A stretch of 64,000 nucleotides of DNA from Prevotella sp. Its GTDB lineage: Bacteria > Bacteroidota > Bacteroidia > Bacteroidales > Bacteroidaceae. The stretch is from NCBI GenBank assembly GCA_017474515.1, contig JAFVHN010000053.1, positions 62,001-126,000 on the forward strand, read 5' to 3'. Below, one piece after another: positions 1-64,000 of the stretch. Position numbers and translations under genes: made by a program. The notes below the pieces were generated by a model, which worked only from the letters and a program-made list of their open reading frames with translations, ran no database searches and was not told the origin of the DNA. Numbering within the stretch: the first letter of the stretch is position 1; each line of letters opens with the position of its first letter.

Positions 1-649
1 TGGAGTTCACGCCGTCGCAGCAGGTGCCGTGGGTGCCCAGCAGGTAGTACCAGCCGTCGCGGTAGATGAGGTCGCTGGCCTCACAGTCGATGGCAATGTC
101 CTGCTCCTTGTTGCCGCTCACGCGCTTGCCGGTGACGGGGTCGAGCTCAATGAGGCGGATGGTGCCGAAATAGGTGCCGTAGCTGGCCCACAGCCGGCCC
201 GTGGTGGGATCGAGCAAGAGTCCGGGGTCGATGGCATCGTTGTCTTCCATGCCGTCAGAGGAGCACACCTCGATGGCCTCGGTGTATTTGAAGTCGGGGG
301 AGTTGGGGTCAAGGGTTTTGTTCCACATGGTGAGGATGCGGCCGTTGTGGCCACCGCCCAGCCCGCCGCCGGTGGCTCCGTAGATGACGAGGTAGCGGTC
401 GCCAATCTTCAGCACGTCGGGGGCAGCACCGCCGCCGGGGCGCACGGCTCCACCGTTCCAGGTCCAGCCGTCTTCAGAGATGAGGCCACCGCCGCCGGTG
501 CCGAAGGTATAGTATTTACCATCGCATTCGGCCAGCGTCGAAGGGTCGTGGATATAGGGTTGTCCTACTTGTGCTTGAAGCATGGAGGGAAAGGCCATCA
601 GGGCAAAGGCCGTGGCCAGGGTATGTGATATATATTTCTTGGTTTTCAT
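1..649 (-). CDS. Glycoside hydrolase family 43 protein, C-terminus outside window
   Basis: I read this frame directly; it is open from an ATG at 649 to the window edge (216 codons). It begins with a signal peptide (MKTKKYISHTLATAFALMAF, then cleavage near LQAQ) followed by YIHDPSTL, where Asp35 fits the catalytic base of the five-bladed GH43 propeller. Later blades show PDVLKIGDRYLVIYG, AIDPGLLLDPTTGRLW and EASDLIYRDGWYYLLGT followed by a double Cys, the pattern of GH43 arabinanases and related exo-enzymes. It lies 64 bp downstream of a second GH43 gene on the same strand, so both are probably co-transcribed. The product is inferred to be exported and to cut arabinose- or xylose-containing side chains. 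The C-terminal blades are not in the window, so subfamily and linkage cannot be assigned. Confidence 0.85.
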   Translation of the reverse strand, partial: MKTKKYISHTLATAFALMAFPSMLQAQVGQPYIHDPSTLAECDGKYYTFGTGGGGLISEDGWTWNGGAVRPGGGAAPDVLKIGDRYLVIYGATGGGLGGGHNGRILTMWNKTLDPNSPDFKYTEAIEVCSSDGMEDNDAIDPGLLLDPTTGRLWASYGTYFGTIRLIELDPVTGKRVSGNKEQDIAIDCEASDLIYRDGWYYLLGTHGTCCDGVNS

Positions 650-713
650 AACTCGAAGTAAATATGTGATAATTATATTTGTTGACGGATAAACGGGTTA
701 TCGCATTCACTTG

Positions 714-2813
714 TTAAGGATTTACGACGGTGAAGCCCCTTACCGGCTGGCCCTTCTCGTCGAGGAAGCGCACGCAGAAATCGCTCATGCCCGGACCGTT
801 GATGACGGCGCCGCGCAACACATTGCGGCCTTTCTTCAGCGTGAGGCGCGGCGACATGCCGTCGTCTTTCACCATACGGCGGTCGCCGGACAGGAGGAGG
901 ACTTCCTCGCCGTTGAGCCACCACATGGAAGCGGAGTTGGAACCCACGGCCAGACGCACATCGCGGATTTCCTCGGGACAGTCGATAATGGTGACGGCCC
1001 AGAAGAGCACACCATAGACCTTCTCGCCCCATTTTTCGGCAAAGCGGAACAGTTTCACGTTGAAGCGCTCGCTATCGAGGGCATGCCAGGTGAGTGTCTG
1101 CTTCACGGTCTTCACCTCTGGCTGGGCAGGAGCTGCCGCGCCACGGCCAAAGCCTGCCGGAGCCTGCTCCTGGCGGAACACGGCCTTCACCTTCTGGCCG
1201 TCCTTCGGAAGAATGGTCTGCTGGCCCTTGAAATATTCGCGGTTGAAGTGTTCACGCAGATAACTGTCTGTAAACACGGTATTTCCGCTATTGGGCTTGT
1301 CGATGGGGTCCAAGAGCATCCAGCGGCGGATGAAGCCGTCCTGGTCGGGCTGGGCGGTAGGCGTAGTGACCTTCGAGAAATAGGTGGGACGGTTCTTGAA
1401 CTGCACCCAGTCCACGCTGACGGCGCCATTGCCTTCGTTGGTGATGACCAGGTCGGTGACGCCCTTGGGGGTGTATTCAAGCGAGGCGGTCTGCGTAAGC
1501 CACTGGTTGCGCAGATCGCGGCTGAAGCGGCCCATCATGGGACCTCCGCCGCCGGCAGGAGGCTCGGGCGGGCGCACCGTCAGCTTGAAGCGGGCAATGA
1601 CACGGCCCTTGGCGTTGCCCTCGCGGATGCAGAACTCGGTGTCGTCGGCGGCCTTTACCGAGAGGATGATATATCCGTCGGTGATACAGCCGAAGTCCAC
1701 GTCTTTATAAAGCGACCAGCTGCCCTTCTGCGGCAGGGTGACACAGCCGCCGCGCATGTAGTTGGCCGTGTCAACAGCCTCGCTGCTCACGCCGGCGCTG
1801 CTGGAGCTGAAGCGGTCGATCTGAATTTTCTCCGTGGCCTGGTTGATGCCCACGCCGCGCATGGTTTCCTTCACCTCCTGGATGGTGCCGTCGGGGTTGA
1901 AGAACAGCTTCTCAATGCACACCGAACGGCGCTTGTCGTCTTTCGGCGAGAAGAAGTTGGTGTGGTAGAACAGGTACCACTGGCCCTTGTAGTTCACAAT
2001 GCTGTGGTGGTTGGTCCAGCAGCCGTTGGGATGCTCGGCCATGATGAGGCCCTTGTACTCGTAGGGACCCATCGGACTCTTGCTCATGGCATAGCCCAGC
2101 ACCTCGGTGTTTTCCCTCACATAGGGATAAGTGAGGTAATAGTTGCCGTTATATTCAAAGGCGAACGGCCCTTCGGCCTGGCGGTTGGGCAGGCCCTGCA
2201 AGCAGTTCACGCCCACCATTTCCACCTCGCGGTTTCCCCATTTCACGGTTTCGCGGGGGTTGTCGTCGGCCAGCTCCTTCATGTTTTCCTTCAGCTTGGC
2301 GCAACGGCCGTTGCCCCAGAAGATGTAGGCATTGCCGTCGGAAGCCTGGAGCACGCACGGGTCGATGCCGTTGATGCCCTTGATGGGCTCCGGCTCTGGC
2401 ACGAACGGACCCTCGGGGTTGTCGGCAATGGCCACGCCCACGGCAAAACCGCCTCCCGCAGCCGGGGCTGAGGGGAAGTAGAAATAGTACTTGCCGTTCC
2501 TATAGACGCAGTCGGGAGCCCACATGGAATAGGAATTAGGCCTCACCCAGGGCACCTTGTTCTGCGTGACTATCACGCCGTGGTCGGTCCAGTCGGTAAG
2601 GTTCTCAGAGGAGAAGACGTGATAGTCTTCCATGCAGAACCAGTCCTGACGCTGACCTTCCGGCGGGAAAATGTCGTGCGAAGGGTACAGGTACACCTTA
2701 TTATTAAACACGCGCGCGGTGGGATCTGCTGAATACAGATCGCGAAGCACCGGGTTTTGGGCCGCCGACAATAGCGGCAGGCCGAAAAGTAAAAGATAAA
2801 ATAATCTCTTCAT
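714..2813 (-). CDS. Glycoside hydrolase family 43 enzyme with CBM6-like domain
   Basis: This 699-residue exported enzyme has a signal peptide (MKRLFYLLLFGLPLLSAAQ) and a GH43 propeller over about residues 20-330. Candidate catalytic residues are Asp30 (SADPTARV), Asp151 (GIDPCVLQ) and Glu214 (RQAEGPFAFE). A CBM6-like beta-sandwich follows (about 340-475, ending in VDWVQFKN), then a roughly 220-residue domain of unknown role with a WWLNGEEVLLLSGDRR segment. GH43 members with this layout are usually beta-xylosidases or alpha-L-arabinofuranosidases; which one applies here is not decidable by eye. It heads a two-gene minus-strand unit with the downstream GH43 and is divergent from the SusC/SusD pair, so it probably belongs to the same glycan-use locus. 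Confidence 0.88.
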   Translation of the reverse strand: MKRLFYLLLFGLPLLSAAQNPVLRDLYSADPTARVFNNKVYLYPSHDIFPPEGQRQDWFCMEDYHVFSSENLTDWTDHGVIVTQNKVPWVRPNSYSMWAPDCVYRNGKYYFYFPSAPAAGGGFAVGVAIADNPEGPFVPEPEPIKGINGIDPCVLQASDGNAYIFWGNGRCAKLKENMKELADDNPRETVKWGNREVEMVGVNCLQGLPNRQAEGPFAFEYNGNYYLTYPYVRENTEVLGYAMSKSPMGPYEYKGLIMAEHPNGCWTNHHSIVNYKGQWYLFYHTNFFSPKDDKRRSVCIEKLFFNPDGTIQEVKETMRGVGINQATEKIQIDRFSSSSAGVSSEAVDTANYMRGGCVTLPQKGSWSLYKDVDFGCITDGYIILSVKAADDTEFCIREGNAKGRVIARFKLTVRPPEPPAGGGGPMMGRFSRDLRNQWLTQTASLEYTPKGVTDLVITNEGNGAVSVDWVQFKNRPTYFSKVTTPTAQPDQDGFIRRWMLLDPIDKPNSGNTVFTDSYLREHFNREYFKGQQTILPKDGQKVKAVFRQEQAPAGFGRGAAAPAQPEVKTVKQTLTWHALDSERFNVKLFRFAEKWGEKVYGVLFWAVTIIDCPEEIRDVRLAVGSNSASMWWLNGEEVLLLSGDRRMVKDDGMSPRLTLKKGRNVLRGAVINGPGMSDFCVRFLDEKGQPVRGFTVVNP

Positions 2814-3127
2814 TGGTTATAGCTTTAATAACTTAGTTAGAAATCAATCAATGCAATTTATGGCGAGGGGAAAAAACAGAAACTGTTTCCACAATGCTCC
2901 GATGACGGCAAGATGCGGTACAACGGCAACAAACCTTTTTCACGGTACCATGTGCAAAGATCCGCAGCCCGAAGCTTAGTTCCCGGAGCCGAGGATGCCA
3001 ATCTGACGAGATGAAGCCTGTTCCCATATCTGCCTTTGTTCAACTCTTAGACTCGATGATATTTCACATACTTTAAAAAACGATTTCAGAAAAATACTTA
3101 AAAAAAGCATAATTCTTTTGTACGTTG

Positions 3128-3135
3128 CAAAAATA
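3128..3135 (-). promoter_or_regulatory. Possible -7 box for the GH43 pair
   Basis: On the minus strand this reads TATTTTTG, matching TAnnTTTG. The nearest TTTG upstream is only 14 bp away instead of about 20, so the match is partial. The implied 5' leader is about 300 nt. Confidence 0.35.
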
Positions 3136-3263
3136 TAAGAAAAATTTGACAAAAGGGGAATGATTTGTAACTTATGCGTCAAAAAATAGTAACATCAGTC
3201 GATTTAGATAGAAAAAACAAAATTCGGGTTACATGACGAAAACAAAATTTATAAATAAGGTTT

Positions 3264-3271
3264 TAATTTTG
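3264..3271 (+). promoter_or_regulatory. Probable -7 box of the SusC/SusD operon
   Basis: TAATTTTG matches the Bacteroidetes -7 consensus exactly and would place the transcript start about 95 nt before the SusC ATG. No clear TTTG is visible at -33, consistent with a promoter that needs an activator. Confidence 0.5.
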
Positions 3272-3372
3272 CAACCGAATTTTAAATGCAACAATCATAT
3301 TAGCTATACATTATTAATCTTCTAAATGCACTATATTTTTTCAATCTTAATATCAACTAATTAATTTGTAGT

Positions 3373-6300
3373 ATGTGGACTATTAAAAATCTGCAAAAAC
3401 CATTCTTATGGTTGTTCCTGCTCTGCTTGCTTCCTCTCGGGGCAATGGCTCAGAGCACAGTAAGAGGAACAGTGAACGACGAAAGTGGCCAGCCCATTAT
3501 CGGTGCAACGGTAAGGGTGCAGGGCACTAACGAGGGCGCCATTACCGACCTGAACGGTAACTTCACCGTGAAGGCAGTAACGACAGCCACACTGAACGTT
3601 TCTTACGTGGGTTACATCGCTCAGAAGGTGAACCTCAACGGAAGAAGCAATGTCACCATCGTGCTGAAGGAAGACAACACCACGCTCAACGACGTGGTCG
3701 TCATCGGTTACGGTACGATGAAGAAGAGCGACATCTCGGGTTCTGTGGCCACCGTGGACCAGGACGCCGTGATGAAACGTATTCCCACCAACGTCGGACA
3801 GGCCCTGCAAGGTGCTGCTGCCGGTGTGATGGTTACACAGTATGACGGTACACCCGACGGTGAGGCTGCCATCCGCATCCGCGGTGTCGGCACCATCAAC
3901 GGCGACGCCTCTCCTCTTTATGTCGTGGACGGTGTGCAGGTAGGCAACAGCGCAAGCTTTATCAACCCCTCCGACATTGAGCGCATCGAGGTCCTCAAGG
4001 ACGCCTCTGCAACTGCCATCTACGGTTCGGCTGGTGCTAACGGTGTGGTGATGATTACCACCAAGCACGGCGCAAAGGGCAAGACAAACATCAACCTGAC
4101 AGCCGACTTCGGTCTGCAGACACTGCCCTACACTCTGGACGTGCTCGACCTGACCACCTTCGCAAAAGCATTGCGCGAAGCCAAGATCACCAACCAGAAA
4201 GACGGTATTGGCAATGTCATCTGGAATGAAAAATACGACGGCAAGCTCAACGCCATCGACTGGCAGAAGGAAATGACACGCGCTGCTCTGCGTCAGCAGT
4301 ATGGTGTTTCCATCAACGGTGGTAACGACAAGACACAGTTCAACCTTTCATTCGGCTTCAACGATGTTGACGGTCTGGTGGTGAACACCAACTATCAGCG
4401 CTTCACCGCTCGCGCAAACATCTCCTCGAAGGTGAACAAGTATCTGGAAGTCGGCGGCGACATCAACTACACTCACAGTGAGAGCCACGGCTCGAACATG
4501 GGACTCGGTAACAACCAGAACATGTCTTCGCTGCGTGACTTCGCCTCCATGACCCCGACCCTCGACTATGTGACAAACAACGACCCGAACGGCACGCTGG
4601 TGAACGTGAACCTGGTGAACCCCGATGGTTCCTACGGTGGAACTTACCAGAACACACCTAACGGATGGGAAGGCAACACCACCATCGCCACCAACCCCTA
4701 TGCTTCGCAGATGGAGAACGGCGACCGTGCACGCAACGGCTTCGACCGCATCCAGACAACGGCCTTCGTTGACCTCACATTCCTCGACATCGACCACCAC
4801 AAGCTCGACATCAGGTCGCAGGGCACCTATACTTATTGGGGCAACAACAGCTCTGACTACACCGGTGGCCGCCATCGCTACAACTACATCAACGGTGCGC
4901 TGACCGAGTTGGTGCTGAGCGCCGACCAGACTTACGCTTTCTCGCTGAACAACAGCCACGGATACAGCCTCGGACTGCAGACCTACTTGACCTACAACCT
5001 CGACTATGACATTCACAACCTGACCCTCATGGTCGGTAACGAAGTCGGCAAGTCTTGGGGACAGTGGGTAAGTGCCGGTGCCCGTGCATTCCCGTCAGTG
5101 ATGAACCGCAGCATTGCTTTGACTGAAGACCTGAACTCGCGCAGCGGCAATGGTGCTTACAATGCTGACACTCACACCATTTCTTACTTCGCACGTGCCA
5201 CCTACAGCCTCATGGACCGCTACATCCTCACAGGAACCATCCGTAAGGACGGCAGCTCCAACTTCGGAGAAGGCAACCGCTGGGGTACATTCCCCTCAGT
5301 GGCCGGTGCATGGCGTATTTCTGAAGAGCCCTTCATGAAGGACATCGCAGCCATCGACAACCTGAAGTTCCGCGTGGGCTGGGGTCAGACAGGTAACGCC
5401 GGCGGCGTGGCTGGCAAGGGTGTGGCCGCTCTGAGTGGTGACGCTGCCTACAAGTTCTATCCCAATGGCGGTTCATCTGGTTACTGGGGCAACGGCGTAC
5501 GCGAGACCGGTTGGTTCGCTCCGCTGGTTGACACCAACCTGAAGTGGGAGACCACCGAGATGACAAACTTCGGTATCGACTTCGCATTCCTGGGCAACTG
5601 GGACATCACCCTCGACTACTTCGTAAAGAACACCAAGGACCTGCTCCTCTATCAGCAGATTCGTCAGTCGGCAGGTAACACTCAGATCTACACCAACTAT
5701 GGTGAAATCCAGAACAAGGGCTTCGAGTTCGCAGTGGGCTACCACAAGCAGGTGAACAAGGACTTCGCATGGAACGCCCGCCTCACCGGTTCTACCATCA
5801 GCAACAAGGTGAAGAAGATGGGTGACCCCATCTACAACACTTGCTCGGACAACGGTACGACAATCGACGGTCACCAGGTGGGTGCTGTGGACGGCGCCAG
5901 CGAATTCTGGACAAACCACTCCATCTGTATGGAAGGTGAAGCCGTGGGTTCATACTTCGGTTATGTGTTCGACGGCATCATCCAGAACGAAGCTGACCTG
6001 AATGATTATAAGAACCGCATTAAGTCTGACGACTACTCGAAGTGCGACGACAACCACCCGCTGTCAGTAGGTGACGCTAAGTTCAAGGACCTCGACGGCA
6101 ACGGCATCCTCGACCAGAAAGACCGCACCATCATCGGCAACGGCTTCCCCGCCCTGAACTACGGCCTCAACCTCGGTGCCACCTATAAGGACTGGGACTT
6201 CAGCCTCTACATGTACGGTGTGTTCGGACAGGACATCCTGTCTTACTCAGCCATGAAGCTCAGCTCGATGGTACAGCTTGACGACCAGTGCATTCCTAAC

Positions 6301-6657
6301 ATCCTGAAGGATTCCTACAATGATGTCTTCCGCGATGGACACGGCTCACTGCCCCGTCTGACCATACTTGACCCGAACCGCAACGCCCGCGTCAGCGACC
6401 TCTGGATTAAGAACGGCGACTTCCTCCGTATCTCCAACCTCCAGGTGGGTTACACACTCCCGAACAGCATCAGCAACAAGCTCGCCATTCAGAAGGCTCG
6501 TGTTTACCTCGGCGTGAACAACCTGCTCACCATCTCTGGCTACAACAAGTACGGAGATCCTGAAATCGGTACTGGTTCTGTGCTCTACACTGGCCTCGAC
6601 ACTGGCCGTTACCCGATGCCCCGCACCTTCATGGCTGGTATCAATGTGACATTCTAA
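3373..6657 (+). CDS. SusC-like TonB-dependent outer-membrane transporter
   Basis: This 1094-residue protein is a TonB-dependent importer of oligosaccharides. A signal peptide ends at GAMAQ (residue 27). It is followed by a carboxypeptidase-regulatory-like domain (about 28-110, GTVNDESGQPIIGATVRVQG), the TonB-contact and plug region (DVVVIGYGTMKKSDISGSV from about 108, then RIRGVGTINGDASPLYVVDG), and a 22-strand-type barrel ending in FMAGINVTF. Length and motif order are normal for the SusC/RagA family. It is followed after 45 bp by the SusD partner. The substrate is inferred, not shown: the divergent GH43 genes point to arabinoxylan or arabinan fragments. Confidence 0.96.
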   Translation: MWTIKNLQKPFLWLFLLCLLPLGAMAQSTVRGTVNDESGQPIIGATVRVQGTNEGAITDLNGNFTVKAVTTATLNVSYVGYIAQKVNLNGRSNVTIVLKEDNTTLNDVVVIGYGTMKKSDISGSVATVDQDAVMKRIPTNVGQALQGAAAGVMVTQYDGTPDGEAAIRIRGVGTINGDASPLYVVDGVQVGNSASFINPSDIERIEVLKDASATAIYGSAGANGVVMITTKHGAKGKTNINLTADFGLQTLPYTLDVLDLTTFAKALREAKITNQKDGIGNVIWNEKYDGKLNAIDWQKEMTRAALRQQYGVSINGGNDKTQFNLSFGFNDVDGLVVNTNYQRFTARANISSKVNKYLEVGGDINYTHSESHGSNMGLGNNQNMSSLRDFASMTPTLDYVTNNDPNGTLVNVNLVNPDGSYGGTYQNTPNGWEGNTTIATNPYASQMENGDRARNGFDRIQTTAFVDLTFLDIDHHKLDIRSQGTYTYWGNNSSDYTGGRHRYNYINGALTELVLSADQTYAFSLNNSHGYSLGLQTYLTYNLDYDIHNLTLMVGNEVGKSWGQWVSAGARAFPSVMNRSIALTEDLNSRSGNGAYNADTHTISYFARATYSLMDRYILTGTIRKDGSSNFGEGNRWGTFPSVAGAWRISEEPFMKDIAAIDNLKFRVGWGQTGNAGGVAGKGVAALSGDAAYKFYPNGGSSGYWGNGVRETGWFAPLVDTNLKWETTEMTNFGIDFAFLGNWDITLDYFVKNTKDLLLYQQIRQSAGNTQIYTNYGEIQNKGFEFAVGYHKQVNKDFAWNARLTGSTISNKVKKMGDPIYNTCSDNGTTIDGHQVGAVDGASEFWTNHSICMEGEAVGSYFGYVFDGIIQNEADLNDYKNRIKSDDYSKCDDNHPLSVGDAKFKDLDGNGILDQKDRTIIGNGFPALNYGLNLGATYKDWDFSLYMYGVFGQDILSYSAMKLSSMVQLDDQCIPNILKDSYNDVFRDGHGSLPRLTILDPNRNARVSDLWIKNGDFLRISNLQVGYTLPNSISNKLAIQKARVYLGVNNLLTISGYNKYGDPEIGTGSVLYTGLDTGRYPMPRTFMAGINVTF

Positions 6658-6702
6658 TTGAGGTACGAAGAATAAATGAAGAATTATATAAAGAATACAA
6701 AT

Positions 6703-8634
6703 ATGAAAACAAAGTATTATATTTTCGGTGCAGCTCTGTTCAGCATGATGGGCTTTGGCCTCACATCCTGCGACAACGAAGAGTTCCTGGATGTTGACCA
6801 ATATGACAACATCGCTATCGCCGCAATGTTCGAAAGCGATGCCAATGCCAAGAAGGGACTCAACGGTGTCTATGACATGTGTTTCCCGAACGACTCTTAC
6901 GACGGTGACTGGGGATTCAAGCCCAACTTGTTTACCGGCTGCCACCCGACTATCGACACTCAGGCTACGGGTTGGGACAAAGACTGGAACTCACAGAACT
7001 GGAATGCTTCTTCGGGCGAGCTGCTCAACGGATGGAAGCATGTATATGCCGGTATCTGCCGCGCCAACGACTATCTGGAAGCTCTTGCCGCCTCTGACAA
7101 AGTCAGCGATGGCGTGAAAACAAAACTTACCGGTGAAGGTCGCGCATTACGCGGATTCTTCTACCACTGGCTGGCCACAACTTTCGGACGTGTGCCCATG
7201 CTGGCCACCGGCGAAAACTACTCGAACACCCCGCAGAAGGCTCGTGCAGAGACTTATGTGGAGATGTGGGACTTCATCATCGAAGACTTCAAGGCTGCAG
7301 CCGAAATGCTCGACTGGGCACCCATGGACGGACAGTATGGCCGCGCTACGAAAGGTATGGCCCTGGCATACCTCGGCGACTGCTACATGTGGAAAGCTTA
7401 TCGTCTGACCGATGGCAGCAACGGACAGGCTCAGGATGCCTCTCAGGCCCAGCAGCTGTATCAGCAGGCTGCCGCTTGCTTCAAGCAGATTCTCGACAGT
7501 GGTGTTTACCATCTGAACGAGTCGTTCACCACACTGTGGGACCCCGCTTCTGCTTGGGGACCCGAAGCTATCTGGGTGGAACAGCTCGACGAAGGCAACA
7601 ACTGGGGTAAGTGGGACAACCTCACTTCCAAACTGATGCTGAAGTGGTACACCGCATGTCCTGACAACGGCGGTTGGGGTTCGCTCTACCTCTCTTGGGA
7701 GTGGTACTCCAGCTATGAAAAGGGTGACAAGCGCCGCGCTGGTTCTTGCTACACAGGTGCCGTTCCTCAGATTGACCCGAACAATCCTGCCTATGATCCT
7801 CAATACGAGGGTTGGTACGAGCCTTCAATCTACGGTGTGAACCCCTATTTGCAGGAAGTGCTCGGCCACGGACTGGAAAGCAGCAAAACACGTCAGTTCC
7901 ACTTCTTCAACGGAGAGTGGGCTCCTTCTATCTGGAGTTCTAAGATGTGGCGTACCGCTTCTGCCGACTATAAGTCATGGGGTGACGGACACTGGAGCCC
8001 GACTCCCATCTATTGGAAGCGTCTTACCAACGTGATGCTCGACTATGCTGAGTGCTGCTTCCGCCTCGGTCAGGATGCAGAAGGATGGAAACAAATCAAC
8101 ACGCTGCGCAACCGCGCCTTCGGTAAGCTCGAAGACGGCAAGGAGCAGGCTCTCACGGAAAAGTACCTGCCCTACTACAACAGCTTCGCTGAGTGGACTG
8201 GCCGTGCAGAAGGTGAAAACGAGAATGGTGGCCCGTTCTACAAGAACCGCACCGAATACCCCATCCCCTTCGGAAGCACTGTTGAGAACGTACCCGACGC
8301 TCAGGCTTATTACACAGCTTTGAAGGCTGACAAGGGATTCGATTCACCCGTGTGGAAAGTCGCTGTCAACGAGGAACGCCGCAAGGAGTTCAACTGCGAA
8401 TGGTCGCTCCGTCCCGACATGCAGAAGTCGGGCTACATGGCTGACCACGTGGCTCATAACTATCCGAAGCGCGACATCGACCAGAGTGGCGAAAATGCTC
8501 CTATCAAGAACATCCCATGGACCGTTCGTACTTACGACTACAACGACCTGAAGATGGACATGCCGATTCCGCAGGATGAAATCCTGAAGAACCCGCTCTG
8601 CGACCAGAACCCGGCTTATACAAAGACGGAATAA
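6703..8634 (+). CDS. SusD/RagB-family surface glycan-binding lipoprotein
   Basis: This is the surface lid partner of the preceding SusC protein. The frame is open from 6676, but the ATG at 6703 gives a proper lipoprotein signal, MKTKYYIFGAALFSMMGFGL followed by TSC, with Cys23 as the lipidated residue; I chose that start. An N-terminal SusD-like segment (NEEFLDVDQYDN onwards) is followed by the TPR-bearing core (RALRGFFYHWLATTFGRVPM, MALAYLGDCYMWKAY) and the C-terminal RagB part ending with DEILKNPLCDQNPAY. At about 643 residues it belongs to the longer SusD variants. A rho-independent terminator follows at 8692. Confidence 0.95.
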   Translation: MKTKYYIFGAALFSMMGFGLTSCDNEEFLDVDQYDNIAIAAMFESDANAKKGLNGVYDMCFPNDSYDGDWGFKPNLFTGCHPTIDTQATGWDKDWNSQNWNASSGELLNGWKHVYAGICRANDYLEALAASDKVSDGVKTKLTGEGRALRGFFYHWLATTFGRVPMLATGENYSNTPQKARAETYVEMWDFIIEDFKAAAEMLDWAPMDGQYGRATKGMALAYLGDCYMWKAYRLTDGSNGQAQDASQAQQLYQQAAACFKQILDSGVYHLNESFTTLWDPASAWGPEAIWVEQLDEGNNWGKWDNLTSKLMLKWYTACPDNGGWGSLYLSWEWYSSYEKGDKRRAGSCYTGAVPQIDPNNPAYDPQYEGWYEPSIYGVNPYLQEVLGHGLESSKTRQFHFFNGEWAPSIWSSKMWRTASADYKSWGDGHWSPTPIYWKRLTNVMLDYAECCFRLGQDAEGWKQINTLRNRAFGKLEDGKEQALTEKYLPYYNSFAEWTGRAEGENENGGPFYKNRTEYPIPFGSTVENVPDAQAYYTALKADKGFDSPVWKVAVNEERRKEFNCEWSLRPDMQKSGYMADHVAHNYPKRDIDQSGENAPIKNIPWTVRTYDYNDLKMDMPIPQDEILKNPLCDQNPAYTKTE

Positions 8635-8691
8635 GGAATGTGGTTACACAAACGATAATTGCTCATTTTCATCCTTGAAATGTTCATGATT

Positions 8692-8729
8692 AGAGGGTGC
8701 TGCACTCGGTTGCAGTGCCCTCTTTTTTT
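8692..8729 (+). terminator. Rho-independent terminator after SusD
   Basis: A 13-bp stem (AGAGGGTGCTGCA with TGCAGTGCCCTCT, two G-U pairs) with a CTCGGT loop is followed by seven T residues. Confidence 0.9.
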
Positions 8730-8798
8730 GTTTCTTTAAGCCCGGTACTGACAACTAAAGAACACTACGGGTAAAAAAAACACCCTTTTTCCACCTTG

Positions 8799-8822
8799 TT
8801 TGGAAAAATAATCGTACCTTTG
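8799..8822 (+). promoter_or_regulatory. Promoter with -7 box just upstream of the ATG
   Basis: TTTG at 8799-8802 and TACCTTTG at 8815-8822 fit the Bacteroidetes promoter, with a spacer somewhat shorter than usual. The -7 box ends 6 bases before the ATG at 8829, so the transcript is probably leaderless or nearly so. Confidence 0.65.
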
Positions 8823-8828
8823 CATCGT

Positions 8829-10043
8829 ATGGACGCGAAATCAAAGAAGAAGTCAAAAAAGAACACGGGAAAGACGGAGACGAAGGTCAACTGGCACCTC
8901 CTGTTGCCGGTATTGTGTGCCATCGGCGTGTTTGGCTATTGGTATTTTCTCAAGCCGTTCATGCTGCTGGTGCGCGAGCAGTCGCAGCTATTCCTATTCA
9001 CCCGCGATTATTTGCTGGAAAGGCTGGCGGTGCCCGGCGGACTGGCACAATACATCGGGGAGTTCTTGGTTCAGTTCTTCGCCTTGCCTTTATACGGCTC
9101 AATCATATATGCCTTGCTTTTCCTGCTGGCATGGTGGCTGTCGTGGCGGCTTCTGCGGAAAGTTCGTTTCGGCTTTCTCCTGTCTTTCATCGTTCCGCTC
9201 GTTCTTTTTTATCTTTCCACAAACATTTATGTTCCGCTGACACCCACAGTGGCCATTCTCTCAAGCATGGCCCTGCTAATGGTGCTTCCAAAGAAAAAGA
9301 ACGTGCGTCTGCCCCTGCTTTTCATCCTTATCCCAGTGGCCTACTGGTTGTTAGGTCCTGCCGTTGTCATCCTTCTCATTGGTGCAGGGCTGCGCTGGTC
9401 GCCGTTGGTGGCCGTGGTGCTGGCAGCCTGCATTGTTGGCAGTTCACGGCTCGTGCCCTACCCTTTGCGTCAGGTGGCTCTCGGCATCGACTACTATTGG
9501 CAAGAAAAACACCTCGGAACGGAAGAGGAAATGGAAATTGACATGCTGATGCGCATGAAAAATTGGAAACGGCTGGACAAGAGGGCAAGCGAAATGACAT
9601 CACCCAGCCTGGCTGTCCGCAGTGCCGGCGCCCTGGCACAATTCCAGTTACGTCAAATCGGCGAATATGAGCTGCAACAGGCCCTTGCCGTCACCAACAA
9701 AGCCCTGAACAGCCAGCCCTCGGCCTTCATTCTCAGTGAACTGTATATGTGTACGGGGCTTATCAACATGGCCGGACGGGCCGCCTTCGAGGGAATGGAG
9801 TCCGTGCCCAACTACAACAAGAGCGGACGTGCACTGCGCCGCCTGGTGGAAACCAATTTGATTAGTGGCCAGACCGACGTGGCACTGAAGTACCTTTCCA
9901 TCCTCGACCATACCCTTTTGCTGCGCTCGTGGAGCAAGAAGATGCGACCGCTGGCCGAGCATCCCGAACTAATTGACAGCCACCCCGTCTATGGTCCGCT
10001 GAAGAAAACACACAGCCAGGCCAAGGACGTATTCTTCTATTAA
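8829..10043 (+). CDS. Polytopic membrane protein, DUF6057-like
   Basis: I start this at ATG 8829 (MDAKSKKKSKK); an upstream in-frame TTG would overlap the promoter. The 404-residue protein has a lysine-rich cytoplasmic tail, a first membrane span (about 21-40), the segment FTRDYLLERLAVPGGLAQYIGEF, then several hydrophobic spans up to about residue 215. The rest (about 220-404) is soluble and helical, with repeat-like alpha-hairpins (ALAVTNKALNSQPSAFILSELYMC). The N-terminal pattern resembles DUF6057 proteins of Bacteroidetes, recalled from memory. It is 8 bp from the next gene, a haem-motif lipoprotein, so the two probably act together. No function is established. Confidence 0.8.
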   Translation: MDAKSKKKSKKNTGKTETKVNWHLLLPVLCAIGVFGYWYFLKPFMLLVREQSQLFLFTRDYLLERLAVPGGLAQYIGEFLVQFFALPLYGSIIYALLFLLAWWLSWRLLRKVRFGFLLSFIVPLVLFYLSTNIYVPLTPTVAILSSMALLMVLPKKKNVRLPLLFILIPVAYWLLGPAVVILLIGAGLRWSPLVAVVLAACIVGSSRLVPYPLRQVALGIDYYWQEKHLGTEEEMEIDMLMRMKNWKRLDKRASEMTSPSLAVRSAGALAQFQLRQIGEYELQQALAVTNKALNSQPSAFILSELYMCTGLINMAGRAAFEGMESVPNYNKSGRALRRLVETNLISGQTDVALKYLSILDHTLLLRSWSKKMRPLAEHPELIDSHPVYGPLKKTHSQAKDVFFY

Positions 10044-10051
10044 AACCCGTT

Positions 10052-11563
10052 ATGATTATGGACCATTCGTCTTGGCTGAAAAAAAACGCCCGCTACCTCT
10101 TCTCCTTCGTGCTGCTTGCCCTGTTCATTGCCTGTAGCCACCAGCCCGAGAATGTTTCAATGTGCGACCGCACGCCTGACATCTACCCCGACTATGTGGG
10201 CGTGACCATTCCCGTGGACATTGCGCCGCTGAACTTCTCGATGGCCGACGACAGCGTGAGCCACATTGACGTCACCGTGGAAGGCAACAAGGGCGGCCGC
10301 TTGCATGCCAACGGAACATTTGCCGACTTCGACATCAAGGAATGGCACGGGCTGATCCGCCAAAACCGTGGCGGAAAACTGACCGTTACCGTCTGTGCCG
10401 AGAAAAACGGCGAATGGACTCAATACCGCCCGTTTGACATTTTCGTCAGTACCGACAGTCTGGGCGAATGGGGCATCACCTACCGCCGCATTCCACCTTC
10501 ATATAACATCTACAGTCAGATGGGCCTTTACCAGCGCAATCTCAGCAACTTCGATGAGGAAGCCATGCTTGTCAACACCCAAGCGCCGGGAATGTGCATC
10601 AACTGCCACACCGCCAACCGAACCAATCCCGACCAGTTCGTGTTTCATGTGCGCGGCGGTCATGGTGCCACCGTCATCGGTCGCAACGGAGACATTGAAC
10701 TGCTCAAGGCACGCAACGACAGCCTCGGCGGGTCGATGGTCTATCCGAGCTGGCATCCCGGCGGACGGTTTTGCGCTTTTTCCACCAACAAGACGTCGCA
10801 GATGTTCCACACGGCCAACCCCAAACGCATCGAAGTGTACGACTCGTCGTCCGACGTTTTCGTTTATGACGCCGAGACGCACACCATTCTCAGCGACACA
10901 CTCATCATGAAAAAACTATGGGCCGAGAACACGCCGGCCTTCTCCCACGACGGCAAATGGCTCTATTTCATCACCGCCCGAAGGCAGGTATATCCCGACG
11001 ATTACGACAAAGAACGCTACAGCCTTTGCCGCGTGGCATTCGACGAGCAAACAGGAAAGTTAGGGCACGACGTTGACACGCTCATCCAAGCCGACACCTT
11101 GAAGAGCATCACCTGGCCCCGCCCCTCCTACGACGGGCGGTTCCTCATGTACACACAGGCCAACTACGGCTATTTCTCTGTTTGGCATCCTGAAAGCGAC
11201 CTTTGGCTGCTCGACCTGCAGACCATGGAAAGCCGCCGCATGGACGAAGTGAACAGCCCACGGGCCGAAAGCCTTCACAGCTGGAGCGCCAATAGCCGCT
11301 GGTTCCTGTTCACCAGCCGTCGCGACGATGGCCTCTACACTCGCATCTACTTTTCCACCGTCAATGCCGACGGAAAAGCCACCAAGCCTTTCATGCTTCC
11401 GCAACGCAACCCCAAAAAGTATTATCAGCAACTGCTTTATTCCTACAACACGCCCGATTTCACGTCAAAACCCGTAAAATATGATGCCCGCACAATGGGC
11501 AACCGCATTGAAAGCGACCAGCGCACGGGCACGAAAATGAAGGCCGGAGCCACCGGCGAATAA
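10052..11563 (+). CDS. Lipoprotein with TolB-like propeller repeats and a CxxCH motif
   Basis: This 503-residue exported protein has a lipobox (LLALFIACS, Cys28). An N-terminal beta-rich part is followed by the motif CINCHT (Cys182, Cys185, His186), a covalent c-type haem attachment signature. Downstream come PD40/TolB-type blades: SMVYPSWHPGGRFCAFSTNK, ENTPAFSHDGKWLYFITAR, SITWPRPSYDGRFLMYTQ and LHSWSANSRWFLFTSRR. It follows a membrane protein by 8 bp in the same transcript. Such proteins are sometimes labelled cytochrome c biogenesis in Bacteroidetes, but I know of no demonstrated role. The single haem motif next to a propeller suggests a periplasmic redox or sensing function; this is inference. 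An alternative ATG two codons later is equally possible. Confidence 0.85.
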   Translation: MIMDHSSWLKKNARYLFSFVLLALFIACSHQPENVSMCDRTPDIYPDYVGVTIPVDIAPLNFSMADDSVSHIDVTVEGNKGGRLHANGTFADFDIKEWHGLIRQNRGGKLTVTVCAEKNGEWTQYRPFDIFVSTDSLGEWGITYRRIPPSYNIYSQMGLYQRNLSNFDEEAMLVNTQAPGMCINCHTANRTNPDQFVFHVRGGHGATVIGRNGDIELLKARNDSLGGSMVYPSWHPGGRFCAFSTNKTSQMFHTANPKRIEVYDSSSDVFVYDAETHTILSDTLIMKKLWAENTPAFSHDGKWLYFITARRQVYPDDYDKERYSLCRVAFDEQTGKLGHDVDTLIQADTLKSITWPRPSYDGRFLMYTQANYGYFSVWHPESDLWLLDLQTMESRRMDEVNSPRAESLHSWSANSRWFLFTSRRDDGLYTRIYFSTVNADGKATKPFMLPQRNPKKYYQQLLYSYNTPDFTSKPVKYDARTMGNRIESDQRTGTKMKAGATGE

Positions 11564-11732
11564 GCTGTTCCGCAAAAGGCAAAAACAACAATTATAGAGG
11601 AAAAATAACACAGAAAAGCCGCTTTTCATGCCGTTCGTAACATGAACTTTGTTATTTGTAACACATTATTTTCTTTCCAATAGTTGAAAAATTAGTGTAA
11701 CATGCGGCAAACACAGGTTAAATTATTATGTG

Positions 11733-11740
11733 TAACTTTG
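11733..11740 (+). promoter_or_regulatory. -7-type promoter box within non-coding region
   Basis: TAACTTTG matches TAnnTTTG exactly, but no gene follows on this strand before the terminator at 11938. The -33 side is weak. Confidence 0.4.
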
Positions 11741-11746
11741 CATTGC

Positions 11747-11984
11747 AAAAATCGATATAGCATACAAGCCTTTAACAAACAATCCTCACGCTACATTCCT
11801 TGAGGAAGACAACGGGCAACTTATAAGCTTGGAGATTCCTCTCCGAAAGGAGAGACAAGAGATAATGATTTAGCAGTTAGATATACTTCTTGAGTTATTG
11901 TTAGTAAATAGTTTTTTTCATTTATTGAGTTAATTATGAAGTCAGGCTTCGTTGTGACGACGAGACCTGACTTCGTTCTTTTTT
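11747..11984 (+). ncRNA. Candidate small RNA, about 240 nt
   Basis: A promoter-like box at 11733-11740 and a rho-independent terminator at 11938-11984 bracket about 240 nt without a plausible frame. Inside, 11838-11853 forms a perfect 6-bp stem closed by GAAA (CTCTCCGAAAGGAGAG), and a smaller TTCC-TTGA-GGAA hairpin lies near 11796. I could not match it to 6S, SRP, tmRNA or RNase P RNA by eye. It could instead be the 3' end of the preceding operon. Confidence 0.35.
11938..11984 (+). terminator. Rho-independent terminator
   Basis: A perfect 9-bp stem (GAAGTCAGG with CCTGACTTC) around a 19-nt loop is followed by GTTCTTTTTT. Confidence 0.75.
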
Positions 11985-12003
11985 GTTGGGCAGACGTTCT
12001 GCC

Positions 12004-12053
12004 ATGACAAGCAAAGGGCGGAGCGCTGGTGTGCTCCGCCCTTTGCTTGTCAT
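12004..12053. terminator. Perfect 21-bp palindrome at the 3' end of the rhaM operon
   Basis: Arms 12004-12024 and 12033-12053 are exact reverse complements (starting ATGACAAGCAAAGGG) around the 8-nt loop GCTGGTGT. It sits 10 bp after the rhaM stop codon. Neither strand has a U tract directly after it, so it may stop or stabilise transcripts by structure alone. A 15-bp palindrome (GGCAGACGTTCTGCC) abuts it at 11989-12003. Confidence 0.6.
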
Positions 12054-12062
12054 AATGGAGGC

Positions 12063-12380
12063 TCAGTCGAGATGGAAGACCTCCTGGATGGGGATGGTGA
12101 CGGGGGAGTTGTCGGCGTTCACCTCCATGATGTCGGCCATCATGTCCCACCATTTCTGCGTGATGGGGTCCACGTCGGTGGTGTCCTGGCTGTTGCCTTC
12201 GCCTGCGCACTCCTGGTAGGCAAAAAGGATGTTGGTATCTTTGTCCCAGTAGATGCTGTAGTTGCCAACTCCCTGCTCCTTAATCATTTTTACCAGTTCG
12301 GGCCAGATGGCAGCGTGGCGTTTCTCATACTCTTTCTCACATCCTGGTTTCAGGAACATTTTAAAAGCAAATCTTTTCAT
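12063..12380 (-). CDS. rhaM: L-rhamnose mutarotase
   Basis: This 105-residue protein has the length and signature of RhaM, which interconverts the alpha and beta anomers of L-rhamnose in the cytoplasm. Visible family features are FKMFLKPGCEKEYEKRHAAI near the N-terminus with its conserved His, NYSIYWDKDTNILFAYQE, and the paired tryptophans of QKWWDMMADIM. It is the last gene of the operon with GH115, GH28 and a CE12-type esterase, which would release rhamnose-containing fragments of rhamnogalacturonan. No other rhamnose catabolic gene is in the window. Confidence 0.93.
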   Translation of the reverse strand: MKRFAFKMFLKPGCEKEYEKRHAAIWPELVKMIKEQGVGNYSIYWDKDTNILFAYQECAGEGNSQDTTDVDPITQKWWDMMADIMEVNADNSPVTIPIQEVFHLD

Positions 12381-12418
12381 TTTTCGATTGGATTTATAGG
12401 GTTAATAATCATTGGTTT

Positions 12419-13645
12419 TCAATTACCGTCGGGTTTTGTGACGTCGGCCCTGTTGGGCGAGAGGAACCATTCCAGATGGCCGAACTCGTCGGGTTGGGTG
12501 GGGTCAAAGTCTGTCCATCCGTTTTGCAGATGCTTCACCACGGGCAAGCCAATCTGCTTCATTCCCATGACCACCATTTTTGCAATTTCGTAGGCGCCAT
12601 AGGGGTTGAAATGAGTATTGTCGGCCAGCGGTTTGTCCTGTCCTGGGAAAGTGTTGGCAGGATAGTGCACCAACGCCTTCTTGCTGTCCTCAAATCCCAG
12701 TGTCTCAAAGAAATCCTTCGTCATGGCGTTGAGGTCGATGACGGGCACCTTTTCCCTGCTTGCCACCATTTTCATGGCATCGGGGAAATCGCCGTGGGTG
12801 TTCTCAATGCATGTTTGCGTTTCCTTGTCGAATGCCCTGCGTTGCGTGGGCGTGCAGAATATGATGTTCCCACCGGCCTCGCGCACCCTGTCGATAAAGA
12901 TTTTGAGGTTGTAGATGTAGTGGTACCACGGCCCGTCGCCCGGCCTGTGCTCCTTTTCGTCGTTATGTCCAAATTCGCACACCACATAGTCGCCGGGCCT
13001 CAGCATGGCAAGAATTTTGTCAAGGCGGTTGGAAGCGAGAAACGTCCGTGCGGTGAGCCCGCTTTCGGCATGGTTGGAAATGGCCACTTGGTCGTTGAAC
13101 CATCGCGTAATCATCTGCCCCCACGATGCCCAGGGGTCGCTGTCCTGGTCCACCACGGTTGAGTTTCCGCAAAGAAAGATTGTAGTGGCGGCGGTGTCGC
13201 GTTCTATTTTTATACGGCTCACAGCCGGCGACTTGCCGTTAAATTCCAGTGTCAGCAGGTCGTCCCAGTCGAGATACGCCTTTTCCCTTTCCTTGATTTT
13301 CACCACGCCCTCGCGCAGTTCAATGGACCGATTGTCCTTCGACGGTTCTTTGTAAAAATATTTCGGCGAGCGCTTGTTCACAATGAACGACACTTCCTGC
13401 ATTTTTCCTTTTTTGGTCTGCATGCCTTCCACGAAAAGTCGCCGACTTTCGGCCTTCACCACGGTATGTGCGGCGCGTTTTTTCGAGCCGAGAGTCAGTG
13501 TTACCCGATAGTTGCCGTCGGCGACGGGAACCGAGAAATAGAACGGCGTGTCCTGAGCCTTATTGAGCAAGGTGTCCACCACGGTCTGTGCATGAAGCGC
13601 GGCAGTCATCATCAGTGCTGCCGAGAGGCAAAAGAGTTTTTTCAT
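12419..13645 (-). CDS. Rhamnogalacturonan acetylesterase-like SGNH hydrolase (CE12 type)
   Basis: I start this at ATG 13645, which gives the signal peptide MKKLFCLSAALMMTAALHAQ; the frame extends further upstream but into a repeat array. Residues 21-150 form a beta-sandwich-like domain. The SGNH catalytic domain follows: GNST with nucleophile Ser162, NHAESG (about 191-196), EFGHND (224-229), and the C-terminal DNTH with Asp342 and His345. This order is that of CE12 enzymes, which remove acetyl groups from pectin or xylan. The enzyme is exported and lies 79 bp after the GH28 gene. The (TAAACTCC)-type array lies in that spacer. Confidence 0.9.
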   Translation of the reverse strand: MKKLFCLSAALMMTAALHAQTVVDTLLNKAQDTPFYFSVPVADGNYRVTLTLGSKKRAAHTVVKAESRRLFVEGMQTKKGKMQEVSFIVNKRSPKYFYKEPSKDNRSIELREGVVKIKEREKAYLDWDDLLTLEFNGKSPAVSRIKIERDTAATTIFLCGNSTVVDQDSDPWASWGQMITRWFNDQVAISNHAESGLTARTFLASNRLDKILAMLRPGDYVVCEFGHNDEKEHRPGDGPWYHYIYNLKIFIDRVREAGGNIIFCTPTQRRAFDKETQTCIENTHGDFPDAMKMVASREKVPVIDLNAMTKDFFETLGFEDSKKALVHYPANTFPGQDKPLADNTHFNPYGAYEIAKMVVMGMKQIGLPVVKHLQNGWTDFDPTQPDEFGHLEWFLSPNRADVTKPDGN

Positions 13646-13654
13646 ATTTGTTTT

Positions 13655-13692
13655 GAAGTTTAGGAGTTTAGGAGTTTGGGAGTTTAGACGAT
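13655..13692. repeat. Array of four 8-bp units before the CE12 gene
   Basis: The plus strand reads GAAGTTTA, GGAGTTTA, GGAGTTTG, GGAGTTTA, then GACGAT. The same layout, with T to C changes, occurs at 15143 and 32003. Confidence 0.85.
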
Positions 13693-13724
13693 GGTAGAAC
13701 AAGTGGGATGCTCCGCCGCCGCCA

Positions 13725-15131
13725 TTATTTATCGAGGTTTTTCACATCGTCGAACACCATGTCGGGCCGCTCGTCGGGCCGCATCAGTTCAAAGGTGACG
13801 TCGCGCAGCCGCAGTCCGTCCACATGTCGCGCAAAGAGCCCGTAGGCCGGTGTCGGCCCTGCCCACCGCGGTTCGGGATAATGGGTTGACTGCTCGCGAT
13901 AGGGCGTTTCCACCTTCTTCCCTCCCCCTCTAAATTGCAGTCGGATGTTGTTGAGCGAAATATTGCGCAGCGGGTGCCCTTCCATGCCGGTAATGATGAT
14001 TCCCGCCAACGAGTCGCAGTCGTCGGCCACCACGTTCATGATGCTGATGTCTCTTGCCGAACTCACCTCGGTGCGCTCTTTCGGTCCACGGTTTCGGCAT
14101 CCCGTAGTGATATAGATGGGATAATGGTGTACATGGCTCATTGAAATGTTCGACACGGTGATGTTCTCCATGCGTCCCTGGTCCACCACCTCGAAGGCCA
14201 GTCCCGAGCTCCACATGCAGGTGCAGTTTGAAATGGCGATGTTTCTATAGCCGCCGTTCGATTCCGTGCCCAGTTTGATGCGTCCGCACACCCAGTTCAC
14301 CTTTTCAGGAACGTATGTGCCGTCGAGGAACGTGCCCAGTTTATAGCCTGTCACGATGCAGTTGTTCACCAAGATGTGCTCACACAACACGGGCTTTTTC
14401 AGCGCATAGCTGCTTTTCAGCACGATGGCGTCGTCGTTGGGCGTGTTCACCTTACAGTTGCTCACGGTGAGATACTTGCAGCAGTCGATGTCTATTCCGT
14501 CGCGGTTGGTGTCAATCAGCACGTTGTCGATGGTTCCTATCTCGCAGCCCGTCACGATGATGGCGAAGTGGCCGCCGCGGAAGATGGTGACGTCGCGTAT
14601 CAGGATGTTCCGGCACAATTTCAACGCGATGGCCTTGTCGCCGGTGCCGATGCTTCCGCCCTGCACGTTTCCAGCCGTCTCGGTGTCTTTCTTTGTGAGT
14701 CCCTCGCCGTCGATGGTTCCCCTGCCGGTAATGCTGATGTCGTGCTGACCTTCAGCCCAGATGAGCGAATTATGAAAATAGGTGTGCCCGCCGTCCTGAT
14801 ATTCGGGCCCGCCGAACACCTCGCTGGGGTCATAGGCTTTCATGCTTGCCGGTGCCGCCAGAATGGTGGCACCGCTTGCAAGATGCAGGTCCACACGGCT
14901 TTTCAGCCGTATGCTTCCGCAGAGATAAGTGCCCGGAGTGAGCACCACCTGCCCCCCTCCCCTGCTGCTACAAGCTTCAATGGCGCGGTTGATGGCCTCG
15001 TGGTCGAGCGTTTTCCCGTCGCCGACGGCCCCGTAGTCGCGAACGTTGTAAATCTGTTGGCCAAAAGCTGCCATGGCCAACACAAGAGCGCATGTTGTAA
15101 GGAAAAGACGTTGTTTCATTGTTTTATTCAA
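13725..15131 (-). CDS. Glycoside hydrolase family 28 (polygalacturonase-like)
   Basis: This 468-residue exported beta-helix enzyme has a signal peptide ending near AAFGQQ and the pectate-type opening YNVRDYGAVGDGKTLDHEA. GH28 landmarks are NRDGID (209-214, standing for the usual NTD block), DD at 233-234 (PNDDAIVLKSS) and RIK at 284-286. The canonical GHG block is not present; YKLGTFLDGT occupies that place, as in some divergent or exo-acting members. It is expected to hydrolyse polygalacturonan or rhamnogalacturonan backbone linkages in the periplasm. It is the second gene in the GH115-led operon, 125 bp after GH115, with repeat arrays filling the gap. Confidence 0.9.
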   Translation of the reverse strand: MNKTMKQRLFLTTCALVLAMAAFGQQIYNVRDYGAVGDGKTLDHEAINRAIEACSSRGGGQVVLTPGTYLCGSIRLKSRVDLHLASGATILAAPASMKAYDPSEVFGGPEYQDGGHTYFHNSLIWAEGQHDISITGRGTIDGEGLTKKDTETAGNVQGGSIGTGDKAIALKLCRNILIRDVTIFRGGHFAIIVTGCEIGTIDNVLIDTNRDGIDIDCCKYLTVSNCKVNTPNDDAIVLKSSYALKKPVLCEHILVNNCIVTGYKLGTFLDGTYVPEKVNWVCGRIKLGTESNGGYRNIAISNCTCMWSSGLAFEVVDQGRMENITVSNISMSHVHHYPIYITTGCRNRGPKERTEVSSARDISIMNVVADDCDSLAGIIITGMEGHPLRNISLNNIRLQFRGGGKKVETPYREQSTHYPEPRWAGPTPAYGLFARHVDGLRLRDVTFELMRPDERPDMVFDDVKNLDK

Positions 15132-15142
15132 TTGTTTTTTGG

Positions 15143-15180
15143 GGAGTTCAGGAGTTCAGGAGTTCGGGAGTTCAGACGAT
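15143..15180. repeat. Array of four 8-bp units before the GH28 gene
   Basis: The plus strand reads GGAGTTCA, GGAGTTCA, GGAGTTCG, GGAGTTCA, then GACGAT. As in the copy at 13655, the third unit ends in G. Confidence 0.85.
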
Positions 15181-15262
15181 AGTTCATACATTTTATTATC
15201 TTCAAAACACCTTTAATAGACGATAGTTCATACATTTTATTATCTTCAAAACACCTTTAATA
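15175..15262. repeat. Perfect 44-bp tandem duplication
   Basis: 15175-15218 and 15219-15262 are identical (each starting GACGATAGTTCATACATTTT). The second copy covers the last codon and the stop codon of GH115, so the duplication arose at the 3' end of that gene. Confidence 0.95.
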
Positions 15263-17593
15263 GAATTCATAGAATTTCCGTTGCGTATTGTAGTCGAGCA
15301 TCCACTGGTCGAGCACCACATGGTCGTCAATAGCCTTGAGAGTGAGCACATGTCGGCCCTTTTCCAACGACACGGGCATCTGCTTCACCGCCTGCCCGCG
15401 AAGCACGTTTTTCTTCCATCCCTCAGAACGGAACGGTTCTTTCAAGGAGAACACCACGGTGTCGCCATCGTCGATTTGCACCGAGAAGCGCACGTCGTTG
15501 CCGTCGTCGGGCTGAGTAGGTATAAGTGCCAGGAAAAGCGTTGCCAATCCCGCTTGCGTTGCTTCCATCACATATTCAACCGACGCGCCCTTCGGCAAAG
15601 GCAATGCCCTCGACGTGTGCCCCAGCATTTCCACGGGCTGCAAGGGCATCGACGCGCGGTCGTAATGGCTTGCGTTTCGAACCATTCTTGGCCGGTGGAG
15701 GGTGTCGTCGGCCGCCACCCGCGCCCGCACATTGTCAAACACGGGCAGCCGTCTTGGGTGGGCATCCATAAGCCCGTTCCACTTTCCATCGGCTATCTGA
15801 TTGTTGTAAACCGTTGTCATGGACTGAATTTCCTTGTATGCCTGGAGGCTGGTGACCGAGTCACCCACGATTTTCCGCGTCATGTCCAGGGCAGCCCTCA
15901 CGGGGTAAAGCACCGCGGCGAAGTAAGCGTCGAGCAATTCCGGCACGGGCATTGCGTCGGGGTGCTCCACCTGCCTGGCAATGTCTTCAAAGGCCCTTAT
16001 CCTTCGTGCGGCTTCCCCGGCCGTCATCTCCACACTGTCCACGGGCGACAGTCCGCGCTCATAGCGCCGTTTGTCGAGTTCCACCTGTGTCCAACCCATA
16101 AATTCCGGCTTCCTCACGGCGCAAAGCCTGTAATATTCCACCATGGCGGGCGTGATGGCCCTGGCCGTTTTCTCGCCGAACTGGGTTGTCAGCCAGTTTT
16201 CCAAGTGTTGCCGCAGGGTGCTCGGCGACACGCTATTGATGTCCCAGGCCATGTCGAGAAACAGTTGCAGGTCGTAGGCCGCTACCTTGGGGTCGTGAAC
16301 GTTGGCAATCCAAATGCGCCTCACGTTGTGGTCGTAGGCATTTCGCAACTCGCTGTAAATCAGTCCTGGCTGCGTTGTGGTGAGCCATAGGTGGTCGTGC
16401 GGCCGGCCCCAGTAGCTGAGATGGTAATACACGCCGGCGCCGCCTTTTCGTTGTTGCTCACGGGGTGTGGAAAGGCGGGTGAGGTAGCCATAGTTGTCGT
16501 CGCACCACATCAGCGCCACATCGTCGGGAACGCGCAGTCCGTTCTCCATGATTTGCAACACTTCCTTGTAGGGCACAAACACCTGCGGCAACCTTTCCAC
16601 GGTTTTTTTTCCATGTATGTCGGCGAGCATTTCTCGCTGGTCGTCAATGACTTGCTGCAGGGCCTCCGTCTTTTCCTGCAATGTCGAAACGCCCTCCATC
16701 GAGCCGTCGTGGATGCCGCGCATGCCAAGGGTGTAGAGGTAGTCGCCGTGGCGTGCCTCCACGAGTCGCTCGCGCCAGTATTGTTTCACGGCCTCGCGGT
16801 TGGTCATGTAGTTGAAGCGTCCACGCGTGTTCACGTCCCATTCGCCCACATTGTTCCTGAGCATCGGCTCGCAATGGCTGGTGCCGATGACGATGCCGCA
16901 ACTGTCGGCCATCTGTCGCGCTCCCGGCGTTTGGAAAAAGGCCTCGGTGCCCTCGTGCATGGCCGGCCATAACGTGTTGGCCCTCAGGCGGAGGAGCAGT
17001 TCAAAAATGCGGCGGTAGGTCTTGGGTCCTATGCGCCCTTTCACACCTGTCGGCTCATGGGTTTGGGTGGCCCAGGGTCGCAGGCTCCAGTCCTCGTCGT
17101 TGATGAAAATGCCGCGATACTCCACGCTGCACGTCTGCCTGGTTTTGAACCGGCGGTCGATGGTGAGCCGGTTCTTTTTTTGCGGCACCACATCGCCCCA
17201 CCACACCCACGGCGACACGCCCGCCATGCGCGACAACTCCAGCAATCCGTAGGCCGCGCCGCGCGGTGTGTCGCCATGCACCATGATGCGGTTGCCGCTC
17301 ACGCGGATGGAAAAGCCGTCGCGCTGCCCGTGGCCTTCGGTCACCACGATGGTGGCCTTGGCGCTTTCCACCGGCTCCATGCCGGTGACCTGCCGAAGGT
17401 CGTCGCGGAACATTCCCGCCGCCACCGTGAGCACTGGCGAACAGCCCTTGGGCAGGCGGTAGGTGACCGGCCGGCTGCCGTCGAACCACGTCAATGCGCC
17501 CACGTCATCGCGAGCCTCGGCCACGCCACAACAAAGGAGCCAGAACAAGCCGGCACACCACGCTTTCAGACTTATATCACAGAGCCTCTTCAT
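15257..17593 (-). CDS. Glycoside hydrolase family 115 (alpha-glucuronidase-like)
   Basis: This 778-residue protein carries a signal peptide (hydrophobic core LKAWCAGLFWLLCCG, cleavage near AEA) and the GH115 layout: an N-terminal alpha/beta domain (to about 150), a TIM-barrel core with YRGIFINDEDWSLRPWA, NTLWPAMHEGTEAFF and WCDDNYGYLTRLS, a helical domain, and a C-terminal beta-sandwich from about 630 (SMPLQPVEMLGH onwards). Characterised members remove 4-O-methyl-glucuronic acid from xylan. It is somewhat shorter than many family members but complete. It heads the operon to rhaM and has the clearest promoter of the minus-strand carbohydrate genes. With CE12 and GH28 neighbours the real target could be an acidic pectin or arabinogalactan instead of xylan. 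Confidence 0.9.
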   Translation of the reverse strand: MKRLCDISLKAWCAGLFWLLCCGVAEARDDVGALTWFDGSRPVTYRLPKGCSPVLTVAAGMFRDDLRQVTGMEPVESAKATIVVTEGHGQRDGFSIRVSGNRIMVHGDTPRGAAYGLLELSRMAGVSPWVWWGDVVPQKKNRLTIDRRFKTRQTCSVEYRGIFINDEDWSLRPWATQTHEPTGVKGRIGPKTYRRIFELLLRLRANTLWPAMHEGTEAFFQTPGARQMADSCGIVIGTSHCEPMLRNNVGEWDVNTRGRFNYMTNREAVKQYWRERLVEARHGDYLYTLGMRGIHDGSMEGVSTLQEKTEALQQVIDDQREMLADIHGKKTVERLPQVFVPYKEVLQIMENGLRVPDDVALMWCDDNYGYLTRLSTPREQQRKGGAGVYYHLSYWGRPHDHLWLTTTQPGLIYSELRNAYDHNVRRIWIANVHDPKVAAYDLQLFLDMAWDINSVSPSTLRQHLENWLTTQFGEKTARAITPAMVEYYRLCAVRKPEFMGWTQVELDKRRYERGLSPVDSVEMTAGEAARRIRAFEDIARQVEHPDAMPVPELLDAYFAAVLYPVRAALDMTRKIVGDSVTSLQAYKEIQSMTTVYNNQIADGKWNGLMDAHPRRLPVFDNVRARVAADDTLHRPRMVRNASHYDRASMPLQPVEMLGHTSRALPLPKGASVEYVMEATQAGLATLFLALIPTQPDDGNDVRFSVQIDDGDTVVFSLKEPFRSEGWKKNVLRGQAVKQMPVSLEKGRHVLTLKAIDDHVVLDQWMLDYNTQRKFYEFY

Positions 17594-17626
17594 GGGTCAA
17601 CGATTTGCTTTCGTAGAATGATGTCG

Positions 17627-17658
17627 CAAATTTAGCCGTTTTTTTCTGAATGGCCAAA
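17627..17658 (-). promoter_or_regulatory. Promoter of the GH115-GH28-CE12-rhaM operon
   Basis: On the minus strand TTTG (17658-17655) and TAAATTTG (17634-17627) are separated by 20 bp, a full Bacteroidetes promoter. The start would lie about 27 nt before the GH115 ATG. Confidence 0.7.
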
Positions 17659-17852
17659 TTTTCGGAAATGAAAAAGAACAGGTGGTCAGAATTACGGGGG
17701 TGGAAAAGCAATTTTTCAAGGTCAGAGGATGCGGTTTTGGTGAACGGATGGGGAAAGGGAGGAAAACGGCAGACGGGGGATTTGTTTTGTTGGCAACGCA
17801 AAAAACGGGACGGGGGAAGTGAAAAAAACGGCGCTTTTCGGGTATTAAAAAA

Positions 17853-18049
17853 CCGTAAAAAATCTTGACAAAAATGACCAAAAACAGGGCAATTTGTAAC
17901 TCGTTGGTTTTCAAGGGGTTCAAAAATATGCTAAGTTTGACCGCAATTTTCTCGTCGAGATCTTCAAGATCTCTCCTCTCAAACTTGCATATTTCTCCCC
18001 GAGATTTGCGGTCAAGCCCCTCCCCGATTATGAAAAATCTTGACAAAAA
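17853..18049 (-). repeat. Dispersed palindromic element, copy 1
   Basis: The element is about 200 bp. Its ends carry direct repeats (AAAAATCTTGACAAAA on the plus strand at 17858 and 18033). Inside are TTTGACCGCAA at 17936 and its inverted partner TTGCGGTCAA at 18006, with GAGATCTTCAAGATCTC between them. Two further copies lie at 29973 and 43262. The strand given is the one whose frame stays open and matches the peptide seen in the other copies. Confidence 0.8.
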
Positions 18050-18203
18050 CAATCTTCAAATCACCCTTGCCACCCCAAACATCTTGAACGGCTTGGACGG
18101 CATCATTCAGGCCGTCGGTGGCGACCGTTTCGCGACACTTGTGAGGGTCGCAGTTGATATAGGTGAAAAAAAAAGATAATTTGAAAATTTTTCTCACAAA
18201 TTA

Positions 18204-18236
18204 TTGGCAGCAATCGCGCAATTTTTATTAAATTTG
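18204..18236 (+). promoter_or_regulatory. Promoter of the purH-domain gene
   Basis: TTG at 18204-18206 and TAAATTTG at 18229-18236 give a 22-bp spacer. The leader to ATG 18277 would be about 34 nt. Confidence 0.6.
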
Positions 18237-18276
18237 CAGTCCATTTTCAACGTAAATTTTCAGGAAGGAATAAGAC

Positions 18277-18879
18277 ATGGCAGAAACGAAAAAAATAAAG
18301 ACAGCTCTTATCTCGGTGTTCCACAAAGACGGACTGGAAGAACTGCTTGCCAAACTCAGTGAAGCAGGCGTTGACTTCCTCTCCACGGGAGGCACCCAGC
18401 AGTTTATCGAGAGCCTGGGATATGAATGCAAAACGGTGGAAAGCATCACCACCTACCCTTCTATCTTGGGCGGGCGCGTGAAGACGCTGCACCCCAAAAT
18501 CTTCGGAGGCATACTGGGCCGCCGCTCCGACGAGGGCGACCGGCAGCAGATGGCGGAATACGACATTCCGGAAATCGACCTGGTGGTGGTGGACCTCTAC
18601 CCCTTTGAGCAGACCGTGGCCAGCGGAGCCGGCGAAGGCGACATCATTGAGAAGATAGACATCGGCGGCATCTCGCTCATCAGGGCCGGCGCCAAGAACT
18701 TCGCCGACGTGGTCATCGTGCCGTCGAAGGCCGAATACGGCGTGCTGCTCGACATCCTCAACAACCAGGGCGCACAGACCACCCTCGCCCAGCGCCGCAT
18801 GCTGGCAGCCAGGGCGTTCGGCGTGAGCAGCCACTACGACACCGCCATTCACCAATGGTTTGAAAAGAGTGAAAAGTGA
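18277..18879 (+). CDS. purH: IMP cyclohydrolase domain of PurH, without formyltransferase domain
   Basis: The 200 residues match only the N-terminal MGS-like domain of bifunctional PurH, which closes the ring of FAICAR to form IMP. Visible landmarks are KTALISVFHKDGLEELL, LSTGGTQQFIE, the ILGGRVKTLHPKIFGGIL block and IDIGGISLIRAGAKNF. Normal PurH is over 500 residues; here a stop follows at the domain boundary (RAFGVSSHYDTAIHQWFEK). The last codons (EKSEK) are already written in the GTGAAAA repeat that fills the next 50 bp. The AICAR formyltransferase domain must be encoded elsewhere, or that step is supplied otherwise. The position ahead of mreB is the usual place of full-length purH in related bacteria, as I recall it. 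Confidence 0.88.
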   Translation: MAETKKIKTALISVFHKDGLEELLAKLSEAGVDFLSTGGTQQFIESLGYECKTVESITTYPSILGGRVKTLHPKIFGGILGRRSDEGDRQQMAEYDIPEIDLVVVDLYPFEQTVASGAGEGDIIEKIDIGGISLIRAGAKNFADVVIVPSKAEYGVLLDILNNQGAQTTLAQRRMLAARAFGVSSHYDTAIHQWFEKSEK

Positions 18880-18920
18880 AAAAAGAAAAGTGAAAAATGA
18901 AGAGTGAAGAGTGAAAAATC
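18866..18920. repeat. GTGAAAA/GTGAAGA 7-bp repeat array
   Basis: About seven degenerate units (GTGAAAA, GTGAAGA) start inside the last codons of the purH-domain gene and run 40 bp past its stop. The same units form a long hairpin at 46668-46766. Confidence 0.8.
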
Positions 18921-19011
18921 ACCTCACTCCCCAACAACCCCATCCCCTCGCATCAGAAAGAATTAAAGATTATTTTCAGCAATACCAAAATCACGACATT
19001 TATTTAATATT

Positions 19012-20034
19012 ATGGGCTTTTTATCATTAAGGAAAGAAATAGCAATGGACCTGGGCACGGCCAACACCATCATTATCAGCGATGACAGGATTGTGGTGGA
19101 CGAACCCTCAGTAGTGGCGCTCGACCGCCGCACCGACAAGATGATTGCGGTGGGCGAGAAAGCCAAGATGATGTATGAGAAGGAACATCCGGGCATCCGC
19201 ACCATCAGGCCGCTGCGCGACGGCGTGATTGCCGACTTCACCGCCTGCGAGCAGATGATGCGCGGACTTATTAAAATGGTACACACCGGCAGGCACCTCT
19301 TCTCGCCCTCCCTGCGCATGGTCATCGGCGTGCCCTCGGGAAGCACAGAAGTGGAACTGCGCGCCGTGCGCGACTCGGCCGAACATGCCGACGGGCGCGA
19401 CGTATTCCTCATTTTTGAACCCATGGCAGCCGCCATCGGCATCGGCCTCGACGTGGAGGCCGCCGAAGGCAACATGATTGTGGACATAGGCGGCGGCACC
19501 ACCGAAATCGCCGTCATCTCGCTCGGCGGCATCGTGGCCAACAACAGTATCAAGGTGGCCGGCGACGACCTCACCTCCGACATTCAGGAATACATGAGCC
19601 GCCAGCACAACGTGAAAGTCAGCGAGCGCATGGCCGAAAGAATAAAAATCAACGTGGGCTCGGCACTCACCGACCTGGGCGAAGAGGCTCCCGAAGACTA
19701 TGTCGTTCACGGGCCGAACCGCATCACGGCACTGCCCATGGAGGTGCGCGTGTGCTATCAGGAAATTGCACACTGCCTCGACAAGACCGTGGCACGCATT
19801 GAAACCGCCGTGCTCAACGCACTGGAGAACACGCCGCCCGAACTCTATGCCGACATTGTTCACAACGGCATCTACCTCACCGGAGGCGGAGCACTGCTCA
19901 GGGGACTGGCAAAGCGCCTAACCGACAAAATCAACATTCGGTTCATCGTGGCCGAAGACCCGTTGCACTGCGTGGCAAAGGGAGCCGGCATTGCCCTCAA
20001 CAACGTTGACCACTACTCGTTCCTGACAAGATAA
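19012..20034 (+). CDS. mreB: Rod shape-determining protein MreB
   Basis: This 340-residue actin homologue polymerises under the inner membrane and positions the cell-elongation machinery. It shows the N-terminal amphipathic start MGFLSLRKEIAMDLGTANT, the phosphate-1 loop DLGTANT, phosphate-2 MIVDIGGGTTEIAVIS (about 156-171), and the adenosine motif GIYLTGGGALLRGLAKRL (about 285-302). Length is normal. It opens the run mreB-mreC-mreD-mrdA-rodA on one strand, with a 77-bp gap to mreC and overlaps after mreD. No strong promoter box was seen right upstream, so it may be read from the purH promoter. Confidence 0.97.
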   Translation: MGFLSLRKEIAMDLGTANTIIISDDRIVVDEPSVVALDRRTDKMIAVGEKAKMMYEKEHPGIRTIRPLRDGVIADFTACEQMMRGLIKMVHTGRHLFSPSLRMVIGVPSGSTEVELRAVRDSAEHADGRDVFLIFEPMAAAIGIGLDVEAAEGNMIVDIGGGTTEIAVISLGGIVANNSIKVAGDDLTSDIQEYMSRQHNVKVSERMAERIKINVGSALTDLGEEAPEDYVVHGPNRITALPMEVRVCYQEIAHCLDKTVARIETAVLNALENTPPELYADIVHNGIYLTGGGALLRGLAKRLTDKINIRFIVAEDPLHCVAKGAGIALNNVDHYSFLTR

Positions 20035-20111
20035 AGAACAGACGAGCCGCCGTGCCGTGACCGCACATTGCAACCATGTGCTGTCGCGGCACGGGGCACC
20101 ATCCCAAGGAA

Positions 20112-20975
20112 ATGCGCAATCTGTGGGCCTTCCTGCAAAAATACCACCACTGGTTTCTATTCCTGATACTCGAGGTGGTTAGTGCCGTGTTGCTGTTTCG
20201 CTTCAACAGCTATCAGGGCAGCGTCTTCGTGTCGTCGGCTAACACCATGACGGGGAAGGTGTATGAACTGAACTCGCAGATTGAGACATTTTTCAGCCTG
20301 ACAACCATCAACGAACAGCTGACGCAGAGGAACGTCTATCTGGAACGGCAGGTGAAACTGCTGTCGGACAACCTGGCCGAACTGACCCGCGACAGCAACT
20401 TCACACAGAACAGCCAGTTGCGGCTGCTGGAGGACTACAAGCTCATTCCGGCCAAGGTCGTCACCAACTCACTCGACAAGAAAGACAACTTCATGACCCT
20501 CGACAAGGGCAGCGCCGACGGCGTAAGGCGCGACATGGGCGTGGTCTGCGGCACCGGGCTGGTGGGCATCGTCTATCTGGTGTCGGCACACTACAGCATC
20601 GTCATTCCCGTGCTCAACAGCCACTCCAACCTCAGCGTGGCCATCAGCGGAAAAGACTATTTCGGCTACCTCAGGTGGAAAGGCGGGGCCTCCGACACCG
20701 CATACGTTGACGACCTGCCCAGACACGCACGGTTCAAGAAAGGCGACAGCATCATGACCAGCGGCTATAGCAGCATCTTCCCGCCGGGCATCTTCGCAGG
20801 AAGGATTGTGAAAGTGTATAACTCGGCCGACGGACTGTCGTACCGGGCGAAAATAAAGCTCTCGACCGACTTCGGCAACCTGCGCGACGTGTGCATCATC
20901 GACAACTCGCGCATGAAAGAACAGCTGGAACTTATGCGTGCCGCAGAAGACAGCATCAAGCCACAAACAAAATAA
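20112..20975 (+). CDS. mreC: Rod shape-determining protein MreC
   Basis: I chose ATG 20112 (MRNLWAFLQKYHHWFLFLIL) because it gives a short cytoplasmic tail before the single membrane span; the frame runs further upstream without a sensible N-terminus. The 287-residue protein has the span at about 11-33, a coiled coil over about 55-95 (TINEQLTQRNVYLERQVKLL), and the two beta-barrel periplasmic domain with KGSADGVRRDMGVVCGTGLVGIV and GDSIMTSGYSSIFPPGIFAGRIV. MreC links MreB to PBP2 in the periplasm. The neighbours confirm the role. Confidence 0.93.
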   Translation: MRNLWAFLQKYHHWFLFLILEVVSAVLLFRFNSYQGSVFVSSANTMTGKVYELNSQIETFFSLTTINEQLTQRNVYLERQVKLLSDNLAELTRDSNFTQNSQLRLLEDYKLIPAKVVTNSLDKKDNFMTLDKGSADGVRRDMGVVCGTGLVGIVYLVSAHYSIVIPVLNSHSNLSVAISGKDYFGYLRWKGGASDTAYVDDLPRHARFKKGDSIMTSGYSSIFPPGIFAGRIVKVYNSADGLSYRAKIKLSTDFGNLRDVCIIDNSRMKEQLELMRAAEDSIKPQTK

Positions 20976-21002
20976 CAGCAGCAAGGCAAAAAGCTAACAG
21001 CC

Positions 21003-21503
21003 ATGACAACGGACTTTTTCAAGAGGATGGGGCTATTCGTCCTGTTTTGCCTGGTTCAGGCCCTTGTGCTGAACCACATCCACCTGCTGGGCTATGCCAC
21101 GCCGCTGCTCTACGTGGACTTTGTGCTTTCTTTCAAGCGCACCTATCCCAAGTGGGCTATCCTCGTGTGGTGCTTTGCGCTGGGCATCAGCATCGACACC
21201 TTTTCCAACACGCCGGGCGTGGCCGCTGGAGCCATGACACTGGTTGGGGCATTGCAGCCATATATTCTGGAACCGTTCGTGCCGCGCGACAGCGCCGAAG
21301 ACCTCACGCCGTCGTTCCACACGCTGGGCATCACCAAATACATGACCTACGCCTTTGTCTTGGTTTTCATTTATACCCTCGCCTTCTTTGCGCTCGAAGC
21401 CTTCAGTTTCTTCAACTGGCAGCAATGGCTCTTCACTACCGGCGGCAGCATCCTGCTGACGTATGTCCTGATATTGGTAATTGAAAATCTCAGGAGAAAA
21501 TGA
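21003..21503 (+). CDS. mreD: Rod shape-determining protein MreD
   Basis: This 166-residue polytopic membrane protein has about five hydrophobic spans, beginning with FFKRMGLFVLFCLVQALVLN and including a LYVDFVLSF segment and a C-terminal ILLTYVLILVIENL. Sequence conservation in MreD is low, so the call rests on size, topology and position between mreC and mrdA. Its stop codon overlaps the mrdA start (ATGA), typical of translational coupling. Confidence 0.9.
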   Translation: MTTDFFKRMGLFVLFCLVQALVLNHIHLLGYATPLLYVDFVLSFKRTYPKWAILVWCFALGISIDTFSNTPGVAAGAMTLVGALQPYILEPFVPRDSAEDLTPSFHTLGITKYMTYAFVLVFIYTLAFFALEAFSFFNWQQWLFTTGGSILLTYVLILVIENLRRK

Positions 21504-23347
21504 AAGGAGACTATGAACTTGAAAACAGGCGATATGTGATTGGCGGAGTGGCCATTGTTGTAGTCATTATCTACATCATCCGGCTTTTCACCCTGCAAAT
21601 CATGAGCGACGACTATAAGAAGAACGCCGACAGCAACGCGTTCCTCAAGAAGATAGAATTTCCGGCCCGCGGAGTCATCACCGACCGCAACGACGAGCTG
21701 CTGGTATATAACCAGAACTCGTATGACCTCATGGTGGTGATGAACGAAGAAAGCGGGCGCCTCGACACCCTCGACTTCTGCAATGCCCTCGGCATCACCA
21801 AGGAGTATTTCATCAAGCGCATGAAGGACATCAAGAGCCTGCCGGGATATTCGCGCTACACCCAGCAGCTGTTCATGAGCCAGCTTTCTGAAAAAGATTT
21901 CCGCATCTTCCAGGAGAAGATGTACCGTTTCCCGGGCTTCTACATTCAGCACAGAAGCCTACGGCAGTACGTCTATCCCTACGCCGCACATGTGCTTGGC
22001 GACGTGGGTGAGGTGTCTCCCTCCGACATCGAGGAAGACGACTACTACATGTCGGGCGACTACATCGGCAAGCTGGGCATTGAGCGCTCGTATGAGAAGG
22101 AACTGCGCGGCGAAAAGGGCGTGCAGATACTGCTGCGCGATGCCCACGGACGCATTCAGGGCAACTACATGAACGGTGCCCTCGACAGCAAACCGGTGCC
22201 GGGGAAAGACCTCAAACTGAGCATCGACATCAAGTTGCAGGCCCTCGGCGAGCGGCTCATGCAAGGAAAGATTGGCAGCATTGTGGCCATAGAACCGTCC
22301 ACGGGCGAAGTGCTCTGCATGGTGTCGTCGCCTTCCTACGACCCGCGCGACATGATTGGCCGGCAAAGGGGAAAGCACCACCGCGAACTGCAGCTGGACC
22401 CGCAGAAGCCGCTCCTCAACCGCAGCATTATGGGCCAGTATCCTCCGGGATCCACGTTCAAGACGTCGCAAGGCCTTACCTTCATGACCGAAGGCATCAT
22501 CGACCCCGAGCAAACCGCCTACCCCTGTCACCGGGGATTTGTATTCAAAGGCCTGCGCGTGGGATGCCACGGCCACGGCTCGCCATTGTCGCTGGTGCCG
22601 GCGCTGAGCACGTCGTGCAACGGCTACTTCTGCTGGGGACTCTACCACATGCTGGGCAACAGGACAAAATACAAGAACGTGCAGCAGGCCATGAACACCT
22701 GGCGTGACTATATGGTGAGCATGGGCTTCGGCTACAAGCTGGGCATTGACCTGCCGGGCGAGAAGCGCGGACTCATTCCCAACGCCGACTTCTATGACCG
22801 TGCTTACAAAAGCGACTGGAGCGGCCTCACCGTCATCAGCATCAGCATCGGACAGGGCGAGGTGAACCTTACGCCACTGCAAATTGCCAACCTGGGCGCC
22901 ACTATCGCCAACCGCGGTTTCTTCTATACGCCCCATGTGGTGAAAAGCGTGAAAGGCGAACCCCTGCGCAAGGAGTTCACCGAGCGGCGATACACCAAGG
23001 CCAGCCGCGAAGCCTACGAATATGTGGTGAAAGGCATGCGCTCTTCGGTGTTGGGCGGCACCTGTAAGGCCCTCAACCGCAGCGACATCATCATGTGCGG
23101 AAAAACGGGAACGGCGCAGAACAAAGGACACGACCACTCCGTGTTCATGGGCTTTGCACCTATGGACAACCCGAAAATCGCCATCGCCGTTTATGTGGAG
23201 AACGGCGGCTTCGGAGCCACCTTCGGCGTGCCCATCGGCGGACTGATGATAGAACAATATCTTCACGGCAAGCTCTCCGACGGTTCGGAGCGCAGGGCCA
23301 CAGAATTCCAAAACAGAAAAATCTCCTATGGCTCAGGCGAACGATAA
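21500..23347 (+). CDS. mrdA: Penicillin-binding protein 2 (peptidoglycan transpeptidase)
   Basis: This 615-residue class B penicillin-binding protein cross-links peptidoglycan during elongation. After one membrane span (about 11-33) comes the pedestal/dimerisation domain (RGVITDRNDELLVYN, then AAHVLGDVGEV and GKLGIERSYEKELRG), then the transpeptidase domain with PPGSTFKT (active Ser near 317), TSCN as the SxN motif (near 371) and KTGTAQ (near 533). All three catalytic motifs are intact. It starts inside the last codon of mreD and overlaps rodA by 20 bp, so PBP2 and its polymerase partner are co-translated. Confidence 0.96.
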   Translation: MKGDYELENRRYVIGGVAIVVVIIYIIRLFTLQIMSDDYKKNADSNAFLKKIEFPARGVITDRNDELLVYNQNSYDLMVVMNEESGRLDTLDFCNALGITKEYFIKRMKDIKSLPGYSRYTQQLFMSQLSEKDFRIFQEKMYRFPGFYIQHRSLRQYVYPYAAHVLGDVGEVSPSDIEEDDYYMSGDYIGKLGIERSYEKELRGEKGVQILLRDAHGRIQGNYMNGALDSKPVPGKDLKLSIDIKLQALGERLMQGKIGSIVAIEPSTGEVLCMVSSPSYDPRDMIGRQRGKHHRELQLDPQKPLLNRSIMGQYPPGSTFKTSQGLTFMTEGIIDPEQTAYPCHRGFVFKGLRVGCHGHGSPLSLVPALSTSCNGYFCWGLYHMLGNRTKYKNVQQAMNTWRDYMVSMGFGYKLGIDLPGEKRGLIPNADFYDRAYKSDWSGLTVISISIGQGEVNLTPLQIANLGATIANRGFFYTPHVVKSVKGEPLRKEFTERRYTKASREAYEYVVKGMRSSVLGGTCKALNRSDIIMCGKTGTAQNKGHDHSVFMGFAPMDNPKIAIAVYVENGGFGATFGVPIGGLMIEQYLHGKLSDGSERRATEFQNRKISYGSGER

Positions 23348-24797
23348 ACAACCCGGCGTGCTGCGCTCGCTCGACTGGTGGACCATCGGCATCTACTTGG
23401 GGCTGTTGATCTTCGGATGGTTCAGTGTGTGCGGGGCCACCTACACCTACGGCGAAACCGACATCTTCAGCTTCGACAGCAACTCCGGCAAGCAGCTGAT
23501 TTGGATAGGCACGGCCATCGTGCTGGGCCTGTTCCTTCTGCTGCTCGACGACCGTTTTTACGATACCTTTGCCTACGTTCTCTACGGATTGTTGATGTTG
23601 TTGCTCATTGCCACCATCTTCAATCCGCATGAAATCAAGGGCTCGCGCTCCTGGCTTGTGTTGGGACCCGTTCACATACAGCCGGCCGAATTTGCCAAAT
23701 TCGCCACCGCCCTGTGCATATCGAAATATATGTGCGTCTATGGCTTCAACATCCATAACATCAAGCACTTCATTGTTTCCTGCGCCATCATTCTTTTCCC
23801 CATGGTCTGCATCGTGATGCAAAAGGAAACGGGGTCGGCACTGGTTTATCTCTCCTTTTTTCTTATGTTCTACCGCGAGGGCATGACGGGCAGCCTGCTT
23901 TTCACAGGTGTGGCCATGATTGTTTATTTCGTCATCGGCATACGTTTTGAGAGCCTCCAGTTGTGGGGCACACCCACCTCGGTGGGCAAGTTCTGCGTGC
24001 TCATGCTCGTTCAGCTGTTCACGGCGTGCATGGTGCTCACCTATTGCGGCGACAAGAAGAAGTTCCACCACATCATCCTTGTCAGCACGGGCGTTACGCT
24101 ATTGGCACTGCTTTTTTCCAAGTTCGTCATTCCCTTCGACATCGTGTGGCTTCAGATGGCGCTCACGGCGGCACTCATCGGCTACCTGGTCTATCAGGGC
24201 ATGAACCTTCGCCTACGCAACTATTTCTATATTGCGCTGTTTGCCCTCGGGTCGGTCATTTTCTTCAACACCGCCGACTACGTTCTCAATAATGTCCTTC
24301 AAGAACACCAGCGCACGCGCATCAACGTGCTGCTGGGCCTCGACAACGACATCAAGGCCGCCGGCTATAACGTCCACCAAAGCCAAATTGCCATCGGTTC
24401 GGGCGGACTGCTGGGCAAAGGTTTCCTCAACGGCACGCAGACCAAGCTGAAATACGTTCCTGAGCAAGACACCGACTTCATTTTCTGCACCGTGGGCGAA
24501 GAAGAGGGATTCCTGGGCAGCGCCGCCGTGCTGTTAGGTTTCCTGGCACTCATCCTGCGGCTCATCAAGATGGCTGAGCGCCAGCCATTCCGCTTCGGGC
24601 GCGTTTATGGCTATTGTGTGGTCAGCATCTTCCTTTTCCACCTTTTCATAAATGTTGGCATGGTGCTGGGCCTAACGCCCGTCATCGGCATTCCCCTGCC
24701 CTTTTTCAGCTACGGCGGTTCATCGCTCTGGGGATTCACCATCCTGCTGTTCATTTTCCTGCGAATAGACGCCGGCCGGAACCTCGTGCGCACTTAG
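23328..24797 (+). CDS. rodA: SEDS peptidoglycan polymerase RodA
   Basis: This 489-residue SEDS-family protein polymerises glycan strands together with PBP2. It shows about ten membrane spans, the IKGSRSWLVLGPVHIQPAEF segment, the long extracellular loop with QTKLKYVPEQDTDFIFCTVGEE, and the C-terminal PFFSYGGSSLWGF. It is longer than the roughly 370-residue enzyme of Proteobacteria, with an extended middle part (about 185-300), as usual in Bacteroidetes to my recollection. It overlaps the end of mrdA. Confidence 0.95.
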   Translation: MAQANDKQPGVLRSLDWWTIGIYLGLLIFGWFSVCGATYTYGETDIFSFDSNSGKQLIWIGTAIVLGLFLLLLDDRFYDTFAYVLYGLLMLLLIATIFNPHEIKGSRSWLVLGPVHIQPAEFAKFATALCISKYMCVYGFNIHNIKHFIVSCAIILFPMVCIVMQKETGSALVYLSFFLMFYREGMTGSLLFTGVAMIVYFVIGIRFESLQLWGTPTSVGKFCVLMLVQLFTACMVLTYCGDKKKFHHIILVSTGVTLLALLFSKFVIPFDIVWLQMALTAALIGYLVYQGMNLRLRNYFYIALFALGSVIFFNTADYVLNNVLQEHQRTRINVLLGLDNDIKAAGYNVHQSQIAIGSGGLLGKGFLNGTQTKLKYVPEQDTDFIFCTVGEEEGFLGSAAVLLGFLALILRLIKMAERQPFRFGRVYGYCVVSIFLFHLFINVGMVLGLTPVIGIPLPFFSYGGSSLWGFTILLFIFLRIDAGRNLVRT

Positions 24798-24909
24798 CAC
24801 AACAGGCGGAAGACCAGGGAAAAAGCCGAATTATGACGTTAAAAGGAGCGTTCAGCACTTCGTTTTACACTTTTAACGCCACAAAGGCGCTATAATCCCG
24901 AAAAAGTTG

Positions 24910-24917
24910 TACCTTTG
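24910..24917 (+). promoter_or_regulatory. -7 box of nnr
   Basis: TACCTTTG matches the consensus exactly and lies 21 bp before the chosen ATG. An upstream in-frame TTG start would lie within this box and is therefore unlikely. Confidence 0.6.
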
Positions 24918-24938
24918 CAGCAAACATTCCATAAAGCA

Positions 24939-26456
24939 ATGAAGATTTTGACAAGTGCCCAGATTCGTGAGCTGGACCAATACACCATAGAGCACGAGCC
25001 CATCCGTTCGATTGACCTGATGGAACGCGCCGCCAAGGCCATCACGCGTGCCATTACCGACCGCTTTCCTGTTCACACCCCCGTCGTGGTTTTTGCCGGC
25101 CCCGGCAACAACGGCGGCGACGCTTTGGCCACGGCACGTCTGCTGGCCGAGCAGAACTACAATGTGAGCACCTATCTTTTCAATATCGACAACAAACTGT
25201 CGGAAGATTGCGAGGCCAACAAGAAGCGGCTGGCCGATTGCCGCAAAGTGAAAGACTTTGTGGAGGTGACCGACGAGTTCGACCCGCCGCAGCTTGAAGC
25301 GCAGACCCTCGTGGTGGACGGGCTGTTCGGCTCGGGCCTCAACAAGCCGCTGGCAGGGGGCTTCGCATCGCTGGTGAAATACATCAACCAGTCGCCGGCC
25401 TACATCGTGAGCATCGACATTCCCTCTGGGCTGATGACCGAGGACAACACTTACAACATCCGCGCAAACATCATCAAAGCCGACCTCACGCTGACCCTTC
25501 AGCACAAGAAACTGGCCTTCCTCTTCCCCGAAAACCAGCAGTTCATAGGCGAACTTCGCACGCTCGACATCCGCCTGAGCGAGGAGGGGTTGAAGAAAAC
25601 GGAGGCGCAGTTCACCATGCTCGAAGAGAGCGACATCAGGCCTCTTCTGCCCCACCGCAGCCCCTTCGCCCACAAAGGCGACATGGGCCACGCCCTCATC
25701 GTGGCCGGCAGCTACGGCATGGCGGGAGCCGCCATTCTGGCCACAAAGGCATGCCTCCGGACCGGCGTGGGGAAAGTGACCGTCCACACGCCGCGCCGCA
25801 ACAACGACATCCTGCAAATCAGTGTGCCCGAAGCCATCATCAGCAACGACCACGAGGAACTCTTCATCAACGAAACGGTGGACACCGACGCCATGGACGC
25901 CGTGTGCATAGGTCCCGGATTGAGACAACAGGAAAACACGGCCATCGCCGTCATCTCGCAGATACGGCGCGCACAATGCCCCGTGCTGCTCGATGCCGAT
26001 GCGCTCAACATCCTTTCGAACCACCGCGCCTGGTTGCAACAACTGCCCAAGCACATCATTATGACCCCCCACCCCAAGGAGTTCGACCTGCTCAACGGCT
26101 CACCCTGTGCCGACAGCTACGAGCGCCTGTCGAAAGCCCGCAACATGGCCGAGCACCTGGAGGCCTTCATCTTGCTGAAGGGCCACCACTCGGCACTCTG
26201 TCTGCCCAACGGACACGTCGTCTTCAACAGCACGGGCAATGGCGGCATGGCCACCGCAGGAAGCGGCGACGTGCTCGCAGGCATCATCACGGCATTGCTG
26301 GCAAGGGGCTGCCAAATGGCCGATGCCTGCACCGTGGGAATGTACCTGCACGGACTGGCCGGAGACCTGGCAGCCAAGGAGTTAGGCGAGGAAAGCCTCA
26401 CGGCCTCCGACATCATTGCCTACCTGCCTAAAGCGTTCCGCCGGCTCCACGATTAA
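24939..26456 (+). CDS. nnr: Bifunctional NAD(P)H-hydrate epimerase / ADP-dependent dehydratase
   Basis: This 505-residue enzyme repairs damaged NAD(P)H hydrates in the cytoplasm. The N-terminal YjeF_N epimerase domain (about 1-215) shows VVVFAGPGNNGGDALATARL and ALVVDGLFGSGLN-like sequence followed by SIDIPSGL. The C-terminal ribokinase-like dehydratase domain (about 225-505) shows HKGDMGHALIVAGSYGMAGA, VCIGPGLRQ and the catalytic GNGGMATAGSGDVLAGIITA. The fused order is standard for bacteria. It has its own promoter downstream of rodA. Confidence 0.95.
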   Translation: MKILTSAQIRELDQYTIEHEPIRSIDLMERAAKAITRAITDRFPVHTPVVVFAGPGNNGGDALATARLLAEQNYNVSTYLFNIDNKLSEDCEANKKRLADCRKVKDFVEVTDEFDPPQLEAQTLVVDGLFGSGLNKPLAGGFASLVKYINQSPAYIVSIDIPSGLMTEDNTYNIRANIIKADLTLTLQHKKLAFLFPENQQFIGELRTLDIRLSEEGLKKTEAQFTMLEESDIRPLLPHRSPFAHKGDMGHALIVAGSYGMAGAAILATKACLRTGVGKVTVHTPRRNNDILQISVPEAIISNDHEELFINETVDTDAMDAVCIGPGLRQQENTAIAVISQIRRAQCPVLLDADALNILSNHRAWLQQLPKHIIMTPHPKEFDLLNGSPCADSYERLSKARNMAEHLEAFILLKGHHSALCLPNGHVVFNSTGNGGMATAGSGDVLAGIITALLARGCQMADACTVGMYLHGLAGDLAAKELGEESLTASDIIAYLPKAFRRLHD

Positions 26457-26534
26457 CAGAAACAGCCATAATCCCTTAAAAAAAGTAACAATATACAATT
26501 AGACCCTAACATTAATTTTTTTAAAAGACAAATT

Positions 26535-27053
26535 ATGAAGAAAACTTTATTAATACTAACATTTATAATAGTGTCTTTAACATCATTTGGACAGATTTTT
26601 TCAAAAATAAGATACTATGATAAATTTGATGATTGTATAAAAACAGAAAAAATCAAGACACTTATAACTAAAACAGACAGTACTTTTATTATTGAAGAAA
26701 AAGGTCGTAAACCTGTTGAGTATTGGATTATTAATCATTCCTCATTTAATTCATCAGGTGACAAAGACAATATTGTTGATTTAACTGGTAAAAATGTTTA
26801 TGGATTTCAAGATAGTTGGTGTGTAATAAAAATGTCTGATTTAAACGATTATAATAATCATTTAAAAAAAATACTATTAGATGAAGAACCTATCGCTGTT
26901 CTTACAAAATATTGGTTATTTGTCGTTCATCGTACGATATCAAGATATTCGTTTGAATTCCAATATGAAAGGGAATATTTTTGGATTGAAAATGAAATGA
27001 ATGACAACAAGTTAGGTAAAAATATTAATAGAATAATTTATACTGATTTGTAA
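26535..27053 (+). CDS. Low-GC secreted protein of unknown function
   Basis: I do not recognise this 172-residue protein. It has a clear signal peptide (MKKTLLILTFIIVSLTSFG, cleavage near FGQ) and no further membrane span. The mature part is rich in Asp, Asn, Lys and aromatic residues (DKFDDCIKTEKIKTL, YFWIENEMNDNK) and has no recognisable motif. Base composition is far more AT-rich than every flanking gene, including the spacers on both sides (about 26457-27184). This points to recent acquisition or to weak selection. No mobile-element gene lies beside it. Confidence 0.7.
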   Translation: MKKTLLILTFIIVSLTSFGQIFSKIRYYDKFDDCIKTEKIKTLITKTDSTFIIEEKGRKPVEYWIINHSSFNSSGDKDNIVDLTGKNVYGFQDSWCVIKMSDLNDYNNHLKKILLDEEPIAVLTKYWLFVVHRTISRYSFEFQYEREYFWIENEMNDNKLGKNINRIIYTDL

Positions 27054-27184
27054 ATTTACACCCATAAGTGAGTGGATGATGGACTGAGAGAGTAGATTAT
27101 TAAACTATGTTTGAAACGTCAATATAAAAATATCTAACAATGATTATTGGGGGATAAATATAATTACTAATACAAAACCATAAA

Positions 27185-28273
27185 ATGAAAAAAACAATGA
27201 TAACCACTCTGCGCGGACAGCTTGCCAGACTGTTCACCGCCACCTGTCTTTCCGCCATGATGTGTACGCCGTTGCAGGCTCAGGACGTGGTGGAAGGCAC
27301 CGCCTATTTCCTTCCCCGCACGGCCATTCACTACGCCCTGCTCATTGAGCGCACCACCACTCAGCCCGGCGAATTGTGCATGTATGCCGACCGTTTCCTG
27401 AAGAAGAAGGACGTGGCCTTCCAGCCTTCTACGTCGTACCGCATCCTCAGCATCACAAGTTTCTGCACCGGCATACGCGACACCGCCAAGCACTATGTGG
27501 CGGCCATCGACCAGAAGCACAGCATCCAGAGCCTGAAGGTGAACGACGACGGCATCATTGCCGCGGTGAACGGCGATGCCCGCCCCGTGGCGCAGCACCG
27601 CCCCTTTGAGCCTGCACCCAAACCGGAGCCGCTCAACCCGCGCGACTTCATGAACCAAGACATCCTGACGGCAGGAAGCAGCGCCAAGACAGCCGAACTG
27701 GCGGCTCAGGAAATCTACGACATCCGCGACAGCCGCAACCAGCTCAGTCGCGGACAGGCCGACCAGATGCCCAAGGACGGCGAGCAACTCAGGTTGATGA
27801 TGGCCAACCTCGACACGCAGGAACGTGCGCTGCTACAGCTCTTTGAGGGCACCACAGAGCGCGACACCACAGAAGTCATCGTGACATTTGTTCCCGAAAA
27901 AGAGGTGCAGAAACACCTGCTCTTCCGCTTCTCCAAACGGCTGGGGCTGGTGGATGCCGACGACCTGTCGGGCGCACCGTGCTATGTCAGCGTGGAAGAC
28001 CTGCACTCCATGCCCACAAACTCCGCCGTGGCCGATGAGGGCAAACGCGGCAAGGACGATGCCAACATCTTCGTCACCATGCCCGGAAAAATCCGCGTCC
28101 GCCTGTTCAACATGCAGAAGGAGCTGGCCACTCAAGAACTCTATGCCGCACAATTTGGCAAATCGGCACCCCTCGACAACGAGCTGTTCGGCAAGAAGCT
28201 CTTCACGCGGCTGGTTTATAACACCATTACCGGCAGCGTAGAAAGCATCAACACCGACATGATAAAGAAATAA
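27185..28273 (+). CDS. DUF4831-family exported protein
   Basis: This 362-residue protein carries a signal peptide ending near PLQAQDV. The segments GTAYFLPRTAIHYALLIERT, YADRFL, EIYDIRDSRNQLSRGQADQ and MPKDGEQLRLMM resemble DUF4831, a Bacteroidetes-specific family of unknown function; the assignment is from memory of the family. The middle part contains a proline-rich linker (PFEPAPKPEPLNP). It is followed by a region of 8-bp repeats. It sits alone on its strand between the low-GC gene and the convergent aldolase. Confidence 0.75.
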   Translation: MKKTMITTLRGQLARLFTATCLSAMMCTPLQAQDVVEGTAYFLPRTAIHYALLIERTTTQPGELCMYADRFLKKKDVAFQPSTSYRILSITSFCTGIRDTAKHYVAAIDQKHSIQSLKVNDDGIIAAVNGDARPVAQHRPFEPAPKPEPLNPRDFMNQDILTAGSSAKTAELAAQEIYDIRDSRNQLSRGQADQMPKDGEQLRLMMANLDTQERALLQLFEGTTERDTTEVIVTFVPEKEVQKHLLFRFSKRLGLVDADDLSGAPCYVSVEDLHSMPTNSAVADEGKRGKDDANIFVTMPGKIRVRLFNMQKELATQELYAAQFGKSAPLDNELFGKKLFTRLVYNTITGSVESINTDMIKK

Positions 28274-28337
28274 CCTGCCTTTTTCTACGGAGTTATTTCT
28301 CTAAGGAACCAAGTTTTTTTCTAAGGTTTTTATTCTA

Positions 28338-28536
28338 ATCTAAGGAGATAAGGAGTAAAGGAGAAACACCCCCTCGGTTCCAGTTCTTCTCGGCCAAGGT
28401 TTTTCTATTCTAAGGAGCTAAGGAGTTAAGGAGATACAATTCTCCTCGACTCCTTTAGTTTTTTGGGCCATGATAATATTCTAAGGAGATAAGGAGTTAA
28501 GGAGAAATAAATCTCCTTGGCTCCTTACCTCCTTAG
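28338..28536. repeat. Three blocks of AAGGAGNT units with inverted partners
   Basis: Each block begins CTAAGGAG (28338, 28411, 28481). In the last, 28481-28505 pairs with 28512-28536 over 25 positions with few mismatches around the loop AATAAA. The block at 28411 has a partial inverted partner at about 28441. Confidence 0.8.
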
Positions 28537-28579
28537 AAAAAAAGAGGGGCTCCATAGAAAAGAGAGGACTCCATAGAGA

Positions 28580-28613
28580 AAGGGCCTGTCTGCGAGCATG
28601 CAGACAGGCCCTT
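28580..28613. terminator. Hairpin between convergent DUF4831 and fba genes
   Basis: A perfect 14-bp stem (AAGGGCCTGTCTGC and its complement) closes a GAGCAT loop, 20 bp after the fba stop. On the minus strand it is followed by TTTCTCT, a modest U tract. Confidence 0.7.
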
Positions 28614-28632
28614 CGTGTGTTGTGGTAAAAGC

Positions 28633-29640
28633 TTACAGCTGAGCGAGTTTGTTATCGGAGCCAAGCACCTCGGTGATTTTGTGCTTGTACATTTTCTCCA
28701 TCTCGTCGCGAGCCGGTCCGCAGTACTTGCGGGGGTCGAACTCTCCGGGCTTCTCGGCCAGCGTCTTACGCACGGCAGCGGTGAAGGCCAGGCGCGAGTC
28801 GGAGTCGATGTTAATCTTGCACACGGCGCTCTTGGAGGCCTTGCGCAGCTGCTCCTCGGGAATGCCCACGGCGTCGGGCAGCTTGCCGCCGTATTTGTTG
28901 ATCATGTCCACATACTCCTGGGGCACGCTGGAGCTGCCATGGAGCACGATGGGGAAGCCGGGCAGTTTCACCATGATGGCGTCGAGCACGTCGAAGGCCA
29001 GGGGCGGGGGAACCAGCTTGCCGGTCTTCGGGTCGCGTGTGCACTGTTCGGGAGTGAACTTATAGGCTCCGTGGCTGGTGCCGATGGAGATGGCCAGGCT
29101 GTCCACGCCAGTGCGGCTCACGAAGTCGATGACCTCCTCGGGCTTGGTGTAATGGCTCTCAGCAGCCGCCACGTCGTCTTCCACGCCGGCCAGCACGCCG
29201 AGCTCACCTTCCACGGTGACGTCGAACTGATGGGCATACTCCACGACCTTCTTCGTAAGGGCGATGTTCTCCTCGTAAGGCAGGGCCGAGCCGTCGATCA
29301 TCACGCTCGAGAAGCCCATATCGACGCAGCTCTTGCAAAGCTCGAAGCTGTTGCCGTGGTCCAGGTGGAGGGCAATTTCCGGGTGGGCGCAGCCCAGTTC
29401 CTTGGCATATTCCACGGCACCCTGTGCCATATACTGCAGAAGGGTCTGGTTGGCATATTTGCGGGCACCGGCCGACACCTGCAGGATGACGGGCGACTTC
29501 AGGTCGGCGCTGGCCTTGATGATGGCCTGAAGCTGTTCCATGTTGTTGAAGTTAAAGGCGGGAATGGCATAGCCGCCGTTGATGGCGCGGGCGAACATCT
29601 CCTTGGTGTTCACCAGGCCCAGTTGCTTGTAACTTACCAT
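28633..29640 (-). CDS. fba: Class II fructose-bisphosphate aldolase
   Basis: I start this at ATG 29640 (MVSYKQLGLVNTKEMF), the usual N-terminus; the frame stays open further upstream across the promoter. The 335-residue zinc aldolase splits fructose 1,6-bisphosphate in glycolysis. It shows IPAFNFNNMEQLQA, the metal-site block LHLDHGNSFELCKSCVDMGF, EGELGVLAGVED, GTSHGAYK and VLHGSSSVPQEYVD. It is a single-gene unit with a good promoter and a terminator hairpin. Confidence 0.96.
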   Translation of the reverse strand: MVSYKQLGLVNTKEMFARAINGGYAIPAFNFNNMEQLQAIIKASADLKSPVILQVSAGARKYANQTLLQYMAQGAVEYAKELGCAHPEIALHLDHGNSFELCKSCVDMGFSSVMIDGSALPYEENIALTKKVVEYAHQFDVTVEGELGVLAGVEDDVAAAESHYTKPEEVIDFVSRTGVDSLAISIGTSHGAYKFTPEQCTRDPKTGKLVPPPLAFDVLDAIMVKLPGFPIVLHGSSSVPQEYVDMINKYGGKLPDAVGIPEEQLRKASKSAVCKINIDSDSRLAFTAAVRKTLAEKPGEFDPRKYCGPARDEMEKMYKHKITEVLGSDNKLAQL

Positions 29641-29735
29641 AGCTGTTGTTGTTATTTGTTTAGAGTGATAAAAGTTCATTCTCGCGGGCGGATGGCGGGG
29701 GGCACACGTCCGGGCGTCATTCCGCTTGATGACTG

Positions 29736-29766
29736 CAAAGTTACACAAAAGTTTTTGAACGACAAA
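29736..29766 (-). promoter_or_regulatory. Promoter of fba
   Basis: On the minus strand TTTG (29766-29763) and TAACTTTG (29743-29736) are spaced by 19 bp, a full match. The leader would be about 90 nt. Confidence 0.75.
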
Positions 29767-29972
29767 GGGTTGAAACATTTTTTAAACCATGCGCATGATG
29801 TTTGTACGGCAAATGGCATCCGTATGAACGGCGAGGGCGGCCTTTTGTCATCTTCATTTTACAACCGACGCCCTTTTTCCGGATGAAAAAGCGGCCGCGT
29901 TTTGGCGGCGAAAAACTCCCCCCGAAGATAGAAAAACGGCAGCGTTTTGACGGCAAAAAAGGTGCCCGAAAA

Positions 29973-30179
29973 CGGTAAAAAATATTGACAAAAGCGGCGT
30001 TTTGAGGCCATTTTTGTAACTTATTGATAATCAGACGGTTTAAAACAAGCTGGATTTTGACCGCAAATTTCGGGGGGAAATCTTCAAGATTTCTCCTCTC
30101 AATCTTCAAGATCTCTCCCAGAGATTTGCGGTCAAACCTTTTTCCGGCACAAAATTTCCATGAAAAATCTTTACAAAAT
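29973..30179 (-). repeat. Dispersed palindromic element, copy 2
   Basis: End repeats are AAAAAATATTGACAAAA (29977) and GAAAAATCTTTACAAAA (30162). The inner inverted repeat is TTTTGACCGCAAATTTC (30055) with GAGATTTGCGGTCAAA (30121). Two copies of ATCTTCAAGAT lie between the arms. Orientation matches copy 1. Confidence 0.8.
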
Positions 30180-30296
30180 GATGCCGAATAAATCGAAAAA
30201 AAGAAGCCGGGAACAAGAGGGCGTTCACATGTCCGGAAAAGAGGGGCATTGAAAATTTTTATGCCCCCATGCGCACCAACTTTGAAGAAAAATGCG

Positions 30297-30304
30297 TAAC
30301 TTTG
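30297..30304 (+). promoter_or_regulatory. -7 box directly before the nucleotidase C-domain gene
   Basis: TAACTTTG ends five bases before the ATG at 30309, so the mRNA would be leaderless. The -33 side is not obvious. Confidence 0.55.
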
Positions 30305-30308
30305 TGGC

Positions 30309-31079
30309 ATGATACAGAAAAAACTACTAACAGCCGCCATCATTGGTGCGGCATTACTGACCTGTTCATGCCGTTCGCACTACACGCTGACGGGCATTGA
30401 GCACACGCGAATCCTTGTTGACAACCGCTACGACGCGCATCCCGACGCCGCGGCCGCGGCATATATGGCCCCCTATAAGCACGTGGTGGACAGCACCATG
30501 TCGCCGGTGGTGGGCGAGTTGGCACGCCACATGGCCGCCTACAGGCCCGAGAGCGAGCTGTCGAACCTGCTGGCCGACATACTGGTATGGGGCGGAAAGC
30601 AGTACGGCGAAAAGCCCGTCTTCGGCGTATATAACATTGGCGGCATACGCGCGGCACTGGCACGGGGCAAGGTGACATGGGGCGACGTGCTCGACGTGGC
30701 GCCCTTTGAGAACAAAATCTGCTTCCTCACCTTGAAGGGCAAAGACGTTACGAGGCTCTTCGAGCAGATTGCCATGAGAGGCGGCGAGGGTGTCAGCCAT
30801 AGCGTCAACCTTGTGTGTACGGCCGACGGAAAGCTGAAGTCGGCACGCATCAACGGCGAGCCGGTGGACCCGGAACGCGCTTACCGCATCGCCACGCTCG
30901 ACTACCTGGCCGAAGGCAACGACAGGCTGGACGCCTTCCTGAGCAAGACCGAGGTGAACGCTCCCCACGAGGAGCTCAACAACGTCAGGTTCATCATCAT
31001 GGACTACCTGAAACAACAAATGGCTCAGGGGAAAATTGTTGACAGCCAAATTGAAGGAAGAATAATCATTGAGGAATGA
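30309..31079 (+). CDS. 5'-nucleotidase C-terminal domain lipoprotein
   Basis: This 256-residue lipoprotein (lipobox GAALLTCSC) matches only the C-terminal, substrate-binding domain of UshA-type 5'-nucleotidases. Visible landmarks are ESELSNLLADILVWGGKQYG, VYNIGGIRAALARGKVTWGDV (the conserved N-x-GGIR), the PFENKICFLTLKGKDVTRLF segment and YRIATLDYLAEGNDRLDAF. The catalytic metallophosphatase half is the next gene, which overlaps this stop by 4 bp (ATGA). The enzyme is thus split, with the C-domain gene first. The two proteins probably assemble in the periplasm. Confidence 0.92.
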   Translation: MIQKKLLTAAIIGAALLTCSCRSHYTLTGIEHTRILVDNRYDAHPDAAAAAYMAPYKHVVDSTMSPVVGELARHMAAYRPESELSNLLADILVWGGKQYGEKPVFGVYNIGGIRAALARGKVTWGDVLDVAPFENKICFLTLKGKDVTRLFEQIAMRGGEGVSHSVNLVCTADGKLKSARINGEPVDPERAYRIATLDYLAEGNDRLDAFLSKTEVNAPHEELNNVRFIIMDYLKQQMAQGKIVDSQIEGRIIIEE

Positions 31080-31978
31080 AAAGAAGAAAGGAGAACACCG
31101 ACATGACACGCGCGCGTTATTATAATAAGGTGAAAACGGCGGCACGCCTGTTGCCGATTATCATGCTCTGCCTGTTGCCCTCGCGGGGCCTGGCACAAAG
31201 CAAACAGCTTACCATCCTGCACACCAACGACACCCACAGCGCCATTTATCCGCTGAACCCCAACCTGGCCGACACCATGCTGGCCGGGCGCGGAGGCTTC
31301 CTGCGGCGCATCGACATGCTGAAGGAGGAAAGGCAGAAAGACCCCGACCTGCTGCTCTTCGATAGCGGCGACTTCAGCCAAGGGTCACCCTACTATACCA
31401 TGTACAAGGGCGACGTGGAGGCGGAACTGATGAACCGCATGCACTACGACGCGGGAACCATCGGGAACCATGAGTTCGACTTCGGGCTGGAAAACATGGC
31501 GCGGCTGTTCCGGATGCTGAACTTCCCCATTGTGTGCGCCAACTACGACTTCACGGGAACGCCCGCCGAGGGCACCACGAAGCCCTACATCATTTTGAAA
31601 CGCAAGGGGGTGAAGATTGGTGTGTTCGGACTGAGCCCCAAAATGAAAGGGCTGGTGAGCGACGACAACTGCACCGGCGTGAAGTTCCTCGACCCGATAG
31701 AAACGGCAAAAAAGATGGTTGACGTGCTGAAAGCAAAGAAATGCGACCTCATCATCTGCCTCTCGCACCTGGGATGGGAGATGAAAGGCAACTTCGACGA
31801 CCATCAGCTCGTACAACAGACAAGGGGCATCGACCTCGTCTTGGGAGGACACTCCCACACTTATCTTGAAAAACTGGAATACGTGAACAACCTCGACGGA
31901 AAGCCCGTTCCCGTGGACCAGAACGGCAAGCATGCCATCTTCATCGGAAAGATGCTGCTCACGATGGGAAAGAAATAA
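31076..31978 (+). CDS. 5'-nucleotidase metallophosphatase-domain protein
   Basis: This 300-residue exported protein is the catalytic N-domain of a UshA-like nucleotidase. The signal peptide (LLPIIMLCLLPSRGLAQ) follows a positively charged start. Two-metal motifs are all present: LHTNDTHSAI, DSGDFSQGSPYY, GTIGNHEFDFG, SHLGWEM and GGHSHTYLE. The protein ends right after the phosphoesterase fold, with no C-terminal domain; that domain is the preceding gene. Its role is to dephosphorylate nucleotides or sugar nucleotides in the periplasm. Confidence 0.93.
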   Translation: MKRRKENTDMTRARYYNKVKTAARLLPIIMLCLLPSRGLAQSKQLTILHTNDTHSAIYPLNPNLADTMLAGRGGFLRRIDMLKEERQKDPDLLLFDSGDFSQGSPYYTMYKGDVEAELMNRMHYDAGTIGNHEFDFGLENMARLFRMLNFPIVCANYDFTGTPAEGTTKPYIILKRKGVKIGVFGLSPKMKGLVSDDNCTGVKFLDPIETAKKMVDVLKAKKCDLIICLSHLGWEMKGNFDDHQLVQQTRGIDLVLGGHSHTYLEKLEYVNNLDGKPVPVDQNGKHAIFIGKMLLTMGKK

Positions 31979-32290
31979 AGGATTTCAGCTTCGCAAGTTG
32001 ATGTAGTTCAGGAGTTCAGAAGTTCAGGAGTTCAGACAATACTTACAACCTCTGTAAACCGACGAAAAGGAAGCCTTCAGGACTATTAAGTATGAATTGT
32101 GAGTTTTTGCTGCCGCGCATAATTCACAACTAAGAATTCATAATTTAAAAGCATTTACGATTTACTGTATATTTACGATTTGCTTATTAAGCTATTTGCC
32201 CCCAGTTGCAGATGGTAAGGCGATAGAAATTGTAAAATAATCAAATTGTAAAATAACAGTAAGTCGTATTTTTATAAATAGTAAGTTGTT
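31979..32290. other. Intergenic region with short direct repeats
   Basis: This 312-bp gap between convergent genes has no coding frame. Besides the 8-bp array at 32003 it has ATTTACGATTT twice (near 32154 and 32171), ATTGTAAAATAA twice (near 32228 and 32242), and an imperfect inverted repeat of GAATTGTGAG/ATTCACAAC words around TTGCTGCCGC (32092-32140). Confidence 0.7.
32003..32040. repeat. Array of four 8-bp units, third locus
   Basis: Units GTAGTTCA, GGAGTTCA, GAAGTTCA, GGAGTTCA are followed by GACAAT, matching the arrays at 13655 and 15143 in length and in the trailing GAC-AT word. Confidence 0.8.
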
Positions 32291-33037
32291 TTACTCGAAG
32301 AAGAACGTCAGGGCGACGAGCTTGGTACGGCTGGCGCGCACGCTATTGCTATAGGCCATCAGGTTTTTGTCCTTCATCATCTGCGTGTGCCCGGTGTCGA
32401 GGGTGTTCATCAGGCCGTAGCCGAACTTCAGCTCTGGGCGCAATTTGAAGAAAGGAAGGTAGAAATCGCAACCGATGCCCACCTCGAGCAGGCAATCGAA
32501 CTTCTTCAGTTTGATGATGTCCTCATCTTTTCCCGAAAGGTTGAACATGGGGTTGATGCCCACCATGACATAGGGGCGGTGGTTGTTGAAACGCTGCGCG
32601 CTATACACGAGGTTGAAGTCCGACGAGATGTAGATTGACTTCATGTCCTGCCGTTGCTCGATGGGCTGGCCGCTCTCCAACTTGTCGGTGAAGTTGTGGA
32701 ACACCAGGTGGCGGTTGCCGAAATAGAGGGTGGGCACGGCGCGGAAAGAGAAATAGGTGTTCAGGCGCGCCTCGCCGAGCACGCCCACGGTGAAGCCGCC
32801 GTCCCAGCGGTCCTGGTCGCAGGTGATGAGTTTTTCGGTCGTGGTGCCGTCGTCGTTGGTAATGAGCTGCGGACCCACGTTCTCGAACTCTATGTCCTGC
32901 AAGTGTGTGCCCACCACCACGCCGAAGTGGAAGGCGCGCAGGTCGGTGTAGGGCCGGTTCTGCACACGCTTTTCCTGGGCCTGCAAAGGCAGGAGCACCA
33001 TCAGCGAAGCCAAAAGAAAGAAAAACGTTCTTCTCAT
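32291..33037 (-). CDS. porT: PorT-like outer-membrane protein of type IX secretion
   Basis: This 248-residue protein has a signal peptide (FFFLLASLMVLLPLQAQ) and an eight-stranded-barrel pattern of alternating residues ending in LVALTFFFE. The opening of the mature part, RVQNRPYTDLRAFHFGVVVG, is the sequence I associate with PorT/SprT, an outer-membrane protein needed for the type IX secretion system. Other barrel strands are RAVPTLYFGNRHLVF and LRPELKFGYGLMNTL. It stands alone here; no other por gene is in the window. The LRR surface protein at 43602, with a T9SS-like C-terminal tail, is a possible client. Confidence 0.88.
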   Translation of the reverse strand: MRRTFFFLLASLMVLLPLQAQEKRVQNRPYTDLRAFHFGVVVGTHLQDIEFENVGPQLITNDDGTTTEKLITCDQDRWDGGFTVGVLGEARLNTYFSFRAVPTLYFGNRHLVFHNFTDKLESGQPIEQRQDMKSIYISSDFNLVYSAQRFNNHRPYVMVGINPMFNLSGKDEDIIKLKKFDCLLEVGIGCDFYLPFFKLRPELKFGYGLMNTLDTGHTQMMKDKNLMAYSNSVRASRTKLVALTFFFE

Positions 33038-33174
33038 TAAACATATAACGCGAAACCACGTCTTTTTATTGTATATGGCGAAAAAAAGCGCCCGCCACTA
33101 CCCTTTTCAGGGTAAAAGAATGTTAAAGACCGAAAAATAAATACCCAAAAATGGGGATATTAACAAGAAATGTG

Positions 33175-33182
33175 TATCTTTG
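33175..33182 (+). promoter_or_regulatory. -7 box of the ferredoxin gene
   Basis: TATCTTTG matches the consensus; the leader to ATG 33235 would be about 46 nt. No clear -33 element. Confidence 0.6.
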
Positions 33183-33234
33183 CATCATCATTAGTGAACA
33201 AACAATAGTATTAACCGTTTAAAATAAGATTATT

Positions 33235-33405
33235 ATGGCTTACGTAATTGGTGAAGACTGCATTGCATGCGGCACTTGTATTGATGAATGCCCCGTTGGA
33301 GCTATCTCCGAGGGCGAGCGCTATTCCATCGACCCCGATGCTTGCACAGAGTGCGGTACATGCGCAGGTGTTTGCCCCTCTGAGGCTATCAGCCTTCCCG
33401 AGTAA
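33235..33405 (+). CDS. Small 2[4Fe-4S] ferredoxin
   Basis: This 56-residue protein is read directly from the sequence. It has two cluster motifs, CIACGTCIDECP (Cys9, 12, 15, 19) and CTECGTCAGVCP (Cys37, 40, 43, 47), in the standard CxxCxxCxxxCP form. The length is that of clostridial-type ferredoxins, which carry electrons for enzymes such as pyruvate:ferredoxin oxidoreductase. It has its own promoter and a strong terminator, so it is a monocistronic and probably highly expressed unit. Confidence 0.95.
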   Translation: MAYVIGEDCIACGTCIDECPVGAISEGERYSIDPDACTECGTCAGVCPSEAISLPE

Positions 33406-33433
33406 ACACCCTTCTTTTTGAGAGATTTCACTG

Positions 33434-33463
33434 AGCGGCTTCCTGCGGGAGGCCGCTTTTTTT
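33434..33463 (+). terminator. Rho-independent terminator of the ferredoxin gene
   Basis: A 10-bp stem (AGCGGCTTCC with GGAGGCCGCT) closed by TGCG is followed by seven T residues. Confidence 0.92.
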
Positions 33464-33516
33464 GCGCCGTTCAGCGTCGTGAGGGCAGCTTTTTGGAACA
33501 TTGGCCGGCCGTTTTC

Positions 33517-33547
33517 TTGGTCATACGGCCTTTTTTCCGTATTTTTG
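33517..33547 (+). promoter_or_regulatory. Promoter of the nitroreductase gene
   Basis: TTG (33517-33519) and TATTTTTG (33540-33547) are separated by 20 bp; the leader would be about 20 nt. Confidence 0.65.
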
Positions 33548-33574
33548 CAGCATGAGAAACAAAACCTACGCATC

Positions 33575-34318
33575 ATGAAAGAATGGATTAACCAAAGAAG
33601 AAGCATCAGGCAGTATGCCGCGAAAGACGTGGACCGCGGCCTGCTCAACGAACTGCTGGCCCTGTCGGCCCGCACGCAGACCATGGGCAACCTGCAACTG
33701 TATAGCGTGGTGGTGACGCGCGACGCTGAGATGAAACGCCGGCTGGCTCCGGCACACTTCAACCAGCCCATGGTGACGGCGGCGCCCGTGGTGCTCACCG
33801 TCTGCGCCGACTTCCGTCGCACTTCGCGATGGGTCGAGGAGCGGAAGGCAACACCGGGCTACGACAATTTCCTCTCATTCATCAACGCAGCCACCGACGC
33901 GCTGCTCTTTACGCAGACGTTCTGCTGCCTGGCCGAGGAGGCCGGGCTGGGCTACTGCTTCCTGGGCACCACCGTTTACCAGCCGCAAAGCATCATCGAC
34001 ACGCTCGGGCTGCCACGGCTGGTGATGCCCGTGGCCACGCTGACCGTGGGATGGCCGGCCGAGGAACCGCCCCTGACCGACCGCCTGGCGGTGGAGGCCT
34101 TCGTTCATGAGGAAACCTACGAGGACTACTCGCGCAACCGCATCGACGACCTTTACAAGGCAAAGGAGGCGCTGCCCGAGAACCAGGAGTTCGTGAAAAT
34201 CAACAACAAGGAAACGCTGGCGCAGGTGTTTACCGACATTCGCTACACCAAGAAAGACAACGAAAGCATGTCGGAAACGCTCCTTGAGGCACTGCGCAGG
34301 CAAGGGTTCCTCGACTGA
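33575..34318 (+). CDS. Nitroreductase-family flavoprotein
   Basis: I start this at ATG 33575, giving MKEWINQRRSIRQYAAKDV, the normal FMN-binding N-terminus; the frame is open upstream through the promoter. The 247-residue protein has QTMGNLQLYSVVVTRD, the central helix QTFCCLAEEAGLGYCFLGT and the MPVATLTVGWPAEEP strand typical of NfsA/FRP-type NAD(P)H-dependent reductases. A C-terminal extension (YEDYSRNRIDDLYKAKE) resembles NfsA. The physiological acceptor cannot be told from sequence. Confidence 0.9.
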   Translation: MKEWINQRRSIRQYAAKDVDRGLLNELLALSARTQTMGNLQLYSVVVTRDAEMKRRLAPAHFNQPMVTAAPVVLTVCADFRRTSRWVEERKATPGYDNFLSFINAATDALLFTQTFCCLAEEAGLGYCFLGTTVYQPQSIIDTLGLPRLVMPVATLTVGWPAEEPPLTDRLAVEAFVHEETYEDYSRNRIDDLYKAKEALPENQEFVKINNKETLAQVFTDIRYTKKDNESMSETLLEALRRQGFLD

Positions 34319-34365
34319 CGACGCCCTAAGAAGGGCCTGCTCACGGGGCGGACAGGAAGCCCCCT

Positions 34366-34454
34366 GAAACGAAACGCCAAATCGCTACCGGCGAAACGCC
34401 AAATCGAGGCCGACGATTTGGCGTTTCGTTTCACGCGAAATGGCGTTTCGTTCC
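34366..34454. repeat. Nested palindromic repeat cluster
   Basis: A 19-bp perfect inverted repeat (GAAACGAAACGCCAAATCG at 34366-34384 with its complement at 34414-34432) contains a second copy of GCGAAACGCCAAATCG at 34391-34406 and is followed by a related GCGAAATGGCGTTTCG at 34435. Two alternative hairpins can form. It lies between convergent genes. Confidence 0.85.
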
Positions 34455-34509
34455 AAAGGCCGCCCCAGTAATTACTTCGACGCTTGGAAATGTCGGCTTT
34501 CGGGAAGGC

Positions 34510-34536
34510 AAAAAAAATGCCTGCCAAAAGCAGGCA
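34510..34536 (-). terminator. Terminator of the uronate operon after kdgK
   Basis: On the minus strand a 7-bp stem (TGCCTGC/GCAGGCA) with a TTTTG loop is followed by a run of T residues, 22 bp after the kdgK stop. Confidence 0.8.
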
Positions 34537-34557
34537 GGCACGAAGAAATATGTAAGT

Positions 34558-35592
34558 TCAGCGGTTCATCAATGCCCAGATTTCCTCGTCGGTAGAGAGG
34601 TTGCAGTCGCCCGGAATGGAGTTTTTCAGCGCGGCAGCGGCCAACGAATAGTCGAGGCACAGCTGGTCGTTGCCAGGCCAGGCCAGGCTGGCGTGCAGGC
34701 ATCCCGCCATAAAGGCGTCGCCCACACCCATGGGATCGACGATGCCGGGGATGTCATAGACGCGGGTGGAAAGTATTTCGCCGTCGCTCCAAAGCAGGGC
34801 CGTCAGCGCGTGATGGCTGGAACTCACCTGGTTGCGTATGCCCATGAGCCATTTGCGACAGCGCGGGAAACGGCGGTGGATTTCGTCGAACCACGGGCGA
34901 TAGAGGTCCACGTCTATCTGATAAGTGCCGTCAACGGCGCGGAAAGGAACCGGCGGCAGTTGCAACAAATACTCGAACTCTATGTAGTCGGCAAAGACCA
35001 CGTCGCTATATTGCAACATCCGGCTGAGGGTGGCACGCGGCTCGGCACCGTATTTCCACAGGTTCTTGCGGTAGTTAATGTCGAACGACATGGTGAGCCC
35101 CATCTCGTCGGCAATGGCAAGGGCCTCAAAAGTGGCGTCGGCGGCCTGCTGGGAAATGGCGGTCGTGATGCCGGACGTGTGGAACACTTTTGCCCCGTCG
35201 AGCACCTTCCGCCAGTCGATCATGCCCGGCTCGAGGAAATAAAACGAGGAGAAGTTCCGGTCATAGACCACCTGCGAATTGCGCATGGCGGCGGCCTCCT
35301 CGAAATAATAGGCCCCGAGGCGGTCTCCGCCGAAGAGCATGTTACCCGTATCGACGCCCATCTCGCGCAGTTTCATACAGGCGGCGCGCCCCGTGGCGCT
35401 TTGCGGCACACGCGAAACGAACTCCACGCTGTCGCCCAGCGTGGCCAGCGACACCGCCACATTGGCCTCGCTACCGCCGTAGTTGCCGTAGAGGTCGCGG
35501 CCCTGCGTCAGCCGGAGATGGTCGGGTTTGGAGAAGCGCAGGAGGATTTCTCCGAAGGTTACGATGCTGTTCTTATTCATTTTCATTGACAT
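34558..35592 (-). CDS. kdgK: 2-dehydro-3-deoxygluconokinase (PfkB family)
   Basis: This 344-residue sugar kinase phosphorylates 2-keto-3-deoxygluconate, the end product of unsaturated uronate breakdown. It shows the N-terminal VTFGEILLRFSKP, GGSEANVAVSLATLG, and the C-terminal PfkB signature DPMGVGDAFMAGCL with the catalytic Asp. An insertion relative to shorter kinases (FEYLLQLPPVPFRAVDGTYQ) is typical of the Bacteroidetes form. The substrate call leans on the neighbours KduI and the hexuronate transporter. Three in-frame ATGs (35592, 35586, 35580) are possible starts. A terminator-like hairpin sits 18 bp upstream of the first. Confidence 0.85.
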   Translation of the reverse strand: MSMKMNKNSIVTFGEILLRFSKPDHLRLTQGRDLYGNYGGSEANVAVSLATLGDSVEFVSRVPQSATGRAACMKLREMGVDTGNMLFGGDRLGAYYFEEAAAMRNSQVVYDRNFSSFYFLEPGMIDWRKVLDGAKVFHTSGITTAISQQAADATFEALAIADEMGLTMSFDINYRKNLWKYGAEPRATLSRMLQYSDVVFADYIEFEYLLQLPPVPFRAVDGTYQIDVDLYRPWFDEIHRRFPRCRKWLMGIRNQVSSSHHALTALLWSDGEILSTRVYDIPGIVDPMGVGDAFMAGCLHASLAWPGNDQLCLDYSLAAAALKNSIPGDCNLSTDEEIWALMNR

Positions 35593-35609
35593 TTATTAGT
35601 TTATTTGGC

Positions 35610-35646
35610 AAAAAGCCCCGCCTCCCCGAAAAGGGCCAGGCGGGGC
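35610..35646 (-). terminator. Terminator-like hairpin between the MFS gene and kdgK
   Basis: On the minus strand a perfect 9-bp GC-rich stem (GCCCCGCCT/AGGCGGGGC) is followed by TTTTT and then, 18 bp later, the kdgK start. No promoter box is seen between it and kdgK, so it may act as a partial terminator within the operon. Confidence 0.7.
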
Positions 35647-35679
35647 AAATGGTTCGTGGGGGAAAAGGCGTTTCTGCTA

Positions 35680-37137
35680 TTAGTCCTCAAGCGAAATGGG
35701 CTTGTACTTCGGCACAAGTGCCTTCATGATGCACCAGCCGATGAGGTAGGCCACGGCGCAAATGCAGAACACAATCATGTAGGCTGCGGGTTTGCCCTCG
35801 AAGCCGAAGAAGGTGAAGGCGCCGCCCTGGCCCTCGGCCCAGCTGAAGAACGAGCCCGAGCCCTTGTTGATAAGGAACGAGCCGATACCGCCGGCCATGC
35901 TGCCGATGCCCGTAATTGTTCCGATGGTGCTCTTGGGGAACATGTCGCCGATGGTGGAGAACAGGTTGGCCGACCAGGCTTGGTGCCCGGCGCCCAGCAA
36001 GCCAATGATGACGGCGGGCCACCAGGGGCTAATTGCGCCCATGGGCTGCGCAAACAGGCCCAGCAGGGGGAAGCATGCAAAAATGAGCATGGCGCGCATG
36101 CGGCCGATGTACGGGTTCATGCCTTTCTTGTCAACAAAGTAAGTGGGCAGGTAGCCGCCGCCAATGGAAATGACGGTCACAATGGTGTAAAGCGTCAGGA
36201 TGAGCAAGATGCCCATGGTGGAGTCGCTGGTGTAGCCGTACTGGTCGGAGAAATAGGCCGGAGCCCAGAAGAGGAAGAACCACCACACGCCGTCGGTCAT
36301 GAACTTGCCGACAATAAACGACCAGGTCTGCTTGTACTTGAAGCACTGCCAGAAGGGGATGGTTTTCTCCTCCTTCACTGCCGCGCGGTCCTGCACTTCG
36401 GCAATGTCGGTGTCTTGTTCAATATAGTTCAGCTCGGCCTGGTTTACACGCTTGTTGCGTGCCGGTTTGTCGTAAAGCCAAATCCACAGCCCCATCCAGA
36501 TGAAGCCGAGAGCACCGATGATGATGAACGCCATTTCCCATCCCCAGGCGCGTGCCAGCAGAGGAATGGTGGCGGGAGCGGCCAGGGCGCCCACCGAGGC
36601 ACCGCTGTTGAAGATGGAAGTTGAGAAGGCGCGGTCCTTCTTGGGGAAATATTCGGCCGTCACCTTGATGGCGGCAGGGAAGTTGCCGGCCTCACCGACA
36701 GCCAGAATCATGCGGCAGGCGAGGAACAACCATACGGAAATGCTGGCAATGGCCACGGCAGCGTCGCTACCGGCCTGCACCATGCGCAGGGCCTCAATGG
36801 AGGGATAGCCCTCGACTTTCATTGCCACCCATCCGCAGCCGGCGTGGAGAACGGCACCCAGCGACCACACGAAGATGGCAATGAGATAGCCTTTCTTGGT
36901 GCCCATCCAGTCGATGAACTTTCCGGCAAACAGGTTGGCAATGGCGTAGAAAATAGAGAAGAAACCGGTAATGGTACCATAGTCGGCGTCGCTCCAGTGG
37001 AACTCGGGAGCAATGAAGTCTTTCCAGGTCAGCGAGAGAACCTGGCGGTCCATGTAGTTAATGGTGGTTGCAAGGAAAAGCAACGCACAGATGACCCAAC
37101 GGAAATTGGACATCTTGGTTTTCTGAATAGCACTCAT
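35680..37137 (-). CDS. MFS transporter of the hexuronate (ExuT-like) group
   Basis: This 485-residue permease has twelve predicted spans. The opening RWVICALLFLATTINYMDRQVLS and the loop KFIDWMGTKKGYLIAIFVWSLG are characteristic of the anion:cation symporter group that includes ExuT and glucarate/galactarate carriers. AVGEAGNFPAAIKVTAEYFP is the conserved GEAxxFP motif of that group. It likely imports glucuronate, galacturonate or their ketouronate products across the inner membrane. It starts 12 bp after the kduI stop and is followed by kdgK. Confidence 0.9.
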   Translation of the reverse strand: MSAIQKTKMSNFRWVICALLFLATTINYMDRQVLSLTWKDFIAPEFHWSDADYGTITGFFSIFYAIANLFAGKFIDWMGTKKGYLIAIFVWSLGAVLHAGCGWVAMKVEGYPSIEALRMVQAGSDAAVAIASISVWLFLACRMILAVGEAGNFPAAIKVTAEYFPKKDRAFSTSIFNSGASVGALAAPATIPLLARAWGWEMAFIIIGALGFIWMGLWIWLYDKPARNKRVNQAELNYIEQDTDIAEVQDRAAVKEEKTIPFWQCFKYKQTWSFIVGKFMTDGVWWFFLFWAPAYFSDQYGYTSDSTMGILLILTLYTIVTVISIGGGYLPTYFVDKKGMNPYIGRMRAMLIFACFPLLGLFAQPMGAISPWWPAVIIGLLGAGHQAWSANLFSTIGDMFPKSTIGTITGIGSMAGGIGSFLINKGSGSFFSWAEGQGGAFTFFGFEGKPAAYMIVFCICAVAYLIGWCIMKALVPKYKPISLED

Positions 37138-37149
37138 ATCTTTGTATTT

Positions 37150-38124
37150 TTATTTAATGTCTATCACGGGGATGTTGTCTTTGTCGTTGTAATAAAGGTT
37201 CTCGCCGGCCATGCCCCAGATGAAGGTGTAGTAATAAGTACCGGCGGCGGCATGCATCGACCACTCGGGCGACATGATGGCCTGCTCGTTGTGGAGCCAC
37301 ACCACGCGGCTTTCCTGCGGCTCACCCATGATGTGGGCGATGGTCTGTCCCTCGGGAAGGTTGAAGTAATAGTAAGCCTCGATGCGGCGACCGTGCGTAT
37401 GGGGCGGCATGGTGTTCCACGCAGCACCGGGGTTCAGCTGGGTCAGTCCAAGTTGAAGCTGGCAGGGACCTTCCTCCAGCACGTCGTTCACAATGAGCTT
37501 GTAAACGGTGCGGTTGTTACATTCCTCCAGCGAGCCCACGGGTCCCCATACGGCAGCCTTCAACGAACCTTTACGTCCGTCGAGGGTAATCCACTGCGTC
37601 TTGTAGTGCTGGTGGGCGGTGGCACTGTTGAGATAGAACTTTGCGGGCTTCTTCGCATCCTTCGAGCGGAAGAGCACCTCCTTGTTCACGTCCTTGTCCT
37701 TTCCCAAATGTCCGCGGCCTATATAGAGCGCCTCTTTCGGCGAAAGGGCATATTCCTTTCCGTCAACGATAACCCAGCCGTCGCCCTCGCCGCAGTTCAC
37801 CACGCCGAGTTCGCGGTTGTAAAGGAAATATTTATCCTTGATGCCCGGGTCCACGTCGAGGCCCAGGTCGCGGAAATTCTCAAGTTTCAGGTCTTTCGTC
37901 ACAGGCATGGCACCGCCGAAGATGAAGCGGTCGTAATGCGAATAGGTGAGGTTAATCTCGTCGGCCACCATCACCTTTTCCATAACGAAACGGTCGCGCA
38001 ACGTCTGCGTGTCATAGTGTTTCACGTCTTCCGGATGGCATGCCGTCTGAAAGCTCACTTTCTGCTGGGCCTGCATCGCCAACGCTCCGGCCAGCAAAAC
38101 TAAGGAAATAAATGTTCTTTTCAT
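37150..38124 (-). CDS. kduI: 5-keto-4-deoxyuronate isomerase with a signal peptide
   Basis: Residues from about 30 onward match KduI, a cupin that converts 5-keto-4-deoxyuronate (DKI) to 2,5-diketo-3-deoxygluconate: [53 protein letters not shown], the zinc-site [16 protein letters not shown], and [20 protein letters not shown]. Unlike the cytoplasmic enzyme of about 278 residues, it starts with [19 protein letters not shown] followed by QQ, a plausible signal peptide. If cleaved, the enzyme would work in the periplasm, upstream of the MFS importer encoded next. Confidence 0.9.
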
Positions 38125-38209
38125 TTTATTCTTTGTTTTAATTAATATCTTTTTCTTTTTTACAAACGAATTATTCTAATTATATTTTAATTATTTCAAC
38201 GAATTATTT

Positions 38210-38641
38210 CTAATCCTTAATAAAATCTTTATAATTATCGTGGTTGATCATTACAAATTCATCCAACTGAGGCAAATAGAGAAAACGTTCAGTGTAAAGA
38301 CTGACATCTCCAAAATTAAACAAAATTCCTCTATGCAGCCCAGTAATGCGCATGTAGTTGAACAATTGAGCACGATGGGTTGGGGTTATCTCTTCTACAG
38401 ATTTCAACTCAATAATGATGCCTTTATAATAAAAGTCTGCGAAATATGTATTTTTTAATGTGACATTCTTATATTGTAACCGCAGTTCTTTTTCACGCTC
38501 GGCAACCATACCCCGTTTCAGCATTTCTATGGCTAATGCCTCCTGATATATGACCTCGGCCATGCCTCTTACTAAAACGGCATGTACCTCCATGGCAGCT
38601 CCAACAACATTGTACATGTCCATGTATTCCTGCTTGGTCAT
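38210..38641 (-). CDS. GxxExxY-motif protein
   Basis: This 143-residue protein carries the family motif GMAEVIYQEALAIEMLKRGM, together with ADFYYKGIIIELKSVEEITP and LFNYMRITGLHRGILFNFG. The IELKS strand resembles the core of PD-(D/E)xK nuclease folds, and the family has been suggested to be nuclease-like, but its function is unknown. It is more AT-rich than its neighbours and sits between the EIIC-like transporter and kduI on the same strand, with 50 bp and 85 bp gaps. There is no functional reason to tie it to uronate metabolism; it may be an insertion into the operon. Confidence 0.88.
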   Translation of the reverse strand: MTKQEYMDMYNVVGAAMEVHAVLVRGMAEVIYQEALAIEMLKRGMVAEREKELRLQYKNVTLKNTYFADFYYKGIIIELKSVEEITPTHRAQLFNYMRITGLHRGILFNFGDVSLYTERFLYLPQLDEFVMINHDNYKDFIKD

Positions 38642-38691
38642 ATCAAAGAAAAATTAAGGACAAATTAAATAAAATTCGTTTCAATAACAAT

Positions 38692-40059
38692 TTATTTCGA
38701 TTGACGTTCTTCGCGGACGATGCGCATGCGGTTCCATACGACCATTGCGATGGTAATGAGTGTGAGCACACCGGCGCCCACCCATTTCAGGTAAGCCACG
38801 CACTTATAGATAACCCATCCGAAGAGGCTGGAAGCGAAGTCGAGCGCCCCGCCCAGGAAGCCCTGCGGAATGTCGGCGGCCTTGTCGCCGGTCTGCTCAA
38901 ACACGGTCTTGGCGGCCTGCGTGAATGCCGGTGCCATGTCGGTGACGAAATAGAGTCCCACGGCCAGTGCCACCAGTCCGATGATGAACGTTTTCACCAC
39001 GTTGCCCTTGGTGAAAGGCAACACGATGGGGAACAGATAGAACATTCCGGCCAGCGATGCCAGCGGCAGGAACTGGTTGCCGGGCAACACCACGGCCAGG
39101 CCCAGTGCCACGGGAATGAGCAACAGAGACACCACGAGCGTGGTGGGATGGCCGATGACCACGGCGGGCGACATGCCGATATAGACTTTCTTTCCGTTGA
39201 ACTTGCGCTTCACCACCTCCTGCGTCTTCTCGGCAATGGGTTTCAGACCCTCGATGAACAACGAGGTGATGCGCGGAATGAGCTCCATGACGGCGCCCAT
39301 GGTGACGCCGAGGAACAGCACTTTCTTCACGTCGAGCTGTGCCAGCAGGCCGATAAGGGCGCCCACGATGACGCCGAGCACCAGGGGCTCGCCCAGCACG
39401 CCGAACTTCTTCTTCAGCCCCTCGGCATCGATGTTCAACTTCTCAAAGCCGGGAATCTTGTCGAGCGCCTTGCCCACAACGAGGGCAAAGGGCACGAAGC
39501 TCTGGCAGAAGGGCTGCGGAATGCTGATGCCCTGCCATTCGGGATAATACTGCTGAAAACGGTCGGCGGTAAGGTCGGCCATCACCAGCGTGATGATATA
39601 GCACACGATGGCTGCGAAGTAGCCCCACAGCAGGCTCTGGTCCATCACGAAATAGGCCACGGCACCGATGAAGGCAAAGTGCCAGTAGTTCCAAAGGTCG
39701 ATGTTCACCGTGCGCGTGCATTTGGTGATGAGCAGCAGGAAGTTCACACCCAGGCAAATGGGAATGATGAGCGCACCCACGGCAGTGTTGTAGGCCACGG
39801 CGGCGGCGGCGGGCCACCCCATGTCGAACACCTTGAGCTGAAGGTGGTAGAGGTCGGAAATCTGAGACAGCGGGCCGCCGAAATTGTTCGTAAGCAGGGC
39901 CGTCACAATGCCCAGGCCCACGAAACCCACGCCCACGTAGAGTCCCGACTTCAACGATTTTCCGAACTTCAGGCCTATAGACAGGCCGATAATGGTGAAC
40001 AGGATGGGCATCATCACCGATGCCCCCAAGCTAATGATGTAGCTGAATACTTGCTCCAT
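38692..40059 (-). CDS. Galactitol-type PTS EIIC-like transporter, orphan
   Basis: This 455-residue membrane protein belongs to the EIIC-GAT family: NNFGGPLSQISDLYHLQLKVFDMGWPAAAAVAYNT, given here only as a region near residues 58-92, is followed by LWNYWHFAFIGAVAYFVM and the HPTTLVVSLLLIPVAL segment. It has about ten to twelve spans. No EIIA, EIIB, HPr or EI gene is in the window, and sugar PTS systems are rare in Bacteroidales. It therefore probably works as a phosphorylation-independent carrier, or uses components encoded far away. It heads the minus-strand run ending at kdgK and could carry a polyol or a uronate. Confidence 0.85.
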   Translation of the reverse strand: MEQVFSYIISLGASVMMPILFTIIGLSIGLKFGKSLKSGLYVGVGFVGLGIVTALLTNNFGGPLSQISDLYHLQLKVFDMGWPAAAAVAYNTAVGALIIPICLGVNFLLLITKCTRTVNIDLWNYWHFAFIGAVAYFVMDQSLLWGYFAAIVCYIITLVMADLTADRFQQYYPEWQGISIPQPFCQSFVPFALVVGKALDKIPGFEKLNIDAEGLKKKFGVLGEPLVLGVIVGALIGLLAQLDVKKVLFLGVTMGAVMELIPRITSLFIEGLKPIAEKTQEVVKRKFNGKKVYIGMSPAVVIGHPTTLVVSLLLIPVALGLAVVLPGNQFLPLASLAGMFYLFPIVLPFTKGNVVKTFIIGLVALAVGLYFVTDMAPAFTQAAKTVFEQTGDKAADIPQGFLGGALDFASSLFGWVIYKCVAYLKWVGAGVLTLITIAMVVWNRMRIVREERQSK

Positions 40060-40115
40060 GTTGTTGTTTTAATTGTTAGATTCGATTAAGTAGTGCTGCT
40101 ATTGCAATTTGCTTG

Positions 40116-40123
40116 CAAAAATA
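40116..40123 (-). promoter_or_regulatory. Possible -7 box of the EIIC-to-kdgK run
   Basis: The minus strand reads TATTTTTG, 56 bp before the EIIC start. No -33 element is clear. Confidence 0.45.
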
Positions 40124-40245
40124 ATAAAAAAAGTTGAAAACGGCGGCCCTTAGCGAAAGTTTTTCGTGAAAACGTTTACATTTTCACTTTGTGCCGCCCT
40201 GTTTCGCTTTGTGCGGGAAGGAAAAGGCTGGTCTGAGGAAAAACA

Positions 40246-40313
40246 CAGGGACATTCTTTATGTATATGAGGAAGCGCCCAGACACGGGCGGAAATACATA
40301 AAGAATGTCCCTG
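40246..40313 (-). terminator. Long hairpin after murF-alr
   Basis: Arms 40246-40265 and 40294-40313 are perfect 20-bp complements (CAGGGACATTCTTTATGTAT). The 28-nt loop contains a smaller CGCCC/GGGCG hairpin. On the minus strand it is followed by TGTTTTTCC. It starts 35 bp after the murF-alr stop. Confidence 0.75.
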
Positions 40314-40348
40314 CTTATGGTTTCAAGCCATCATACGCCGGCCCGTGG

Positions 40349-42883
40349 TCAGTCGCGGAAATAAACGCGCTTCACGCGGTTGGAAATGCCGGTAAGCACC
40401 TCGTAGGGAATGGTGTCGGTGATGTCGGAAAGCACGGTGACCGGCAGGTTTTCGCCAAAGATTTCCACCATGTCGCCCTCGTGGCAGTCGATGCCGGTGA
40501 CGTCGATCATGGCCACGTCCATGCAGATGTTCCCCACGTAATCGGCCTTCTGCCCGTTCACCAGGCAATAGCCGCGGCGGTTGCCCATGTGGCGGTTCAG
40601 CCCGTCGGCATAGCCAATGGGGATGGCGGCAATCACGCTGTCGCGGTCGAGCACGGTGCGGCGGCTGTAGCCCACGCTGTCGCCGGCGGGCACATGGCGC
40701 ATTTGGAGGATGGTGGTCTTCAGCGTTGACACCGTGGAGAGCATGGTGCCGGCCAGGGGGTTCACGCCGTAGAGGCCGATGCCCAGGCGGCACATGTCCA
40801 TCTGCCGCTCGGGGAAATGCTCTATGCCCGCCGAGTTGTCGATATGCCGCAGGATGGGATGGCTAAAGGCGGCCTGAAGCTGGCGGCTGGCGGCATCGAA
40901 CAAGGCGAACTGACGGGCGGAGAACTGGTCGAAGTCCGGGCTGTCGCTGCCCACGAAATGCGAGAATACGGAGCGCGGAATGACGGCCTGCTGGCTGGTC
41001 AGGCGCCGCACCAGCTCATCAATGTCGTCGGTGTTGAAGCCCAGGCGGTGCATGCCGGTGTCGAGCTTGATATGCACGGGCCACCCGGTGATGCCCTCCT
41101 TGCGGGCGGCGTGCACCAGGGCGTCGAGCATGCGGAACGAATAGACCTCGGGTTCCAGGTCGTAGTCGAACATGGCCTTGAAAGCGGTCATTTCCGGATT
41201 CATCACCATGATGTTTCCGGTGATGCCGGCCTTGCGAAGCGTAACGCCCTCGTCGGCCACGGCCACGGCCAGGTAGTCAACGCGCTGGTCCTGAAGGATT
41301 TTGGCTATTTCCACCGCTCCGGCCCCGTAGCCGTCGGCCTTGATCATGCACACCATCTTGGTGCCGGGCTTCATGAGCGAACGGTAGTGGTTGAGGTTGT
41401 CAACAAGGGCATTGAGGTTCACCTCGAGGATGGTTTCGTGCACCTTCTGCTCCAGCAGCTCGGTGATGTGGTCGAAGCCGAAGGAGCGGGCACCCTTCAG
41501 GAGGATGAGCTCGTCGCGGAACTGCTGCATCTCGGCCGAATGGAGGAACTGGTCGGTGGTGTCGAAGAACGATTTGCGGTCGAGGGTGAACAGTTGAGCG
41601 CAGGCCGAAATGTCGGGACCAATGCCTATGAGTCGGTCCACGCCGCGCTGCTCGACGAGTGCCGCCACCTTGCGGTAGAGGGTGTCGCGGTCCTCGCCGC
41701 TCTGACGTATGTCGCTGAGCAGCAAGGTGCGGCGGCGGCCACGTTGCTCAGGGCGCCGGTTCATGAAGTCGAGGGCAATGTCGAGCGAATTGATGTCGGA
41801 GTTATAGGAGTCGTTGATAAGGATGCAGCCCCTTTGCCCGGCCTTCACCTCCAGGCGCATGGCCACCGGCTCCAGCACGGCCATGCGGCGCGCCAGGGTG
41901 TCGGCGTCGATGCCCAGATGAAGGGCGGTGAGGGCACAGGTGACGGAGTTTTCCACCGAGGCGGCATCGATGAAGGGGATGGTGTAGGAATGGCGGCGGC
42001 CCTTATAGCAATAGGTCACCTCGGTGACTTCGCCGTCGCCAAGGGTCTTCACCGCCACCTGCTCCACGAAGAGCACGGCCGACGCGTTCTCCCTCGACCA
42101 CGACAGGCGCTCGCCACGGTACTGGCTGCGGCGGATGCACCGCGACACCACGTCGTCGTCGCTGCAATAGACCAGGGCCTCGGTGTCGTGCATCAGCCGG
42201 AGTTTCTCCTCGCACTTCTCTTCCAAAGAGCGGAAATTCTCCTGATGGGCCGTGCCCAGGTGGGTGAACACGCCCACGGTGGGCTGGATGATGGCACGCA
42301 GGGCCGACATTTCGCCGGGCTGGCTGATGCCGGCCTCGAAGATGCCCACGCGCGATTGCTCGCCAAGGAGCCACACCGACAGGGGCACGCCAATCTGCGA
42401 GTTGTAGCTTCGCGGCGAGCGGGTTACCGACAAGGCACCGGCCTCCCCCTGTCCGCCGCCGTCGTTGGCCAGGGCCACGCCCGAGAGAATCTGGTAGAGC
42501 CACTCCTTCACCATGGTCTTGCCGTTGCTGCCGGTGATGCCGATGACGGGAATCTGGAACTCGTCGCGGTGGCGCTCGGCCAGCCGCTGAAGGGCCGCCA
42601 GGGTGTCGGTCACGCGCAGGAAGTTGGCCTGCGGGAACAAGGTGCGCCAACCGTCGTCGCCGCCCGGCAGGTCGTGAACCACGAAATTGCGCACGCCGCG
42701 GCGGTAAAGGTCGCCAATGTAGCGGTGGCCGTCGCCCAGACGCGTCTTCAAGGCAAAAAACAGGGTTTCCTCGGGAAAGCACAGCGAGCGGCTATCGGTA
42801 AGCAGCCACCTCACCCGCGACTCATGGTCGCCATAGCGGCGCGCGCCAATCAGCGTCGCCACCTTTTCAATCGTATAGGTCAT
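40349..42883 (-). CDS. murF/alr: Fused MurF ligase and alanine racemase
   Basis: This 844-residue protein joins two steps of peptidoglycan precursor synthesis. The MurF half (about 1-465) has the ATP loop GITGSNGKT (115-123), IFEAGISQPGEMSAL and ILINDSYNSDINSL, and adds D-Ala-D-Ala to the UDP-MurNAc-tripeptide. The racemase half (about 470-844) has the PLP-lysine motif MVCMIKADGYGAGAVEIAK (Lys near 513), the HIKLDTGMHRLGF block, and VGNICMDVAMIDVTG. The racemase makes D-Ala from L-Ala. The fusion is common in Bacteroidetes. Both active sites look intact. Confidence 0.96.
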   Translation of the reverse strand: MTYTIEKVATLIGARRYGDHESRVRWLLTDSRSLCFPEETLFFALKTRLGDGHRYIGDLYRRGVRNFVVHDLPGGDDGWRTLFPQANFLRVTDTLAALQRLAERHRDEFQIPVIGITGSNGKTMVKEWLYQILSGVALANDGGGQGEAGALSVTRSPRSYNSQIGVPLSVWLLGEQSRVGIFEAGISQPGEMSALRAIIQPTVGVFTHLGTAHQENFRSLEEKCEEKLRLMHDTEALVYCSDDDVVSRCIRRSQYRGERLSWSRENASAVLFVEQVAVKTLGDGEVTEVTYCYKGRRHSYTIPFIDAASVENSVTCALTALHLGIDADTLARRMAVLEPVAMRLEVKAGQRGCILINDSYNSDINSLDIALDFMNRRPEQRGRRRTLLLSDIRQSGEDRDTLYRKVAALVEQRGVDRLIGIGPDISACAQLFTLDRKSFFDTTDQFLHSAEMQQFRDELILLKGARSFGFDHITELLEQKVHETILEVNLNALVDNLNHYRSLMKPGTKMVCMIKADGYGAGAVEIAKILQDQRVDYLAVAVADEGVTLRKAGITGNIMVMNPEMTAFKAMFDYDLEPEVYSFRMLDALVHAARKEGITGWPVHIKLDTGMHRLGFNTDDIDELVRRLTSQQAVIPRSVFSHFVGSDSPDFDQFSARQFALFDAASRQLQAAFSHPILRHIDNSAGIEHFPERQMDMCRLGIGLYGVNPLAGTMLSTVSTLKTTILQMRHVPAGDSVGYSRRTVLDRDSVIAAIPIGYADGLNRHMGNRRGYCLVNGQKADYVGNICMDVAMIDVTGIDCHEGDMVEIFGENLPVTVLSDITDTIPYEVLTGISNRVKRVYFRD

Positions 42884-42970
42884 TTCGTTTTTATCATTTC
42901 ACTTTTCAACAATCACTGGCCACCGCTCTTTCTGATGTAGAAAAAGCGGCAACGCAGCCCATAGACGGTG

Positions 42971-43001
42971 CGAAATTACGAATTTTCCTCGAAACGGCAA
43001 A
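42971..43001 (-). promoter_or_regulatory. Promoter of murF-alr
   Basis: On the minus strand TTTG (43001-42998) and TAATTTCG (42978-42971, one mismatch) are 19 bp apart. Confidence 0.5.
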
Positions 43002-43261
43002 ACATTGGGCTGAAAAAGCGAACCAAGGCGGGCACTTTTCCTTTTTCGGCAGAACAGGAGCCGATACTGTAGTCAAAAAAACATTCGCCTGCTTCCTATG
43101 TAAGGCCGCAAAGTCCGCCCGCCGCACATTCCTGTGATTTCGGACATACATGAAGTATGTCCCTACGAGCGGAAAACCGCGCATGGAAGAATCACCTGAA
43201 CAGAAGGCCGGTGAAAAACTGCCGCCGACTTTATCATTTATCATTTAGCGAAGCGCCCCGG

Positions 43262-43468
43262 TTTTGTCAAGATTTTTCACAAAACTTTTCTTCCCCCTCA
43301 GAGTTTGACCGCAAATTTCAAGGAGAGAATTGGCAAATCTCTCCCCTCAAAATGGCAAATCTCTCCCCGAAATTTGCCGCCAAACTCCGCAGGTTTTGTA
43401 AACTGCTGAATTTCAGCAGTTTATGTTTTTCGTTGAAAATTCCCGCTTTTGTCAAGATTTTTCATAAA
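43262..43468 (+). repeat. Dispersed palindromic element, copy 3 (opposite orientation)
   Basis: End repeats TTTTGTCAAGATTTTTCA occur at 43262 and 43447. The inverted arms are GTTTGACCGCAAATTTC (43303) and GAAATTTGCCGCCAAAC (43369). Two AATGGCAAATCTCTCCC-like units lie between. An extra AACTGCTGAA/TTTCAGCAGTT hairpin is at 43401-43421. On the plus strand the frame stays open and matches the minus-strand frames of copies 1 and 2. Confidence 0.8.
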
Positions 43469-43533
43469 AAAGTCCCCAGGTTGTTATCCACTCTTTTGGG
43501 TGTTGAGAACAGCTTTTTTTTTACCATTATTTG

Positions 43534-43564
43534 TTGCTGAAATGCAAAAAAATGTTTAACTTTG
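43534..43564 (+). promoter_or_regulatory. Promoter of the LRR protein gene
   Basis: TTG (43534-43536) and TAACTTTG (43557-43564) are 20 bp apart; the leader is about 30 nt. Confidence 0.7.
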
Positions 43565-43601
43565 CGGCATTGAAACAATTTACCATTAAAACCCTACAAC
43601 A

Positions 43602-46600
43602 ATGAAAACAAAACGAAACATTTATCACGTGGGAGGCGGAAGTTCCTTCCTATTGATGACCATCCTGCTTTGGATGGCGGGAACCATGAACGTGCAGGCC
43701 ACCGACTACGAGCTTTGGGTAGGAGGCAAGCAAGTGAAAAGCAGTAACGAAAACGGCGTGACGGGAGGAGGCATCGTGGAAGGAACAGTGACGTACAACG
43801 CAACCAAAAAAGTCTTGACACTGAGAGATGTCACCATCAACTGCAACGGCAACAACAAGGACAAACAAGGCATTTATAACCAAGGCATAGTTGGTTTGGT
43901 GATAGAGTGTTATGGCAATTGCCGCATCAACTCTTTCAACAATGCTGGTCTGGAATGCGATAAAGAGACATACGTTAATATACAGTCCGGCACCACATGG
44001 ATTGAAAGTGACAACTCAAACGCCGTCGCTATTAACGGCCCCTCCTGCAGATTTGCATCGTGGACAAGCAGCACCAGACTTTACATCACCAGCTATAGCG
44101 GCGTGGCAGTGCAAGGAACGGGCACACTCACCAAAGTGACTTTCGCGGGAAAAAACATTGAGATAGACGGACCAAAGGGTGACCTGGTCACATTTGACAA
44201 GGTGTATTTCGATGGTGAGTTTTATAGTAATGGCAGTGTAATAACTACCGGATGTGAGGTGAAGCTCTGTGGAGACGACAGCGACCCCGACTACAATTAC
44301 CCCCGGGTGAAGAATGTGAACAACATGCCCTATATTGTCAAGGCAGACTATACGCCAAGCAACAAGACCGGCAGAACACCCATTGTCACAAGCCCCAAGA
44401 ACGCCGACTTCAACTCATCGAAAAAGAGCATCTGCGACGGCAGCGGCAACATCATCTACAAAAGCGACATCGTCATCAACGAGGAGTTTGCCGTGGTGGT
44501 GAATGCCAGATATTTCCCCGATGCCAATTTCCGCAGTTTCATGAACAACAAATACGGCTCGTTTATCACGCAAAGCCAGATTGACAACTGCACCGAGATA
44601 GATGTTGGATACAAGAACATCGCCGACCTCGACGGCATTAAATACTTCACCAAGCTGAAAACACTGCGCTGCCCCTACAACCAGCTTACCGTGCTCAACC
44701 TGAGCTACAACACCTATCTCACCAAGGTGGAATGCGACTACAACCAGCTGACATCGCTCACGGTGCCCGCCTCTAACTTGCAATTGCTGGGGTGTTCCAA
44801 CAACAAACTGACTTCTTGCCTTACAAACGACACGCACACCTACCTGAAGGAGCTATATTGCTCAAACAACTCCAGCATGACCTCGCTGGGAGTGGGATTC
44901 AATTATTTGCCGGCGCTGGAAAAATTTGAATGCTCCGGCACGAAGTTCAGCAACATGACCCTTAACTCATGCACCAAGCTGAAAGAGCTGACCTGCGAGA
45001 ACATGACCGCGCTGACATCACTCACCTGCAACGGCACCGCGCTGACAACGCTTAGCCTGTCGGGATGCTCTGTGCTGAATACGCTCAACCTTTACAACAA
45101 CAAGCTGACGTATCTCAACGTTTACGGGTGCAAAGCCCTGCAGACGCTGAATTGCCGAAACAACCAGCTGACCAGCATCGCCAATCTGTTTCACGAGGCG
45201 GGCTGCAAGTTAGCCTTGGATTACTTACAAATCTCGTCGAACAAGTTCACAAGCCTCGATTTGTCGGCGTTAAGCAAATTGAAAACACTGTACTGTGACA
45301 ATGTCACCACACTGACATCGCTCACCTGCACCGGCACCGCGCTGACGACACTCACCGTGAATGGTTGCTCAAGCCTGAAGACGCTCAACTGTTACAACAA
45401 CAACCTGACGACGCTCAACATGGACGCGTGTACGTCGCTACAGAAGCTGGATTGCAAAAACAACTATTCGTTGTCGAGCATCGGTAACATGCAGAGCATC
45501 AGGCCGACCTTGCAGGAACTCAACGTCAAGTCCTGCAATTTCACAAGCCTCGGTCTGACGGGGGCCACCAATTTGAAGTATCTCAATTGCTCCGACAACC
45601 AGCTGAACTTGCTCAACCTGTCCGGCCTATCCAGCCTCCAGAATCTGGAATGCTCGAATAACTCGTCGCTGACAAGTCTGGACTTGAGCGCAAGCGCCTT
45701 CCCCAATCTCTCAGAGGTGAACTGCTCGTATTGCGACATCAGGAACATTAACTGGTACGACTTGAAACTGTCAAAGCTCGACTGCAGCTACAACGCGAAT
45801 CTGAAAACCCTTAATAACGCCCGTGATTATTTCAATCAAACGAAACCTCTGACAACGCTCAACGTGAACGGATGCTCAGCATTGACCGAGATAAATGTTT
45901 CTTGCAATGCGTTGAGTTCCATCAATTTGAACTCTTGCAGCAATCTTTCGAAATTACTCTGTGACCACAACTCCCTGTCGTCACTTAACTTGAGCGGAAA
46001 GACAAAATTGACGGTTGTGGATTGTAGTAGCAATAATATGGAATCGCTCAATTTGAACTCTTGCAGCAACATCCAGGAACTGTATTGTTCTTCCAACAAC
46101 ATTTCCTCGCTGAACGTGAAGAATTTATCCTATCTGACTTCCGTACAATGTATTAGTAACCGGCTGACATCACTGGACATGACGGGATGCAATGCCTTGA
46201 CGGATTTGTATTGCAACGACAACCAGATTACCTCGCTCATCCTGCCATATAACTCAGACCTCAGCACAATAAGTTGCTTCAACAACAATCTGGCAGGAAA
46301 TAATATGGACACCTTCGTGACCACCCTGCCCGACCGGACTAATAAGTCGACAGGATATTTAAGTGTTGTGGCCGAGTTGAATGAATACAACGTCTTCACA
46401 TGGAAGAATGTGAGAGACGCACAGAGAAAGAACTGGGACGTTCTGATTCGCAACGCCGATGGCACTATTAGCTCGTACACGGGCGACGTTCCCACCGACA
46501 TCCGCACGGCGGAAACCGACATTGACGGCAATGCGCCGCGATACAACCTTGGTGGACAGCGCGTGAGTCGCGACTACAAGGGCGTCGTAATCGTAAACGG

Positions 46601-46622
46601 GAAGAAAGTCTTTTCCAAGTGA
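43602..46622 (+). CDS. Large leucine-rich-repeat surface protein
   Basis: This 1006-residue protein has a long signal peptide (hydrophobic core FLLMTILLWMAGTMNVQA). Residues 35-260 are beta-rich with many Asn and Gly. From about 310 to 905 it consists of some 25 leucine-rich repeats of about 20-21 residues in the LxxLNCSNNQLTSLxL style, each with Cys at a fixed position (LKTLRCPYNQLTVL, LQNLECSNNSSLTSL). The final 27 residues, RYNLGGQRVSRDYKGVVIV and on to GKKVFSK, resemble the short C-terminal signals of Prevotella exported proteins and may direct type IX secretion. Function is unknown; host or polymer binding is conjecture. Near-identical repeats could recombine. Confidence 0.88.
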   Translation: MKTKRNIYHVGGGSSFLLMTILLWMAGTMNVQATDYELWVGGKQVKSSNENGVTGGGIVEGTVTYNATKKVLTLRDVTINCNGNNKDKQGIYNQGIVGLVIECYGNCRINSFNNAGLECDKETYVNIQSGTTWIESDNSNAVAINGPSCRFASWTSSTRLYITSYSGVAVQGTGTLTKVTFAGKNIEIDGPKGDLVTFDKVYFDGEFYSNGSVITTGCEVKLCGDDSDPDYNYPRVKNVNNMPYIVKADYTPSNKTGRTPIVTSPKNADFNSSKKSICDGSGNIIYKSDIVINEEFAVVVNARYFPDANFRSFMNNKYGSFITQSQIDNCTEIDVGYKNIADLDGIKYFTKLKTLRCPYNQLTVLNLSYNTYLTKVECDYNQLTSLTVPASNLQLLGCSNNKLTSCLTNDTHTYLKELYCSNNSSMTSLGVGFNYLPALEKFECSGTKFSNMTLNSCTKLKELTCENMTALTSLTCNGTALTTLSLSGCSVLNTLNLYNNKLTYLNVYGCKALQTLNCRNNQLTSIANLFHEAGCKLALDYLQISSNKFTSLDLSALSKLKTLYCDNVTTLTSLTCTGTALTTLTVNGCSSLKTLNCYNNNLTTLNMDACTSLQKLDCKNNYSLSSIGNMQSIRPTLQELNVKSCNFTSLGLTGATNLKYLNCSDNQLNLLNLSGLSSLQNLECSNNSSLTSLDLSASAFPNLSEVNCSYCDIRNINWYDLKLSKLDCSYNANLKTLNNARDYFNQTKPLTTLNVNGCSALTEINVSCNALSSINLNSCSNLSKLLCDHNSLSSLNLSGKTKLTVVDCSSNNMESLNLNSCSNIQELYCSSNNISSLNVKNLSYLTSVQCISNRLTSLDMTGCNALTDLYCNDNQITSLILPYNSDLSTISCFNNNLAGNNMDTFVTTLPDRTNKSTGYLSVVAELNEYNVFTWKNVRDAQRKNWDVLIRNADGTISSYTGDVPTDIRTAETDIDGNAPRYNLGGQRVSRDYKGVVIVNGKKVFSK

Positions 46623-46628
46623 TTTATT

Positions 46629-46850
46629 AAGTGAAAAGTGAAAAGCCTTACTAAGTGAAGAACTTTCAAAGTGAAGAGTGAAAAGTGAAGAGTGAAGAAT
46701 TTGCTGCCGCCATTATTGTAGGTCCGGTAGGAAATTCTTCACTCTTCACTTTTCACTCTTCACTTTTCACTCTTCACTTTTCACTCTTCACTTTGAAAGC
46801 TCTTCACTTTGAAAGCTCTTCACTTTGAAAGCTCTTCACTTATTGAAATT
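46629..46850. repeat. GTGAAGA array forming a 35-bp perfect hairpin
   Basis: The whole gap between the LRR gene and lpxA is repeats. Arm 46668-46702 is the exact complement of 46732-46766 over 35 bp, around a 29-nt loop containing TTGCTGCCGCCATTATT-like sequence. The right side continues with TTCACTCTTCACTT units and then three copies of the 16-bp unit CTTCACTTTGAAAGCT. It may terminate both convergent genes. Confidence 0.9.
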
Positions 46851-47628
46851 ACATCTTGCTGATGATGCCTTTCTCGCTGTTTTCCATGAAGGTGGTGAGC
46901 AGGCGGATTTCGGGGCTGTCGGGCACCTGGTCGCGGATTTGGTGAATGGCATCAAAGACGCTGGTCTGGCCGTGGAACACAAGGCGATAGGCGTTGGCAA
47001 TGTGTTTGAGCACCTTCTCGTTGATGCCGTAGGCGCGGCACATGGTGGTGTTCACGCCGCCGTAGGCCACGGGTGTGCCTCCGGCAATGATATAGGGGGG
47101 CACGTCTTTCGAGAAGGTGGTGCCGGCCTGTATCATGGCGCCTTCACCGACGCGCGTTCCGGCATTTTCGATAACGCTCGACGAGAAGATGACGCCATTG
47201 CCAATCTCGCAATCACCTGCAATCTTGGTGCCGTAGCCGAACACGCACTGGTCGCCCACCTTGGTGTCGTGGGAGATGTGGGCACCCTCCATGAGGAAGT
47301 TGTCGTTGCCGATAACGGTCTGGCCGCCAGTATGGGTGGCGCGGTTCACCACGACGTTCTCACGGATGATGTTGTTGTGGCCGATGATGCATTCCGACTT
47401 TTCTCCACGGAAGTCAAAGTCCTGCGGCAGGGCGCCGATGACCGAGCCCTGGTGAACCTTGTTGTGGCTGCCCATGCGCGTTCCATTGAGGATGCTGACA
47501 AAGGGGAAGATGATGCAGTTGTCGCCGATGACAACGTCGTCCTCAATATAGACGAACGGGAATATTTTGCAATTGTCGCCGATTTGTGCCTTGGGCGAAA
47601 TCTCGGCGCGCGGGGAAATATCGTTCAT
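46849..47628 (-). CDS. lpxA: UDP-N-acetylglucosamine acyltransferase
   Basis: This 259-residue left-handed beta-helix enzyme performs the first acylation in lipid A synthesis. Hexapeptide repeats run through residues 1-190 (IGDNCKIFPFVYIEDDVVIG and on). Family landmarks are GALPQDFDFRGE, IRENVVVNRATHTGGQTVIG, MEGAHISHDTKVGDQCVFG with the catalytic His, and the C-terminal YRAYGINEKVLKHIANAYR-like helical part. The length is normal. It lies alone, 110 bp after the efflux operon, not beside lpxD or lpxC-fabZ. Confidence 0.95.
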   Translation of the reverse strand: MNDISPRAEISPKAQIGDNCKIFPFVYIEDDVVIGDNCIIFPFVSILNGTRMGSHNKVHQGSVIGALPQDFDFRGEKSECIIGHNNIIRENVVVNRATHTGGQTVIGNDNFLMEGAHISHDTKVGDQCVFGYGTKIAGDCEIGNGVIFSSSVIENAGTRVGEGAMIQAGTTFSKDVPPYIIAGGTPVAYGGVNTTMCRAYGINEKVLKHIANAYRLVFHGQTSVFDAIHQIRDQVPDSPEIRLLTTFMENSEKGIISKM

Positions 47629-47639
47629 AAAACTTCGTT

Positions 47640-47665
47640 TTTAAGTTATGAGTTTTAAGTTATGG
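47640..47665. repeat. Short AAGTTATGAGTTTT direct repeat
   Basis: TTTTAAGTTATG occurs twice in tandem just upstream of lpxA; TATGAGTT recurs at 47701. Confidence 0.6.
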
Positions 47666-47737
47666 GGTGATGACCTTCTTCGGTTAAATAATGATTTCTA
47701 TGATATGAGTTGATCATTCATAACTAAAATCAAAGAT

Positions 47738-49123
47738 TTATTCCCCTCCTCCGCCACCGAGGGCCTGATAGAGGTTGACCACGGCCTGCATCTTGTAGAA
47801 GTCGTCGGCCACCTTTGAGAGCTGGGTGCTGAGGAGCGAACTCTGTGCCTGGATGACCTCGAGATAGGTACTTCCGGAACTGGCCATGAGGGCCTTGGTG
47901 TCTTCCACGTTCTTCTTGAGCACCTCTATCTGCTGGGCCTCAATGTCGCTCTTCTCGGCGCTTGAGTTGTAGAGCACGAGGGCGTTGCTGACCTCGCTGC
48001 CGGCCTTGAGCACAGTGGCCTGCCACGAGTTGTAGGCTTGCTCATACTGCATTTCGGCCACGCGGAGACCGCCGGTGAGCTGGCCTTTCTGGAAGATGGG
48101 CTGCACAAGGCTTCCCACGGCACTCCAAAGCATTTTTCCGGGGTTGACCAGGCCGTTCTGGTTGGTGAAGGCTCCTGTGCCCGAAATGGTGATGCTGGGA
48201 TAGAAGCGGCTGCGGGCGGTGTTGATGTCGTAGAAACACTGGGCCAGCTTCATTTCGGCGGCGTGAACGTCGGCACGGTTGTTGAGCAACTGAATACCCA
48301 CGCCGGCCGAGAAGTTCTGCGGCAAAGATTGCGCCTCAAGTTTTCCGCGCTTGATGGTCTGTGCGGGCTGTCCGATGAGCACGCTCATGGAGTTTTCCAT
48401 TTCGCGAATCTGGCGTTTCAGTTCGGCTTTCTGCGCCTGCACGCTCAGGTGGTTGGCCTCGGCACTCTGCACGGCGGTGGAGCGATAGCCGATGCGGTTG
48501 TCCTTCATGATTTTCATCTTGTCCCATGTGTCCTGCGTCAGCTGGCTCATGTCGTCGAGAATTTCCATCTGGCGGTCGAGCATGAGCAGGGTGTAGTAGA
48601 GATTGGCCACGCCGCACACAACGTTGGTCTGCACTGCCACCTGATAGTCCTTGGTGGCCAGCAGGGTGGCCTGCGCACTGCGCTTCTGGTTGAGCAGGGT
48701 GCCGAAGAGGTCGGCATTCCACGACGCGGTGATGGGCAGTTGGTAAGACTTGGTGGCCTTGCCATAGTCCCACGACGAAATGGTTCCCTGCGGAGTAAAG
48801 GAGATGCCGGGCAGGAAAGCCAGCCGGGCCATGCGCACCTGCTCTTCAACCATTTTCACGCTGAGGGCGGCGTTGAGCAGGTCGGCATTGTTGGCAAGGG
48901 CCTGCTGGATGAGGGCTTGCAACTGCGGGTCGGTGAACACGGAGCGCCAGGGCAACTGGCCGAACGTGGCCTGGTTGCTGGAAACCAGCGTGTCGGTAAG
49001 GCTGGACGGGTCGCGCACCAACCCCTTGGTGTTCACCTCGGGGCGCTCATATTCGGTGCGCAGCGTCTTGCAACTGCCCATGACGAGCAGTGCAAGCGCA
49101 GCTATGATGATGTTCTTTTTCAT
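47738..49123 (-). CDS. TolC/OprM-type outer-membrane efflux lipoprotein
   Basis: I choose ATG 49123, which yields the lipoprotein signal MKKNIIIAALALLVMGSCK (Cys18); an upstream in-frame ATG adds residues with no role and overlaps the RND gene. The 461-residue protein has the two OEP repeats of the NodT family: PWRSVFTDPQLQALIQQALANN near the start, SWNADLFGTLLNQKRSAQA, and the second-half SITISGTGAFTNQNG with VQPIFQKGQLTGGLRVAEMQ. It is the exit duct of the tripartite pump encoded upstream and ends in a glycine run (ALGGGGGE). Confidence 0.94.
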   Translation of the reverse strand: MKKNIIIAALALLVMGSCKTLRTEYERPEVNTKGLVRDPSSLTDTLVSSNQATFGQLPWRSVFTDPQLQALIQQALANNADLLNAALSVKMVEEQVRMARLAFLPGISFTPQGTISSWDYGKATKSYQLPITASWNADLFGTLLNQKRSAQATLLATKDYQVAVQTNVVCGVANLYYTLLMLDRQMEILDDMSQLTQDTWDKMKIMKDNRIGYRSTAVQSAEANHLSVQAQKAELKRQIREMENSMSVLIGQPAQTIKRGKLEAQSLPQNFSAGVGIQLLNNRADVHAAEMKLAQCFYDINTARSRFYPSITISGTGAFTNQNGLVNPGKMLWSAVGSLVQPIFQKGQLTGGLRVAEMQYEQAYNSWQATVLKAGSEVSNALVLYNSSAEKSDIEAQQIEVLKKNVEDTKALMASSGSTYLEVIQAQSSLLSTQLSKVADDFYKMQAVVNLYQALGGGGGE

Positions 49124-49155
49124 TGTCGTTGAATCTTTGATGTTACTGCCTGGCA

Positions 49156-52100
49156 TTATTGTTCCACTTCATATTCCACGGGGCGGTGGGCATATTGTGC
49201 CAACTCAGCCTCGACGTCGGGATTCTCTTCGTCCTCAAACTTCATGGGGCTGATCTTCTCCTGCAGCGACTGGAAGATGACGAACAGCGTGGGCACCACG
49301 AACACCTGGAGCAGGGTGCCGATGAGCATACCGCCCACGGCAGCGGCGCCGAGTGTCTGGTTGCCGTTCTTGCCCACACCGCTTGCGAACATCATGGGCA
49401 AGAGGCCGATGACCATGGCCAACGATGTCATAAGGATAGGACGCAAACGTGCGGCGGCACCGAGCACTGCCGACCACGAGATGGCCATGCCCGTATGACG
49501 GCGCTCAAGGGCGAACTGCACAATAAGAATGGCATTCTTGGCCAGCAGACCAATGAGCATGATGAGCGAAATCTGCATGTAGATGTCGTTTGAATGGCCA
49601 AACAGACGTGTAAAGAGGAATGCTCCCGCCAAGCCGAAAGGCACACTGAGCACCACGGCCAAGGGAAGGATGTAACTCTCGTACTGTGCCGACAAAATAA
49701 GGTAGATGAAGATGAAACACAGTACGAAGATAAGGGCGGTGGAGTTGCTCGAAGCTGCCTCCGAGCGCGTCAGGCCGCTGTAGTCGTAAGTATAGCCTTG
49801 CGGCAGCACGTTGGCGGCCACTTCCTCACACGCCTTGATGGCTTCACCCGACGAGTAGCCGTCGCCTACGGTGGCGGTCACGTTGATCGAAGTGAAGAGG
49901 TTGAAGCGGTTGATGTTGGAAGGTCCATAGACGCGCTCCAACTTGCAGTACTCTTGAATGGGCGACATGCCCGACGGGGTGCGCACATAGACGCTGTTGA
50001 GCGACTCGGGTGTCATGCGCGTTTCGGGCGAGCCCTGCACCATCACACGGTAGAGTTTTCCGTAGGCGTTGAAGTTGGAGGCGTAGAGGCCGCCGTAATA
50101 GCCTTGAAGCGTGGTGAGAATGGTGGAAGGCGAAATGCCCGACTGCTTACATTTGGCCACGTCAACATGAATCATGTATTGCGGATAATTGGGGTTGTAG
50201 CTGGTTTGCGCCATCTGGATTTCCGGGCGTTTATTGAGTTCTGCCAGGTAATCCTGCACCACCTCAAAGAAGTGTGTGAGGCTGCCGCCCGTGCGGTCCT
50301 GCATCACCAGCGACACGCCGCTGTTGGCCGAGAAGCCGGGAATCATGGGCGGCGAGAATGCCAGCACCTGTGCGTCCTTGATGGAAGCGGTCTGCTTGTA
50401 AATAAGTCCCAGCACCGAGTTGGCGTCGAGCGGGTTGATGAGGAAACGGTAAATGCCGTCGCCCTGCCAGAGTCCCGACAATTTCCACCAGAAGCCTTTC
50501 TGACGCTCTGAGAACGGTTTGAGCTTGATGATGAAGGTGGCCTGGTCGCTGCCGGCGCCGGCAATGAAGTTGTAACCCTGAATTTGCTCACGGCTCTGGA
50601 TGGCCGGATTGGTGGCCAGGATGGAGTCCACCTGGTTGATGACCTGCGTGGTGCGGGCCACCGAAGTGGCCGGCGGCATGGAAATGGTGCAGAACAAGGT
50701 TCCTGTGTCCTCGCTCGGCACAAGTCCGGTCTTGGTGGTTACCATCGTTCCGGCCAACACGGCAATGCCGATGATGACGGCAATGACGATGGCAACGGGC
50801 TTGCGCACCAGCTTTTCCACATGTTTCTTATATTTTCCGAGCACTTTCTCGTAGGAAGTGTTGAAGGCTGTGTGGAAACGGTCGATGCGCGACATCTTCA
50901 CCTCCTTGCCCTCGGCATCGTGCGGCTTCAGGAAAATGGCGCACAAGGCGGGCGACAGGGTTAAGGCGTTGAGGGCTGAAATAAAGATACTTACCGCCAT
51001 GGTGACACCAAATTCGCGGTAGAACGTTCCGCTGGTGCCGCCAATGAACGACACGGGAATGAACACCGATGCCATCACGAGGGTGATGGAGATGATGGCG
51101 CCCGAAATTTCGTTCATGGCATCGATAGACGCCGTCAGCGCGCTCTTGTAGCCCTGGTCGAGCTTGGCATGCACGGCCTCAACCACCACGATGGCATCGT
51201 CCACCACAATGGCAATGGCCAGCAGCAGGGCCGACAACACAAGCAGGTTGATGGAGAAGCCGAAAATCTTGAGGAAGAAGAACGTACCGATAAGCGACAC
51301 CGGCACGGCAATCAGCGGGATGAGCGTGGAGCGGAAGTCCTGCAAGAACACATACACCACGAGGAACACCAGCACCAGCGTCATGAAGAGCGTGAATACC
51401 ACTTCCTCGATACTGGCATAAAGGAACTCGGTGACGTCGTAGTTGATTTTATACGTCATGCCCGGGGGGAACAGCTTGGCCTGCTCCTCCAACTCCTTCT
51501 TCACCTGCACGGCAATGTCGTTGGCGTTGGAGCCGGCAATCTGCTGAACCATGCCCATGACCGACGGGATGTTGTTGTTCTTCATCGACACCGAATACTG
51601 AAGTCCGCCAAGTTCAATCTTTGCCACATCCTTCAGTTTCAGCGTGTTGCCGTTGGCATCGCTCGAAATGACGATGTTTCCAAATTCCTCTTCCGACTTC
51701 AGTCGTCCGGTGTAGCGCATGGCGTATTCGTAGGCCACGTCCGACTGTTCACCGAATGTTCCCGGTGCAGCCTCAATGTTCTGCTCTGCCAGCACGCCGC
51801 TGATGTCAGAGGGCATCAGGTTGTATTGCTTCATCACTTCGGGCTTCAGCCATATTCTCATTGAATAGGTTTTCACGCCGGGGCTCTGCACGTCGCCCAC
51901 GCCCTGAATACGCTTAATGGCCGGAATGATGTTGATGTTTGAATAGTTGGTGAGGAATTTGTCGTCGTAGCGTCCGTCGCTGGTCAGTGTGAACATCATC
52001 ACCTGTGATGTCTGACGCTTCATGACGGTGACGCCGATGCGGGTTACTTCTGCCGGCAACAAAGCCTGAGCCTGCTGCACGCGGTTTTGCACGTTCACGG

Positions 52101-52410
52101 CGCACATGTCGGCGTTCATGCCCTGCCTGAAGAGCACCTGTATGCTGGCCGAGCCTGACGATGCCGACGAGGAGAGGTAGTCCATGCCTTCCACGCCGTT
52201 GATGCTTTCTTCCAGTGGCACGAGCACCGAGTTCTTCACCGTTTCGGCATCGGCACCGGGATAGCTGGTGAACACCACAACCGTGGGAGGCGCAATGTCG
52301 GGATATTGCTCAATGGGCAGCGTGGCCAGCCCAATGAAGCCCAGCAGCACAATCACGATTGAAATCACCGTGGAGAGCACCGGGCGCTTGATAAAGTTTG
52401 TAAATGTCAT
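49156..52410 (-). CDS. RND efflux pump inner-membrane transporter (AcrB-like)
   Basis: I choose ATG 52410 (MTFTNFIKRPVLSTVISIVI), the standard N-terminus of HAE1 pumps; the frame runs 21 codons further upstream. The roughly 1084-residue protein has twelve spans in two halves. Landmarks are LPIEQYPDIAPPTVVVFTSYPGA (given as the segment near 30-52), GVEGMDYLSSSASSGSA, the span-4 proton-relay segment LLLAIAIVVDDAIVVVE with paired Asp, and the second-half ISLIMLIGLLAKNAILIV. It exports drugs or other amphiphiles by proton antiport. It sits between its adaptor and duct genes. Confidence 0.96.
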   Translation of the reverse strand: MTFTNFIKRPVLSTVISIVIVLLGFIGLATLPIEQYPDIAPPTVVVFTSYPGADAETVKNSVLVPLEESINGVEGMDYLSSSASSGSASIQVLFRQGMNADMCAVNVQNRVQQAQALLPAEVTRIGVTVMKRQTSQVMMFTLTSDGRYDDKFLTNYSNINIIPAIKRIQGVGDVQSPGVKTYSMRIWLKPEVMKQYNLMPSDISGVLAEQNIEAAPGTFGEQSDVAYEYAMRYTGRLKSEEEFGNIVISSDANGNTLKLKDVAKIELGGLQYSVSMKNNNIPSVMGMVQQIAGSNANDIAVQVKKELEEQAKLFPPGMTYKINYDVTEFLYASIEEVVFTLFMTLVLVFLVVYVFLQDFRSTLIPLIAVPVSLIGTFFFLKIFGFSINLLVLSALLLAIAIVVDDAIVVVEAVHAKLDQGYKSALTASIDAMNEISGAIISITLVMASVFIPVSFIGGTSGTFYREFGVTMAVSIFISALNALTLSPALCAIFLKPHDAEGKEVKMSRIDRFHTAFNTSYEKVLGKYKKHVEKLVRKPVAIVIAVIIGIAVLAGTMVTTKTGLVPSEDTGTLFCTISMPPATSVARTTQVINQVDSILATNPAIQSREQIQGYNFIAGAGSDQATFIIKLKPFSERQKGFWWKLSGLWQGDGIYRFLINPLDANSVLGLIYKQTASIKDAQVLAFSPPMIPGFSANSGVSLVMQDRTGGSLTHFFEVVQDYLAELNKRPEIQMAQTSYNPNYPQYMIHVDVAKCKQSGISPSTILTTLQGYYGGLYASNFNAYGKLYRVMVQGSPETRMTPESLNSVYVRTPSGMSPIQEYCKLERVYGPSNINRFNLFTSINVTATVGDGYSSGEAIKACEEVAANVLPQGYTYDYSGLTRSEAASSNSTALIFVLCFIFIYLILSAQYESYILPLAVVLSVPFGLAGAFLFTRLFGHSNDIYMQISLIMLIGLLAKNAILIVQFALERRHTGMAISWSAVLGAAARLRPILMTSLAMVIGLLPMMFASGVGKNGNQTLGAAAVGGMLIGTLLQVFVVPTLFVIFQSLQEKISPMKFEDEENPDVEAELAQYAHRPVEYEVEQ

Positions 52411-52568
52411 ATCTGTTCGTGTTTTTAACGGCCTGGCCCGTTGTAGTTTACAATTCCTGCCTTTCGGGGCCAACGCTGATGCCGCTCCCTACAAGACGGG
52501 GGCATGGCGCAGGTTGAGAGAAGAAAAGAAACCGACCGTAACGGCAAACCGTGAAACAGTAATAATCC

Positions 52569-53771
52569 TTATTTCTTTCCCTGCATGGCGTCAACGAAGC
52601 CCTTGGCCGAGCCGTCGGCACCGATCTGTGCGGCTTCGTTAATCTTCTGCTGATAGCGCTCGGGAGTGATGGGCACAATCTCCATGCCGTCGGTGAGCTT
52701 GGTGATGCCGTTGGTGACATATTTGTCGCCAACGTTGAGGCCGCTGCGCACCACATAGTTCTTTCCGTCGTTCTGCGGGTCAACGGTGATTTCGGTGTAT
52801 TTCACCTTGTTGTCCTTGCCCACCACATATACGAACTTCTTGTCTTGCACCTCCGACACGCAGTTCTGCGAAATGATGATGGCCGAGCTGTTGCTGCGGG
52901 GCACCACGATAGAGCCCGACCCGCCGCTCTTGAGCAGGCGCTCGGGGTTGGAGAAGTGGGCTATGAGCTGCACCGAACCGGTGGCGGCGTCAATCAGTCC
53001 GCTGGCCTTCACCACCTTTCCCTCGTGTCCGTACATGGTGCCGTCGGCCAGCATCAGCTTCACCGGCGGATAATTGTTGATGGCGGCCTGCGAACTGCCT
53101 GCCGTCTTGGTGAGGTCGAGCATGTCTTTTTCCGACACGCTGAAATAGACCTCCATGGCACTGTTGTTCGACACGGTGGTCAGCGCGGGCATGCTCGACG
53201 CGCTCACCATGGCACCCACCTTGTAAGGCAGATTGCCGATGACACCGGCCGACGGGCTCTTCACATAGCAGAAGCTGAGCGTTTCCTTGGCCGAGGCCAG
53301 GGCGGCACGGGCCTGTGAGAGCTGTGCCTGCGCACTTTCGTAGGTGTTCTTGGCCGACTCCAGCTCGTATTGTCCTATGACGTTCTGCTCAAACAACTTT
53401 TTGTTGTTCTCATACGTCAGCTTGGCGGTGTTCATCTGGGCCGTGGCGGTGTTCACGGCAGCCTGCGACTGGCGAACGGCGGCCTGGTAGGTCTCGTTGT
53501 CAATGACAAAGAGCAGCTGTCCGGCACCTACCGACTGGCCCTCTTTCACGCACACCCTGGTGATGAATCCGGCCACCTTGGGGCGGATTTCCACGTCCTG
53601 CACACCCTTGATGGTGGCGGGATAGGTGGTCTGCATGGATGTACTCTGGCTCGAAATGGCCTGCACGGGGAACTCGTTGTCGCCGAAATTGGGCATGCCG
53701 CCGCCACCGCCGCCACATGAAACGAGAACGGCCGACAGGCCGGCAATCAGTAAAATCTTGTAGTTCTTCAT
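52569..53771 (-). CDS. RND efflux membrane-fusion lipoprotein (AcrA-like)
   Basis: This 400-residue adaptor starts with the lipoprotein signal MKNYKILLIAGLSAVLVSC (Cys19), followed by a run of glycines. The order is lipoyl half-motif (VEIRPKVAGFITRVCVKEGQ), an alpha-hairpin (about 95-160, many Ala and Gln), the second lipoyl half (SFCYVKSPSAGVIGNLPYKVG), beta-barrel, and membrane-proximal domain (VSEVQDKKFVYVVGKDNKVK, NGITKLTDGMEIVP). It leads the three-gene efflux operon, whose promoter lies upstream. No regulator is adjacent. Confidence 0.95.
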   Translation of the reverse strand: MKNYKILLIAGLSAVLVSCGGGGGGMPNFGDNEFPVQAISSQSTSMQTTYPATIKGVQDVEIRPKVAGFITRVCVKEGQSVGAGQLLFVIDNETYQAAVRQSQAAVNTATAQMNTAKLTYENNKKLFEQNVIGQYELESAKNTYESAQAQLSQARAALASAKETLSFCYVKSPSAGVIGNLPYKVGAMVSASSMPALTTVSNNSAMEVYFSVSEKDMLDLTKTAGSSQAAINNYPPVKLMLADGTMYGHEGKVVKASGLIDAATGSVQLIAHFSNPERLLKSGGSGSIVVPRSNSSAIIISQNCVSEVQDKKFVYVVGKDNKVKYTEITVDPQNDGKNYVVRSGLNVGDKYVTNGITKLTDGMEIVPITPERYQQKINEAAQIGADGSAKGFVDAMQGKK

Positions 53772-53869
53772 ACCTATTTTTATTATTATAACGTTTGTTC
53801 AACACATGAAAACAACCCCATCAACCCGCCCATGACAAAACTCTGCGGGCTGATAAAGTTTTCAGACTG

Positions 53870-53900
53870 CAAAGTTACATAAAAGTTGGCTTTTTTACAA
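53870..53900 (-). promoter_or_regulatory. Promoter of the RND efflux operon
   Basis: On the minus strand TTG (53900-53898) and TAACTTTG (53877-53870) are 20 bp apart. The leader is about 90 nt. Confidence 0.65.
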
Positions 53901-53975
53901 TTATTCCCCCATTATTTTAACAATATATAAGTTTGTGAAACCACCTATGCAACAGCTCAGCCTTGGAGTCCGGCT

Positions 53976-54042
53976 CAGTCCAAACCGCAAACGACTCCAG
54001 TCCAAACTGCAAATGGACTGGAGTCGTTTGCGGTTTGGACTG
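53976..54042 (-). terminator. 29-bp perfect palindrome downstream of cca
   Basis: Arms 53976-54004 and 54014-54042 are exact complements (beginning CAGTCCAAACCGCAAACGAC) around AACTGCAAA. A further partial copy, GAAGTCGTTTGCGGATAAGACTGG, stated here as 54043-54065, follows. The internal words GTCCAAAC-GCAAA are repeated, as in the cluster at 34366. There is no U tract. Confidence 0.7.
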
Positions 54043-54145
54043 AAGTCGTTTGCGGATAAGACTGGACCCGATTTTCAACATCCAGTTTCAAAGACACTGA
54101 AGTTCAGGCGTTTATTCTGAGCGAGCGGTCTTTCCCGAAAAAAAA

Positions 54146-55624
54146 TCAAGTTTGAGGGTTGTTTTCCGTGCCACCACACCGCTGAAGCCCCATTTCCCCG
54201 GCCGTCTTCATGAGCAGTTGCATGAGCGGTTCGCGCTCGTTGGGCACGCGGTTGTCGAGGACGGCATCCTTGAGCACTTTTTTCAGGTCGCCCACCTCGC
54301 GCGAGGGCTTCAGGTTGAACAGCTCCATGATTTCATTACCGTCGATGACGGGCTGGAGCAGCCGTTTGTAGTCTTTTTCCTTCAGGTCGGTGAGTTTCTC
54401 GCGCACCATGCGGAAATTCTCCCTGAACTGCTTTTTGCGCACCTCGTTCTTGCTGGTGATGTCGGCCTCGCAAAGGGTCATCAGGTCGTCGATGTCGTCG
54501 CCGGCATCGTTCAAAAGCCTGCGTATGGCACTGTCGGTCACCTCCTCGTCGGCAATGACGATGGGGCGCATGTGCAGTTCCACGAGTTTCTGCACATATT
54601 TCATCTTCATGTCGAGGGGCAGCTTCAACCGGCGGAACATGTCGGCCACCATTCTGGCGCCCACGGAGTTATGGTTATGGAATGTCCATCCCAGGGCATT
54701 GTCCCACCGCTTGGTGCGCGTCTTGCCGATGTCGTGGAGCAGGGCCGCCCACCGAAGCCAGAGGTTGGGCGAAGTCTTGCACACGTTTTCGAGCACTTCC
54801 AGAGTGTGGTAGAAGTTGTTTTTATGCGCCCTTCCACAACGCGTTTCCACGATGTCGAGGTCCGAAAGTTCGGGCATGATGATGTGCAGGAGCCCGCTCT
54901 CCTGTAGTTCCACGAAGCCTATGCTGGGGTGCGGCGAAAGCAGAATCTTGTTGAGTTCCTCGGCAATGCGCTCGCCGCTGATGATTTTTATGCGGTAGGC
55001 GTTACGGCTCAGCGCCTCTTTCGTCTCCGCTTCAATGTCGAAGCGCAATTGTGAGGCGAAACGCACGCAACGCAACATGCGCAAGGGGTCGTCGCTGAAA
55101 GTGATGTCGGGGTCGAGGGGCGTGCGGATGATGCCGTCCTCCATGTCGTAGATGCCGTCGAAGGGATCTACAAGTTGCCCGAAGCGATTGGCGTTCAGGC
55201 AGATGGCACAGGCATTGATGGTGAAGTCGCGGCGGTTCTGGTCGTCTTCAAGCGTGCCGTCTTCCACGATGGGTTTTCGCGACTCGCGGCGATAGCTTTC
55301 GCGCCGTGCGCCCACGAATTCCAGTTCTATAGGCTCGTGGCCGGGTTTCTGGCTTGACAGCTTCACCTGGGCGGTGCCATAATTCTTGAAGACGCTCAGA
55401 TGGGCGCGCCGTCCCAGAGTGGCGGCCACCTCGCGGGCCACCTCAATGCCGCTGCCCACCACCACCACATCGATGTCGTTGGACGGCCGCTGAAGGAATA
55501 TGTCGCGTACGAACCCGCCCACCACATAGCATTCCACGCCCATTTGGTCGGCCACCTGGCCCACCAGACGAAATAGCGGGCGGTCGAGCAGGGCCGCAAG
55601 TTCCTCGTCGGTATATAATTTCAT
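54146..55624 (-). CDS. cca: CCA tRNA nucleotidyltransferase with HD domain
   Basis: I start at ATG 55624 (MKLYTDEELAALLDRPLF). The 492-residue enzyme adds or repairs the CCA end of tRNAs. It has the nucleotidyltransferase loop YVVGGFVRDIFLQRPSNDID with metal-binding Asp residues, the RRDFTINACAI motif B, DPLRMLRCVRFASQL, and an HD-type phosphohydrolase domain with LLHDIGKTRTKRW and the later ELHMRPIV. The class II layout plus HD domain is normal. In some bacteria relatives of this enzyme are poly(A) polymerases, but the specific motifs favour CCA addition. Confidence 0.92.
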   Translation of the reverse strand: MKLYTDEELAALLDRPLFRLVGQVADQMGVECYVVGGFVRDIFLQRPSNDIDVVVVGSGIEVAREVAATLGRRAHLSVFKNYGTAQVKLSSQKPGHEPIELEFVGARRESYRRESRKPIVEDGTLEDDQNRRDFTINACAICLNANRFGQLVDPFDGIYDMEDGIIRTPLDPDITFSDDPLRMLRCVRFASQLRFDIEAETKEALSRNAYRIKIISGERIAEELNKILLSPHPSIGFVELQESGLLHIIMPELSDLDIVETRCGRAHKNNFYHTLEVLENVCKTSPNLWLRWAALLHDIGKTRTKRWDNALGWTFHNHNSVGARMVADMFRRLKLPLDMKMKYVQKLVELHMRPIVIADEEVTDSAIRRLLNDAGDDIDDLMTLCEADITSKNEVRKKQFRENFRMVREKLTDLKEKDYKRLLQPVIDGNEIMELFNLKPSREVGDLKKVLKDAVLDNRVPNEREPLMQLLMKTAGEMGLQRCGGTENNPQT

Positions 55625-55737
55625 TGTTTTCTGGCTTGTGACGGCACGGCAATTCATCCCTGCCCGCCATCACTTTTTATAAATATTCAACTAAGCTGAA
55701 GCGCCCGCCAAGATGCACATGGTGGGCTTTTCGGGTG

Positions 55738-55745
55738 CAAAATTA
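55738..55745 (-). promoter_or_regulatory. Possible -7 box of cca
   Basis: The minus strand reads TAATTTTG; a TTG lies 24 bp further upstream (55772-55770), a little far. Confidence 0.45.
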
Positions 55746-55869
55746 CGGAAAAAGCTTGTAAAAGGAGAGCAATTTCAGAAGATTAACGCTATTCAGCCCA
55801 AAATATGGGCCAAGTGGCGACGGTACCGCGCACCTTTTTGTGCCGGCCGTGCAACAAAACTCCAATATG

Positions 55870-55901
55870 TTTGTTGCTTCGCGAATAATTTGCTATATTT
55901 G
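55870..55901 (+). promoter_or_regulatory. Promoter of the KilA-N gene
   Basis: TTTG (55870-55873) and TATATTTG (55894-55901) are 20 bp apart, a full match. Confidence 0.7.
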
Positions 55902-55947
55902 CACACGAAACGTAAAACAATGTACGAGGAAAAACAAAGATTGAAAT

Positions 55948-56766
55948 ATGGCAAAGAAATCGGAAATCATAGTAAAGGATACAACCATCAAGACAACAAC
56001 CCTCAACGGAATTGACTATATCTGCATCACCGACATAGCGAGGCAAAAGAACACGGTTGACCCTAACGGCGTGATTGGCAACTGGATGCGCAACCGCAAC
56101 ACCGTGGAGTTTCTCGGTATATGGGAAACACTCCACAATCCCAATTTTAACCCCCTCGAATTCGAGGGGTTTAGGAAAGAAGCAGGTCTGAACGCTTTCA
56201 CACTATCTCCCACACGTTGGATTGAGGCGACCAACGCCATTGGCATCTTTTCTCAAGCCGGACGATATGGTGGAACATTTGCCCAAACAGACATTGCCTT
56301 TGAGTTTGCATCTTGGATTTCCGTGGAGTTCCGCCTTTATCTGGTTATGGAGTTCCAGCGGTTAAAGTCAGAAGAGCAGAAGATGCTGGGCTGGAGCGCC
56401 AAACGCGAACTTTCGAAAATCAACTACCGCATACACACCGATGCCATCAAGAACAACCTGGTACCAAATGAGGTGACACCTGCCCAGGCCAGCGTCATCT
56501 ATGCGGAAGAGGCCGATGTGCTCAACGTAGCCTTGTTCGGCATGACGGCCAAGCAATGGCGCGACGAACATCCGGAGATGAAGGGAAACATCCGCGACTA
56601 TGCAAACATCAACGAGCTCATCTGCCTCTCGAACATGGAGAACATCAACGCCGTGCTAATTAACGAAGGCATTCCCCAGGGCGAACGGCTCGTAAAGCTC
56701 AACCAAATTGCCATCCAACAAATGCGCGTGCTGGAGGAAAACAAGGGCAGGAAACTCCTGAAATAA
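55948..56766 (+). CDS. KilA-N domain protein
   Basis: This 272-residue protein has an N-terminal KilA-N DNA-binding domain (about 1-135): YICITDIARQKNTVDPNGVI, NWMRNRNTVEFLGIWETLHN and ASWISVEFRLYLVMEFQRL. The C-terminal half (about 150-272) is helical with NVALFGMTAKQWRDEHPEMK and ends in a basic tail. KilA-N proteins come from phages and large DNA viruses and are also found as solitary genes in Bacteroidetes. No phage gene is nearby, and base composition is only slightly lower than the neighbours. Its target is unknown. Confidence 0.92.
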   Translation: MAKKSEIIVKDTTIKTTTLNGIDYICITDIARQKNTVDPNGVIGNWMRNRNTVEFLGIWETLHNPNFNPLEFEGFRKEAGLNAFTLSPTRWIEATNAIGIFSQAGRYGGTFAQTDIAFEFASWISVEFRLYLVMEFQRLKSEEQKMLGWSAKRELSKINYRIHTDAIKNNLVPNEVTPAQASVIYAEEADVLNVALFGMTAKQWRDEHPEMKGNIRDYANINELICLSNMENINAVLINEGIPQGERLVKLNQIAIQQMRVLEENKGRKLLK

Positions 56767-56863
56767 AGTGCCGCTCAGGAGAAACAAAGTCGTTCCGACA
56801 CATAAAAAGCCCCTTTTTAGGCGAATTACCCACCGATTGTTCGGCGTTTTCAATTATTATCTT

Positions 56864-56871
56864 TATCTTTG
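56864..56871 (+). promoter_or_regulatory. -7 box of the coiled-coil lipoprotein gene
   Basis: TATCTTTG matches exactly; a TTG lies 24 bp upstream. The leader is about 58 nt. Confidence 0.55.
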
Positions 56872-56935
56872 CACCAAGATTTCAAGACAAACGACAACAA
56901 TAAGATTCTCTGGACCAGAAAGCTGACATTTCAAG

Positions 56936-57310
56936 ATGAAAACATTTACAAAAGTCATGGCATGCCTGTTGGCCGCACTGCTGACGGCCTGCGAAAGCCG
57001 ACACGAACAGCTTCAGAAACAGATTGAAGAGCGCCACGCCGCACTGAAGCACCATCAGGACTCGTCATTGCTGGCTGCTCAGCTGAACGTGGAGAAACTC
57101 GACACACAGCTGCAGCAGGCCCGTTGGGAATATGCCCGGCTGAAGCGCAACACCGATGCCGCCTACGCCCAGGGCACGGCCACCGCCTCGCAACTCAGGC
57201 AGGCCACACTGGCACGGCTCAGACGCGACTCGCTGCAGGCGGCCTTCGACGCGGAATGTGCCAAAATCAGATACATCAAGAAAAGGCAGGAGGAGGAAAA
57301 CAAACAGTGA
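56936..57310 (+). CDS. Small coiled-coil lipoprotein of unknown function
   Basis: This 124-residue protein has a lipobox (LLAALLTACES, Cys19). The rest is almost entirely helical with heptad-like Leu, Gln and Ala spacing (QLNVEKLDTQLQQARWEYAR) and a basic-acidic tail (KKRQEEENKQ). I do not recognise a family. It has its own promoter and lies just ahead of the DUF1599-to-folE cluster. A periplasmic tether to peptidoglycan or a scaffold is possible, by analogy only. Confidence 0.7.
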   Translation: MKTFTKVMACLLAALLTACESRHEQLQKQIEERHAALKHHQDSSLLAAQLNVEKLDTQLQQARWEYARLKRNTDAAYAQGTATASQLRQATLARLRRDSLQAAFDAECAKIRYIKKRQEEENKQ

Positions 57311-57430
57311 CCACACGGCCGGAAACCTTGTCTGCCGTACACTTTCAAGCCATTCATCAGCACTTCTTTCAGACAAAATCACATCTGCCAAGGCCCTTTT
57401 TGGCACTATTTGCGTTAATCTTCCAAAAAG

Positions 57431-57463
57431 TTGGCCGTATTTCAGCATTATTTATTAACTTTG
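57431..57463 (+). promoter_or_regulatory. Promoter of the DUF1599-to-folE operon
   Basis: TTG (57431-57433) and TAACTTTG (57456-57463) have a 22-bp spacer. The leader is about 37 nt. Confidence 0.6.
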
Positions 57464-57506
57464 CACCGATTTATGCACACACGCATGAACGGAGCATATA
57501 CATAAT

Positions 57507-58052
57507 ATGTGTAAGAAAACCGAAAATACCGAGCAGCAATTTCGCAATGCCATGGCGGAGTGCCGCGAGCTGTTCGTGAAAAAGCTTCACGACTACGGGG
57601 CGTCGTGGCGAATTCTCAGGCCGTCGTCGCTCACCGACCAGCTGTATATAAAGGCCAAACGCATTCGGTCGCTCGAAATCAAGCGAGAAGCCATGGTTGA
57701 CGAGGGCATAAGGCCCGAATTCATGGCCATTATCAACTACGGCATCGTGGGGCTTATACAAATTGAAAAAGGCTTTGCCGACGAAGTGGACATGACGCCC
57801 GAAGAGGCCATGACGCACTACGACCGGCATGCGCAGGAGGCCCTGGCGCTCATGTTGCGCAAGAACCACGACTACGACGAGGCGTGGCGAAGCATGCGCG
57901 TGAGCAGCTATACCGACTTCATTCTGACCAAACTGCAGCGGGTGAAGGAAATGGAAGACCTGCAGGGCCGGACGCTCGTGAGCGAGGGCATCGACTCCAA
58001 CTACATGGACATCATCAACTACGCCGTGTTTGGCGTCATCAAACTGAGCTGA
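57507..58052 (+). CDS. DUF1599 protein with duplicated domain
   Basis: This 181-residue protein consists of two similar halves: MAECRELFVKKLHDYGASWR ... RIRSLE ... MAIINYGIVGLIQIEKG and ALALMLRKNHDYDEAWRSMR ... RVKEME ... MDIINYAVFGVIKLS. Each half has the K-x-HDYxxxW motif of DUF1599, a family related to nucleotide-modification or MazG-like enzymes. Function is not established. It opens the conserved run with the MauE-like protein, tpiA, SPOR protein and folE. Confidence 0.88.
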   Translation: MCKKTENTEQQFRNAMAECRELFVKKLHDYGASWRILRPSSLTDQLYIKAKRIRSLEIKREAMVDEGIRPEFMAIINYGIVGLIQIEKGFADEVDMTPEEAMTHYDRHAQEALALMLRKNHDYDEAWRSMRVSSYTDFILTKLQRVKEMEDLQGRTLVSEGIDSNYMDIINYAVFGVIKLS

Positions 58053-58083
58053 CAGGCTTTGTCTCACCCAAGGGAAAGAAATC

Positions 58084-59469
58084 ATGGCACAGACGGAGGG
58101 AAAGGAAAACGACAGGACCGCCAAAGAAAAAACGGGCGGCAGGGTGACTGGGATACTGGTCAACCTGTGCCGCATCGTAGTGGCCGTGGCGTTCATCTTC
58201 TCGGGATTCGTGAAGGCCGTGGACCCGCTGGGCACACAATACAAGATTGCCGACTACCTGACTGCTGCCGGACTGGGCGACATCGTCCCCGACTGGGGCA
58301 CACTGCTCGCTTCGATGGTCTTGAGCGCCACGGAGTTCAATCTCGGATTGTTCCTGCTCTTCGCCATTCACCGGCGCACCGTGTCGAAACTCATCGTGGC
58401 CTTCATGGCTGTCATGACGGTGGTGACATTGTGGCTGTGGGTGGCCAATCCCATTTCCGACTGTGGGTGCTTTGGCGATGCCATTCACCTGAGCAATGGG
58501 CAGACACTTGCCAAGAACCTGGTGCTCACGGCTTGCGCTCTCGTAGTGGCATGGAGGCCGCTCTGCATGGTGAGGTTCATTTCGGAAAGCAACCAGTGGA
58601 TTGTCATCAACTACTCGGCGCTCTTCATCCTTGCCGTCAGCGTATGGAGCCTTTATACGCTGCCGCTGTTCGACTTCAGGCCCTATCATATCGGGGCCAA
58701 CATACGGCAGGGAATGGAAATCCCAGAAGGAGAGACGGGGCCGCAGTTTGAAACGACGTTCATCATGGAGAAAAACGGCGAGCAGAGAGAATTTACGCTC
58801 GACGACTATCCCGATTCCACATGGACGTTTGTTGACAGCAAGACCGTTCAAACCGCAGAGGGCTTTGTGCCGCCCATCCACGACTTCAGCATAGAGCGCA
58901 TGGACACGGGCGACGACATCACCGACGAGGTTATCGACAACGAAGACTATACCTTCCTGCTCGTTGCACCAAGGCTCGACAAGGCAAGCGACAGCAATTT
59001 CGGCATCATCGACGAGCTCTGCGAATATGCCCACGAGCACGGCTACACATTCCTGGCACTCACCGCCAGCGGCGAAGAGGCCATAGAGCGGTGGAGGGAA
59101 CTGACAGGGGCGGAATACGATTTCTGCTTCACCGACCAGACAACGCTGAAGACCATCATCAGAAGCAACCCCGGACTGCTGCTCATCAAGAAAGGCACAG
59201 TCATCAGGAAATGGAGCCACAACCAATTGCCACACCTGTCGCCGGAAGAAGCCGCGAAACCACTGGAGCAGCTGGAAATAGGCCACATGCCGAAAGACGG
59301 AGTGGCGCAGAAACTGGCCTTCGTCACATTGTGGTTCGCCTTGCCGCTGTTCCTGCTCACTCTGGCCGACAGGCTTTGGGCATGGTCCAAATGGCTCAGG
59401 AAGAAATCGCGGAAAAAGAAGAAAGAAACATCCGCAAAACAACAACCCGACAATAACAACCCTAATTAA
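58084..59469 (+). CDS. MauE/DoxX-like redox-associated membrane protein
   Basis: This 461-residue protein has four N-terminal spans (about 20-170) of the DoxX/MauE type: LCRIVVAVAFIFSGFVKAVDPLG, an ATEFNLGLFLLF segment and the motif DCGCFGDAI, a typical MauE Cys pair. A fifth span (near 177) leads to a periplasmic domain (about 195-400) without a clear thioredoxin CxxC, then a last span (LAFVTLWFALPLFLLTLADRL) and a basic tail (KKSRKKKKETS). It probably moves or senses thiol redox state in the envelope; this is inferred from the MauE relationship. It is 31 bp from DUF1599 and 15 bp from tpiA. Confidence 0.85.
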   Translation: MAQTEGKENDRTAKEKTGGRVTGILVNLCRIVVAVAFIFSGFVKAVDPLGTQYKIADYLTAAGLGDIVPDWGTLLASMVLSATEFNLGLFLLFAIHRRTVSKLIVAFMAVMTVVTLWLWVANPISDCGCFGDAIHLSNGQTLAKNLVLTACALVVAWRPLCMVRFISESNQWIVINYSALFILAVSVWSLYTLPLFDFRPYHIGANIRQGMEIPEGETGPQFETTFIMEKNGEQREFTLDDYPDSTWTFVDSKTVQTAEGFVPPIHDFSIERMDTGDDITDEVIDNEDYTFLLVAPRLDKASDSNFGIIDELCEYAHEHGYTFLALTASGEEAIERWRELTGAEYDFCFTDQTTLKTIIRSNPGLLLIKKGTVIRKWSHNQLPHLSPEEAAKPLEQLEIGHMPKDGVAQKLAFVTLWFALPLFLLTLADRLWAWSKWLRKKSRKKKKETSAKQQPDNNNPN

Positions 59470-59484
59470 TAAGTTATCAGAACA

Positions 59485-60243
59485 ATGAGAAAAAAAATTG
59501 TAGCAGGCAACTGGAAAATGAACATGAACCTGCAAGACGGTATCGCTCTGGCAAAAGAGCTCAACGAAACACTGGCAGCCGACAAACCCAACTGCGGGGT
59601 GGTCATCTGCACGCCTTTCATCCACTTGGCTTCCATCGCACAGTTCCTTAATCAGGACATTGTGGCACTGGGCGCCGAGAACTGCGCCGACAAGGAAAAA
59701 GGCGCATTCACCGGCGAGGTGAGCGCAGAAATGGTGAAAAGCACTGGCGCACAATACGTCATACTGGGGCACTCCGAGCGCCGCGAATACTACAAGGAAA
59801 CTCCCGAAATACTGAAAGAAAAGGTGCTTCTGGCACAGAAAAACGACCTTAAAGTCATCTTCTGCATCGGTGAGAGCCTGGAAGAAAGGGAAGCCGGAAA
59901 GCAGAACGAAGTGGTGAAGGCCGAACTGGAAGGCTCCGTGTTCAACCTCGCTGAGGAAGACTTCCGCAAAATCGTCATCGCCTACGAACCCATCTGGGCC
60001 ATCGGAACAGGAAAGACGGCAACCGCTGAGCAGGCTGAGGAAATCCACGCCTACATCCGCTCCATCATTGCCGAGAGATATGGCAAGGAAGTGGCCGACG
60101 ACACCACCATCCTCTACGGAGGCTCGTGCAAGGCCAGCAATGCTCCCGAACTCTTCGCCAAGCCCGACATCGACGGCGGACTCATCGGAGGAGCAAGCCT
60201 GAAGGCTGCCGACTTCAAAGGCATCATCGACGCCTGGAAATAA
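59485..60243 (+). CDS. tpiA: Triosephosphate isomerase
   Basis: This 252-residue glycolytic enzyme interconverts dihydroxyacetone phosphate and glyceraldehyde 3-phosphate. All active-site blocks are present: AGNWKMNMN with Asn and Lys, [15 protein letters not shown] with the catalytic His, [15 protein letters not shown] with the catalytic Glu and the flexible loop, and [20 protein letters not shown] followed by GGLIGGASL. The length is typical. It is the third gene of the cluster. Confidence 0.97.
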
Positions 60244-60336
60244 GAAGCCATACAAGGGTTGCGCCGGCAACAACGGCAACAGGCCGCCCGGCGCAACCTT
60301 CCTTTACATCTTTTTTTAACTAAAACAATTCATGTC

Positions 60337-61011
60337 ATGAAGCATTTTGCCGTAACACTATTTCTGGCCCTCGCCTTCGCTGCCAACGCCAGCGCACAAT
60401 ACACGCAAAAATTGCAGGAAAACAAGCAAGGGGAAGGAACCGTCACCATTTCGCAAAGCAAGGAAATCGACGACTTGGTGAACGGTAAGACCAAGACACC
60501 GGCACCCGCTCCCACCACTGCCGCCAAGCCGCCACAGGACAACAAACCCCGGCAGGACAAGAAAACCGAGGAAAAGCCCAAACAACAGGCCGACGACCTG
60601 CGCGACCAACAGGCACAGGCCGAGAAAGAAAAAGAAGACTCGGCAAAGGCGGCTCAGGCAAGAGCCGAAAAGCTGCGCAGGGAAGCCGCGGAACGCGAAA
60701 AAGAGGCCGCTGCCAACGAGCCCCAGGGAAAGAAAGTGATGAAAGGGGCGAAAACCGTGACAGGATACAGGGTGCAGGTGTATTCGGGAGGAAACACCCG
60801 CGAGGACCGCATCAAGGCCGAACAGATAGGAAACAAAATGAAAGCCGCATTCCCCGACCAGCCCATTTACACTCATTTCTATTCTCCAAGATGGATTTGC
60901 CGCATGGGGAACTTCAAAACCTACGACGAGGCCATGAAAATTTGCAAGAAAGTCAGGGCCATGGGATATAAGTCGGCAAGCGTGGTGAAGGGAAAAATCA
61001 ACGTCAGATAA
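60337..61011 (+). CDS. SPOR-domain exported protein
   Basis: I choose ATG 60337 ([21 protein letters not shown]); the frame runs upstream into the tpiA spacer. The 224-residue protein has a signal peptide, a charged low-complexity middle (about 50-145, rich in Lys, Gln, Glu, Ala, likely a flexible linker or coiled coil), and a C-terminal SPOR domain (about 148-224): [20 protein letters not shown] and [24 protein letters not shown] domains bind denuded peptidoglycan glycans, so it probably acts at the cell wall. It ends 5 bp before folE. Confidence 0.92.
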
Positions 61012-61016
61012 TCAAC

Positions 61017-61610
61017 ATGAACCCGGAAACAGAATATCGTGAGGGACTGGACCAGCTCATGGTCCACTATAAGGAAATATTGCGCCTGTTGGGAGAAGAC
61101 ACCGGGCGCGAGGGACTGCAGAAGACGCCGGAGCGCGTAGCCAAGGCCATGCAAATCCTCACCCGCGGTTACGCTCAGGATGCCCACGCCGTGCTCACCG
61201 CAGCCCTTTTCAAGGAGGACTACAACCAGATGGTCATCGTGAAAGACATCGACTTCTTCTCCCTCTGCGAGCACCATCTGCTGCCCTTCTACGGAAAGGT
61301 GCATGTGGCATACATCCCCAACGGTTACATCACGGGGCTGTCGAAAATTGCCCGCGTGGTGGACATCTTCAGCCACCGGCTACAAGTGCAGGAAAGGCTC
61401 ACACAACAAATCATGGAGTGCATTCAAGACACCCTACACCCCATGGGAACAATGGTCGTGGTGGAGGCCAAGCACATGTGCATGCAGATGAGGGGCGTGG
61501 AAAAACAAAACGCCATCACCACCACCAGCGCCTTCAGCAAGGCCTTCAACCAGGCCAAGACAAGGGAGGAATTTATGAACCTGCTGAGAGGCGAGAGCAA
61601 GAGAATATGA
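61017..61610 (+). CDS. folE: GTP cyclohydrolase I
   Basis: This 197-residue enzyme converts GTP to dihydroneopterin triphosphate for folate synthesis. It shows [19 protein letters not shown], the zinc motif [38 protein letters not shown], and [20 protein letters not shown] with the second zinc Cys. Length and motifs are standard for the type IA enzyme. It is the last gene of the cluster. Confidence 0.97.
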
Positions 61611-61638
61611 ACCAAAAAGAAAAATAATAACCAAGAAG

Positions 61639-61664
61639 ATGCAAGGTTCTGCCGAATCTTGCAT
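61639..61664 (+). terminator. Possible terminator after folE
   Basis: A 7-bp stem (ATGCAAG/CTTGCAT) with a 12-nt loop is followed by TTACTTTA, a weak U tract. Confidence 0.4.
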
Positions 61665-61699
61665 TTACTTTATAAAGTTTTAATCAAAGAAACCTGGAA

Positions 61700-61730
61700 T
61701 ATCTAGAGCTTCTAGAAAATCTAGAAAAAA
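61700..61730. repeat. Short TCTAGA-based repeat
   Basis: TCTAGAGC, TTCTAGAA and ATCTAGAA follow each other just before the DUF4840-like gene. Confidence 0.6.
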
Positions 61731-61748
61731 AAAGAAAGAAAAGAAAAA

Positions 61749-62396
61749 ATGAAAAACATCATCAAAACCATTGCCCTTCTGCTGGCCTGTGTGCCGGCCC
61801 TGACCTTCACGTCGTGCCTGAACGACGACGAAACCGATTATGAAGACTACACCCCCGAACAGAAAGCCGCCTACATGAAACAGATGGACGGCTCCTATTC
61901 AGGCATCCTGCGCTTCTACAACGACACGCTGAAGACAACGACGAAAGTCGATTCCATCAACGCCACGGCTTTCTTCCGATCGGCCGACTCCACCGTCGTC
62001 ATTTCGGGCATTTCACCAAGGGTGTTCTCAAAGTTAATTAAAGGCGACCGCTATGAAACACTGCGCCAAGCCCTTGACCAGCAGCCCATGCAATCGCTCA
62101 CGATGAAGGCCATCTTCTACGACGTCGCAAAAAGCGGAGCCGTCTTCTACGGGGCATACCCCATGGAGAAAACCTTCGACCTCTACTACGACGACGCAAC
62201 CCACAAGGTGTCGTTCTATTTCTATAACTACCTGAACAACAACGGTCTTTGGTATAACAAGGAAACAGAACTGGCCGCCTACATCACCGAAATATGGATT
62301 GACAACTCACGCACGAAGACTTTCAGCATCTCTCCCACCTACGTGGACAGCGACTGCGTGCTGAGTTTCTACGGCAAGTACGTCGGGGCCTTCTGA
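61749..62396 (+). CDS. DUF4840-like lipoprotein
   Basis: This 215-residue lipoprotein has the lipobox ALTFTSCLNDDE (Cys24) followed by an acidic stretch. The mature part is beta-rich: YSGILRFYNDTLKTTTKVDS, SADSTVVISGISPRVFSKLI, and a Tyr-rich VSFYFYNYLNNNGLWYN. It resembles DUF4840, a Bacteroidetes family of exported lipoproteins of unknown function; that name is from memory. It is a single gene with a strong terminator. Confidence 0.75.
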   Translation: MKNIIKTIALLLACVPALTFTSCLNDDETDYEDYTPEQKAAYMKQMDGSYSGILRFYNDTLKTTTKVDSINATAFFRSADSTVVISGISPRVFSKLIKGDRYETLRQALDQQPMQSLTMKAIFYDVAKSGAVFYGAYPMEKTFDLYYDDATHKVSFYFYNYLNNNGLWYNKETELAAYITEIWIDNSRTKTFSISPTYVDSDCVLSFYGKYVGAF

Positions 62397-62420
62397 TTTC
62401 AACGCCCCCGCCATCAATAC

Positions 62421-62462
62421 GGCCCTCTTGGCATTCTTCAAACGCCAAGAGGGCCTTTTTTT
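62421..62462 (+). terminator. Rho-independent terminator of the DUF4840-like gene
   Basis: A perfect 12-bp stem (GGCCCTCTTGGC/GCCAAGAGGGCC) is followed by seven T residues. Confidence 0.93.
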
Positions 62463-62549
62463 GTTCGTCACCACCGGCGAAACGGGCAGAAAAAGAGCCA
62501 TTTGCGAAAAAAAATGTCGAAACATGGCCTACATTCAGATTTTTATCGC

Positions 62550-62557
62550 TAATTTTG
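62550..62557 (+). promoter_or_regulatory. -7 box of lemA
   Basis: TAATTTTG matches the consensus; the leader to ATG 62621 is about 57 nt. No -33 element is evident. Confidence 0.5.
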
Positions 62558-62620
62558 CAAGAAAATAGAAATTTTCTTTTATTATCACATTTTTTCATTA
62601 ACCCTTTCAACATCAAGATT

Positions 62621-63187
62621 ATGTTATTAGCACTCGTTATCTTTGTGGTTGGTGTCCTGCTCATCGGCTTCTGGGTTGCCGGTATTTACAACAACCTTGT
62701 TAGGTTGCGCAACAACCGCGAAAATGCTTTCGCCAACATCGACGTCCAGCTGAAACAACGCCACGACCTCATTCCGCAACTGGTGGCCACCGTGAAAGGC
62801 TATGCCGAGCACGAGAGGGAACTGCTCATCCGCGTCACCGAGGCCCGGTCGGCAGCCATGAACGCCACCGGCATCAACGACCGCATAGCCGCCGAGAACC
62901 AGCTCTCCAGTGCCCTGGCCGGCCTGAAGGTGTCGCTCGAAGCTTATCCCGAGCTGAAGGCCAACCAGAATTTCCTCCAACTACAGCAGGAAATAAGCGA
63001 TATCGAGAACAAGCTGGCCGCCACGCGCCGATACTTCAACACCGCCACGCGCGAGCTGAACAACTCCGTTCAGACGTTCCCGTCGAACATCCTGGCCGGA
63101 ATGTTCGGATTCCAGCGCGAACCCATGTTCGAGGTGCCGAAGGCCGACCGCGCCGAATACGACAAAGCTCCCGAAATAAAATTCTGA
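62621..63187 (+). CDS. lemA: LemA-family membrane protein
   Basis: I start at ATG 62621, where MLLALVIFVVGVLLIGFWVA forms the N-terminal membrane anchor; the frame extends upstream through the promoter without a better start. The 188-residue protein shows the family signature YNNLVRLRNNRENAFANIDVQLKQRHDLIPQLV (region near residues 23-55), ARSAAMNATG and LAATRRYFNTATRELNNSV. It is 10 bp before an M48 peptidase gene, a pairing of LemA and HtpX-like proteins that is frequent in bacteria. Its biochemical role is unclear. Confidence 0.94.
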   Translation: MLLALVIFVVGVLLIGFWVAGIYNNLVRLRNNRENAFANIDVQLKQRHDLIPQLVATVKGYAEHERELLIRVTEARSAAMNATGINDRIAAENQLSSALAGLKVSLEAYPELKANQNFLQLQQEISDIENKLAATRRYFNTATRELNNSVQTFPSNILAGMFGFQREPMFEVPKADRAEYDKAPEIKF

Positions 63188-63197
63188 CCGCTAAGGG

Positions 63198-64000
63198 ATG
63201 AAATACGTCGGGATGCACTCCCTCATACGCCGCAACAACCGCCTCAGCGTGTTGTTGCTGCTTGGTTTCCCCACCATCTTGCTGGCCGCCACATGGCTGT
63301 TCGTGGCATTGCTCAACCTGTTGGGAGGCGGCCCCGGCCTCAACGACGGCGGTGCCCACGGATTGGTGAGCAACGTCAACGACGGCTTTCTCTCCTTCAT
63401 GCCGTGGGTGGTGGGAGTGGTGGCGCTGTGGTTCATCATCGCCTATTTCACCAACACGTCGATGATACGCCATGCCGTGCGCGCCACACCCCTGGCACGC
63501 ATGGACAACCCGCGCCTCTACAACATTGTGGAAAACCTCACGATGGCCTGCGGAATGAACATGCCGCAAGTGAACATCGTGAACGACCCGCAGCTCAACG
63601 CCTTTGCCTCGGGCATCGACGACAAGACCTACACCGTGACCGTGACCACCGGCCTGATGGAAAAACTCAACGACGAGGAACTGGCCGGCGTCATAGGCCA
63701 TGAACTGACGCACATACGCAACCGCGACACGCGCCTGCTCATCATCTCAACCGTCTTCGTGGGCATCATCTCAACGGTCGTCACCGTAGTGGCGCGCATC
63801 CTCTGGCACAACGGCGGATCATTCTCAAGGCGAGTTGGAAACAAGAACAACGGCGCCAGTGCGGTGGCCATGCTCTTCATCGGCCTCGTATGTGCCGCCA
63901 TCGCCTATTTCTTCACACTACTCACAAGGTTTGCCATCTCGCGCAAACGCGAGTTCATGGCCGACGCCGGAGGGGCCGAACTCTGCGGAAACCCCTTGGC
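63198..64000 (+). CDS. HtpX-like M48 membrane metallopeptidase, C-terminus outside window
   Basis: The frame is open from ATG 63198 to the window edge (267 codons), read directly. Two N-terminal spans (about 17-42 and 66-86) precede the peptidase domain with PQLNAFASGIDDKTYTVTVT and the zinc motif HELTH at 168-172. Two more spans follow (about 180-202 and 222-242), then SRKREFMADAGGAEL with the third zinc ligand Glu252. This is the HtpX/M48B arrangement of membrane proteases that degrade damaged membrane proteins. It is co-transcribed with lemA. Confidence 0.92.
   Translation, partial: MKYVGMHSLIRRNNRLSVLLLLGFPTILLAATWLFVALLNLLGGGPGLNDGGAHGLVSNVNDGFLSFMPWVVGVVALWFIIAYFTNTSMIRHAVRATPLARMDNPRLYNIVENLTMACGMNMPQVNIVNDPQLNAFASGIDDKTYTVTVTTGLMEKLNDEELAGVIGHELTHIRNRDTRLLIISTVFVGIISTVVTVVARILWHNGGSFSRRVGNKNNGASAVAMLFIGLVCAAIAYFFTLLTRFAISRKREFMADAGGAELCGNPL

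What the first reader, a model, noticed from the sequence alone, without database searches (positions are those of the whole stretch)
17853..18049. A 200-bp element present three times, always between divergent genes
Copies at 17853-18049, 29973-30179 and 43262-43468 share one architecture: near-identical direct repeats at both ends (TTTTGTCAAGATTTTTCAT in the element's own direction), an inverted repeat TTTGACCGCAAAT / ATTTGCGGTCAAA inside, and two copies of an AGATCTTGAAGAT-like unit in the centre. The first two have the same orientation and the third is reversed. All three lie in spacers with genes reading outward on both sides. I know of no named family with this layout; it could be a non-autonomous mobile element, a REP-like structure or a transcribed RNA.
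Basis: seen in the sequence. Interest (0 to 1): 0.8.

Follow-up and report, generated by a model that had tools for sequence, protein, structure and literature searches.

The report
Evenly spaced repeat sites in Prevotella
The element seen three times is one of roughly two hundred similar, rigidly built DNA sites scattered at regular distances between the genes of this bacterium, and related species carry the same kind of site written in different sequence 'dialects', which suggests an unknown chromosome-wide protein-binding system.

Summary
Real, and understated: the genome holds about 180-230 copies (364 arm matches, control 1). Each has an end repeat, an IHF-site-like motif, four units about 22 bp apart and a second end repeat, mostly 185 bp from the first. 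In eight contigs 20 of 48 lie between divergent genes. Spacing is even (CV 0.49; 0 of 2000 intergenic-aware random placements as even). About 78 columns are conserved (2.4% deviation in held-out copies), others are random, and close copies are rare: I read selection on each copy. No target duplication, Y1-transposase link or long-stem covariation was found. The full sequence was not found elsewhere, but 9 of 11 other genus genomes sampled carry 22-bp-period arrays with other units; the own model's 12 best matches there all fall at those arrays. One family is almost certainly PINSR, a published P. intermedia repeat of unknown function; P. nigrescens has a derived dialect, twice at shared positions. 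Best reading: a chromosome-wide nucleoprotein site co-evolving with an unidentified DNA-binding protein; the role is inferred. Main rival: a mobile element with target immunity.

The parts
17844..18054 (+). element copy 1 (175-bp spacing variant)
   Evidence: profile hit C84:79844-80054, 176.7 bits
17857..17874 (+). copy 1 left end repeat (DR1)
17892..17926 (+). copy 1 motif with IHF-like core (consensus WATCARNNNNTTR recalled; this copy deviates at the last base)
17936..17949 (+). copy 1 unit 1 (outer arm)
17956..17974 (+). copy 1 unit 2
17978..17996 (+). copy 1 unit 3
18003..18016 (+). copy 1 unit 4 (outer arm)
18032..18049 (+). copy 1 right end repeat (DR2), sharp right boundary of conservation
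29946..30188 (+). element copy 2
   Evidence: profile hit C84:91946-92188, 221.4 bits
29977..29994 (+). copy 2 DR1
30012..30046 (+). copy 2 IHF-like motif
30056..30069 (+). copy 2 unit 1
30076..30094 (+). copy 2 unit 2
30098..30116 (+). copy 2 unit 3
30123..30136 (+). copy 2 unit 4
30162..30179 (+). copy 2 DR2
43243..43498 (-). element copy 3
   Evidence: profile hit C84:105243-105498, 170.7 bits
43446..43463 (-). copy 3 DR1
43394..43428 (-). copy 3 IHF-like motif
43371..43384 (-). copy 3 unit 1
43346..43364 (-). copy 3 unit 2 (TTTGCCA type)
43324..43342 (-). copy 3 unit 3 (TTTGCCA type)
43304..43317 (-). copy 3 unit 4
43261..43278 (-). copy 3 DR2

Best explanation
A cis-acting, chromosome-wide nucleoprotein site. 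Shown by sequence: a rigid ~200-230-bp layout (A/T-rich end repeat, IHF-like motif, four units about two helical turns apart, end repeat), ~180-230 copies, between predicted genes in the contigs examined, evenly spaced, conserved copy by copy, with the same kind of array in other species of the genus in other sequence dialects. Inferred: an IHF/HU-type protein bends the DNA at the motif, a dimeric sequence-specific protein binds the units cooperatively on one face of the helix, and the end repeats close the complex. One such complex every ~13 kb would organise the chromosome (domain boundary, segregation or nucleoid-occlusion type role). The dialects would result from co-evolution of the sites with that protein.
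For: Geometry: DR1-DR2 distance 185 (54), 186 (21), 184 (4), 175 (2), 174 (2) in the 83 of 90 copies with clear ends; the ~10-bp step equals one helical turn. Constraint: in split halves of 83 copies, about 78 of 203 columns chosen as conserved deviate by 2.4% in the held-out half, about 26 free columns by 57%; in free columns no copy has a nearest neighbour above the 99.9% null, medians 0.556 vs 0.519. Inner units keep their dyad by paired changes (0 of 500 shuffles, 54 copies) and are of one type within an element (TT 28, GG 12, TG 2, ambiguous 2, not located 3 of 47); the IHF-like motif's dyad also exceeds shuffles (pairing 0 of 500, double changes 15 of 500). Even spacing: own 39 intervals, CV 0.49, 0 of 2000 in both intergenic-aware nulls; eight other genomes pooled, 55 intervals, CV 0.41 vs 0.86, 0 of 5000 uniform placements; P. 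nigrescens 7 of 4000, G476 second contig 10 of 4000. Lag 22 top or tied in own and all 9 array-bearing genomes. IHF-like motif at arrays of 7 of 9 (p<=0.003). The own model's 12 best matches in 1.0 Mb of these nine genomes (E 0.001-0.12, weak singly) all lie in or within 100 bp of arrays found independently. Dialect differs at shared positions in P. nigrescens and G476 (pairs 1 and 3).
Against: No cognate protein was identified; no binding, contact-map or phenotype data. The outer units show no dyad compensation (336 and 482 of 500 shuffles as good). Positions are mostly not shared with distant species (2 of 15 vs 5 of 149 background), so sites are gained and lost, which also fits mobility. 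Two of 11 other genus genomes showed no array family in 100 kb (G416, G350), so it is not indispensable. G453 lacks the IHF-like motif and G775 shows it weakly (p 0.29 and 0.019). G476's first sample was less even (CV 0.69); PINSR-model hits alone in P. nigrescens were not even (CV 0.92 vs null 0.88). In the own genome a motif match lies only 3.0 kb from another on contig C7, so the 4.9-kb minimum holds for the eight contigs only. Two unit subtypes exist, so compensating changes are not independent events. A terminus-depletion test was inconclusive (50 matches, reversed control 7).
Confidence: 0.45

Rival explanations
1. A non-autonomous mobile element copied in trans by an unidentified transposition system with target immunity: transposase bound to the units keeps new insertions kilobases away, which gives the even spacing; the dialects follow changes of transposase.
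For: Lineage-limited family (no full element in 397 other genus genomes, though only 2 candidates were scored per genome; 0 exact double-arm matches in genome contigs); positions mostly not shared with distant species; minimum spacing 4.9 kb in eight contigs; one closely similar pair, 90% over 202 bp, 16 kb apart on contig C89. Recalled: MuA and TnsB bind several ~22-bp sites, and Mu and Tn7 show target immunity.
Against: No target duplication in 83 copies and no inverted ends; few solo ends or partial copies in 711 kb; no excess of close copies in free columns among 83; different dialects at shared positions; units sit inside, not at both ends. The Mu-transposase family search rang nowhere, controls included, so it tests nothing.
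Confidence: 0.27
2. A recognition mark for DNA processing or uptake (like Chi, KOPS or DNA uptake sequences; recalled), with species dialects matched to the reading enzyme.
For: About two hundred copies, dialects, differing dialects at shared positions.
Against: Orientation agrees with local GC skew in 23 of 47 and with the neighbour in 16 of 39, unlike polar marks; far longer and rarer than known marks (recalled).
Confidence: 0.1
3. A structured RNA or transcription-terminator-like element.
For: Inner units could form small hairpins and keep dyads by compensation.
Against: No covariation of the long stem; no Rfam match in the window; no preference for convergent gaps (8 of 48); rigid geometry.
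Confidence: 0.06
4. REP/BIME-type repeats mobilised by a RAYT (Y1) transposase.
For: Species-specific intergenic palindromes in high copy.
Against: Y1_Tnp found in 5 of 12 genomes only, absent from array-bearing G476, G742, G555, G775 and G012.
Confidence: 0.04

Closest known systems
[quoted passage not shown] PMC4755523: section 3.4 read, abstract and other passages seen)
   Same: Per the paper: 188 bp, intergenic, 177 and 184 copies in two strains, no terminal inverted repeats, lineage-limited, function unknown. The G476 family, almost certainly PINSR (about 235 bp downstream of tnaA as the paper describes; 13 places in a P. nigrescens replicon), shows an IHF-like motif, a 22-bp array and a right end ...TCTTTACAAAA like this element's.
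   Different: Unit sequence differs (AAAAGCGGCTSTTTTG vs GAAATCTTCAAGATTTC); this family was not found in any other genome searched. The parts of the paper that I saw do not mention the unit array, the IHF-like motif, even spacing or dialects.
BrickBuilt of Porphyromonas gingivalis (PMC4596501: abstract and section list read)
   Same: Intergenic element built of tandem 23-nt units with leader and tail, limited host range.
   Different: Described as a MITE with small inverted-repeat ends, 19 times in one genome; here four units, near-fixed length, direct end repeats, ~200 copies, even spacing.
RIB/RIP elements of E. coli (recalled; search listing only)
   Same: Interspersed palindromic elements with an IHF site.
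   Different: Built on REP sequences; here a 22-bp array and no RAYT link.
Noc, SlmA, MatP site systems (recalled)
   Same: Many dispersed palindromic sites for a chromosome-organising protein.
   Different: Single short sites, not 22-bp arrays with an IHF-like motif and end repeats.

Membership tests
PINSR | Sequence homology to the 188-bp repeat | tested here: not met
   Searches with own copies hit no other genus genome with a full element (3 of 397 others with 31-41-bp matches only; 3 of 39 others with short matches). No G476 stretch is among the 12 best matches of the own model. Only the motif and the right end resemble the G476 family.
PINSR | ~190 bp, ~180 intergenic copies, no terminal inverted repeats | tested here: met
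MITE | Terminal inverted repeats and target-site duplication | tested here: not met
   Inverted-end match reached by 39 of 200 shuffles. k-mer matches across boundaries stay within the shuffled range for k=4-9; for k=3 the best is 50 against a null maximum of 49, at conserved flanks.
REP/BIME with RAYT | Cognate Y1 (RAYT) transposase in the genome | tested here: not met
   PF01797 in 5 of 12 genomes; absent from 5 of 10 array-bearing ones. The own genome does have one weak match.
BrickBuilt | Tandem 23-nt units with inverted-repeat ends | tested here: not met
   Period is 22, no inverted ends; sequences were not compared.
Structured RNA family | Covarying long stem or Rfam match | tested here: not met
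   the inner unit dyads do co-vary.
IHF-bound element (RIB/RIP-like) | Site bound by an IHF/HU-type protein | tested here: inconclusive
   Sequence motif present in own copies and at arrays of 7 of 9 other genomes; binding not testable here.

The most novel reading that the evidence does not exclude
A previously unrecognised class of bacterial chromosome site: evenly spaced, about four-unit 22-bp arrays next to an IHF-type bend, present in most sampled genomes of one genus, whose unit sequence differs between species, even at shared positions, while staying uniform within a genome. It would behave like a centromere-type or domain-boundary system in co-evolution or an arms race with its own DNA-binding protein; a bolder variant is a chromosome-wide grid of target-immunity beacons that shields genes from a transposon.
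Probability: 0.35. Interest if true: 0.93.

Novelty: new variant of a known kind. Interest (0 to 1): 0.8.

Why it matters
A repeat reported in 2015 with unknown function (PINSR) would become one dialect of a class seen in 10 of 12 genus genomes sampled, this one included, with an interpretable anatomy and regular spacing. Constraint on about two hundred sites per genome points to an important unknown protein and gives the bait sequence for finding it. Even spacing together with dialect change would make questions on chromosome domains, or on target immunity, directly testable.

Tried and rejected
Structured RNA: Rfam and long-stem covariation negative. Viral or plasmid carriage: the arm 16-mer gave 10 single matches in viral contigs with no second arm in the 90 bases shown; own unit 0, G742 array 0, G476 unit 3 contigs (not followed further); plasmids no match for one own copy. 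The one genome contigs match (L275, Bacillota) lies in a predicted reading frame and is taken as chance. RAYT link negative. Mu-type transposase uninformative, controls silent. Target duplication none. Terminus gap in G742 inconclusive. A G476-only array between collinear blocks is not a clean empty site in P. nigrescens. The motif axes used were wrong; one search repeats the test on the better axis.

Bias notes: the other genomes were not a random sample: G476, G453, G742, G555 and G775 came from the tryptophanase list with long contigs, G016, G010, G416 and G350 for long contigs, G012 and G436 from the motif listing. In one search the 110-bp window of long hits (G476, G742, G016) was picked by lag-22 score, which favours 22 there; the other seven sets were not treated so. 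One search used one contiguous block per other genome, merged arrays closer than 400 bp, dropped G436 (3 arrays) from the pooled test and used uniform nulls for the others; one search merged within 150-250 bp. One 18-bit partial hit was dropped and but counted. One search chose its columns by information content, so its low deviation is partly by construction; one search gives the held-out figure. Searches used 83 of 90 copies; the 90%-identical pair was not both in that set. Searches of relatives scored few candidates per genome (2, up to 19). In one search only the 12 best model matches were printed. Gene calls were simple ORF scores.

Full report
WHAT IS THERE. The three window copies are confirmed. 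The window is part of a 3.51-Mb, 118-contig assembly. A 13-base core of the arm, with up to one mismatch, occurs 186+178 times there against 0+1 for the reversed pattern, and a 14-base core of the end repeat 174+179 times against 1+2. With two arms per copy this is about 182 copies; a profile search gave 48 hits in 711 kb of eight contigs, 47 of them at 60 bits or more, which extrapolates to about 230. Three of the 48 hits are partial or degenerate (18, 66 and 80 bits). Outside the hits these contigs hold two matches to the end repeat (three mismatches allowed; one within 35 bp of a contig end), no arm and one unit.

ANATOMY. In 86 anchored copies conservation begins weakly about 30 bp left of the first repeat and stops sharply after the second. 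In order: a weak GTGGRTAAC-like box, end repeat DR1, about 20 bp, the motif TTTTGTAAC-N3-TTGATWATCA-N4-TTNNAAAA, whose right half resembles the IHF consensus WATCARNNNNTTR (recalled), then four units centred about 22-24 bp apart, about 30 bp, and DR2. DR1-DR2 distance is 185 in 54, 186 in 21, 184 in 4, 175 in 2 and 174 in 2 of the 83 copies (of 90) with clear ends. Steps of one base or about one helical turn suggest a protein-DNA complex that depends on helical phase (inference). The ends are direct, not inverted: the best inverted 12-mer match was reached by 39 of 200 shuffles.

CONSTRAINT WITHOUT RECENT COPYING. With columns chosen in one half of 83 copies and tested in the other, about 78 of 203 columns deviate by 2.4% and about 26 free columns by 57%. 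In free columns no copy has a nearest neighbour above the 99.9% null; the medians, 0.556 against 0.519, leave room for slight relatedness. Over all columns the closest neighbour of a copy is 70-89% identical (median 81%). Copies that have drifted apart wherever they may, yet keep the same fixed positions, point to purifying selection on each resident copy (inference). One pair with 90% identity over 202 bp exists on contig C89, so copying is not excluded. The long stem of the outer units shows no covariation (0.793 vs 0.797). The inner units keep their dyads through paired changes (0 of 500 shuffles each, 54 copies), the outer units do not (336 and 482 of 500); the IHF-like motif does so modestly (pairing 0 of 500, double changes 15 of 500). 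Both inner units of an element are nearly always of one type (TT 28, GG 12, TG 2, ambiguous 2, not located 3 of 47), so these changes are not independent events. This fits symmetric binding by a dimer better than a large hairpin.

PLACEMENT. Elements lie between predicted genes (largest overlap 46 bp): divergent 20, tandem 20, convergent 8 of 48, against 41, 72 and 23 gaps of 200 bp or more (simple ORF-based gene calls). Orientation is random. Spacing in eight contigs is even: 39 intervals, CV 0.49, minimum 4.87 kb; random choice among intergenic slots gave mean CV 0.84 (equal) or 0.76 (by length), with 0 of 2000 as even in either. Elsewhere in the genome a motif match lies 3.0 kb from another (C7; not checked further).

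A CLASS WITH DIALECTS. The full element was not found elsewhere: none among 397 other genus genomes and 39 relatives, which gave six short matches in all, none in the other 392 of 393 order genomes, none in genome contigs by two exact patterns apart from one match taken as chance, none in plasmids. But de novo repeat detection in 100-140-kb samples found dispersed arrays with other units in 9 of 11 other genus genomes (G476, G742, G453, G010, G555, G775, G012, G436, G016; not G416 or G350). Lag 22 is the best or tied-best autocorrelation in own and all nine (three of them favoured by window choice). The own IHF-like motif model scores above AT-matched controls at arrays in seven of nine (p 7e-8 to 0.003), weakly in G775 (0.019) and not in G453. 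Independently, the 12 best matches of the whole own model in 1.0 Mb of these genomes (E 0.001 to 0.12, so weak one by one) all lie in or within 100 bp of arrays listed: I take this as evidence of common descent. Spacing in the eight of these genomes with four or more arrays is again even when pooled (55 intervals, CV 0.41 vs 0.86, 0 of 5000 uniform placements), G476's first sample least so (0.69). A genome of the same family outside the genus (G188, 100 kb), one of the order (G031, 100 kb) and a 42-kb sample (G025) showed no such array family.

PINSR. PMC4755523 (section 3.4 read, other passages seen) describes a 188-bp intergenic repeat with 177 and 184 copies in two P. intermedia strains, without terminal inverted repeats, also downstream of tnaA. 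G476 has an array about 235 bp downstream of its tnaA, and its family occurs in 13 places of a P. nigrescens replicon. So the G476 family is almost certainly PINSR, and the window's genus is, by the same token, Prevotella. In P. nigrescens the G476 model alone gave uneven hits (CV 0.92 vs null 0.88), but de novo detection showed a derived dialect, AAAAGAGCCTGTTTTG; with both models, 26 arrays in 200 kb have CV 0.58 vs 0.95 (7 of 4000), and 23 arrays in 120 kb of G476's second contig 0.55 vs 0.94 (10 of 4000). At two positions next to the same aligned block (pairs 1 and 3) the IHF-like motif, and in pair 3 the left end, align while the units differ; pair 2 aligns poorly; pair 4 lies in a 97%-identical block that carries the P. 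nigrescens dialect in both. One G476 array between collinear blocks has no counterpart in P. nigrescens. Between the window's genome and distant species positions are mostly not shared (2 of 15 vs 5 of 149).

MECHANISM. Shown: anatomy, number, spacing, constraint, dialects. Inferred: an IHF/HU-type bend, cooperative binding of a dimer to sites two turns apart, and a chromosome-organising role. Main rival: a mobile element with target immunity. Against it stand the lack of target duplications, the few partial copies, the lack of close copies and differing dialects at shared positions; for it stand the lineage limit and the turnover of positions. No cognate protein was found: Y1 transposases do not track the arrays and the Mu-type search was uninformative.

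LITERATURE. Nine searches of open-licence PMC papers listed PINSR and BrickBuilt as the relevant works; none of the listed titles or abstract starts showed evenly spaced or dialect-varying arrays in Prevotella. Most subscription papers are not held.

Noticed in passing
L308:1594-1702, L309:6028-6149, L312:18579-18673 (G476): A second, different dispersed family of TTTACGTGTAAA-type units in the PINSR-bearing genome.
   Followed up: no
L341, L342, L344, L345 (G555): A separate dispersed repeat, TTTAACCCAAATCGGTCATTAGCCC-like at one end, about 50-125 bp, several copies in 100 kb.
   Followed up: no
L062 and L064 (G019, G006), around 1500: The IHF-like motif stands without an array upstream of what looks like the same small lipoprotein gene in two species.
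   Followed up: no
L391:45891-47547 vs L397:8481-10137: A ~1.7-kb block 97% identical between P. nigrescens and G476 amid mostly 74-91% neighbours, carrying an array in the P. nigrescens dialect: apparent recent exchange.
   Followed up: partly
L388-L391 vs L396-L401: Several synteny breakpoints between P. nigrescens and G476 lie next to arrays, in line with the paper's remark on rearrangements between PINSRs.
   Followed up: partly
L340:5011-5575 and 10338-10822 (G416): CRISPR-like arrays (repeat like ATTTCAATTCCATATAGGTACGATTAAAAC) in one of the two genus genomes without the 22-bp arrays in the sample.
   Followed up: no
L331, L333, L334 (G010): Tandem repeats of about 65-70 bp with TATCTTTGCATAAGATAGGCTGCGCTCGG, several copies.
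   Followed up: no
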